Positions 1 through 35,006 of a stretch of 35,006 nucleotides of DNA are shown here, piece after piece (positions within the stretch are counted from its first letter, which is position 1; every line of letters begins with the position of its first letter). Under the pieces are notes generated by a model, which had not been told where the DNA came from, did no database searches, and worked only from the letters and a program-made list of their open reading frames with translations. The translations under genes were made by a program, and so were the position numbers. Location: contig JAKLKY010000006.1 in the NCBI GenBank assembly GCA_023150415.1, positions 1 through 35,006 on the forward strand, in the 5' to 3' direction. The DNA is from Alphaproteobacteria bacterium. Lineage in GTDB: Bacteria; Pseudomonadota; Alphaproteobacteria; Micavibrionales; Micavibrionaceae.

Positions 1-879
1 GAGATGATATTCTGCAACGGGGTCCGATTTACGTTCTATGTTTACCTCTATCCGCGCCTCGACAGTATCCAGCGCGGCTTTCAATACTCTCCTGCAATGC
101 CGCGATGTGGCCAGCAAAGGGATGGCCGTTATGGCCCAGAAGCTGACCTCGCAGGAATCCGGGCCGAATATGTGCGTCCAGGGGCAGGGGTCCAGGGGAA
201 AGATAGTCGGCATATTCGCAGAGACCTGCTGATAAATTACGGGCAGGAGAATGAACGCGAGCGTGCTCTCGACCCATTTGAGCACGCGCGTGTTCGAACG
301 CGCCTGCTCATACAGATCGGCCAGGGTGATGTCCTGTCCTTTGAACGCGTTCAGAATCAATTCGTCATCGACGACGCCATCGCCATGTTCCGTGCTGCGC
401 CTGTAGCCGATCTTCTTGCTGAAATAACCCGCGTAGCGCGCCAGAAGCTTATCGGGGATTATAACATCTTTTGCGTTGTTTGCCGTGTTCTCGCGCACAT
501 CCTTGATGATTTTCTGCGCGCGGTAGGTGGAGCGCGCAAAGAGCGCGGCAAAGATACAGGCAACCGCAAACGCGCCCCAAAGATGAAAATGCGTTCTGTT
601 CCATTCCTTATTGTATAAAGGCGTCGTGAACGTGACCAGCGTGCAAAGAAAAAACAAGACCTGCAGAGAGCGTTCCATCTTGACGCACTTATGCTTGTCG
701 ATCAGCGCCTCCTGCTCGTTCTGATAAATGTCCCGAACATCGTCTGCAAAAAATTTCCCTGCCTGTGTTCTTCTTCTAATTTTACGCTTAAAGAAGGCAC
801 TGGCTTGTTCAAAGTTACTTCTCATATGGTTTTTATAAAACTTTCTGGATAGTTTTGTCAAATAAACAAAAATCATCAT
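1..879 (-). CDS. Partial multi-spanning membrane protein of unknown function (C-terminus outside window)
   Basis: An uninterrupted minus-strand frame of 293 codons runs from an ATG at 879 past base 1, so the C-terminus is missing. An AGAGGG ribosome-binding site sits just upstream of the 879 start; an in-frame ATG at 825 is a shorter alternative. I see four hydrophobic segments at about residues 71-88, 98-115, 182-200 and 226-240. The N-terminus is basic (FFKRKIRRRTQAGKFF) and the linkers between the membrane pairs are charged and soluble. That layout suggests two membrane hairpins with a cytoplasmic loop of about 65 residues. I do not recognise a family and see no catalytic motif. Good codon-position bias and the ribosome-binding site support a real gene. 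A 204-codon plus-strand frame over the same DNA is taken as its shadow. Confidence 0.7.
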   Translation of the reverse strand, partial: MMIFVYLTKLSRKFYKNHMRSNFEQASAFFKRKIRRRTQAGKFFADDVRDIYQNEQEALIDKHKCVKMERSLQVLFFLCTLVTFTTPLYNKEWNRTHFHLWGAFAVACIFAALFARSTYRAQKIIKDVRENTANNAKDVIIPDKLLARYAGYFSKKIGYRRSTEHGDGVVDDELILNAFKGQDITLADLYEQARSNTRVLKWVESTLAFILLPVIYQQVSANMPTIFPLDPCPWTHIFGPDSCEVSFWAITAIPLLATSRHCRRVLKAALDTVEARIEVNIERKSDPVAEYHL

Positions 880-958
880 AAAGCATCCCTCTGGCCGCAC
901 GGCCCGCCAGAGCCCAAAGGGCGAAGGTAGAAGGTGGGGGTCCAAGAAAATTTTGAAA

Positions 959-1101
959 CACCAAGGACGCCAAGAAATATAAAGAAGTATTTTTAACGCA
1001 AAGTACGCAAAGTTTAAAAAAGTACGCGAAGTTATTCTGTGCTTAACTTCGCGTCACTTCGCGGCCTTCGCGTTTAAAATTGCTTCTTGGCGTCCTTGGC
1101 G
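959..1101. repeat. Long imperfect intergenic palindrome (nested inverted repeat)
   Basis: The outer arms at 959-976 (CACCAAGGACGCCAAGAA) and 1084-1101 (TTCTTGGCGTCCTTGGCG) are complementary at 17 of 18 positions. The inner arms at 1024-1034 (ACGCGAAGTTA) and 1044-1054 are perfect complements around a 9-base loop. Between them, iterations of the type ACGCAAAG / CTTCGCG also pair imperfectly, so the whole 143 bases can fold as one long hairpin. It fills most of the 312-base gap before cysD and has no coding frame. The wording resembles the CACGAAGGACGCGAAG-type intergenic repeats scattered in many environmental bacterial genomes; that link is from memory. Confidence 0.8.
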
Positions 1102-1191
1102 CCGTGGCAGTGAATTTTTTCTTTGGAGAAAGAAACCTTCGCGAAAAATCTATTGTTATACCTCTCAGCTTTCGATTAGATTGCGAGCATC

Positions 1192-2007
1192 ATGCACAGC
1201 TATCTCAACGAGCTCGAAGCCAAGACGATCTACATCCTGCGCGAAGCCTATAACAAGGTGAGCCCGCTGGGGATGCTGTGGTCGATCGGCAAGGACTCCA
1301 CGGCGCTGCTATGGATGGTGCGCAAGGCGTTTTTCGGTCGCGTTCCGTTTCCGGTGATCTTGCTCGATACCGAGATGGAGCTGCCCGAGGTCTACGCGTT
1401 CCGCGACCGTTTGATCAAAGAATGGCATTTGGATTGCATTAATCACCTCTGCCCGCCCGAAAGCGAAATGGACCCCACCCTGCCCCCCGCCACCCGCGCG
1501 GCGATGCGTAAGACAGAAGGGCTCAAGACCCTGCTGACGCAGCATAAATTCAAGGGCATTATCGCGGGCATTCGGCGCGACGAGCAATCCATGCGATCCA
1601 AAGAACGTGTGTTTTCGCCCCGTACACTGGACGGCCATTGGGATTTCAAGGACCAGCCGCCCGAGTTCTGGGACCAGTTCAAAACTGATTTCCCGGAGGA
1701 AACACATTTGCGCATCCATCCCATCCTGCATTGGACAGAGCTGGATATCTGGCGCTATACGCAGCAGGAAAGCATTCCCTGCGTGCCGTTGTATTTCGCA
1801 CGCAAGGATGAGGGCACAGGCAAGATGATGCGCTATCGCTCGCTGGGCGAGAAGAACATCACATTCCCTGTGGAGAGCGCCGCATCCAACATCGATGAAA
1901 TCATCGCCGAGCTGGAAACCACCAAAACACCCGAGCGCGCCGGCCGCGCCATGGACAAGGAAACAGAAGATAGTTTTGAGAGATTGCGGGCAAGAGGATA
2001 TATGTGA
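1192..2007 (+). CDS. cysD: Sulfate adenylyltransferase subunit 2 (CysD)
   Basis: This is the catalytic ATP-pyrophosphatase-fold subunit of ATP sulfurylase. With the GTPase CysN it converts sulfate and ATP to adenosine 5'-phosphosulfate in the cytoplasm. The 271-residue product carries the CysD form of the PP-loop, SIGKDS, at residues 31-36, then LLDTEMELPEVYAFRDR, the AGIRRDEQSMRSKER segment and HPILHWTELDIWRY, all in family order. It ends with the family-like tail ...RARGYM. It is a little shorter than enterobacterial CysD (about 300 residues). The ATG at 1192 places the PP-loop at the usual distance from the N-terminus, though I see no strong ribosome-binding site. Its partner cysNC lies 1.2 kb downstream on the same strand rather than adjacent, because an AT-rich patch intervenes. 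Confidence 0.93.
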   Translation: MHSYLNELEAKTIYILREAYNKVSPLGMLWSIGKDSTALLWMVRKAFFGRVPFPVILLDTEMELPEVYAFRDRLIKEWHLDCINHLCPPESEMDPTLPPATRAAMRKTEGLKTLLTQHKFKGIIAGIRRDEQSMRSKERVFSPRTLDGHWDFKDQPPEFWDQFKTDFPEETHLRIHPILHWTELDIWRYTQQESIPCVPLYFARKDEGTGKMMRYRSLGEKNITFPVESAASNIDEIIAELETTKTPERAGRAMDKETEDSFERLRARGYM

Positions 2008-2045
2008 CAGCTTTCTTAGCAAGGCAAAACCGAACTTAGACAAAC

Positions 2046-2075
2046 TGTCATACCGAGCACTTGCGAGGGATCCAG
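2046..2075. repeat. Short dispersed-type intergenic repeat (TGTCAT...GGATCCAG)
   Basis: The 30 bases run TGTCATACCGAGC, then ACTT, then GCGAGGGATCCAG. They match the layout of the widespread TGTCAT-CCTGAGC-GAAGC-GAGGATC intergenic repeat family seen in many bacterial genomes (recognised from memory). ATACC and GGGAT can pair with one mismatch. Only one copy is present in this window. It lies directly after cysD, at the border where base composition turns AT-rich. Confidence 0.5.
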
Positions 2076-2181
2076 AAAAAGCGCCAACTTTGGTGTGATC
2101 TTAAACCACCTTGTATTTTACATAACAGATAAATAGGGTTTTAATGAGTCTTTTATAGAGTGTTCTTCGGAGGAGAATGTC

Positions 2182-2472
2182 ATGTCGGATTTAATGCTTT
2201 ATAAAGTAAGGGTAACTCCAGTTTTTTTTGATGCAAGTTATAATCCCGTCGGAACGTTGGACGGTGACTGGGAACCTAATGGCAATGTTCCTGAAATCAT
2301 AAATGGCATATTGAATAGCCAGGTTTTTGACATTCATGGCGGACAATTAGTAGGAGATATAAAGACAGATTTGCAATTCTGCGCTGATTTTATGATAAAT
2401 ACAACTCGAGAGGGCGCTATAGCTCTTAAAAAGTTGGAAGGCGCCTTAAAAATAGAACCTCAAAGCCCGTAA
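2182..2472 (+). CDS. Small hypothetical protein (96 aa)
   Basis: The frame has a strong ribosome-binding site (GGAGGAG, about seven bases before the ATG) and a balanced composition with a plausible hydrophobic pattern. No signal peptide, membrane segment or known motif is visible. The product looks like a small soluble domain: an alternating beta-like N-terminus (LYKVRVTPVFFDASYNPVG), a tryptophan-containing acidic turn, then a helical C-terminus. Its DNA is clearly more AT-rich than the flanking cys genes, and it lies between cysD and cysNC on the same strand, so it may have been inserted there. I cannot assign a function. It is probably a real gene, judging from the ribosome-binding site and the absence of a competing frame. 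Confidence 0.6.
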   Translation: MSDLMLYKVRVTPVFFDASYNPVGTLDGDWEPNGNVPEIINGILNSQVFDIHGGQLVGDIKTDLQFCADFMINTTREGAIALKKLEGALKIEPQSP

Positions 2473-2486
2473 ATGATTTCACAGCT

Positions 2487-2510
2487 TTAGTCATCATATT
2501 AGTCATCATA
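2487..2510. repeat. Tandem 12-base direct repeat, two copies
   Basis: TTAGTCATCATA occurs twice back to back (2487-2498 and 2499-2510) in the AT-rich gap after the small gene. It is visible directly in the sequence. No function is implied; it may be a slippage product. Confidence 0.7.
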
Positions 2511-2596
2511 AAAGTGGCACAACTTTCCACAAGATTCCTGCTTTCGCGAACACCATGTATAGAGCGCAAGAAGCGGACATATATGTGAATCCCTAG

Positions 2597-3040
2597 TTAG
2601 GCAGCTTCATATGCAAATGATGATACTAATAGCTTTGGCTCTTGGAAATTAACAACTCTAAGACGCACCACATCTTGACTGCTTTCCGAAACCGCGTCTC
2701 GCAGTGTGGAGAGAAAACTATTTATTGTCACAGCAGTCGAAGGATTTTCTAAGACAATTTTCTTAAAAATATCATAAACGCGGAGCCCAAAATCTAACTT
2801 GTCTTTTTCCTTTGCCTGACGAACAGCTTGGATCATGAGTCCTGCACCATCAAAGACAGGCAATTTCTGTTCCAAGCAGGCCTTTTCACAGAGATCAAGC
2901 GCTTCTTTTGGTTTTTTGTCATTCAGCTCTGCAACGATACTATTATAGCATGCACTCCACCGAAGCATATTTGTTGCGCCTGCATATCTTTCGAGTGGAA
3001 TTTCTACGGTTGGCGCTGTTGCATTAAAATGATTCTGCAC
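2597..3040 (-). CDS. Hypothetical helical protein (147 aa)
   Basis: The minus-strand frame begins at a GTG (3040) preceded by GGGAG six bases upstream, a good ribosome-binding site. The product appears soluble and mostly alpha-helical. The stretch from about residue 28 to 110 (ACYNSIVAELNDKKPKEAL, DLCEKACLEQ, VYDIFKKIVLENPST) looks like TPR-type helical pairs, but no strict TPR consensus can be claimed. There is no signal peptide or membrane segment. The gene is AT-rich, faces the opposite way to the surrounding cys genes, and has a candidate promoter at 3091-3119 that overlaps the plus-strand promoter for cysNC. The function is unknown. Confidence 0.65.
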   Translation of the reverse strand: MQNHFNATAPTVEIPLERYAGATNMLRWSACYNSIVAELNDKKPKEALDLCEKACLEQKLPVFDGAGLMIQAVRQAKEKDKLDFGLRVYDIFKKIVLENPSTAVTINSFLSTLRDAVSESSQDVVRLRVVNFQEPKLLVSSFAYEAA

Positions 3041-3082
3041 GTTCTACTCCCTGCATTTGACGCTTTTTTGTATGAAAGTTTG

Positions 3083-3111
3083 TTGCCTTTATTATTGCTT
3101 ATCCATATAAA
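3083..3111 (+). promoter_or_regulatory. Candidate sigma-70-type promoter for cysNC
   Basis: TTGCCT (3083-3088) and TATAAA (3106-3111) are separated by exactly 17 bases, a good match to the housekeeping -35/-10 pattern. It would start transcription near 3118, about 95 bases before cysNC. A promoter here would let cysNC be expressed without read-through from the distant cysD. This is inferred from sequence only. Confidence 0.42.
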
Positions 3112-3119
3112 AGATGCAA
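3091..3119 (-). promoter_or_regulatory. Candidate promoter for the minus-strand 147-aa gene
   Basis: Read on the minus strand, TTGCAT (3119-3114) and AATAAT (3096-3091) are 17 bases apart. The site overlaps the plus-strand candidate almost completely, so the two promoters would compete for polymerase. The -35 match is weak. Confidence 0.3.
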
Positions 3120-3214
3120 GAAAAATAATTTATTAAAGAATTTTATTATTTTATTACATTTTGTTTTCGATCTCGACATCCAGAGCCAAGTCGTTAATAT
3201 AAAAGCGTAAAACC

Positions 3215-5137
3215 ATGACACCGCGCGCCAAACTCCCGCCGCCGACAAAATCCCTTCAGCAACTGCGTGTTGTGATTGTCGGCCATGTTGACCATGGTAA
3301 ATCGACGTTGATCGGGCGTTTGCTCTACGACACCGATTCCCTGCCGGATGGAAAATTGCAGGAGCTGGAAACCATCTGCCAGCGGAGGGGCACAGCCGCG
3401 TTGGAGTGGTCATTTATCCTCGATGCTTTTCAGGCCGAGCGTGATCAGGCTGTCACCATCGACACATCGCAAATCTGGTTTTCCACGGCGACGCGCGATT
3501 ACGTGATTATTGACGCACCGGGGCACCGCGAATTTCTTAAGAACATGATTTCCGGCGCAGCGGCGGCAGATGCCGCCATTCTGGTGGTCGATGCCACCGA
3601 AGGCGTACGAGAGCAAACAAAGCGCCATGCCTATCTGCTTTCTCTGCTGGGTCTGCGGCAGGTTGGCGTTGTCATCAACAAAATGGACATGGTTTCTCAC
3701 AATCCCGAGCGGTTTGAAGAAGTCGCGCGCGAAGTGGTCGGCTATTTAAAATCGATTAATCTGGCCCCTAAAACCATTATTCCCATTTCCGCCCGTCATG
3801 GCGACATGATCGCCGAACGCGGCGCGCATTTGAGCTGGTATCGCGGCAAAACGTTGATAGAACTCCTGGATTCGTTCGACGTTGCCAATCCGCCTGTGGC
3901 CCGGCCTTTGCGTTTCCCGGTGCAGGATGTTTATCGCTTTGATGAACGGCGCATCATTGTGGGCCGCGTCGAGACCGGAATTTTGCGCAAGGGTGACAAG
4001 CTTTTGTTCTCCCCTGGCTTTGAAACCGCAACAGTAGAGACTCTCGAAGTCTGGCCGCCACGTGAAGAAAAAGTCGAAGCCCATGCGGGGGAAGTCGTGG
4101 GGATCACGCTGGATGAGCGCATTTTTGTCGAGCGCGGCCATATCGCTAGCCATGAAAAAAATCCGCCGATGCTCTCGAACGTGTTTCGCGCGAATATCTT
4201 TTGGCTTTCAAACAAAAGTCTGAAAGTTGGCAATTCCTACAAAATACGCTACGGCACACACGAGGCAATTGTCAGCGTTCAGTCGATTGAGCGCGTCATC
4301 GACACAAATGATCTGGCGCAACATGACAAGCCTGCTGAAGTTGCGCGCAACGCGGTGGCCGAGGTCACCCTTCGCGCGCGCGAACTTTTACCGATTGATC
4401 CTTATATCGACAATTTCCGTATGGGCCGCGTGGTTATTTATGATGGCTATGACATCGCCGGCGGCGGCACGATCAATATGGAGGGCTATCCCGATCAACG
4501 CGCGGTCTCTCAGCCAAAATCTGAAAATATTTATAAAGTCGAACATTTAATGAGCGCCAATGCGCGCGCGCAGAGCAAAGGCCATAAGGGCGGCGTCTTT
4601 TGGTTCACAGGGCTTTCGGGCGCGGGAAAATCCACCACAGCAATGGCCGTGGAAAAAGCTTTGTTTGAAAAAGGTTTTCACACCTATGTGCTGGACGGGG
4701 ATAATATTCGCCATGGCCTGAACGGAGATCTGGGATTCTCTCCCGAAGATCGCGCCGAAAATATTCGCCGCGTCGGCGAAGTGGCCGCGCTGATGGCGGA
4801 TGCCGGGTTAATCGTCATCACCGCATTTATCTCTCCCTATCAGGCGGACCGCGACCGGGCGCGCAGCGCAGGCAGCCAGAAATTCCACGAAATTTATGTG
4901 CGCGCAGATCTGGCGACCTGCGAGTCCCGCGATGTTAAAGGCCTGTATAAAAAAGCGCGCGCCGGCGAGATCAACGACTTCACAGGCATTCATTCTCCCT
5001 ACGAAGCGCCCACCAATCCCGAACTGGTGGTAGACACCCAGTACAACAACATATCGACTTGTGTCGATCAGGTTCTGCGCTATATCGAAGATCAGGTTTC
5101 GCTCAAGAACGAGAAGAAGAAAGTCATTGGTCTCTAG
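3215..5137 (+). CDS. cysNC: Bifunctional sulfate adenylyltransferase subunit 1 / adenylylsulfate kinase (CysN-CysC fusion)
   Basis: The 640-residue product joins the GTPase subunit of ATP sulfurylase to APS kinase, as in NodQ-type fusions, and takes sulfate to PAPS with CysD. The N-terminal GTPase has G1 GHVDHGKS (23-30), G3 DAPGH (100-104), G4 NKMD (155-158) and ISAR (191-194), followed by EF-Tu-like beta barrels. The C-terminal kinase has its P-loop GLSGAGKS at 466-473, then [16 protein letters not shown] and [13 protein letters not shown]. The G3 region reads [12 protein letters not shown], closer to EF-1A than to the enterobacterial CysN sequence. The ATG at 3215 leaves a short 17-residue leader before the first strand; its ribosome-binding site is weak. 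cysQ begins 10 bases after the stop codon, so the two are probably cotranscribed. Confidence 0.93.
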
Positions 5138-5147
5138 TCAAAAATTG

Positions 5148-5957
5148 ATGGACAACCCAAGCGCCTTAACCGGCATGGTACGCCGTATCGCGCTGGCGGC
5201 GGGGGGGATCGTCATGTCTTATTTCGAAGGCGGTGATGCACAGGGCATGGAACGCAAGGACGATGGATCACCCGTCACGCTGGCAGACCGTGAAGCTGAG
5301 ATCTACATTCAAAAAGCCCTTGCGGACATTTTGCCCGATGTACCCATGATCGGTGAGGAAACAGTCTCACAAGGTACCGTGACAGATCTCTCGCAAGCCG
5401 ATTATTTCTGGCTGGTGGATCCGCTCGACGGCACGCGGGAATTTATCAAGGGCGGCAATGATTTCACGGTGAATATAGCCCTGATTCACAAGGGCGAACC
5501 CGTGCTGGGTGTGGTCTATGTACCGGCGCAAGATGTTCTTTATGCGGGCTATGGCGCTGACACAGCTGTCCGCTGGAGCGCGGAGACAGACAAGGATAAA
5601 TCCATTGCCGTGCGCAAGGAGCCACCCTTTGGCCTGACGGTTGTCGCCAGCGCCCATCACGGGGATCGCGCGCGGCTCGACGAATTTTTGCAAGGATTTA
5701 AAATTGAGAAAGTGATCAAACGCGGCAGCTCTTTGAAAATCTGCAGCATTGCCGAAGGCAAGGCGGATTTGTATCCGCGCTTCGGCCCAACCTGCGAATG
5801 GGACACGGCCGCGGCACATGCTGTCTTACGCGCCGCCGGTGGTGTGCTCACAGATACCGACGGCAAAGAACTACGCTATGGCGGCGCACGGCCCGGATTT
5901 CTCAACCCGGAATTTATCGCTGCCTCCTTCGCGTGGTGGGAACTCAGCGAGGATTAG
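5148..5957 (+). CDS. cysQ: 3'(2'),5'-bisphosphate nucleotidase CysQ
   Basis: The enzyme removes the 3'-phosphate of PAP (and PAPS), clearing the inhibitory by-product of PAPS use. The 269-residue product is an inositol-monophosphatase-fold protein. It has metal-binding residues in GEE (69-71), in DPLDGTREFI (91-100) and at WD (218-219, in WDTAAAHAVLRAAGG). The open frame extends upstream into cysNC, but the ATG at 5148 gives the family-like N-terminus and starts 10 bases after the cysNC stop, so translational coupling is likely; no clear ribosome-binding site is seen. The last four bases overlap the stop codon of the opposing carbonic anhydrase gene. Position and function both fit the sulfate-activation operon. 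Confidence 0.92.
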   Translation: MDNPSALTGMVRRIALAAGGIVMSYFEGGDAQGMERKDDGSPVTLADREAEIYIQKALADILPDVPMIGEETVSQGTVTDLSQADYFWLVDPLDGTREFIKGGNDFTVNIALIHKGEPVLGVVYVPAQDVLYAGYGADTAVRWSAETDKDKSIAVRKEPPFGLTVVASAHHGDRARLDEFLQGFKIEKVIKRGSSLKICSIAEGKADLYPRFGPTCEWDTAAAHAVLRAAGGVLTDTDGKELRYGGARPGFLNPEFIAASFAWWELSED

Positions 5958-6850
5958 GGGCCTGTGGGCGCAGAGCAGCCTTCCACTTGGGCTGCCTCAT
6001 AGGAGTTCCCGAGAACGGGGAGGCTCACAACAGTATTGTGCCTGGTCTGTTCATCAAGATAAATGGCCAGATGTTGTGGCATACCATCGATCTTTGTGCC
6101 ATCTGCCAAGCGCAGCTCAACAGGCTGCAAGCTCTGTTCAATCGTATGATGACAACTTTGACAAGAACGACAACCATCCGGACGGGTACACATATGTGCC
6201 AATTGCAATGCTTCTTTTCCTTTATACCAACGCATTGTGCCAACATCGTAACGATGAAGTTCGCTTAATTCCCCTGTGCCTTCATTCAGCACATGCAATA
6301 GAGGAACTGCATCAAGTTTATCAGTCATTATAAGCGCATTAATGCTTGGGTAGCGCGTTATATTATCCACACTCACAACGACAAGGTGACGCGCGAGCAA
6401 ATCTGCTGCAGCATTCTCATCGCCAGCGGAGGCACGCAAGAACGTATCACGCAAACTGGGCATTTCAATTCCAGCCAAATTCATGCTTGCAATCACTTCA
6501 GCCAGATCATTATTAGGGGCTTGCTCTATAGTAGGGAATTTAATCGCCGTTTGTGCGCCCCCACAGGAGGTATGCCCACGTAGAATAATACTAGGTACTG
6601 CCTTAACACCAACAGCGAAGGCAAGTTTAGCGCGAAAGGCCTCTTCTGCCAGGTCTGGTCGCGGAACAACGGCACCAATTTCAGTGACGCGGATAGCCTC
6701 ACGCCCCAGATTTAAAATCGTACCACCCCCTCTTTCCCGTCCATCAATACAGGAAATGGAGAGAATATCCGGTTGATGGGGACCGTAGTGATCTGGATGA
6801 AAATTTTCGATAGCCTTAGCTGCGCGGCGTCGATCATGTCCATGGCTCAT
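5954..6850 (-). CDS. Beta-class carbonic anhydrase, divergent, with C-terminal Cys/His cluster
   Basis: The 298-residue product has the two zinc-site motifs of beta carbonic anhydrases: CIDGR at 34-38 (Cys, the Asp-Arg dyad) and HTSC at 93-96 (His, Cys). It would interconvert CO2 and bicarbonate in the cytoplasm. It is longer than typical members (about 200-230 residues). The extra C-terminal part carries C221, C227, C230, C233, H234 and H235, a pattern that could bind a second metal ion or be redox active; this is inference. The start at 6850 has a modest GAG ribosome-binding site. The gene is divergent from a SulP transporter, a pairing known for bicarbonate uptake. Its stop codon overlaps that of cysQ. 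Assignment to the superfamily is firm; the exact subclass is not. Confidence 0.8.
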   Translation of the reverse strand: MSHGHDRRRAAKAIENFHPDHYGPHQPDILSISCIDGRERGGGTILNLGREAIRVTEIGAVVPRPDLAEEAFRAKLAFAVGVKAVPSIILRGHTSCGGAQTAIKFPTIEQAPNNDLAEVIASMNLAGIEMPSLRDTFLRASAGDENAAADLLARHLVVVSVDNITRYPSINALIMTDKLDAVPLLHVLNEGTGELSELHRYDVGTMRWYKGKEALQLAHMCTRPDGCRSCQSCHHTIEQSLQPVELRLADGTKIDGMPQHLAIYLDEQTRHNTVVSLPVLGNSYEAAQVEGCSAPTGP

Positions 6851-6930
6851 TTTAATCTCATTTCTGAAGAAACGTTATGTCTATCAAATCATATTAGAGA
6901 GCATTTTATATCCTTTTTTCTTCGCAACAA

Positions 6931-6944
6931 TTGATTATTGTCAA
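6931..6944. promoter_or_regulatory. FNR/FixK-like operator between carbonic anhydrase and SulP genes
   Basis: TTGATTATTGTCAA matches the TTGA-N6-TCAA core of FNR/FixK-type sites completely, and matches the stricter TTGAT-N4-ATCAA in nine of ten positions. It sits in the shared 165-base divergent region, 71 bases before the SulP start and 80 bases before the carbonic anhydrase start. A single site in AT-rich DNA can arise by chance, so this remains a candidate. Confidence 0.35.
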
Positions 6945-7015
6945 TTAATTATGAATTAAAAGAGATTACCGTGCGCCTCAAAATTCGCTCCAATTCATCA
7001 GGAGGAGGAATTACA

Positions 7016-8800
7016 ATGAGCCCAATTCACGCGTTATTGCCGGTCCCTGCAAAGCCAGCATCTCATCAACATAAAAAATCATTTCCAAGGAAAACCATGA
7101 CCATCGCTGCGCTTTTCAAGAGCATTCCCCTGGCCACTGCCATGATTGAAACATTCGAGCGGGGATATGATTTCAAAAAATTACGCGCGGATTTAATCGC
7201 TGGCCTTGTGATTTCTCTGGTGGCGCTGCCACTGTCGATGGCGCTGTCCATCGCCGTCGGCCTGCCGCCGCAAAACGGTCTCTACACTGCAATCGTCGCA
7301 GGCATCGTCGCCGCTTTGCTTGGCGGCTCCACCACGCAGGTCAGCGGCCCGACCGCCGCATTCGTTGTAATCCTCGCGCCGATTGTTGCGGAATTTGGAT
7401 TGCGGGGCATCGTCTGGTGCCAGATTCTGGCGGGGGTGATGTTGCTGGTGCTGGGGATTACGCGTCTTGGAAAAATCATCACCTATGTGCCCCATCCCGT
7501 AACGACAGGATTTACAGCCGGGATTGCCGTTGTCATCGCCACCATCGCAATGAATGATTTTCTGGGCGTTCACGCCTCAACGGCCGGTCATTGGCCGGAG
7601 AAAGTCTGGGCGTTGCTGAGCCACATCCAGGAAACCAATTTCATTACCCTGGGCGTAGGCCTGACAGCCTTTGTAATCATGATCGGCCTGCCAAAAATTG
7701 CACCGAAAATTCCTTCTGCAATTGTTGGCATTGCGTTTGCCACGGTGATCTCTGTGATCTTGAGCCATATGGGGATAAACATCGACACCTTGGCATCTCG
7801 CTTCACTTACACCGATCTGGCGGGTACCACCCAGCACGGCATTCCGCCCTATCCCCCCTCCCTGCATATTCCTGGCCTATCGGCTGACCCGATATTCGCA
7901 CTGCCCAGCCTGGAGGAACTTCGCCTCTGGCTAATGCCCGCTATGGTGATTGCCGCCTTGGCCGGGCTCGAATCCCTTCTCTCTGCCACCGTTGCCGACA
8001 GCATGGCCGGCACCCGGCATGAACCCAATGCCGAGCTCAACGGCATCGGCCTGGCGAATGTTGCTTCTGGCCTTTTTCTCGGTATTCCGGCCACGGGCGC
8101 GATTGCCCGCACGGCCACAAACATCAATGCCGGCGCGCTCTCGCCGATTGCCTCCACCTTTCATGCTCTGCTGCTGTTGCTCTACATGGTCAGTTTGGCC
8201 CCCCTGATTGGCTATGTGCCGATGACGGGTTTGTCGGCGTTGCTCATTGTCACAGCCTGGCGCATGAGCCACGCCAAACACTGTGTGCATATGATCAAGA
8301 CCGCCCCTAAATCCGATGTCGCTGTGATGCTGGTGTGTTTCTTTATGACGGTGATGATCGACATGGTGGCCGGTGTCGTCGCTGGGGTCGTCTTGGCGAT
8401 TATCTTATTCATTCGCCGTTTGATGATGGCAACCGAAGCGCGTCTGCACCTCGCGCAAAACAACGGCACTGCCTATGCACTGCCGCATGATACGATGCTC
8501 TATCACATCGATGGGCCCTTGTTCTTCGGCACAGCCTCAGACGCATTTGCACGGACCGAGTTTCTCACCCATCAGGCTACGCATATCGTTTTCGACATGA
8601 CGATGGTGCCCCTGATCGACGTAACAGCAATGAACGTGCTGGAGGAAATTATCGAAGAAGTTCAAGAAGCCGGGCGCCAGGTCACGCTCTGCGTTTCGCA
8701 GGAAAACAAAAAACGCCTTAAACGCCGCTTACCCGCCGCCATGTTAGAGAAAATTGCCTTTTTCAGCTCTGTCCCACAAGCTTTAGGTCAGCATCATTGA
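7016..8800 (+). CDS. SulP-family anion transporter with STAS domain (probable bicarbonate or sulfate permease)
   Basis: The 594-residue inner-membrane protein has the SulP layout: a long multi-helix core from about residue 55 (LRADLIAGLVISLVALPLSM), the conserved QVSGPTAAF segment at 108-116, and a cytoplasmic STAS domain from about 480 to the end. The start at 7016 is chosen because GGAGGAGGAA lies just upstream; another ATG at 7097 also has an AAGGA site and would remove 27 residues. SulP proteins carry sulfate, bicarbonate or other anions and sequence alone does not decide. The divergent carbonic anhydrase favours bicarbonate; the nearby cys genes favour sulfate. Possible oxygen control through the box at 6931 is speculative. 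Confidence 0.88.
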   Translation: MSPIHALLPVPAKPASHQHKKSFPRKTMTIAALFKSIPLATAMIETFERGYDFKKLRADLIAGLVISLVALPLSMALSIAVGLPPQNGLYTAIVAGIVAALLGGSTTQVSGPTAAFVVILAPIVAEFGLRGIVWCQILAGVMLLVLGITRLGKIITYVPHPVTTGFTAGIAVVIATIAMNDFLGVHASTAGHWPEKVWALLSHIQETNFITLGVGLTAFVIMIGLPKIAPKIPSAIVGIAFATVISVILSHMGINIDTLASRFTYTDLAGTTQHGIPPYPPSLHIPGLSADPIFALPSLEELRLWLMPAMVIAALAGLESLLSATVADSMAGTRHEPNAELNGIGLANVASGLFLGIPATGAIARTATNINAGALSPIASTFHALLLLLYMVSLAPLIGYVPMTGLSALLIVTAWRMSHAKHCVHMIKTAPKSDVAVMLVCFFMTVMIDMVAGVVAGVVLAIILFIRRLMMATEARLHLAQNNGTAYALPHDTMLYHIDGPLFFGTASDAFARTEFLTHQATHIVFDMTMVPLIDVTAMNVLEEIIEEVQEAGRQVTLCVSQENKKRLKRRLPAAMLEKIAFFSSVPQALGQHH

Positions 8801-8814
8801 AATAAAATTTCAAT
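8796..8814. terminator. AT-rich hairpin at the end of the SulP gene
   Basis: ATTGAAAT and ATTTCAAT form a perfect 8-bp stem with a 3-base loop that includes the SulP stop codon. There is no clean T-run after it and the stem is AT-rich, so it is a weak terminator at best. Confidence 0.25.
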
Positions 8815-8833
8815 TCGCTTTGGGCCGAAATTT

Positions 8834-8842
8834 TGCTACAAT
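8834..8842 (+). promoter_or_regulatory. Candidate extended -10 promoter for clpS
   Basis: TGCTACAAT fits the extended -10 pattern (TG-N-TATAAT with one change). A poor -35 (TTCGCT) lies 17 bases upstream at 8814-8819. Transcription would begin near 8849, about 40 bases before clpS. Confidence 0.38.
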
Positions 8843-8892
8843 AGTATTGTACCCTTTGATTGAGGCAAGAGAAGGCTATAGTAAGCGTGACG

Positions 8893-9270
8893 ATGTTGGT
8901 AATTGGCGAAATCTCCCGAAATTTGACCCCCCGCGCTAGCGATGAGGAAAACGAAGGCGGCGGTGCTGAAGGTCGGCCTAATACAGGGGTTTTGCTTAAA
9001 ACCCGGCCCAAGACCAAACGTCCTTCGCTGTATAAAGTCTTGCTGTTGAACGACGATTACACGCCCATGGAATTTGTGGTGCATGTGCTAGAGCGTTTCT
9101 TCAACAAAACCCGCGCCGAAGCGACCGATGTCATGTTGCATGTCCATCGCCGCGGTGTTGGCCTGTGCGGCGTTTTCACCTACGAAATCGCCGAAACCAA
9201 AGTTGCACAAGTCATGGATTTCGCCCGCGCCAACGAACAGCCTCTCCAGTGCACGATGGAGAAGGAATAA
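8893..9270 (+). CDS. clpS: ATP-dependent Clp protease adaptor ClpS
   Basis: ClpS binds proteins with bulky N-terminal residues and delivers them to ClpA. The 125-residue product has a flexible acidic N-terminus and then the conserved core: [20 protein letters not shown] at 47-66 with the N53-D54-D55 pocket residues, [20 protein letters not shown] at 81-100, and a C-terminal helix. It is slightly longer than the E. coli protein (106 residues), all of it in the N-terminal extension. The ATG at 8893 is used; a GTG at 8887 in the same frame is better spaced from AGAAGG and may be the true start. clpA follows on the same strand, the usual order. Confidence 0.94.
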
Positions 9271-9274
9271 TCGG

Positions 9275-9332
9275 CAATCTGATAATCTGATGATCAGAAC
9301 TTGATTTTTCTGATTATCCGATCATCTGATTC
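9275..9332. repeat. Long inverted repeat between clpS and clpA
   Basis: Arms at 9275-9299 and 9308-9332 are complementary at 21 of 25 positions around an 8-base loop. Each arm is itself built of repeated ATCNGAT units. It fills nearly the whole gap between the clpS stop and the clpA start, so it would form a strong RNA hairpin 13 bases before the clpA ATG. No T-run follows, so a simple terminator is unlikely; it may set the ratio of the two proteins or protect mRNA ends. Confidence 0.65.
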
Positions 9333-9345
9333 TATTATAAACACC

Positions 9346-11661
9346 ATGCTCTCACGCAACCTTGAAAAAACGCTCCACCGTGCTTTGGCTCTGGCCAATC
9401 AGCGTCATCATGAATATGCGACGCTGGAGCATTTGCTGCTGGCGCTGACGGAGGATCAGGACGCCATGGCGGTGCTGCGCTCCTGCGGGATTTCCCTGCC
9501 CGATCTGCAGCAGCAGCTCAACCAGTATATCGAGAACGAGCTGACCTACCTGATCAATCACGAAGCCGGCGAAGCCAAGCCGACGGCGGCGTTCCAGCGT
9601 GTGCTGCAGCGCTCGGCCATTCATGTCCAGTCTTCGGGGCGCGAGGAGGTGACGGGCGCGAACGTTCTGGTGGCGCTGTTCTCCGAACGCGAGAGCCATG
9701 CTGTCTTCTTCCTGCAAGAACAAGACATGACGCGCTTTGATGCAGTGAATTACATCTCGCACGGCATCGCCAAAGTGCCCGCCGCGCAGACCGGCAGCAA
9801 CACCGCAACGCCCCGCACCCCGCGCGGCGCTCAGGAGGGTCAGGAGCCTAAGGTAAAAACCGGCGCTGAAGCGCTGGAGGCCTATTGCACCAACCTCAAC
9901 GAAAAAGCCAAGAAGGGCAAGATCGATCCGCTGATCGGCCGCGAGAAAGAGGTAGAGCGCACGATTCAGGTCCTCTGTCGTCGCTCGAAAAACAATCCGC
10001 TTTATGTGGGCGATCCCGGCGTGGGTAAGACCGCGATTGCCGAAGGTCTGGCCAAGAAAATCGTCGAAGGGCAGGTGCCCGATGTACTTAAAACCGCGAC
10101 AATTTATTCACTGGATATGGGCTCGCTTCTGGCCGGAACGCGCTACCGCGGCGATTTTGAGGAACGGATCAAGGCCGTGCTGCAGGAGCTGGAAAATATT
10201 CCCGGTGCTGTGCTTTTTATTGATGAAATTCACACTGTCATCGGCGCGGGCGCAACGTCGGGCGGGGCGATGGACGCATCAAACCTGCTGAAGCCTGCCC
10301 TTTCCAGCGGCGCGTTGAAATGTATCGGCTCCACCACCTATAAGGAATTCCGCAATCACTTCGAGAAGGACCGCGCGCTGGTGCGCCGCTTCCAGAAGAT
10401 TGACGTTTATGAACCCTCGATCGAAGATACGATTGCAATTTTAAAAGGCCTCAAACCGTATTACGAGGAACATCACAAGGTCCAATACACCGATGCCGCG
10501 ATCGAGGCCGCCGTGAAACTCTCGGCCAAATATATTGGGGATCGTAAACTGCCGGACAAAGCCATCGACATCATCGACGAAGTCGGCGCGGCGCAAATGC
10601 TGGTGCCCGAAGATCAGCGCAAAACCGTGATCGATGAAGCCGATATCGAAGGCGTGGTGGCGGCCATCGCCCGCATCCCCGCCAAGGCGATGAGCAAAAA
10701 TGATAAGGATGTGCTGCGCAATCTGGACCGTGACCTCAAAACCATGGTCTACGATCAGGACAAGGCGATTGCCGTTCTGGTCGATTCCATCAAAATGGCG
10801 CGCGCCGGTTTGCGCGACAGCGAAAAGCCGATCGGCTGCTACCTCTTCACCGGCCCCACGGGTGTAGGCAAAACCGAAGTGGCGCGCCAACTCTCCAAAA
10901 CCATGGGGATCGAACTCGTGCGTTTTGATATGTCGGAATATATGGAGCGCCATTCCGTATCACGCCTGATTGGCTCTCCCCCCGGTTATGTGGGATTCGA
11001 GCAAGGCGGTCTCATGACCGATAAAATCGACCATCATCCCCATTGCGTGCTGCTGCTGGATGAGATTGAAAAGGCGCATCCCGATCTGTTCAATATTTTG
11101 CTGCAGGTCATGGACTACGGCAAGCTGACGGACAATAACGGCAAGTCGGTGGATTTTCGCAATGTTATCCTTATCATGACAACCAATGCGGGCGCGGCAG
11201 AAATGGCGCGGGCGCCGATCGGGTTCGAGCGTGAAATGCGCATTGATGAAGATATGGACGCTGTGCGCAAGATGTTCACCCCGGAATTTCGCAATCGCCT
11301 CGATGCCATCGTGCCGTTCCAGAATCTCAAGCCCGAGACGGTGGAGAAAGTCGTCGATAAATTCGTCATTCAGCTCGAAGGCCAGCTGGCGGAGAAGAAT
11401 GTCAGCATCGAACTCTCCAGCGAAGCGCGGGCTGAGCTGGCGCGTCTGGGCTTCGACCCTGCCATGGGCGCGCGGCCGCTGGCGCGCGTCATTCAGGAAA
11501 AAATTAAGCGCCCGTTGGCTGAGGAGATCTTGTTCGGCAAGCTAGAAAAAGGCGGGTTGGTGATTGTGGAGTTCACGGACGGTGCATTTACATTTGAGGT
11601 GGATGAAACGAAACCTCGGCCGCGTGAATCCATGCCGGTAAAATCTGATATCACTGAATAA
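9346..11661 (+). CDS. clpA: ATP-dependent Clp protease ATP-binding subunit ClpA
   Basis: The 771-residue hexameric AAA+ unfoldase feeds substrates to ClpP. It has the N-terminal Clp repeat domain (about 1-145, beginning MLSRNLEKTLHRAL), a proline- and glycine-rich linker, a first AAA+ module with Walker A GDPGVGKT (222-229) and Walker B VLFIDEIH (289-296), and a second with GPTGVGKT (503-510) and VLLLDEIE (568-575). PIGFER after the second module corresponds to the ClpP-docking IGL/IGF loop. There is no ClpB-type coiled-coil middle domain, and length matches ClpA (about 758). The ATG at 9346 gives the canonical N-terminus; no good ribosome-binding site is visible next to the hairpin, so expression may depend on that structure. 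Confidence 0.95.
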   Translation: MLSRNLEKTLHRALALANQRHHEYATLEHLLLALTEDQDAMAVLRSCGISLPDLQQQLNQYIENELTYLINHEAGEAKPTAAFQRVLQRSAIHVQSSGREEVTGANVLVALFSERESHAVFFLQEQDMTRFDAVNYISHGIAKVPAAQTGSNTATPRTPRGAQEGQEPKVKTGAEALEAYCTNLNEKAKKGKIDPLIGREKEVERTIQVLCRRSKNNPLYVGDPGVGKTAIAEGLAKKIVEGQVPDVLKTATIYSLDMGSLLAGTRYRGDFEERIKAVLQELENIPGAVLFIDEIHTVIGAGATSGGAMDASNLLKPALSSGALKCIGSTTYKEFRNHFEKDRALVRRFQKIDVYEPSIEDTIAILKGLKPYYEEHHKVQYTDAAIEAAVKLSAKYIGDRKLPDKAIDIIDEVGAAQMLVPEDQRKTVIDEADIEGVVAAIARIPAKAMSKNDKDVLRNLDRDLKTMVYDQDKAIAVLVDSIKMARAGLRDSEKPIGCYLFTGPTGVGKTEVARQLSKTMGIELVRFDMSEYMERHSVSRLIGSPPGYVGFEQGGLMTDKIDHHPHCVLLLDEIEKAHPDLFNILLQVMDYGKLTDNNGKSVDFRNVILIMTTNAGAAEMARAPIGFEREMRIDEDMDAVRKMFTPEFRNRLDAIVPFQNLKPETVEKVVDKFVIQLEGQLAEKNVSIELSSEARAELARLGFDPAMGARPLARVIQEKIKRPLAEEILFGKLEKGGLVIVEFTDGAFTFEVDETKPRPRESMPVKSDITE

Positions 11662-11677
11662 GTTGACGGCTTATCTC

Positions 11678-12379
11678 CTACCGCGCGAGTAGAACGCCGT
11701 AATAGAAGTAAACGCCACTATTCTGGCTTTCGAAACAAGCATCTGTTTTACCCGCCAGCTGCGCGCCGCCGATCACCGCGCCCACAGTGGCATAAGACGC
11801 GGAACCCGCGAATTTATCGCTGCCCAGTGTGGATTGGTCATCATTCTCCTGCGGTGGTGCATAACTCGCCGCTGAGTTTACCTTTGCCAATTTGTTAATC
11901 TGAACGCAGACCTGCGCACTAACCTGCGGGAGAACCATCACCAGATCAGGATCGCCATCGCCGCTTTCAGGCAGATCTTCGATTGGCGCATCCGTGAATG
12001 CGTATGGGCTGCCATCATTCGCGCTATCGGGTGGGATGGGCCAGTTCAAGGCGGCACCCGTCGTGGTCTCAAAAATTTTACATTCGTCGCGCGTGGCATG
12101 GGCATAGCCTGCTACCGTGCTGTTTTCAAAGCTAATTTCCTCATCCGTGCAGGTATTTGAAATCCGCACGCTCTGCACAGCCTGGCGCGCTGCGCGCGCA
12201 TAATCGAGCACTTCCTGCGCGATGATCCGCGCTTTTTCCTGCCCCGCCACATCCTCGCCGCTGCCGCGCATCATATTCGCCACAGCGAAACTAAGCGCAG
12301 CAAAAAGCGCCACGGCAATCAGAATATAACTCAATGCTAAACCTGATTGTCGGTACGTTTGCGGGAGATCATCATTCAT
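11678..12379 (-). CDS. Type IV pilin-like / pseudopilin-like protein of unknown role
   Basis: The 233-residue product has a short polar N-terminus ending in QSG, followed at once by a hydrophobic helix (LALSYILIAVALFAALSFA), which is the layout of a prepilin leader with cleavage after Gly13. The usual Glu at position +5 of the mature helix is missing. The rest is a soluble periplasmic-type domain with several cysteines (CTDEE, DECK, QVCVQ, DACFE) that could form disulfides. No other secretion or pilus genes lie next to it. It follows glmU by nine bases on the same strand, so it is probably cotranscribed. The pilin-like reading is inferred from the N-terminus only; a simple signal-anchored protein is the alternative. 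Confidence 0.6.
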   Translation of the reverse strand: MNDDLPQTYRQSGLALSYILIAVALFAALSFAVANMMRGSGEDVAGQEKARIIAQEVLDYARAARQAVQSVRISNTCTDEEISFENSTVAGYAHATRDECKIFETTTGAALNWPIPPDSANDGSPYAFTDAPIEDLPESGDGDPDLVMVLPQVSAQVCVQINKLAKVNSAASYAPPQENDDQSTLGSDKFAGSASYATVGAVIGGAQLAGKTDACFESQNSGVYFYYGVLLAR

Positions 12380-12388
12380 AATCGCTTC

Positions 12389-13780
12389 TTACCTCTTACG
12401 CCCATCGGTCTTTTTCGCCTTCATTTTCTTGGCCATCGCGGCTTTGCGCTTGCGGAATTCGGCGGCCCAGCCCTCGCGGATTTTTGTCACGTCGCGCGCG
12501 ATCGACAGCGAATCCGCCGGCACGTTTTGCGTGATCGTCGAACCGGCGGCGATGAATGCACCGTCATCAATGCGCAGCGGCGCGATAAGATTGACGTTCG
12601 AACCCACCATCACATTCTTGCCGATCACGGTTTCGTGTTTTTGGAATCCGTCGAAATTCACGGTGATCGCGCCCGCGCTGAAATTCACGTCCGGGCCCAT
12701 GGTGCAATCACCGACATAGGCCAGATGATTGATTTTGCCGTGCGCGCCGATTTTGGATTTCTTGATCTCGACGAAATTGCCGATGCGCACACCTTCATCC
12801 AGTTTTGATCCCGGGCGCAGGCGGGCAAAGGGACCGATGCTGCAGCCGCGCGCCAGCGTGGCGCCCTCCAGATGCGAAAACGCTTTGATATGGCAGCCGG
12901 CGCCAATACTCACGCCCGGGCCGAAGAAGACATGCGGTTCAATCACCGTATCCGCGCCGATGCGCGTATCATAGCTCAGATAGACCGAAGTGGGGTCCAA
13001 CATCGTCACGCCCCCCGCCATCGCGGCGGCACGAAGGCGCTGCTGCATCAGGAATTCCAGCGCAGCCAGATCGGCGCGCGTGTTACAGCCGACAATCTCG
13101 CTGGGGTCGCTGGCGATTGCGCTTTGGGTCAGAAATCCTTCCGTGGCGGCGATCTCCGGCAAGTCGGTGATATAAAACTCATTTTGCGCATTGTGCGGAA
13201 CGATCATCTCCACCCAGCGCGCCAGACGCCCGCCATCCACGCAAAACGCGCCAGTGTTGATGAGGTTGATTTTCTTTTGCTTGGGGTCAGCGTCGCGCTC
13301 CTCGATAATGGCTTCGACGCTGCCGTCGCGCCGCGTGATCAAACGGCCATAGCCTGTGGGGTCCTCCACCGCCGCGCCCAGAACGGACAGACCCACCAGC
13401 AAGCCGGACTCGCGCGCCTTGATGAGTTTCTTGAGACTGGCGGCGCTGATGAGCGGCGCATCACCCAGCACGATTAAAACATTACCCTTAAACCCCTTGA
13501 GCACGGGAAGGGCACAGCGCACCGCACCGCCCGTGCCGTCGCGCGTTTTCTGGATGACGGGCTTATGCGGGCCGCAGGCGGCGGCCAGATCGGGCATATC
13601 CGGCCCGATCACGGGGATAATGCGCTCGGGCTTCAAGCTCTCCGCCGTGTCCAAAACCCAGTTAAACAGCGGCCGTCCGGCCAGCGGATGCATGACCTTG
13701 GCCGCGTTGGGGTTCTCGGATTTCATCCGGCTGCCCACCCCGGCGGCCAGAATCACAACGGCTAGTGGTTTTGCGCTCAT
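12389..13780 (-). CDS. glmU: Bifunctional UDP-N-acetylglucosamine pyrophosphorylase / glucosamine-1-phosphate N-acetyltransferase (GlmU)
   Basis: GlmU acetylates glucosamine-1-phosphate and then transfers UMP to give UDP-GlcNAc for peptidoglycan and lipopolysaccharide. The N-terminal nucleotidyltransferase shows LAAGVGSRM and KVMHPLAGRPL near the start, QKTRDGTGGAV and LGDAPLI; the C-terminal half is a left-handed beta helix of hexapeptide repeats (about 240-430) with RLRPGSKL, NFVEIKKSKIG and NHLAYVGD. The 463-residue length matches the family. The tail is strongly basic (KAAMAKKMKAKKTDGRKR). The ATG at 13780 is preferred to an in-frame TTG two codons upstream. A pilin-like gene follows closely downstream. 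Confidence 0.95.
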   Translation of the reverse strand: MSAKPLAVVILAAGVGSRMKSENPNAAKVMHPLAGRPLFNWVLDTAESLKPERIIPVIGPDMPDLAAACGPHKPVIQKTRDGTGGAVRCALPVLKGFKGNVLIVLGDAPLISAASLKKLIKARESGLLVGLSVLGAAVEDPTGYGRLITRRDGSVEAIIEERDADPKQKKINLINTGAFCVDGGRLARWVEMIVPHNAQNEFYITDLPEIAATEGFLTQSAIASDPSEIVGCNTRADLAALEFLMQQRLRAAAMAGGVTMLDPTSVYLSYDTRIGADTVIEPHVFFGPGVSIGAGCHIKAFSHLEGATLARGCSIGPFARLRPGSKLDEGVRIGNFVEIKKSKIGAHGKINHLAYVGDCTMGPDVNFSAGAITVNFDGFQKHETVIGKNVMVGSNVNLIAPLRIDDGAFIAAGSTITQNVPADSLSIARDVTKIREGWAAEFRKRKAAMAKKMKAKKTDGRKR

Positions 13781-13835
13781 AGACAAGAGTTATAGCGGGC
13801 CGAGGCCAGCGAGTAAATGTTTGCCTTGAAAGCCC

Positions 13836-16043
13836 TTAAAATTCGGGGGTCAGGCCAGAACCGCCACCCCCGTATTTGGGTTTTTGGCCTTTGTCGGGCA
13901 GGGATTCATAACGCGCCATAACCCAATTCCAGCGCACGGGATCGGCAGTGGTCACTGTTCCATTGCGCCAACGATCAATCATGTTTGCAGTCAACCCCTC
14001 CGGCACGTCTTTAGCCTGGAGCAGGGTTTTGCTCCCCACGCCTGTGCGGCGCACATGATCTTCCAGTTGTTTCCGCATTGCGGGTGTAATGGTGATGGTG
14101 GGCGTTTCATCCGGCAGGGATTCATAACGCGCCATAACCCAATTCCAGTGCACGGGATCGGCTGTGGTCACTGTTCCATTGCGCCAACTATAAATCATGT
14201 GTACAGTCAACCCCTTCGGCACGTCTGGGACCTTGACCAGGGCTGTGCTCCCCACGCCTGTGCGGCGCGCATGATCTTCGAGTTGTTTTCGCATTGTGGG
14301 TGTAATGGTGATGGTGGGCGTTTCATCCGGCAGGGATTCATAACGCGCCATAACCCAATTCCAGTGCACGGGATCGGCAGTGGTCGATGTTCCATTGCGC
14401 CAGCTATCAATCATGCCTGCAGTCAACCCCTCCGGCGCGTCTGGGACCTTGACCAGGGCTTTGCTCCCCACGCCTGTGCGGCGCATATGGTCTTCCAGCT
14501 GCTTGCGCATCTCGGACGTAATCTCAATCATATGATCCCGCCGCAGGCGCATGCGTTCGTTGAGCAATTCGCGGATTTGCGCAGGCTCGGTGATTTCCTC
14601 GACCTCCTGCCCGTCGATAACCGTCGTACCACCCTTGGGGCACGGCGGTTCCAGGGTGTCCGGATCATCCTCGTCCCTGTATCCTTTGGGTTTGCCTTTG
14701 AGGACATACACATCATCAATGATGTCGGCGGCCAGAACGGCGCGGCGGAGGGCTTCGGCGCGCAGGCGTTCATCTTCTTCCGGATCGTCCGAGCCGACAT
14801 AAACAATGGTGTCGATGAAGGTCAGGCCTTCCCAGCGCTGCTTGACCGGATTCCACCATTTGCGCGCGCCGCGGCCCATGATCTGCGCCTTGTCGGGCAG
14901 GGATCCGTGCGGGCAATCGACAATGGTTTTCATCGGCGGATGATCGAAACCTTCCTTGAACTTCTCATCCCCCACCACGGCCATATATTTCCCGGCCTTG
15001 TAATCATTCATCCGCTGCTTTTGTTCTTTGCGCGGCATGTTGGAATGGATGGAAACGGCCACACCCTTGCAGCCCCGCGCAGCAGCCTTATGAGCCAGCA
15101 TGGTGTTGGCATTTAATTTTTGTGCAAGATCATCCGCCTGCGTCGTATCAAAGGTAAAGAACCCGGCCTGATTGTCCGAGAGCGGATCGCCGGTGCGGCG
15201 GTCGGTTCCTTCAGCGAACAAGACAACGGCGCGCTTGTTCCACGCGGCTTTGCGTAAAGCGAATTTATTGACGTCGTTGTTATTAGCCGCATCGGCAAAT
15301 TCGCCTTTTTTCTTTTTGGGCGGCGTAACCCGAATGATGCGGAGTTGGATTTGAATATATTCCGCCGATTCATCACCGCGCACGGCGTCGGACAAGGATT
15401 TGTAATAGATTTGACGCTCATGCGTTTGATGGACGGATTTTTCTACATCGAAACGCGCGGTGGCCGTGAAGGCAAGGCGCGCGGCGCGGGCGCAATTAAA
15501 CTCCTCGAATAAATCAACGCGCACATCGGACGTGCCGCGGTGGGCCTCGTCCGAGATCAGAATATCGGTGTTATCGGCGCTGATGATGCCCTTCTCTGTC
15601 AGGTCCGCCCATGCGTCATAGGTCATGATGGTGATGGGCTTTTTCAGGTTCTTGTGCCCATCGCCATAATGGCCGATGTGACCCGCATAAGATTTGGCAA
15701 ATTCCTGAATGGCTTCATCGGTTTGCTGCATGAGATCAATCGTCGGAACGACGATTTTTGTACTGAGCTCTACACCTTCTTTTTTCGCAGCATCATGCGC
15801 ACCGGCAATGATCGCGACAAAGACGGCGGTTTTACCGACGCCGGTGGGGATTTCAAAAAATCCTTTAAGTTTTTCTGCATCTGTCAGATCGCTGCGCTTT
15901 AAATATTTTGCGTAGGCTTCAAGCGCCTCGCGCTGCGTCGGGCGGAATTCTTTGCCATTCTCAAAGTGGCCACGCGACAACAGCGCCGCAACCGACGCCT
16001 GCAAATAGCGTAGAATATCTTTGGAACCTGCCTTTTTGGCCAT
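13836..16043 (-). CDS. SF2 DEAD/DEAH-box helicase with three tandem C-terminal HTH-like units
   Basis: The product is 735 residues from the ATG at 16043; a GTG at 16067 would add eight. Using the longer numbering, the helicase core has IPTGVGKT (73-80), a TYDAW segment, DEAH (173-176), TAT (201-203), and a second RecA domain ending in QIMGRGARKWW (395-405). This resembles the helicase halves of restriction and defence enzymes, but I see no nuclease or methylase domain. After an acidic linker, residues 514-725 hold three copies of a 72-residue unit, each running MRKQLEDH, RRTGVGS, GLT, MI, WRNGT, TTADPV, WNWVMARYESLPD. Each unit looks like a four-helix Cro/CI-type HTH. The gene stands alone between glmU and an unrelated operon. 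Possible roles are DNA repair, defence or a site-guided helicase; none is shown. Confidence 0.85.
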   Translation of the reverse strand: MAKKAGSKDILRYLQASVAALLSRGHFENGKEFRPTQREALEAYAKYLKRSDLTDAEKLKGFFEIPTGVGKTAVFVAIIAGAHDAAKKEGVELSTKIVVPTIDLMQQTDEAIQEFAKSYAGHIGHYGDGHKNLKKPITIMTYDAWADLTEKGIISADNTDILISDEAHRGTSDVRVDLFEEFNCARAARLAFTATARFDVEKSVHQTHERQIYYKSLSDAVRGDESAEYIQIQLRIIRVTPPKKKKGEFADAANNNDVNKFALRKAAWNKRAVVLFAEGTDRRTGDPLSDNQAGFFTFDTTQADDLAQKLNANTMLAHKAAARGCKGVAVSIHSNMPRKEQKQRMNDYKAGKYMAVVGDEKFKEGFDHPPMKTIVDCPHGSLPDKAQIMGRGARKWWNPVKQRWEGLTFIDTIVYVGSDDPEEDERLRAEALRRAVLAADIIDDVYVLKGKPKGYRDEDDPDTLEPPCPKGGTTVIDGQEVEEITEPAQIRELLNERMRLRRDHMIEITSEMRKQLEDHMRRTGVGSKALVKVPDAPEGLTAGMIDSWRNGTSTTADPVHWNWVMARYESLPDETPTITITPTMRKQLEDHARRTGVGSTALVKVPDVPKGLTVHMIYSWRNGTVTTADPVHWNWVMARYESLPDETPTITITPAMRKQLEDHVRRTGVGSKTLLQAKDVPEGLTANMIDRWRNGTVTTADPVRWNWVMARYESLPDKGQKPKYGGGGSGLTPEF
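13893..14528 (-). repeat. Three tandem 216-bp units inside the helicase gene
   Basis: Units at 14528-14313, 14312-14097 and 14096-13893 (last one truncated by four codons) encode the HTH-like repeats. Phrases such as ATAACGCGCCATAACCCAAT recur exactly every 216 bases. A hand alignment of the second and third units gives about 19 differences in 216 bases. They lie in the coding frame and have no spacer, so they are an internal protein duplication, not a CRISPR. Confidence 0.92.
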
Positions 16044-16049
16044 GAGGAT

Positions 16050-16077
16050 TTTTAATATAAGTGGCACAAAATGTCAA
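16050..16077 (-). promoter_or_regulatory. Candidate promoter for the helicase gene, possibly leaderless
   Basis: On the minus strand a perfect TTGACA (16077-16072) is followed 16 bases later by TTAAAA (16055-16050). Transcription would then start at about the ATG at 16043, giving a leaderless message; this fits the lack of a ribosome-binding site before either start codon. The -10 is poor. Confidence 0.32.
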
Positions 16078-16261
16078 CAAATATGTCTATATTAGATGCA
16101 ATTTAAAGTTGCGCTCTGGGCGGGGAATGATTATGATTCTCCTGGAATTCAGGTCCTTACGTCTAAAATACCTTCAATATCCCTCTAATTTCAGCATTAT
16201 TTAACGTATTGTATATTATAGTGCTAAAGGGACTTTTTTATCTTCGTGGGTGAGGTTACGT

Positions 16262-16951
16262 ATGGCGGGACTTTCTACGCCAGATCATATTGATACGCTG
16301 GTCTCGAGTTTTTTGCTGGAATGCGAAAGCCGCTTTCGTTTTCTAGAGCAGACACATGGATTTTCCTATTTCAGCGGTCAGGCGCGCTATGAGCGCGGGC
16401 GGCAAATTGTAGTACCCTATCAGCACGGCGCGCTTATGCGCCCGTTCATCATCACGACGTTGTATGAAAAGCCAGACTGGGCGTTAGAGTTTCGTTTTTG
16501 CGAGGATTTGTATGCAATCGAAGTTTATATCCTGCATCGTTACGTGCACAGGCTGGATCTAGCGGAGTTTCTGACTGTGGGCAAGCGGCAGGAGGAAAAT
16601 GTGCCGGGGCCGTTTTTTGCCTCCACACCCGATCAGGTCCACCGCAGTACGCAAAAATTGTTTCAATTGATCGAGCAGAATGTGGAATTGCTGGCCAATC
16701 CGAACCCGCGCCTGATGGAAAAGGCGCTGGCAATGCGCGAAAAGCTACTGGAGCATCAGATCCGCGAGCAATACAAAAAGGATATGGAACGTGCCTGCGT
16801 TAATGCGGCGCGCGCGCTGGTGGAAAAAGATTACGTGCGGGTAGTGAGTTTGCTGCGCCCCTATGCGCCCGATTTACCGCCCGCGGATCAAAAGAAACTT
16901 TCCGTCGCCTTGAAAAATCTTCAGATCCCCGATCCCGCCGGCAATGCCTGA
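16262..16951 (+). CDS. Hypothetical protein upstream of dapE (229 aa)
   Basis: The ATG at 16262 is preceded by GAGG with six bases of spacing, which decides it over an in-frame GTG at 16250. The product is soluble with no signal peptide. The first 110 residues look mixed alpha/beta with many aromatics (RFRFLEQTHGFSYFSGQARY, then DWALEFRFCEDLYAIEVYIL). The last 110 form long charged helices (LMEKALAMREKLLEHQIREQ, then a segment ending in LLRPYAPDLPPADQKKL). I recognise no catalytic motif or family. It lies 60 bases before dapE on the same strand and may share its message. The codon pattern matches the neighbours, so it is likely native and real. Confidence 0.75.
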   Translation: MAGLSTPDHIDTLVSSFLLECESRFRFLEQTHGFSYFSGQARYERGRQIVVPYQHGALMRPFIITTLYEKPDWALEFRFCEDLYAIEVYILHRYVHRLDLAEFLTVGKRQEENVPGPFFASTPDQVHRSTQKLFQLIEQNVELLANPNPRLMEKALAMREKLLEHQIREQYKKDMERACVNAARALVEKDYVRVVSLLRPYAPDLPPADQKKLSVALKNLQIPDPAGNA

Positions 16952-17011
16952 TACGGTGATTTTCTCATTTTCCCCCTATACTTTCCTGTCGAGGAGCATT
17001 AGATCATCCCC

Positions 17012-18139
17012 ATGCTCATGCGTGCGCTGAACCTGGCCCAAGCCCTGATTGCCTGCCCTTCCATTACGCCAAAGGATGCAGGGGCGCAGGATATTCTGGC
17101 GCATGCTTTAAAAGAAGCCGGGTTTGAAGTCGATCATTTGCTCTTTGGCGATGTGCCTAACCTGTTTGCACGCTATGGTACGGGCGGCCCGCATTTATGT
17201 TATGGCGGTCATACCGATGTTGTTCCCCCGGGTGATGAATCACGTTGGACCGCACCACCTTTTGCGCCGACCATTCGCGATGGCGTGCTTTATGGGCGCG
17301 GCGCTTCGGATATGAAAGGCTCGGTGGCGGCGTTTGCTGCAGCCGCGATCGACTTTGTGCAGCGTCACCCAAACTTCAAAGGATCGATCAGTCTCTTGAT
17401 TACAGGCGATGAAGAGGGCCCAGCCGTGGATGGCACGGTCAAAGTCCTGGAATGGATGGGCCAGCATGGGCATATTCCCGATGTCGCGCTGGTGGGGGAA
17501 CCCACCAATCCCAAAGCATTGGGCGATGAGATTAAAATTGGCAGGCGTGGATCCTTAAGCGGGACATTAGAAGTGATTGGCAAGCAGGGTCATGTTGCTT
17601 ATCCGGATATTGCCATTAATCCCTGCGCACGGCTGATCCGCCTTCTGGCCGCGCTTGAGGATCATGTTTTCGATACGGGCAATGCACATTTTCCGTCCAC
17701 CAATCTTGAAATCACAACCATCGACGTCGGCAATCCAACGGATAATATTATTCCCGCGCGGGCCAGCGCGCGCTTTAATATCCGCTTTAACGATCAATGG
17801 ACGTTCGAGACGCTGGAGGCCAAGCTGCGCGATATTCTCAATGCGGTTTCCAACGGCTATCAACTGCAGTTGCGGCGGGGCGCGCATTGTTTCATAACAC
17901 AGCCCGGCCCCTGGACGGATTTGGTGTCGCAAGCCGTGTACGATATTACAGGGCGTAAGCCCGCCTTAACGACGGGCGGGGGCACGTCGGATGCGCGCTT
18001 TTTTGCCGGGATTTGTCCTATCGTGGAATTTGGGCCGGTTAACGCCACCATTCATCAAGTCGACGAGAATATCGAAGTTAAAGTCCTTGAAGATGTCACC
18101 CGGGTTTTTGGCCGGATTCTGGAGCGCTATTTCGCATAG
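17012..18139 (+). CDS. dapE: Succinyl-diaminopimelate desuccinylase (DapE)
   Basis: DapE hydrolyses N-succinyl-LL-diaminopimelate in the lysine and meso-DAP pathway that supplies peptidoglycan. The 375-residue M20-family metallopeptidase has GHTDVVPPGD (66-75) and GRGASDMKG, whose His and Asp bind the two zinc ions; GDEEGPA with the catalytic Glu pair; GEPT; GTSDARF; and the C-terminal zinc ligand in NATIHQVDE. Length matches the family. Two ATGs, at 17012 and 17018, are possible starts; GAGGAG at 16991 is rather far from both. The unknown gene upstream may be cotranscribed, while flgK downstream appears to have its own promoter. Confidence 0.94.
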   Translation: MLMRALNLAQALIACPSITPKDAGAQDILAHALKEAGFEVDHLLFGDVPNLFARYGTGGPHLCYGGHTDVVPPGDESRWTAPPFAPTIRDGVLYGRGASDMKGSVAAFAAAAIDFVQRHPNFKGSISLLITGDEEGPAVDGTVKVLEWMGQHGHIPDVALVGEPTNPKALGDEIKIGRRGSLSGTLEVIGKQGHVAYPDIAINPCARLIRLLAALEDHVFDTGNAHFPSTNLEITTIDVGNPTDNIIPARASARFNIRFNDQWTFETLEAKLRDILNAVSNGYQLQLRRGAHCFITQPGPWTDLVSQAVYDITGRKPALTTGGGTSDARFFAGICPIVEFGPVNATIHQVDENIEVKVLEDVTRVFGRILERYFA

Positions 18140-18155
18140 CGCGCCTGTGTATAAC

Positions 18156-18171
18156 TGGCATCTGAATTGCA
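18156..18171 (+). promoter_or_regulatory. Sigma-54-type (-24/-12) promoter for flgK-flgL
   Basis: TGGCA (18156-18160), six bases, then TTGCA (18167-18171) match the RpoN consensus TGGCAC-N5-TTGC, with the invariant GG (18157-18158) and GC (18169-18170) at the exact spacing. Transcription would begin near 18182, about 70 bases before flgK. In Caulobacter and other alphaproteobacteria several late flagellar operons are RpoN-dependent, which supports the call. No activator site was identified. Confidence 0.65.
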
Positions 18172-18253
18172 TTTTCCATCCCTGAACTTCAAGGCGTAAA
18201 GGCGGCCCAAAGAAAAGGCGCTTCGTCTACGCAATATAAAAGGATGGAATATC

Positions 18254-20650
18254 ATGGGTTTAACATCCCTGAATGCGGCGCTTTCCGGGCTCAAGATCGC
18301 CCAATCGCAAATCAATATTGTCTCAACCAACGTGGCGAATGTGGGCACGCCGGGCTATAGCCGGAAAATTTTGCCGCAATACGCGCAAAGCATCAATGGT
18401 GTCACCGTCGGCGTATTGCCGGGGATTATTACCCGCAATGTGGACATGACCCTTTCACGGGACTTGTGGACTCAGACCAGCACAATCGGTGCCATGAATG
18501 CCCAGAAAGGATATCTTGAACGGGTTGAACAATTTCATGGCCCGCCTGATAAGGAACTCTCCTTCGCGTCCGAAATCAGCCGTCTGAAAGATGTCTTCGC
18601 AGCCCTTACTGATAGTCCTGAAGACACCTTCTTGCAGAACAGAGTGCTTGTACAGGCGCAAGATACTGCGCTTAAAATTAACAATTTCGCTGAACTTATC
18701 GACACTCTGCGCAATGATGCACAGACAGAAATTTCTCTCACGGTTGACCGGATTAATGAAATCCTGGTTCAGATCTCGCAGGTAAATCAGCAAATCCGGT
18801 CAAATATCAACCTCAATCGCAGCGCAGCTCAATTGCAAGATGAGCGAGATGCGGCAATTAAGGAGCTTTCAGGCCTGCTGGAAATCAGCTTTTTCACACG
18901 CGGTGATGGGGTCATGGTCGTTCAAACAAATGAGGGAATAGAACTTGCCTCCGACCAATATGAACAGCTGACTTTTGATCCTAATCCGCTCTCGGCCACC
19001 ACGTTTTATCCCGATTCAGCCGCAGGGATTTATGTCGGTGATCCTGATGAAGAGCCTACAGCGATAGATATCACGCAACGCTCGCCAAACGGCAAGCTTG
19101 GCGGCTTGATTACCATGCGCGATGTAACCTTCCCAAAGCAAATGGCCCAGCTTGATGAGATGGCGCACAAACTGGCGTTGCGCTTGGAGGCGCAGGGTTT
19201 GAAATTATTCACCGACAGCACAGGAAACATTCCCTTAGATACGCCGCCCGACCCCAGCGCAGGCCCGCCTGCTACGGCGGTTGAATATGTCGGCTTCGCC
19301 GGGCAGATTCAGGTCAATCCCAATATCGTTGACGATCCCAGCCTGATCCAGCAGGGAACGTACGGCGTTACAATACCGGATGGCTCTGATGAAGTTCTGC
19401 GCCGCGTCATAGAATTTGGTTTTGGTGAAATCGAATACCAGCTGGCGGAGGGCGATATCAACCTCAATGTCTCGACGCTTGGTGTTCCGCAAACCTTGCA
19501 GGAATTTTTGGGATTATCTTCCGAGAACGAGGTCAAGGGCGGACGCGATCTCTCTTCGTTTGCTTCACCGGCAGTTCTGATTGCTTCGGCCAACGGCACG
19601 CTTGATCCTGGATCGGACACATTCCGCATTACCTTTGAAGAACCTGATCTGGGTCTTGGCCCCATCAACATCGATGTTTCACTGGCGGCAGTGCCTGATG
19701 GCGCTGGCAGTGTCGCACAGGATATTGTCGACTATATTAACACCGTCGTCGTTCCAGGCTTGCCCGCAGGCGACCAAGCTGATCTGGTGACGATGGCCGC
19801 AGCATTTTCCGTGAGCAGTAACGGCGAATTGGTTTTCACATCCAATGCCGATATTTCCATCGATGCAACCGTCGTAGCCAATGGCATGGGCGATGATGGT
19901 CTTGTGTTTCTTGGCTTGGCTGAGGGAACAACAGAGGCCACAGATCCATACTTCGATATTCAGGTTGGCACGGGTGATCCTGTGCGCATTACAATTGACC
20001 CCAATGATGTCGAAACGCAATTGCTGGCTCAGCTGAATGCTGTTTATGGCTTGGCCGTTCAGGATTTAACAACTTCGGCGGACGGGTTTTTGCGACTGCG
20101 TCCCGGCAATGATTACACCAACCCTGATTTTGGCGGCGATATCCGCGTCATCGCTGGACCATTCACAGCATCGAGCGCAGGAGCAAATGCGGTCTATGGT
20201 GCAGGCACGATCGCCGATGGTGTCAATATCGTCTCCGCCCTGTTCGGCAGCTTCAGCACAGGCCCCTTGCAGGATCTCTCCCCGATTACGGATGTCGAAT
20301 ATCAATCCGAAACCTATGCCGGCAGCGGCGTTTATGTAAGCTTCCGCGAAGAGTATCTGGGCCCCAGCGTCGACATTAGCACCAGCGTTTCCGGTGCCAA
20401 GCGCCTGATTGATTTTGGACAAAGATCCGTAAATGAGCAAGTACAAGAAATGAATGCCTTAAGCTCCCGCATCGATGATGAAGAATCCTTGCATGAACTT
20501 TTGGAAAAAAAGCTTCTGGATGATTCGGGCGTCAACCTGGATGAAGAGTTAAGCAGCTTAATCACGTTGCAAACGTCGTATTCTGCGGCGGCGCGCGTCA
20601 TTCAAGCGGTTGAAAATATGTTTGACCAGTTACTTGATGCGCTGGTCTAG
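18254..20650 (+). CDS. flgK: Flagellar hook-associated protein 1 (FlgK)
   Basis: FlgK forms, with FlgL, the junction between hook and filament; it is exported by the flagellar type III apparatus. The N-terminus (GLTSLNAALSGLKIAQSQ, then NVANVGTPGYSRK) and the C-terminus (SSLITLQTSYSAAARVIQAV) are the conserved coiled-coil ends of rod, hook and HAP proteins. At 798 residues it is much longer than Salmonella FlgK (about 550); the extra length lies in the middle, about residues 330-690, which is acidic and glycine-rich like a surface domain. AAGGATGG just before the ATG is a good ribosome-binding site. flgL follows 20 bases after the stop codon. The -24/-12 promoter lies upstream. Confidence 0.93.
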   Translation: MGLTSLNAALSGLKIAQSQINIVSTNVANVGTPGYSRKILPQYAQSINGVTVGVLPGIITRNVDMTLSRDLWTQTSTIGAMNAQKGYLERVEQFHGPPDKELSFASEISRLKDVFAALTDSPEDTFLQNRVLVQAQDTALKINNFAELIDTLRNDAQTEISLTVDRINEILVQISQVNQQIRSNINLNRSAAQLQDERDAAIKELSGLLEISFFTRGDGVMVVQTNEGIELASDQYEQLTFDPNPLSATTFYPDSAAGIYVGDPDEEPTAIDITQRSPNGKLGGLITMRDVTFPKQMAQLDEMAHKLALRLEAQGLKLFTDSTGNIPLDTPPDPSAGPPATAVEYVGFAGQIQVNPNIVDDPSLIQQGTYGVTIPDGSDEVLRRVIEFGFGEIEYQLAEGDINLNVSTLGVPQTLQEFLGLSSENEVKGGRDLSSFASPAVLIASANGTLDPGSDTFRITFEEPDLGLGPINIDVSLAAVPDGAGSVAQDIVDYINTVVVPGLPAGDQADLVTMAAAFSVSSNGELVFTSNADISIDATVVANGMGDDGLVFLGLAEGTTEATDPYFDIQVGTGDPVRITIDPNDVETQLLAQLNAVYGLAVQDLTTSADGFLRLRPGNDYTNPDFGGDIRVIAGPFTASSAGANAVYGAGTIADGVNIVSALFGSFSTGPLQDLSPITDVEYQSETYAGSGVYVSFREEYLGPSVDISTSVSGAKRLIDFGQRSVNEQVQEMNALSSRIDDEESLHELLEKKLLDDSGVNLDEELSSLITLQTSYSAAARVIQAVENMFDQLLDALV

Positions 20651-20670
20651 GTGGATAAAGGAGAAAGAAA

Positions 20671-21870
20671 ATGACAGGCGTTTCAACCTACGGGCAAGGT
20701 CTTTATCAGACCGCAAGGATTAAAGAGCAGCAGTCGTTATTTTCCCTGCTCAATTCGCAGTTAACAACGGGAAAGAAGACGCAAAAATTCACAGGGCTTG
20801 AGAACGATGTCCTGACATCCAAACGAGCGCGCAGTGATTTGAATACGCTGGACACCTATATCAACAACATTCGCTATGCTCATATTCGGATCAATCAGAC
20901 GCTTCAGGCCGTGCATACATTTCGTGCCCAGGCGCAAAAATTCCTGGACGAACTTGATGGGCTTTCTCAGGAAAGCGTACATCAGGAGGGCGATGCGGTC
21001 TTCTATGACGATCCCGCAACCACAACCGTCGAACATGAGCAACTCGGACAAACCTCAGGCGAGCCTGACGGCGTCCTTGAAAACCTACAGCGCCAAGCCG
21101 GAAAGATCTACGACTTCCTTATCGATCTCGTGAACACCCAAGAAGAAGATCGCTATCTGTTTGCAGGTGCAGAAACAGCCACGAAACCCCTCAACGACCG
21201 AGGGACTTTGGATTCCGCCTTAAACAAGCTTTTCTCAGATTGGAAGGCAGGCACCATTACGACCGATGATTTTATTGCAGATCTCACAGACCGCGAATCC
21301 AGCACCGGCAATCCGGATGCGATCACTGACACGATCATCGGCTATTCTTCTACCTTGAGCGCGGGCAACGCGGGTAAGGTTTTTGTGCGTGTGGCTGACG
21401 ATACCGAGATCGAATATACGTCCTTGGGCAATGATCCCGCCTTCCGCGACATCATTCTTGCTGCGGCATATATGAAGAATGCCAATCTCGGCCCAATTAC
21501 CGATGTCTATGAGCCGCCCAACGAACCGCCATTGCCGCCTGATGTTGAAGGCGCGCCCGGGGACAACACGGATGAACAAAAAGAGAATTTCTATGCCGTG
21601 TATAATGCTGTGCGCACAGCAACAGCCAATGCCGTGCAGCGCTTGCAAGATCTTGTGTTCGATTTGGAAACGACGCGCGTGCGAACATCAACGCTCAATG
21701 ACAACTACAAAAACGACCGCACCATGTTGGTCAACACCATCAGCGACGTGGAAGATGCAGACACGACAGAAGTGGCCGTCAAGCTCAATACGCTGCAAAC
21801 ACAGCTTGAGGCTTCCTTCCGCGTTACAGCGCGTATGCAGGAGCTCAGCCTAGTGTTCTTCATCAATTAG
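20671..21870 (+). CDS. flgL: Flagellar hook-filament junction protein FlgL
   Basis: FlgL is the second junction protein, placed between FlgK and flagellin. The 399-residue product has a flagellin-like N-terminal helix region (TGVSTYGQGLYQTARIKEQQ, then LNSQLTTGKKTQKFTGLEND) and a matching C-terminal coiled coil (VEDADTTEVAVKLNTLQTQL). A variable, acidic and proline-rich segment (about 265-300, YEPPNEPPLPPDVEGAPGD) lies before the C-terminal helices. AAAGGAGAAAG upstream of the ATG is a strong ribosome-binding site. The gene is the second in an operon with flgK. No other flagellar gene is in the window, and the next gene points the other way. Confidence 0.92.
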   Translation: MTGVSTYGQGLYQTARIKEQQSLFSLLNSQLTTGKKTQKFTGLENDVLTSKRARSDLNTLDTYINNIRYAHIRINQTLQAVHTFRAQAQKFLDELDGLSQESVHQEGDAVFYDDPATTTVEHEQLGQTSGEPDGVLENLQRQAGKIYDFLIDLVNTQEEDRYLFAGAETATKPLNDRGTLDSALNKLFSDWKAGTITTDDFIADLTDRESSTGNPDAITDTIIGYSSTLSAGNAGKVFVRVADDTEIEYTSLGNDPAFRDIILAAAYMKNANLGPITDVYEPPNEPPLPPDVEGAPGDNTDEQKENFYAVYNAVRTATANAVQRLQDLVFDLETTRVRTSTLNDNYKNDRTMLVNTISDVEDADTTEVAVKLNTLQTQLEASFRVTARMQELSLVFFIN

Positions 21871-21881
21871 TGTTCTAAAGG

Positions 21882-22550
21882 CTAATATTGCAGATCAGAA
21901 CGACGGGGTGAATAAGGGCCGGGATCAGAAATAATCCGGCGCTGCAGCCTGTTGGCGTTGGCCTCTGGCATTTGCGGCGGCTCCGGCGTGATGATGACAG
22001 GCGCTTGTGCCGCGGGCGGAGCTTCGATAACCACCGGAGGAGGCAGCGCTGCCCCGGCTTGCGGAGCAACAGACATTACAGGCGCATTCACCACACCAGG
22101 TTCGATCACCACCGTCCGCCCATAAACACGGCTTCTGAGGCCCAACGGCGCAATCATCTGATCTACCACCAAAGGCCAGGCCTGCCCGCCTTGCCATGAA
22201 ACACGCAGACCAGGGTTGACCCCCGGCGCAAAAGAATAGGCGTATTGCGGCGGCACAACATCGCGCAGCGCCAAAGCCAGCGGCATATCTGCGCCAAAGC
22301 CCGCAACAACCCGATCCGTATCAGGTGAGGAAGGAACAATGCTTGCCGGCGGCGGCAAGGAAATGGGCGGTGTTGCGTATAGCGGAGCAGCAGGCTGCGC
22401 GACTGGCGGAGGTGTGAAATCATCGCTTTGTTGTGGCGGCGTGTCATTGCCCGAACGCCAGGAAAACCCAGCCTGTGCCTCAGGCGCGGCAAAAACAAGA
22501 ACACCGGCGCACAGCGCCATCAAGGAAATGCAGGAATGCAAGCGCGACAT
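21882..22550 (-). CDS. Secreted proline-rich protein with TcpQ/STN-like domain
   Basis: The 222-residue product starts with a clear signal peptide (hydrophobic core LMALCAGVLVFAA, likely cleaved after AQA at 27). A proline-rich linker follows (about 38-75). Residues about 80-150 form a compact domain (MPLALALRDVVPPQYAYSF, RVSWQGGQAWPLVVDQMIAP, GRTVVIE) that resembles the TcpQ or secretin/TonB short N-terminal type, which binds at the periplasmic side of outer-membrane channels. A second proline/alanine-rich tail follows. AAGGGA before the ATG at 22550 is a good ribosome-binding site. No secretin or pilus gene is adjacent; the nearest envelope machine is the type I system upstream. The domain assignment is by pattern and only moderately secure. 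Confidence 0.65.
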   Translation of the reverse strand: MSRLHSCISLMALCAGVLVFAAPEAQAGFSWRSGNDTPPQQSDDFTPPPVAQPAAPLYATPPISLPPPASIVPSSPDTDRVVAGFGADMPLALALRDVVPPQYAYSFAPGVNPGLRVSWQGGQAWPLVVDQMIAPLGLRSRVYGRTVVIEPGVVNAPVMSVAPQAGAALPPPVVIEAPPAAQAPVIITPEPPQMPEANANRLQRRIISDPGPYSPRRSDLQY

Positions 22551-22646
22551 GGGATAATCCCTTGGCTGAAAACGATTTCAATAACCGGATGCGGCCGGAA
22601 AGCGACCGTGTGAAAACTTTAATCTCGATCGCGCCAAAAGGCAAGG

Positions 22647-22669
22647 CAGAGGAAAAATGTTGTCCTCTG
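22647..22669. terminator. Hairpin between two minus-strand genes
   Basis: CAGAGGA and TCCTCTG form a perfect 7-bp stem with a 9-base loop, 17 bases beyond the stop codon of the minus-strand gene upstream. The T-rich flank (TTATTATT) lies on the plus-strand side, so for the minus-strand message it is not a classical terminator. It may act as a processing or stability element. Confidence 0.3.
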
Positions 22670-22685
22670 TTATTATTAAGGAATC

Positions 22686-23546
22686 TTACCAACCCAGATA
22701 AGGCTTTCCACAGCACTTATAAGATCCGTGAGGCTCTCCGCAAACGACGGCTTTTTTGAATAAGCCGAATAACCAATCCTGCCGGAAAACCCCGCGGATA
22801 GAGCCCCAGAGGTCATTTCTCTTATGAACATGGATATGTGGGAATTGCAGGTCCTTGTTGCTAGCAAGCACGTTAAACAGGCCAGCCAATGATGCAGCAT
22901 TTTTCACCGTGGCCACACGGGCTAGGCTGTCTAAAGAATCTTTATGTCGATCTAGCAAAAAGTTCCGATCGGTTTCCGGTACTCTATTCACAATCGCTTG
23001 TGCCACTTGGATAAACGCTTTTTGCTTGTCACCCCGCTCTACTTTAATTCTGGGCATACAAAAATCAATGAGCGCCCATTCCGCCACCGTTGCCTTATGA
23101 TCGGCTGGCATGTGCTCAATGATCGCGATGAGCTTTGTGGGTGCAAAAAGCCCTTCTTCAAAAAATTGATGATCTTTCATAAAGCTATAAATTCTGCGCG
23201 CAAAAGCCATTTTGCTTGCATCGGGCAAGTAAAGCAGAATTGTACGAAGGGCTACTATTGTCTCGGCAGGAGGAATGCCAATTTTAGCCAGATTTTCGGT
23301 TTCGTGCACTGTCCGGTCATAATCATAATTCGTATTATTTCGCGCGAGGACAAAATCGGCAATCCGATCGGCATAGACACAGCGTTCCTCGGTGGGCAGG
23401 CTTGCCCAGCAACGCAACATATCTGAAATGTCGCTAGGCAAAGCTATTTTAGACGCGAGGGTACTTTCAATTAAACCTTCGGCTCTTCTTTGTCTCTCAT
23501 CGTCTTGGTGTTCTAGGCTCGTTACAGATGTAGTAATCGTGCTCAT
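22686..23546 (-). CDS. Hypothetical protein (286 aa) with helical-repeat character
   Basis: The ATG at 23546 has AAGGGAGG upstream, and a good promoter lies at 23580-23607, so the gene has its own expression signals. The product is soluble and mostly alpha-helical; segments such as MLRCWASLPTEERCVYADRI, IVALRTILLYLPDASKMAFA and LIAIIEHMPADHKATVAEWA have a similar rhythm, suggesting three or more helical repeats of roughly 50 residues. The C-terminus is unlike the rest, with basic and aromatic residues and a cysteine cluster (VVCGEPHGSYKCCGKPYLGW). No family is recognised. Base composition is more AT-rich than the secretion operon next to it, which may mean separate acquisition. Confidence 0.7.
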   Translation of the reverse strand: MSTITTSVTSLEHQDDERQRRAEGLIESTLASKIALPSDISDMLRCWASLPTEERCVYADRIADFVLARNNTNYDYDRTVHETENLAKIGIPPAETIVALRTILLYLPDASKMAFARRIYSFMKDHQFFEEGLFAPTKLIAIIEHMPADHKATVAEWALIDFCMPRIKVERGDKQKAFIQVAQAIVNRVPETDRNFLLDRHKDSLDSLARVATVKNAASLAGLFNVLASNKDLQFPHIHVHKRNDLWGSIRGVFRQDWLFGLFKKAVVCGEPHGSYKCCGKPYLGW

Positions 23547-23579
23547 TTATAATGCCTCCCTTTTCTTATAAACCTCACT

Positions 23580-23607
23580 TCTATAAGAACTGGGAAGTAT
23601 CTGTCAA
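23580..23607 (-). promoter_or_regulatory. Sigma-70-type promoter for the 286-aa orphan gene
   Basis: On the minus strand, TTGACA (23607-23602) and TATAGA (23585-23580) are 16 bases apart. The -35 is a perfect match and the -10 matches four of six. Transcription would begin near 23573, about 27 bases before the start codon, leaving room for the AAGGGAGG site. It separates this gene from the secretion operon upstream. Confidence 0.5.
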
Positions 23608-23619
23608 ATATTAATCATT

Positions 23620-24984
23620 TTATCTTTCGGAAAACGCCACATCCATGGTTTTAATCAATGGCTTAAGCAGATATTGCATAACCGTTTTACGCCCCGTCAG
23701 GATTTCCGCCGTCGCCACCATGCCGGGCACGATGGGATAGGCCTGGCCGTGGCGGTGTAGGTTCTTATCCGCCGTGCGCAGACGAACACGGTAATACACG
23801 TTTTTGCGCTCGTCTTCGATACTATCGGCAGAGATATCCAGAACCTCGCCCTCCAGCCCGCCATAGATGGAATAATCATAGGCCGTGATCTTAATAATCG
23901 CCTTTTGTCCCGGAAACACAACAGCGCGGTCGGAGGGCTTGATCTGTGCCTCAACAATCAGCACATCATCCTTGGGAACAATTTTTACAACATCCTGTCC
24001 CGGCCGCGTCACCCCGCCAACGGTATTAACCGCGATTTCCTGAATGGTGCCATCGACCGGCGCGCGCAATTCCGTACGTGTCTTGCGGTCGCTAAGGCCT
24101 GCCATCCGCTGCCTGATCTCATCCAGCTCCGCCCGTTTAATGGCCAATTCAGCCTGCGCCTTAGCTTGAGCGGCCGTTGTCAATTCCGCCAGCCGCGCCT
24201 GCGCCTCATCAACAGCCGATTGCGCCGCCTGCATCGCGGAAAGGGTGCCATTCAGCTCCCCCGTTTTCTCTCGCACCGCGCGCTCCAGCTGCAGCAACTC
24301 CATACGTGCGGCTGATCCACGTTTGACCAGAGGCTCGATGACGGCCTTTTCCTCCTCCTGCAATTTCAGCACCGCGCGCGTATCCTCGGCGCGCGTTTTT
24401 AAACCTGCAAGTTCCTGCTCTTTTTGCTGCAGTTGCTGGCGGAGGATTCCCGCCTGATCCGCCATCTGCCGCTGATTGGCCGCAAATGCGTTGCCTTCTT
24501 CCTGCATGGCTGCTGCGGCCTCATTCATGACCTCCGGTGGAAACGTAACCTGTGCTAATCCCTGCGCTTCGGCATCCAGCCGCGCCGTCGCCGCCAGCAG
24601 ACCCAGATACCGCGCGCGCACCGCGCCAAGATCGGATGAGGCTTGAATATCCGACACGCGCAGCAACACATCACCTGCGCGCACATCCTGCCCTTCCTTC
24701 ACCAAAATTTCCTGCACAATGCCGGGCTCCAAAACCCCCACACCGTGAATGTCGCTGGAGGGGATGACTTTGCCTTCTCCGCGCGCCACCTCCTCCAGAT
24801 GCGCCAGATTGGCCCACAAAAAGAACAGAACAAAGAAGGCCAGAATGCCCATCAGCATCATATGCCGCGCCATGCTGAGATCTTCATCAACTTCAAAATG
24901 GCGCGTGACGTTTTCCTGTGCCTGCGCGACCTGTTGCTTCAGGTGGGTGATTTTCTGCTCATGCTTTTGCAGAAATTTAAACAT
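23620..24984 (-). CDS. Type I secretion membrane fusion protein, HlyD family
   Basis: The protein bridges the inner-membrane ABC exporter and the TolC-like outer-membrane channel. The 454-residue product has a short cytoplasmic N-terminus, one membrane helix at about 43-62 (MMLMGILAFFVLFFLWANLA), a biotinyl-lipoyl-like half motif (GVLEPGIVQEILVKEGQDVR), a long periplasmic coiled coil (about 165-300, rich in Glu, Gln, Ala and Leu), and the C-terminal beta-barrel part with RAPVDGTIQEIAVNTVGGV and the GLEGEVLDISADSIED stretch. This order is that of HlyD, PrtE and LapC. Its ATG overlaps the stop codon of the ABC gene by eight bases, so translation is coupled. GGAG is seven bases upstream. Confidence 0.92.
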   Translation of the reverse strand: MFKFLQKHEQKITHLKQQVAQAQENVTRHFEVDEDLSMARHMMLMGILAFFVLFFLWANLAHLEEVARGEGKVIPSSDIHGVGVLEPGIVQEILVKEGQDVRAGDVLLRVSDIQASSDLGAVRARYLGLLAATARLDAEAQGLAQVTFPPEVMNEAAAAMQEEGNAFAANQRQMADQAGILRQQLQQKEQELAGLKTRAEDTRAVLKLQEEEKAVIEPLVKRGSAARMELLQLERAVREKTGELNGTLSAMQAAQSAVDEAQARLAELTTAAQAKAQAELAIKRAELDEIRQRMAGLSDRKTRTELRAPVDGTIQEIAVNTVGGVTRPGQDVVKIVPKDDVLIVEAQIKPSDRAVVFPGQKAIIKITAYDYSIYGGLEGEVLDISADSIEDERKNVYYRVRLRTADKNLHRHGQAYPIVPGMVATAEILTGRKTVMQYLLKPLIKTMDVAFSER

Positions 24985-27229
24985 CGGTTTGCTCCGCCGC
25001 TGTGCCGTATTGGCGTGCTTGAAGTTTGCGGATCACCTCGTCGCGCGGCCCAAAATCAACCAACCGCCCATGATCCATTAAAATCAGCTTTTCGACGAGC
25101 GAGAGCATTGGCGCCTTATGTGTGATTAAAATCACTGTCTTTCCCTTGCCCACTACCTCAAGGCGCTTGCGTAACCTGTTTTCTGAGGCGGGGTCCATCG
25201 ACGCCGTCGGTTCATCAAGAATTAAAACCGGCGGATCATAGAGAAGCGCACGCGCAATCGCGATCGCCTGGCGCTGTCCGCCGGACAGCGCCTCGCCCCG
25301 CTCCCCCACTTGTGTGTCGAGACCAGCAGAAGATTCGCGCAAAAATTCCATTACACCTGAAAGCTCGGCCGCCTTCAGAACCGAGCGATAAAACGCATTC
25401 TCGTTCCCCATGGTAATGTTGTACCGCACAGACCCATAAAACAATTGCGGGCTTTGCTGAACCGCGCCGATATTGCGCCGCAAATCGCCGGGATCAATTT
25501 GCCGCACATCAACACCGTCAATTTGCACCGATCCGCTTTGCGGCTGATATAGATTCAGCAGTAAGCGCTCAATCGTCGTCTTGCCCGAACCCACCGCGCC
25601 GATAATCCCAACACGCTCGCCTGGCTCAATGGTGAAGTTGATATTTTGCAGGGCAGGGATTGATTGCCCCGGATAGGCAAAAGTCACTTCGCGAAACTCT
25701 ACCTTACCGCGCAGAGCCGGCATCGAAATAAAGTTTTTTCCAGCGGGCCGCTCGACCGGTTTCTTCATCAGATCATCCAGATGCTTGAGCGATTGGAAAG
25801 ACTGGCTCATACGGCTCATCAATCCGGCCACCTGTGCCAACGGCGCCATCGCCCGACCCGAGAGAATAACGCACGCCACCAGCGCCCCCATGCTCATATA
25901 ACCGGCAGCAATCGCATACACGCCCGCTACGATAATCAAGACGCTAACCATCTGTTGCACGAACACGGCGAAATTCTGCGACCATGTCGAAATGCGCCGC
26001 ACCTTGACCGCCGTGCGCGCGGCTTTGTCTGAAATTTCCTCCCACATGCGCTGGGTATGGCCTTCGGCCGCTTGAACCTTGATAGTCTCAAGCCCGGTAA
26101 AGGTCTCAAACAAAAGGGCATTTTTTAATGCGCTCTCATTGAGGGATTCGCGCACGACACGTTCCAGCGGCTTCTGCAGAAACACTCCCACGCCAATCAC
26201 CACCGGGATCGCCAGCAGCGGAATCACCGCCAGCAGCCCGCCTAAAATCGCGATCATTGCCACAAACACCAGAACAAAGGGCAAATCGATCAAGGCCACC
26301 AGCGTGGCCGAGGTGAAAAAGTCCCGGATGGTTTCAAATTCACGCATCTTGCTGGCGAGAATCCCGGCACTGCTAGGCCGGGCTTCCATCGTCATGCCCA
26401 TGATCTGTTCAAACAACTCCGCCGAAATTTTTGTATCCGCCTTGCGCCCCGCATGGTCGAGAAACAAGGCGCGCAAGTTTTTCAAGATAAAATCAAAAAT
26501 ATAGATGATCGCCACACCAATCGTCAGCGCCCAAAGCGTTTCATAAGCATTGTTCGGCACCACGCGGTCATAGACCGTCATGATGTAGAGCGAGGACACA
26601 ATCCCGAAGAGATTGATCATCACCGCTGCTAAAATCACTTCGCCATAGAGGCTTCCGTGCTGACTGAAAGCCTCCCAGAACCAGGCCCGCGCGTTGTTGA
26701 TGGCGGCCGGCCCGGCGCGGTCATCAGCCCGCGCAATCGGACGCACGAAAAAGGCATAGCCTTCATAGAGGGATTTCAAGTGTTCAAGGTCTACAATCTG
26801 ACGTTCATCGCGCGTTTCGGGAAACTGCAGTGTAAATTGGGCAGGCTTGCCATGACGGCCTGCTTCCGCGGCCCACAGCAAACACGCCTGCCCATCTTTC
26901 AAAACAAGAACACAGGGCAAATTTGGGGCATTCATCAGACTTTCGATAGGCCGGACCGATAACCGCGCATTCAAATCAACGCGGGTCGCAGCACGCGTAA
27001 AGATATCCGGGGTGATGCCCGCCTTGCCGATGGGCAGTCCCGCCGTGAGCGCCGTTGTAGTCGTGCGTCGGCCGTAATGCCCGGCCAAAAGCCGCAGACA
27101 TTCCAGCAATGGCCATTTCATGGCCAGTCGTTCCGCCTGCAGCTGCCAGCGTTCATCCGGCTCCTGCTGCGGCGCTGGCAGGTCCTGTTCTGCGGGAACA
27201 GAGGATGATGGGGTCGGGAAGTCGCTCAT
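24977..27229 (-). CDS. Type I secretion ABC transporter (LapB-like, with inactive C39-like domain)
   Basis: The 750-residue half-transporter exports a protein directly from the cytoplasm. Residues about 35-165 form a C39-like domain that lacks the catalytic cysteine signature of bacteriocin processing peptidases, as in the LapB/RtxB group. Membrane helices follow from about 195 to 470. The ATPase domain has Walker A GAVGSGKT (544-551), signature LSGGQ (648-652) and Walker B VLILDEP (668-674), with the H-loop in LITHKAP. AGAGGG before the ATG at 27229 is a good ribosome-binding site. It lies 32 bases after the TolC-like gene and overlaps the HlyD-like gene. No RTX or large adhesin substrate is in the window. 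Confidence 0.93.
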   Translation of the reverse strand: MSDFPTPSSSVPAEQDLPAPQQEPDERWQLQAERLAMKWPLLECLRLLAGHYGRRTTTTALTAGLPIGKAGITPDIFTRAATRVDLNARLSVRPIESLMNAPNLPCVLVLKDGQACLLWAAEAGRHGKPAQFTLQFPETRDERQIVDLEHLKSLYEGYAFFVRPIARADDRAGPAAINNARAWFWEAFSQHGSLYGEVILAAVMINLFGIVSSLYIMTVYDRVVPNNAYETLWALTIGVAIIYIFDFILKNLRALFLDHAGRKADTKISAELFEQIMGMTMEARPSSAGILASKMREFETIRDFFTSATLVALIDLPFVLVFVAMIAILGGLLAVIPLLAIPVVIGVGVFLQKPLERVVRESLNESALKNALLFETFTGLETIKVQAAEGHTQRMWEEISDKAARTAVKVRRISTWSQNFAVFVQQMVSVLIIVAGVYAIAAGYMSMGALVACVILSGRAMAPLAQVAGLMSRMSQSFQSLKHLDDLMKKPVERPAGKNFISMPALRGKVEFREVTFAYPGQSIPALQNINFTIEPGERVGIIGAVGSGKTTIERLLLNLYQPQSGSVQIDGVDVRQIDPGDLRRNIGAVQQSPQLFYGSVRYNITMGNENAFYRSVLKAAELSGVMEFLRESSAGLDTQVGERGEALSGGQRQAIAIARALLYDPPVLILDEPTASMDPASENRLRKRLEVVGKGKTVILITHKAPMLSLVEKLILMDHGRLVDFGPRDEVIRKLQARQYGTAAEQTDV

Positions 27230-27261
27230 AGGCCCTCTTGCGCCCGTGGGCAGGGATAAGA

Positions 27262-28665
27262 TCAGCGCGCGGCCGCGCGATCCTCATCGTCCCATAAATC
27301 GCCGGAATCCACAAGAGTTTCGCTGGGATAGGAAACGCCAAGCATTGGCAGTAAATCCCCGGAAAGGGCCAGTAATCGGTAAAAGCCAAAAAGCGCAACA
27401 AACTCGGCATTGATCACATTGCTGCGCGCAACAAACAATTCATTCTGCGCATCAAGAACGTCCAGTAACGAGCGGCGGCTGAGATCAAACTGATCCTTAT
27501 ACGCGCCTACGATTTGCTTGTTCGCTTTGGCCTGGATCTCGAATTCTTCCGTGCGCTCACGGGCAGCCATCATCCCGGCCCAGGTCCGGCGGATATCAGC
27601 CTCCAACTCGCGCGCGGCGCGGTTGCGCTCGTCCTTGCTTTGCGCGTGACGGTAATTGAATTCCCGGCTGCGGGCCGCATCAGCGCCGCCGCGATAAAGG
27701 TTCCAGTTCAAAACCATCAGCGCAGACGCGCCCTTATCCTGACCGTCAATCCCGCCCAGATTATTCCCCTGCGAGGCATTCAATTGCAGATCAACGCTGG
27801 GATAAAAACTGGCTTCCGTGGCGCGCGCCTCGGCATAGGCGCTCTCGATATCCGCCTGATAAATTTTCATGGTCGGGCTTTTTTCCAGCGCGTGCTGTAT
27901 TTGCGCCTCAACATCCGCAGCCAGAAGATCATTGGACTTTTCTGGCATATTCAAATCGCCGGGTGCATCGCCCACCTGCTGGCGGTAGGCCGCTTCCGCC
28001 TCGCGCAAAGCTTGACGCTGGCTGGCTTCGCTGGCGCGCGCCTGCGCCAGCCGCGCGCGCGCTTGCTCCTGATCAGCACGGGTCGAGCGCCCAGCTTTAT
28101 AGCCATCAGTGATCTGGTCGAAGAAAGTGACATGGGAAGCGACGTTATCGCGCGCGATTTTCAGCAGCTTCCGCTGCCGCAGCACATCAAGATAGGCCTC
28201 AACAATCGAAAAACCCACAAGTTCCGTCGTTTCCTGCAAGCGGCTTGAGGCCGAAGAAATCCGCGCCTTTTGACGCTGGACCTCATAATTGGATCCAAAT
28301 CCATCAAATAGCAATTGTGTCATCGTCACCGATGCCAAATGACGCTGCATATCTTCATGCGCCGCGCCTGAATCCGCGCGTGTAGTGGCATTTTCTGTGC
28401 GCTCGTATCCGCCATCGATGCGCAAATCCAAAGACGGCAGAAATTTTGCGCGCGCCTGCGCCAGTTCTTCTCCGGTGGCACGACGGCTGGACTGTAAGGC
28501 GTTGACCTGCGGATGGCTGCTGAGTCCCAAAGCTACGACATCGGAAAGATTGAGGGATTTTTTTGCAGTCTCTTGCGCTGGTTTTTGCGCGTGTTCCGCC
28601 GCTGCTGCGCTCCAAAATGGCAGCACAGCCAAACCCAGAACGGCAAAAATCATGCGCGTCTTCAT
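27262..28665 (-). CDS. Type I secretion outer-membrane channel, TolC family
   Basis: The 467-residue product starts with a signal peptide (MIFAVLGLAVLPFWSAAAAE) and then shows the TolC duplication: two outer-membrane-factor repeats rich in long helices, with LNLSDVVALGLSSHPQVNAL at the start of the first and VEAQIQHALEKSPTMKIYQA at the start of the second. Features typical of the secretion-type subfamily include LLFDGFGSNYEVQRQKARI and the conserved FDLSRRSLLDVLDAQNELF. It forms the outer-membrane and periplasmic tunnel for the exporter encoded next. The ATG at 28665 is chosen over an in-frame TTG three codons earlier. It is the first gene of the minus-strand secretion operon and is divergent from the epimerase gene. 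Confidence 0.92.
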   Translation of the reverse strand: MKTRMIFAVLGLAVLPFWSAAAAEHAQKPAQETAKKSLNLSDVVALGLSSHPQVNALQSSRRATGEELAQARAKFLPSLDLRIDGGYERTENATTRADSGAAHEDMQRHLASVTMTQLLFDGFGSNYEVQRQKARISSASSRLQETTELVGFSIVEAYLDVLRQRKLLKIARDNVASHVTFFDQITDGYKAGRSTRADQEQARARLAQARASEASQRQALREAEAAYRQQVGDAPGDLNMPEKSNDLLAADVEAQIQHALEKSPTMKIYQADIESAYAEARATEASFYPSVDLQLNASQGNNLGGIDGQDKGASALMVLNWNLYRGGADAARSREFNYRHAQSKDERNRAARELEADIRRTWAGMMAARERTEEFEIQAKANKQIVGAYKDQFDLSRRSLLDVLDAQNELFVARSNVINAEFVALFGFYRLLALSGDLLPMLGVSYPSETLVDSGDLWDDEDRAAAR

Positions 28666-28695
28666 CTTTATCAATTTCGCTTTTGAACAGGATTT

Positions 28696-28724
28696 GTTAT
28701 GCCTTGAATCGGCTTTTGGGGCAA
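28696..28724 (-). promoter_or_regulatory. Candidate promoter for the type I secretion operon
   Basis: On the minus strand TTGCCC (28724-28719) and CATAAC (28701-28696) are 17 bases apart; each matches four of six consensus bases. It would start transcription near 28689, about 25 bases before the TolC-like gene. Confidence 0.32.
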
Positions 28725-28770
28725 GCTGTAATCGTTGGGAAATTATTTTGATTGATATAAGATAAACAAC

Positions 28771-29742
28771 ATGACCATAGCCATCACAGGCGGCGCAGGA
28801 TTTATCGGCACAGTTCTGGCACAGCAGCTTATTATCGCTGGGCGATCAGATTTGCGGCTGATCGATATTCGCCGCTCCGAAGCGTTCCCGGAGCTTACAT
28901 TCGATGCCGATGTGCGGGATGAAGACGCCATGCTGCGCGCGCTGCAGGGTGTCACAACCCTTTATCATCTCGCGGCCGAGCATCGCGACGATGTACGACC
29001 CATCAGCAAATACTATGACGTGAATGTTCAGGGCGGGCGCAATGTCTTAAAAGCCGCGCGCGCGCATAATATCCGTCAGATGATATTTACCAGCTCCGTC
29101 GCCTTGTACGGCTTGGATGCCGGCCATTCAAAAGAAGAGGATATACCCAAGCCCTTTAACGATTACGGCGCTTCGAAATTGGAAAGTGAGAGCGATTTCA
29201 AAACATGGGCGGCAGAAGATCCACAGCGGCGTCTGGCGATCGTCCGTCTGGTTGCGACCTTCGGCCCCGGCAATCGCGGCAATATTTATACACTCATGGA
29301 ACAAATCGCGCGCGGCCGTTTTGTGATGGTTGGGCGTGGTGATAATTGTAAATCCATTGCTTATGTTGAAAATGTCGCGGCGTTTTTGCGACATATCGCG
29401 CAAGGGCCTGCTGGCTCTCACCTTTATAATTATGCCGACAAGCCAGATCTCAGCATGAATGACTTTGTGCGCACCGTGCGCGTTGCCCTCGGTTATCAAG
29501 GGCAGGGCCTGCGTCTACCTTATGCGATGGGTTTATGCGGCGGCTATGCCTTCGACACTCTGGCTAAAATCACCGGAAGGCGCTTTCCGATCAGCGCTGT
29601 CCGCGTGCAAAAATTTTGCGCCAACACCATCGTCGATGCCCGGCGGGCAGGTGATTCTGGTTTTACTGCGCCTCATACACTGGAAGAGGGTTTACGCGCC
29701 ATGATTGCCGCCGAATTTCCGGACCACAAAAAGGCCGCGTGA
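28771..29742 (+). CDS. NAD-dependent epimerase/dehydratase (extended SDR family)
   Basis: The 323-residue product is an extended short-chain dehydrogenase of the type that modifies nucleotide-activated sugars. It has the Rossmann motif GGAGFIG (7-13), an acidic residue after the second strand (LRLIDIRRS), LYHLAAEH, the catalytic serine region TSSVALYG, and YGASK, which supplies the Tyr and Lys of the active site. The C-terminal half is variable and sets substrate choice, so galactose, glucuronate or another sugar cannot be distinguished. The GT4 gene starts one base after its stop codon, so the two form an operon, probably for an envelope polysaccharide or glycan. It is divergent from the secretion operon. 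Confidence 0.88.
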   Translation: MTIAITGGAGFIGTVLAQQLIIAGRSDLRLIDIRRSEAFPELTFDADVRDEDAMLRALQGVTTLYHLAAEHRDDVRPISKYYDVNVQGGRNVLKAARAHNIRQMIFTSSVALYGLDAGHSKEEDIPKPFNDYGASKLESESDFKTWAAEDPQRRLAIVRLVATFGPGNRGNIYTLMEQIARGRFVMVGRGDNCKSIAYVENVAAFLRHIAQGPAGSHLYNYADKPDLSMNDFVRTVRVALGYQGQGLRLPYAMGLCGGYAFDTLAKITGRRFPISAVRVQKFCANTIVDARRAGDSGFTAPHTLEEGLRAMIAAEFPDHKKAA

Positions 29743-29743
29743 T

Positions 29744-30871
29744 ATGAGTCAAAACCAGCGACTTTTATACGTCATCAACCATATGGACTGGTTTTGGTCG
29801 CACCGCTTACCGCTGGCGCAGGCCGCGCAAAAGGCCGGCTGGGTTGTACATGTCGCTGCCGCTGGCGCAGCGCGGGATCCGCAGCTTGCAGCTTTCGGCT
29901 TTATCGGCCATGACCTTCCCGACCCGCGCCAAAGCCTGGCACCGTTAACTGCCATGCGGATTATCATCGCCTTGTATCAGCTTTATGCGAAGCTGCGTCC
30001 CGATTGCGTCCATGCCATCACAATAAAATATGTGTTTATGGCCGGTCTGGCGGCGCGGCTGCGCCCCGGATTAAAAATTGTCCATACGATTGCCGGGCTT
30101 GGATTCTTATTTTCCGGTGAAAGCGCCAAGGCGCGGCTGCTGCGCTTATGCGTCGGACCTTTCTTAACACTGGCGCTCAATCACCGAAACGCGCAAGTGA
30201 TCGTGCAAAACCCGGACGATCAAAACGTGCTAATTAAAAATGGTTTTGTACAGTCTGCGCGATGCCATCTCATTCTAGGCTCCGGCGTTGATCTGCAGCA
30301 ATTCCCGGCAAAGCCTTTGCCCACCGACGAAGCGCCGCTGGTGCTCATGCCCACACGCCTTGTGCGCGACAAGGGGATCGGTGTTTTTGTGCAGGCTGCG
30401 CATCGTCTTAAAGATCAAGGCGTGAAGGCGCGTTTTGCCATCGCGGGTGGTCTAACGCGCCATAACCCGATGGCTTTGACGCAAAACGAAATGGAAGATT
30501 TTTGCGCCGACGGTGTCGTGCAATGGCTGGGCAAGGTCGTCGACATGCCGGCCCTGTATGCTGCAGCCGCATTGGTTGTCTACCCCTCTTATTACGGCGA
30601 AGGGATTCCAAAAGTCCTGCTCGAAGCCGCCGCCTCAGGCCGCGCGATTGTTACCACCGATCACCCCGGCTGCCGCGATGTCGTGCGCGATGGTGAAAAT
30701 GGCCGACTGGTGCCGATTAAAGATCCACAAGCCACTGCGCAGGCTATTGCCGCCTTGCTTGCAGATCGCGCGCGCCTACAATCTTTGGGGGACGCCAGCC
30801 GCGCCCGCGCCGAACGCGATTTCGACGTTCATCAAATTGCAGCACAGACGCTGAAGGTTTATAATTTTTAA
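29744..30871 (+). CDS. Glycosyltransferase family 4 protein
   Basis: The 375-residue product has the GT-B layout: an N-terminal acceptor domain (LLYVINHMDWFWSHRLPLAQ, then HTIAGLGFLFSGE) and a C-terminal nucleotide-sugar domain with LMPTRLVRDKGIGVFVQAA, PALYAAAALVVYPSYYGEG and the EGIPKVLLEAAASGRAIVTT block, whose paired glutamates define the GT4 E-x7-E motif. The Asn-Gly-Arg-Leu-Val ending block is also present. It probably adds a sugar to an undecaprenyl-linked or lipid-linked glycan at the inner face of the membrane. The ATG at 29744 comes one base after the epimerase stop codon; an in-frame start 13 codons earlier would overlap that gene and is not used. The acceptor and donor are unknown. 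Confidence 0.88.
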   Translation: MSQNQRLLYVINHMDWFWSHRLPLAQAAQKAGWVVHVAAAGAARDPQLAAFGFIGHDLPDPRQSLAPLTAMRIIIALYQLYAKLRPDCVHAITIKYVFMAGLAARLRPGLKIVHTIAGLGFLFSGESAKARLLRLCVGPFLTLALNHRNAQVIVQNPDDQNVLIKNGFVQSARCHLILGSGVDLQQFPAKPLPTDEAPLVLMPTRLVRDKGIGVFVQAAHRLKDQGVKARFAIAGGLTRHNPMALTQNEMEDFCADGVVQWLGKVVDMPALYAAAALVVYPSYYGEGIPKVLLEAAASGRAIVTTDHPGCRDVVRDGENGRLVPIKDPQATAQAIAALLADRARLQSLGDASRARAERDFDVHQIAAQTLKVYNF

Positions 30872-30877
30872 CGCTGA

Positions 30878-32170
30878 TCAGGTGGGGTGTTCTTTGCGCA
30901 CGACAACAGCAATCCGTTTTCCTGCTGCGAAAGAAATATCCAATCCCTGTCCGTCTTGGACGGTATCAGGATCGTTGATCACGTGGCCTTGCGCGTCGCG
31001 CACAATTGCAAAACCGCGCTGTAATGTCTTTTCGAACGAAAACGCCTGTAACAATTGTGTGCTGTGCTGTAACAGCTGGTGCTTTTGCTGCAAGATTTTT
31101 TCGGGCTGTGCCTGCAGCATTTCCACCCAACGGCTCAGGCGTTCCTGCGCTTGCTGCAGCATCTGATCGGGGCGCTTGAGACGCGTGGCCAGATGGTCCA
31201 GTGCCTGAATCTTAAGCGCCAGAAAACGCATCGGGTCATCGAGTACGCGCCCATCAACCCGCAAGCACTGGCGCAGCTCCGACAGCGATCGCATCACCGC
31301 ACTGTGCATCCTCTTATCCTGCGTCTGCACCGTATAGATCAAATCGGCGCGCACAGGTACAGCCATTTCGGCCGCTGCCGTCGGGGTAGGGGCACGAACA
31401 TCAGCAGCATGATCAATCAACGTCGTATCGGTTTCATGCCCGACGGATGAAATCAGCGGAATGGAAGAGGCCGCCGCCGCCCGCACCACGACTTCCTCAT
31501 TGAACGGCATCAGATCCTCCAGCGACCCACCGCCGCGCGCAACGATCAGCACATCCGGTCGCAAGGATTCTTCCAGTCGGTTAAAACCTTCAATCGCCGT
31601 GACAATCTGCTGCGCCGCCTGCTCGCCCTGCACCATCACAGGCCAGAGCATAACGGGGCGTGGAAAGCGATCGGCAATGCGGTGCAGAATATCGCGGATC
31701 ACAGCGCCCGTCGGCGACGTCACAACGCCAATGCGCTGCGGCAGAAAGGGCAAGCGGCGCTTGCGCGCCGCATCAAACAACCCTTCGGCGGCCAGTTTCT
31801 TGCGCCGCTCTTCGAGCATTTTCAACAGCGCGCCCTGCCCCGCCAATTCCATCTGATCGATAATGAGCTGGTAATTAGAACGCGCGGGATAGGTGGTGAT
31901 CTTGCCGGTGCAAATGACCTCCAGCCCCTCTTCCGGCTTGATATGGAGCTTCGCAAGCGTGGCACGCCAACACACGGCATCAAGGACGGACCCCGCATCC
32001 TTGAGCGAGGAATACATATGCCCCGAAGCGGCAATGGATACCCGCGATAACTCCCCGCGCACCCGCACCCGGCCATAAGCGCCTTCCAGCGTGCGTTTCA
32101 GCGCCCCTGCCAATTCGGAAACAGTATAGGCCTCTTGTTGTAAATCGCGCTGGACTGTCGACTCATTCAT
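30878..32170 (-). CDS. xseA: Exodeoxyribonuclease VII large subunit (XseA)
   Basis: XseA with XseB degrades single-stranded DNA to short oligonucleotides and takes part in repair. The 430-residue product has an N-terminal OB fold (YTVSELAGALKRTLEGAYGR, VRGELSRVSIAASGHMYSSL), the catalytic domain with RIGVVTSPTGAVIRDI, VARGGGSLEDLMPFNEE and SSVGHETDTTLIDHAADVRA, PTPTAAAEMAVP, a long coiled coil, and the C-terminal FEKTLQRGFAIVRDAQGHVI segment. Length matches the family. The ATG at 32170 gives the standard N-terminus; the frame extends 12 codons further upstream, with no supporting ribosome-binding site. The gene converges on the glycosyltransferase (six bases between stop codons) and is divergent from putA. 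xseB is not in the window. Confidence 0.94.
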   Translation of the reverse strand: MNESTVQRDLQQEAYTVSELAGALKRTLEGAYGRVRVRGELSRVSIAASGHMYSSLKDAGSVLDAVCWRATLAKLHIKPEEGLEVICTGKITTYPARSNYQLIIDQMELAGQGALLKMLEERRKKLAAEGLFDAARKRRLPFLPQRIGVVTSPTGAVIRDILHRIADRFPRPVMLWPVMVQGEQAAQQIVTAIEGFNRLEESLRPDVLIVARGGGSLEDLMPFNEEVVVRAAAASSIPLISSVGHETDTTLIDHAADVRAPTPTAAAEMAVPVRADLIYTVQTQDKRMHSAVMRSLSELRQCLRVDGRVLDDPMRFLALKIQALDHLATRLKRPDQMLQQAQERLSRWVEMLQAQPEKILQQKHQLLQHSTQLLQAFSFEKTLQRGFAIVRDAQGHVINDPDTVQDGQGLDISFAAGKRIAVVVRKEHPT

Positions 32171-32241
32171 AAGAGCATGATAAAGTCTGGCCCTGACAAA
32201 AAACAAGGTAAGAAAAAAGGTCGAGAGGGACCAAAAACATT

Positions 32242-35006
32242 ATGAATTTTTCTGTCCTTTCAAATCCCATGGCCGATGAGGCACAATGCCTCGATGCTTT
32301 AGTCCAAAGCATGGATTGGAATCAGGCACGCGCACAACGCATTTCCAAAAGCGCAGCGGAGCTTATTACGGCCCTGCGTGCGCGCAAGATGCCCGCAGGC
32401 CAGCTCGAAGCCTTTTTGCAAAAATACAAACTTACCTCCGCCGAGGGGCTGGCAATGATGGGTCTGGCCGAGGCCTTGCTGCGCATCCCAGATACACATA
32501 CGGCCGCGGCACTCATTCAAGACAAAATCGGCGATGGCGATTTTCTGAAAGATATGGGCGGCACGCAGGACTGGATGGTCAAGGCCGCCGGTCTTGGTCT
32601 GTCAATCACACGCGCCACGCTGGACAGTGTGTTCGGCAAACTCGGCCAGCCAATGATCCGCGAAGCAATGGCACAGGCCATGCGCATGATGGGTTCAAAA
32701 TTCGTACTGGGCGAAACCATAGAAAGCGCCATGAAGAATGCGCAACCCTACGAAAGAAAAGGTTATGCGCTCTCATACGATATGCTGGGTGAAGGCGCGC
32801 GCACAACCGAAGACGCACAGCGCTATATGCGTTCCTACGTTATGGCCGTGCAGACGATTACCCCGCCCTCGGGCATCTCCGTAAAACTCTCGGCACTACA
32901 TCCGCGCTATGAATACGCGCAGCGCGACCATTGTGTGCCCGCCCTGCAATCGAAGCTTCTGGAGCTATCCCGCCTGGCCGCTGAGCGCAACATCGCGCTG
33001 ACAGTCGATGCGGAAGAAATGGACCGCCTTGAGCTCTCCTTACAAATCATACAAGCTGTCATCGCCGCATCAGATTTGAAAGACTGGGCCGGGTTCGGCC
33101 TTGCCGTGCAAGCCTATCAAAAACGCGCACCACAGGTGATCGATTGGGCAGTCGAGCAGGCCCGTGTAAACGGGCGGCGAATCCAAATTCGTCTGGTGAA
33201 GGGCGCGTATTGGGACAGCGAAATCAAGCGCGGGCAAGTATTGGGACTGGAGGATTATTCTGTCTTCACGCGCAAGGTAAATACAGATGTGTCCTATCTG
33301 GCCTGCGCTGCAAAAATGCTGCATGCGAGTGATGTTATCTTTCCACTCTTTGCCACGCACAACGCACATACCGCCGCCGCGATTGTTGATCTTGCTGGCG
33401 GTGATAGCAAACGCTTCAGCTTTCAACGCTTGCATGGGATGGGTGAGGCTCTGCACGACACGCTGCTGGAGCGCTATCCCGGCCTGCGCAGCAGCATCTA
33501 CGCCCCCGTCGGCCCGCAGGCGGATTTGCTGGCCTATCTGGTGCGGCGGTTGCTGGAGAACGGCGCGAATACATCCTTCGTCAACCGCCTGATGGACAAG
33601 AACGCGCCACTGGATGATCTGGTGCAGGATCCCGTAGCAGCAGCTCTGCAATCGCCAACGCGCCGGCATAAACATGTCTTAATGCCGTCCGATCTGTTCC
33701 GCGCCGAAGACCGCAACAATTCGGCAGGCATCGACCTCAGCGATGAGCCTAGCGTAAAAAACCTTCTGCGCGCCCTCGAATCCAGCGCCCAGCCTGTTCA
33801 AGCCGCACCGATTATTGACGGACAAACCCGCCTAGGTGGCACGTCACAACCTGTTCGTAACCCCGCGCTTCAGCATGATATTGTCGGTGAAATCGCTTTG
33901 GCTCAGGAAGGACTCATTGCCCCCGCGATAGAAGCAGCGAGACGCGGATTTGAAGAGTGGAACGCGCAAAGTTTTGAAGCACGCGCCGCCGTTCTGGACA
34001 AAGCCGCCGATTTGTTTGAGAAGCATGGCTCGGAACTCATGGGGCTTTTGATCCGCGAAGGAGGCAAAACCATACCCGATGCGCTGTCTGAATTGCGCGA
34101 GGCTGTTGATTTCTGTCGCTATTACGCCGCGCGCGCACGACTGGACTGTGCTCCCGTCACTCTGCCCGGACCAACAGGAGAGCGCAATATTATCCAGCTT
34201 GAAGGTCGCGGCATTTTTGTCTGCATCGCGCCATGGAATTTCCCACTGGCGATTTTTACGGGCCAGGTTGTGGCCGCGCTGGTCATGGGCAATGCGGTGA
34301 TCGCAAAGCCTTCCAGCAATACGCCGTTGATCGCTCTGCGTGCCGTGGAATTGCTGCATCGTGCTGGTGTACCAGACGCTGCGCTGGCCTATTTTCCAGC
34401 CAGTGGCGCTATCACCGATAAATTGCTGCACCATCCCGATATTGCCGGCGTAGCCTTTACAGGCTCCACCCAAACTGCGTGGTCCATCAATCGCGCGCTC
34501 GCCTCCCGCGACGCACCGATAGCACCACTGGTCGCCGAAACCGGCGGTCAGAATGCGATGATCGTCGATTCCTCCGCCCTGCCGGAACAGGTTGTAGATG
34601 ATGTGATCGAAAGCGCCTTCACCTCGGCGGGGCAGCGTTGCTCGGCCCTGCGGCTGCTGTGTTTGCAAGAAGAGGTTGCAGATAAAATCCTGCATATGCT
34701 CAAGGGCGCAATGGCCGAAATCAGGCTTGGCCCCGGTCTGGACCTCGCCAGCGATATCGGTCCCGTCATTGATGAAAAGGCAAAGGCAGGCTTGCAGCAG
34801 CATGTCGATATGCTGCAGCAAAAGGCGCAGCGCATCGCTGCTGTTGATGTGCCTGATAAATTTGCGAAACAGGGAAGTTTCTTCGCGCCCTGCGCGTATG
34901 AGATCAAAGATCTCAGCATTCTGGAACGCGAAGTGTTCGGGCCTATTTTGCATGTCATTCGCTTCCGCGCCAGGGACGTGGATACGCTGGTCGGTGATAT
35001 CAATGC
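32242..35006 (+). CDS. putA: Bifunctional proline dehydrogenase / delta-1-pyrroline-5-carboxylate dehydrogenase (PutA), 3' end outside window
   Basis: PutA oxidises proline to glutamate, using FAD then NAD. The 921 residues visible start at the ATG at 32242, with GAGAGGG about a dozen bases upstream. The N-terminal arm is helical, and there is no obvious ribbon-helix-helix DNA-binding domain, so this is likely a non-repressor PutA. The proline dehydrogenase barrel shows VKLSALHPRY (214-223), RLVKGAYWD (317-325), LFATHNAHTAAAI and FQRLHGMGEAL. The aldehyde dehydrogenase part has APWNFP (663-668), the general-base Glu in ETGGQ (E766) and the catalytic Cys in GQRCSALR (C800), 34 residues apart as expected. 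The frame is still open at the right edge. A 369-codon antisense frame over it is a shadow. Confidence 0.94.
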   Translation, partial: MNFSVLSNPMADEAQCLDALVQSMDWNQARAQRISKSAAELITALRARKMPAGQLEAFLQKYKLTSAEGLAMMGLAEALLRIPDTHTAAALIQDKIGDGDFLKDMGGTQDWMVKAAGLGLSITRATLDSVFGKLGQPMIREAMAQAMRMMGSKFVLGETIESAMKNAQPYERKGYALSYDMLGEGARTTEDAQRYMRSYVMAVQTITPPSGISVKLSALHPRYEYAQRDHCVPALQSKLLELSRLAAERNIALTVDAEEMDRLELSLQIIQAVIAASDLKDWAGFGLAVQAYQKRAPQVIDWAVEQARVNGRRIQIRLVKGAYWDSEIKRGQVLGLEDYSVFTRKVNTDVSYLACAAKMLHASDVIFPLFATHNAHTAAAIVDLAGGDSKRFSFQRLHGMGEALHDTLLERYPGLRSSIYAPVGPQADLLAYLVRRLLENGANTSFVNRLMDKNAPLDDLVQDPVAAALQSPTRRHKHVLMPSDLFRAEDRNNSAGIDLSDEPSVKNLLRALESSAQPVQAAPIIDGQTRLGGTSQPVRNPALQHDIVGEIALAQEGLIAPAIEAARRGFEEWNAQSFEARAAVLDKAADLFEKHGSELMGLLIREGGKTIPDALSELREAVDFCRYYAARARLDCAPVTLPGPTGERNIIQLEGRGIFVCIAPWNFPLAIFTGQVVAALVMGNAVIAKPSSNTPLIALRAVELLHRAGVPDAALAYFPASGAITDKLLHHPDIAGVAFTGSTQTAWSINRALASRDAPIAPLVAETGGQNAMIVDSSALPEQVVDDVIESAFTSAGQRCSALRLLCLQEEVADKILHMLKGAMAEIRLGPGLDLASDIGPVIDEKAKAGLQQHVDMLQQKAQRIAAVDVPDKFAKQGSFFAPCAYEIKDLSILEREVFGPILHVIRFRARDVDTLVGDIN

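Follow-up and report, generated by a model that had tools for sequence, protein, structure and literature searches.

Modular DNA readers are well known, the eukaryotic zinc fingers and the TAL effectors of Xanthomonas among them. The recognition helix of the lambda and 434 repressors reads bases with its first, second, and sixth residues, and a fold of the Cro type can also bind a protein, as in the SinR–SinI pair. In the zinc fingers of PRDM9, the DNA-contact residues (−1, 3, and 6) evolve fastest (PMC2779102). Helicases are also found working beside relaxases, and in ICEBs1 the relaxase is joined at the transfer origin by the PcrA helicase and HelP (PMC3542172). The gene described here was compared with these systems and with the XPB/RAD25-type and Type III restriction helicases.

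The gene lies in a 35,006-nt stretch of alphaproteobacterial DNA (hereafter, the window), where positions 13836-16043 form one open reading frame of 735 aa that encodes an SF2 helicase followed by three C-terminal HTH-like units. The ATG is at 16043 and the stop codon at 13838-13836, so the gene is on the minus strand, and its strand in the earlier observation was corrected. All features given below are on the minus strand. The helicase core covers aa ~1-445 (14709-16043), as determined using Pfam, phmmer, and an alignment with five homologues. Pfam ResIII (E 8e-22) and DEAD (E 3e-13) matched aa 32-199, while the Helicase_C match at aa 327-394 was below the Pfam cut-off. The key residues of the helicase motifs were invariant or nearly so across the five homologues: T67, G68, G70, K71, and T72 of motif I (Walker A, PTGVGKT, aa 66-72, 15828-15848), D165 and E166 of motif II (DEAH, aa 165-168, 15540-15551), and Q387, G390, R391, and R394 of motif VI (QIMGRGAR, aa 387-394, 14862-14885) were all invariant. 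The DEAH-type core named in the original prediction was confirmed by these Pfam matches and conserved motifs, and motifs I, II, and VI with two RecA-like domains place the protein, as judged from its sequence, among the SF2 helicases. An acidic linker, also predicted originally, joins the core to the repeats at aa ~446-503 (14535-14708).

The closest solved sequences to the core were XPB-II/RAD25-type enzymes (phmmer against the PDB, E 2e-9). Those chains are 440-472 aa long (one fragment is 237 aa) and align with the core only, so that no repeat array is covered. The protein shares the ResIII ATPase domain with the helicases of Type III restriction enzymes; unlike these, it has no C-terminal endonuclease domain and no Mod methylase partner according to Pfam, NCBIfam, and the neighbouring genes. 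The claim that nuclease and methylase parts are missing held for the protein, in which the Pfam and NCBIfam scans found neither domain, as well as for the genes next door, which are glmU and an unnamed gene without a Pfam match. With neither a nuclease nor a methylase, identification as a restriction enzyme was rejected.

The linker is followed by three repeats of 216 nt (72 aa) each, which are in register with an exact spacing of 216/216. At the DNA level, two copies showed 91% and 81% identity to the reference copy, and the proteins (about aa 504-719) were 75-85% identical. Since the spacing is exact and the DNA and protein identities are high, the three-copy repeat is far beyond chance, and the three tandem 72-residue copies claimed originally are real. 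Unit 1 (aa 504-575) is at 14319-14534, with its predicted helix-turn-helix part at 14394-14465; unit 2 (aa 576-647) is at 14103-14318, with this part at 14178-14249; and unit 3 (aa 648-719) is at 13887-14102, with this part at 13962-14033. Unit 2 was assigned from its AlphaFold model (pLDDT 93) and Foldseek, unit 1 from the repeat and by homology to the unit-2 model, and unit 3 from the 216-nt repeat. A repeat-assembly artefact was ruled out, as the repeats are in register and diverged and a like architecture occurs in independent genomes.

The fold of the unit was predicted using AlphaFold with ten units from the window and Cerasicoccus as input. The model (pLDDT 93, pTM 0.82) has four helices, at residues 9-22, 26-30, 41-49, and 57-69, in agreement with the small four-helix module expected for each unit. 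When the model was compared with the PDB using Foldseek, most of the top matches were Cro/CI HTHs with a TM of about 0.5-0.6, including SinR, ComR, Aca1, C-proteins (C.Csp231I), EspR, and Rgg, but no single match was significant (best E 1.8). The PDB sequence-profile search of the unit returned chance matches only, no curated Pfam HTH model matched the window units, and the unit was absent from all Pfam models; the array of one relative matched Pfam HTH_31/HTH_3 below the cut-off (E 1e-3). A like Foldseek search with a different repeat, from the helicase of G055, gave no HTH matches. Given the confident model, the Cro/CI-dominated list, the lack of such matches for the G055 repeat, and the sub-threshold HTH_31/HTH_3 match, the unit is likely to have a Cro/CI-type HTH fold, as the original prediction had supposed. 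The unit resembles the Cro/CI (XRE) proteins in predicted fold and helix order. In contrast with them, it has a long turn and a conserved P-x-GL before the recognition helix, scores below the Pfam thresholds, and occurs in tandem arrays of 1-11 units, not as dimers.

A single-protein search directly against genome contigs gave no match. The protein is not one of a kind, as it belongs to a rare helicase family with tails that appear exchangeable. Core homologues were found in 8 of 142 genomes of the Micavibrio order and in one of 338 genomes of the Verrucomicrobiota, that of Cerasicoccus frondis; among 349 genomes from the window's own phylum, the only core was that of the window. Core identity across the family was 32-55%. 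The window core was 54-55% identical to the Cerasicoccus core across phyla (54% where compared alongside G016), whereas the G016 core was only 32-33% identical to the Cerasicoccus core.

All homologues with sufficiently complete contigs carry repeats in a C-terminal tail, and the tails differ in copy number and type. Four units each are present in G016 and Cerasicoccus. In G008, about eleven tandem, longer relatives of the unit are encoded in a single 1426-codon open frame (L049:7182-11459). The tail of G011 apparently has five or more units and is split over two contig ends, with C14 stopping in ...PPKGMSKKR and C3 starting with KKRVKRIISG.... Five repeats of ~95 aa were found in G511 and six of ~91 aa in G055 (L066:3158-4795, also L045), while G001 has one unit, placed before the core. 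In profile comparisons, the G008 type was related both to the unit (95%, E 2e-8) and to the G511 type (92%, E 9e-7); as a control, column-shuffled profiles reached at most 4%. The G055 repeat was linked to no other repeat by this comparison, had no Pfam match, and gave a model (pLDDT 82) without a PDB fold match.

The Cerasicoccus and G055 cores are sisters with 53% identity, yet their tails are undetectably related. Moreover, the units of Cerasicoccus, G011, and G016 formed a clade (96/96) without the window units, in a unit tree of few columns, and the core tree was poorly resolved with two partial sequences included. As close cores carry different tails and the unit clade conflicts with the core identities, the sequences indicate that whole tails have been exchanged between helicases, and this conclusion is grounded mainly on the comparison of Cerasicoccus with G055. 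In the libraries and literature searched, a bacterial helicase with a predicted sequence-reading tail of tandem Cro-like HTHs, replaced between close relatives, is not described.

Related units also occur outside helicases. A search with a single unit, as proposed originally, returned stand-alone arrays and other helicase tails as relatives. By single-unit or unit-profile searches, stand-alone proteins of three units were found in G046 and G050, one to five units in G176, G215, G330, and G339, and four in G495. Several stand-alone arrays are near large serine recombinases, and the recombinases of L026, L028, and L029 end at a tRNA (tRNA-Thr, tRNA-Val, and tRNA-Ala, respectively). Stand-alone arrays were observed on mobile regions of Alphaproteobacteria and Cerasicoccus (L026, L027, L028, L029, L030, and L068:2529-3431), and the arrays of L027, L029, L030, L031, and L068 adjoin a gene for a long, charged, coiled-coil-like protein. 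Searches for the unit in plasmids and phages found none. Identification as a phage gene was rejected, since phage records gave only partial matches of 31% and viral contigs weak ones, and a plasmid gene was likewise rejected after plasmid comparison.

The genomic setting was clearest in Cerasicoccus, where NikA/MobC comes first, a MobA/VirD2-type relaxase follows, and the helicase begins ~40 nt beyond the relaxase. The region also contains a serine recombinase, a tyrosine integrase, and a stand-alone array of three units. The 18.5-kb segment is flanked by 95-bp direct repeats containing the end of a tRNA-Ser, and its G+C content is 46.6%, compared with 57.3% in the 2.7 kb beyond. As an integrase, att repeats, and a relaxase are present in cis, this segment is an integrative mobilizable element. 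It also encodes a second SF2 helicase of 1095 aa (L068:13927-17211, minus strand), whose C-terminus we take to resemble a restriction-endonuclease fold (D...E-x-CK pattern) and which is possibly defence cargo. The relaxase adjoins only this one member of the family; elsewhere, the G001 copy has a phage-type integrase and a tRNA-Val nearby, and the G511 contig encodes a DUF3363 protein, a domain known from relaxases. The likeness to ICEBs1, a helicase acting with a relaxase, is here drawn from gene position alone; unlike ICEBs1, which uses a host helicase and a processivity factor, the element encodes its own SF2 enzyme with a predicted DNA-binding tail.

In contrast, the integrase, att repeats, and relaxase that accompany the Cerasicoccus copy were not found with the window copy. 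No mobile genes are immediately beside it, no att-like repeats of the Cerasicoccus kind surround it, no tRNA is within the window, and a search of the 92.5%-complete genome for a MOB relaxase (PF03432) gave no match. The helicase sits in the 13786-16250 interval between glmU and the gene at 16250, in the place of genes found in relatives. Four of these (G006, G010, G032, and G036) have a DUF3108-like gene between glmU and the 16250 gene, and three of the four have an acyltransferase-like gene, names which we assumed from the sequences of these genes. Both are missing at the window site.

To see where the units differ, substitutions within the arrays were compared. Among the three copies in the window, an amino acid was changed at 12 of 24 codons in the HTH part, compared with 6 of 41 outside (Fisher p 0.0036), and codons with synonymous changes only numbered 0 and 8, respectively (p 0.0022). 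The pooled proportions were pN 0.173 and pS 0.083 inside the HTH part and pN 0.075 and pS 0.226 outside. The face of helix 3 that points outward (model residues 41, 42, 45, and 46), which was recognised after inspection of the data, differed in 0.88 of the unit pairs within 11 arrays, compared with 0.59 elsewhere (p 0.0007), and the excess remained without the window array (p 0.0018). Among all i, i+1, i+4, i+5 faces in the unit, this face was the most variable (0.88, the next being 0.78). A stricter set of positions taken from the 434 repressor (26, 41, 42, and 46, which adds the first residue of helix 2) reached only p 0.06, and the claim of diversification therefore depends on the helix-3 face. 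The pattern fits DNA reading by the units. It is like that of the PRDM9 and KRAB C2H2 arrays, in which tandem DNA-binding units duplicate and change fastest at DNA-contact residues (for PRDM9, PMC2779102); the units here differ in being Cro-like HTHs, bacterial, and fused to an SF2 motor, with DNA binding only predicted. The repeated or phased target suggested in the original prediction was not borne out, as no iteron-like DNA repeats were found near the genes, and iteron-type targets were rejected. Within an array, the residues presumed to read DNA vary from unit to unit, which suggests that its sub-sites are non-identical.

Relatives that keep the motor and change the tail, together with copies that differ most where such folds read DNA, indicate that the tail probably directs the motor to particular sequences. 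The explanation we favour, with about an even chance of being correct, is a helicase of mobile elements with an exchangeable HTH array that reads DNA and thereby fixes the loading point of the motor, in the original setting at the origin or transfer region of an element. We infer helicase activity and DNA binding, in which the Cro-like array at the C-terminus of a horizontally moving SF2 helicase would read double-stranded DNA a few bases per unit, so that the units of an array would read different short words of a composite site. Binding of the array would then decide where the motor loads. Arrays would lengthen by unit duplication, with later changes in the copies falling mostly where the recognition helix faces DNA, and whole tails would pass between helicases, related units occurring also as stand-alone arrays. 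In the original setting, the array would dock the helicase at the origin or transfer region of an integrative mobilizable element, and the docked helicase would serve the relaxase by unwinding DNA as the element replicates or is transferred. In the window, the copy would be an intact, solitary chromosomal descendant, which may have been retained for a different purpose, for example to exclude related DNA.

Other explanations were weighed against this one. If the units bind protein, or bind DNA nonspecifically, they could simply keep the helicase attached to a partner or to DNA in general, the variability being drift at exposed positions. Cro-type folds can indeed bind proteins, the non-recognition positions 52 and 65 are also highly variable, and the independent arrays are few. 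However, a single face of helix 3 stands out in variability over the other four-residue faces, and substitutions in the window cluster in the HTH part, where synonymous-only codons are lacking; such tethering was considered unlikely. The intact state of the gene bears on another alternative, namely that the gene is a relic of a mobile element, in decay and with no function today. The associated mobile genes are gone from the window and the site lacks two genes of the ancestral neighbourhood, but a 735-codon open frame, conserved key residues of the helicase motifs, three intact units, and recent amino-acid-changing divergence between the units make decay very improbable.

The same solitary, intact chromosomal gene without mobile genes beside it would also suit a host defence or exclusion protein, whose array recognises invading DNA of phages or related elements while the helicase strips or blocks it, with an arms race diversifying the recognition helix. 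The patchy distribution of the homologues at differing sites, the diversifying recognition face, and a weak score of the core against PADLOC PbeA are in line with this. On the other hand, neither the protein nor the adjoining genes contain a nuclease or effector, and where the neighbourhood is best preserved, it is that of a mobilization operon rather than a defence island. The PbeA matches are partial and limited to the helicase part, and no full-length match to a known anti-phage system and no system neighbours were found. A defence role appears rather improbable.

Returning to the mobile helicase with a swappable DNA-reading array, a broader proposal is put forward tentatively, as a possibility. 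Cro-type HTHs may form a bacterial, zinc-finger-like retargetable system in which tandem units, each reading a short word, are duplicated, diversified at the helix-3 contacts, and passed as cassettes from stand-alone arrays to an SF2 motor or back, re-aiming the motor at new DNA sites. The paired tails and motors of this family are a natural set for measuring directly what each unit adds to DNA recognition. If the reading is true, the family suggests a way for a mobile element to send its own motor to a particular site.

Follow-up and report, generated by a model that had tools for sequence, protein, structure and literature searches.

The repeat array in the window, this being the whole stretch of 35,006 nt of DNA that was analysed, is, judged from its sequence, the C-terminal end of an SF2 helicase of the ResIII/XPB-like branch. 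We give about an even chance to the reading that this protein is a DNA translocase of a mobile element, aimed by an exchangeable array of lambda-repressor-like helix-turn-helix (HTH) units. Three units of the Cro/C1 (XRE) type at the helicase C-terminus would hold the motor on particular DNA, each with its third helix placed in the major groove according to the predicted fold, and the number of units and the residues of the recognition helices would set which DNA is read. The motor would take part in the processing, replication, or transfer of an integrative mobilisable or conjugative element by unwinding or remodelling the element's DNA, and the copy in the window may be either captured cargo or all that is left of such an element. 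Features of the gene are listed in Table 1.

Table 1. Features of the helicase gene and its repeat array (window coordinates)
Feature	Position	Strand	Basis
Gene of the 743-aa SF2 helicase with HTH-like repeats at its C-terminus	13836..16067	-	ORF, Pfam, solved-structure relatives
Helicase domain 1 (ResIII match, aa 40-204)	15456..15950	-	Pfam
Helicase domain 2 (Helicase_C match, aa 335-402, under Pfam cut-off)	14862..15065	-	Pfam
Unit 1 (aa 516-587)	14307..14522	-	Tandem Repeats Finder and coding-register alignment
Predicted recognition helix, unit 1 (aa 549-558)	14394..14423	-	AlphaFold2 model and VIA-align comparison
Unit 2 (aa 588-659)	14091..14306	-	Tandem Repeats Finder and coding-register alignment
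Predicted recognition helix, unit 2 (aa 621-630)	14178..14207	-	AlphaFold2 model and VIA-align comparison
Unit 3 (aa 660-725, last residues of the period missing)	13893..14090	-	Tandem Repeats Finder and coding-register alignment
Predicted recognition helix, unit 3 (aa 693-702)	13962..13991	-	AlphaFold2 model and VIA-align comparison
C-terminal tail beyond the array, predicted disordered	13839..13880	-	AlphaFold2 model, pLDDT <50

The window protein matched the Pfam families ResIII (8.6e-22) and DEAD (2.7e-13) above the cut-off and Helicase_C (6.5e-4) just below it. The words GVGKTA and DEAH were found as Walker A and DEAH motifs, so that motor domain, Walker A, DEAH, and second helicase domain of an SF2 helicase (ResIII/DEAD) are all present, and XPB/Rad25 helicases are the nearest solved proteins. 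The gene has a G+C content of 0.549 and GC3 of 0.622, in line with its neighbours. Inspection by eye of 29 loci of the family showed 22 with a gene of 300 aa on the 5' side of glmU, where the window has the helicase (13786-16250); one search of the window genome, run without a positive control, gave no match to that 300-aa gene. A 410-aa open frame (13884-15116, plus strand) is antisense to the repeats and helicase and is probably no more than a side effect of coding on the opposite strand.

The sole tandem array of the window was located by Tandem Repeats Finder at 13897-14510, with a period of 216 bp, 2.8 copies, 90% matches, and 0% indels. It codes for protein as part of the minus-strand helicase ORF, which confirms the nearly identical 216-bp coding repeats reported in the preliminary description; the words quoted there (VPDVPKG and AKDVPEG, MIYSW and MIDRW) are also present in the translation. 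Its count of about 19 differences in 216 bases between the second and third units was too low, as in the same register, with units ordered along the plus strand, these two differ at 27 of 204 bases, the first and second at 21 of 216, and the first and third at 30 of 204. In the coding register, the differences are 23/216 for units 1 and 2, and 38/216 for units 1 and 3 and 33/216 for units 2 and 3, the last two counts taking in the unrepeated C-terminal tail. The array is present once in the window genome and is internal to a 61-kb contig. Its longest exact repeat is 81 bp, which can be resolved by ordinary short reads, and collapse or expansion during assembly is therefore unlikely and was rejected as an explanation. 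Similar short C-terminal tails (GLTPEF, EDNLTP, NDLTM, and DELGM) end the proteins of the window, L045, L015, and L050, and are perhaps a common C-terminal peptide signal.

The array of three units was modelled in AlphaFold2 with an alignment of the units of the window, L048, and L050. The model has mean pLDDT of 86.9 and pTM of 0.47, meaning that confidence is high for single units but not for how they are placed relative to one another. Within each 72-aa unit, a strand is followed by a helix, a short helix, a loop, another helix, a second strand, and a final helix. When the model was compared in VIA-align, the rows were nearly all lambda-repressor-like HTH domains, the highest Z being 7.7 (with rmsd of 2.0 over 59 residues), among them the DNA-binding domain of ComR (Z 7.4, rmsd 2.2 over 59), P22 c2, 434, SinR, and POU-specific domains; according to the tool's own warning, Z below 8 may reflect a common arrangement. 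Foldseek of the array model gave nothing significant (best E 0.28), with chains of ComR, POU, Aca1, and a phage repressor among the rows. The units matched no HTH family in Pfam or NCBIfam at E up to 1; single units had no Pfam match at all, and the whole window protein had no Pfam match of HTH type at E up to 1. A homeodomain was the best solved-structure match of the unit profile and was rejected, as its E value was only 0.019. Based on the model, each unit is a probable, not a proven, Cro/C1-type (lambda-repressor-like) HTH. In predicted fold the units resemble ComR, P22 c2, and SinR, but those have a single domain in a regulator, whereas here the units are in tandem on a helicase and match no sequence family. 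Recognition helices were assigned using contact positions that we presume for such domains. The array of another type in L045 was modelled with pLDDT of 78.7; its best Foldseek E was 1.6, and VIA-align returned one row with Z 2.6.

The top row in VIA-align (Z 7.7) is chain 7o81_AU from a stalled 80S ribosome, which we take to be EDF1. It would suit an RNA helicase with units that attach to the ribosome or to structured RNA in the manner of Cro/C1-type EDF1/MBF1, but the motor has its nearest kin among XPB/Rad25 and ResIII DNA enzymes, and genes for DNA transfer adjoin the helicase in relatives, so that we consider this reading very improbable.

Across codons 1-66 of the window's three units, 17 columns are nonsynonymous and nine synonymous only. 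Residues 20-46, which are predicted to form the second helix, a loop, the recognition helix, and another loop, hold 13 of the former and none of the latter, as compared to four and nine elsewhere (Fisher p 0.0005, the region having been chosen post hoc). The changes thus cluster in the part expected to contact a target, as had been proposed, if the predicted surface is right. Changes within residues 20-46, a region picked after the data had been seen, are exclusively nonsynonymous, but whole-unit pairs have dN/dS below 1 (dN 0.09-0.17, dS 0.17-0.37), and diversification is therefore indicated locally only.

Four positions (35, 36, 39, and 40), presumably those contacting bases in phage repressors and already seen to vary in the window, were then compared in other proteins. 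The sample was 11 arrays with 42 units of at least 50 aligned residues; four stretches that fell short of this length or matched weakly were excluded. The profile joining the units was built in several rounds under permissive limits from 11 proteins chosen by hand. These positions differ in 0.845 of within-array pairs versus 0.597 for all columns (p 0.0017), and in 0.855 versus 0.637 (p 0.008) if the window is excluded. For the four helicase arrays other than that of the window, the values are 0.918 versus 0.549 (p 0.0002), and for stand-alone arrays 0.812 versus 0.698 (p 0.16); the excess is clear in helicase arrays only. In the G103 array, the most varied stretch seen by eye precedes the word ILxG, where the recognition helix would lie.

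These data bear on a simpler reading, in which the units are ordinary repeats made by unequal crossover and kept alike by gene conversion, with a non-specific grip on DNA and with differences due to relaxed drift. The whole-unit dN/dS, below 1 and not extreme, is in line with it, as are the stand-alone arrays without an excess at recognition positions. On the other hand, relaxed drift does not sit well with the concentration of nonsynonymous columns in residues 20-46, a region chosen post hoc, or with positions of this stretch ranking near the top in divergence in four independent helicase arrays, and we find the reading rather unlikely. We give a similarly low probability to a modular way of addressing DNA, by which each HTH unit of a mobile-element SF2 translocase would read a few bases, unit number and contact residues would be under diversifying selection, whole cassettes of unlike types would pass from one to another of otherwise similar helicases, and the motor would be re-aimed in evolution.

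The window's genus is represented by one genome, and the nearest helicase is 55% identical to that of the window. Relatives, counted with profiles, have from one to 11 units per array. Units of the window type number three in the window, four in L048 and L099 each, eight in L050, and about five in genome G011, if the helicase end in L044 and the repeat gene at a contig end in L015 belong to one gene, as seems to be the case. In L046, one unit stands ahead of an early-ending helicase, while no clear repeat units were found in L047 by profile search. Arrays of other types have six units in L045, five in G103, and 11 in G008. A fixed number of three units in all relatives was thus not found. The idea that unit number and residues change over time is largely right and partly supported: neither is fixed among relatives, but these relatives are distant. 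The L048 motor shares 52% identity with the L045 motor and 56% with the partial sequence of G103, yet the arrays are unlike; from these sequences the C-terminal repeat tail seems to be exchangeable between helicases.

Presence of the helicase is patchy. It was found by profile in nine of 104 genomes of the family (at E 1e-20) and four of 385 genomes of the class, the window's own included in both; two of the class matches (G460 and G303) are distant and have other repeats. The repeat units were found with the first profile in five of the 104 family genomes, own included. Wider sampling found units in five of 385 class genomes and two of 398 phylum genomes, again with the own genome included; the phylum match G530 was dropped as one weak match of 32 positions. 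Loci L150, L151, and L152, from the small genomes G460 and G303 of the same class, encode distant helicases with yet other C-terminal repeats. Helicase alignment recovered 48 genome loci, of which seven (L044-L050) with at least 40% identity were analysed and 41 with 22-31% identity were left out. Named relatives are Micavibrio sp. UBA7657, Cerasicoccus frondis (Verrucomicrobiota; the four-unit array of L048), and a Bacteroidetes MAG with a 657-kb contig (the eight-unit array of L050). No locus was found on viral contigs by helicase alignment, the window protein as a single query had no match in genome and viral contigs, and the window array had none in plasmid or phage records; PHROGs yielded for it only brief stretches of weak similarity (best E 3.9e-4). 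The helicase tree, computed with ten rows and containing two long branches, joins phyla: Verrucomicrobiota and Micavibrio group together (89/88), and so do an alphaproteobacterium and Bacteroidota (100/100).

In L048, a serine recombinase, NikA/MobC, and relaxase are followed after 42 bp by the helicase on the same strand, and L050 has the same gene set. In L049, the helicase follows VirB8, VirB9, VirB10, VirB11, and VirD4. Close to the L046 helicase are a tyrosine integrase gene and tRNA-Val. A tRNA gene is 68 bp away in L044 and 273 bp away in L045. Neither a mobility gene nor an adjacent tRNA was identified in the available flanks of the window, L047, L099, and L100. As raw neighbour counts, from which the distant helicases of G039 and G101 are excluded, four of ten helicase loci have mobility genes, two a tRNA only, and four neither. 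Recombinase genes flank stand-alone repeat genes in six of seven loci (L092, L093, L095, L096, L097, and L098; raw count), with the neighbours of the seventh, L094, judged by eye only; three of these loci (L095, L096, and L098) have a tRNA gene that shares sequence with the serine recombinase gene. As relatives have relaxase, MobC/NikA-like, and serine recombinase genes next to them or follow a type IV secretion operon, the motor most likely acts on element DNA, and the arrangement in L048 suits a role in transfer. No recombinase, relaxase, or tRNA gene stands beside the window helicase. The profile of the L048 and L050 relaxases had no match in the window genome, while 26 of 103 searched genomes matched, mostly weakly; two serine recombinases of the window genome are both on other contigs.

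Several other features were observed at these loci. A second ResIII helicase of 1087 aa is encoded near the Cerasicoccus element (L048:11927-15187, minus strand). Charged proteins of 273-338 aa and without clear Pfam family are encoded beside stand-alone repeat genes (L092:6548-7459, L097:5751-6764, and L098:7002-7820). The helicase frame of G103 (L049:5861-7429) ends by an IS3-like transposase, and another G103 contig (L168) starts inside the helicase gene, with overlap.

The main rival to a mobile-element motor is a cargo role in defence or competition, in which the array would recognise foreign DNA of a phage or rival element, the motor would disrupt it, and variable units would track the targets. 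The patchy presence of the helicase and the solitary, cargo-like position of the window gene agree with this, and so do the hypervariability of the predicted reading positions and weak PADLOC matches, confined to the motor domain (PbeA, 4e-9). Those matches, however, span the common helicase core, and a known defence system was rejected for this reason. The window protein has no nuclease or other effector domain, no defence genes were seen by eye beside its gene, and the helicase of L048 directly behind a relaxase gene also speaks against such a role, which we hold to be improbable.

Returning to the mobile-element motor, TtrA-like helicases carry C-terminal HA repeats (PF03457). This domain was rejected as the identity of the units, as PF03457 had no match in the proteins of the window, L048, L050, L045, L100, and L168. 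By analogy, the closest known case is Streptomyces TtrA, described as a putative DEAD-box helicase required for conjugation of the linear plasmid SLP2 (PMC8743542). The likeness, compared by that description (PMC8743542), is a helicase tied to conjugative transfer; the window family differs in the absence of PF03457 and in its hosts. TraI and TrwC would be similar in the proposed role of a helicase working with a relaxase, but the helicase of the window family is a gene separate from the relaxase in L048 and L050 and belongs to the ResIII/XPB-like branch; no relaxase domain was found by Pfam in the window protein. TALE-like repeats have two helices and about 34 aa, whereas the window family has 72-aa units with predicted HTH fold of four helices and short strands, three to eight per array, and its units are thus not TALE-like repeats. 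What they have in common is near-identical units with differences at few positions of a predicted reading surface (PMC5472282).

No description of this helicase-array family was found in open-access literature, most subscription papers being outside the scope of the search. If the array reads DNA modularly, it would be a new natural scaffold in which sequence-specific DNA recognition is joined to a motor, and it would reveal a way in which mobile elements direct their processing enzymes to new targets. On a more modest reading, it is an unclassified repeat family linked to integrative elements whose helicases span three phyla.
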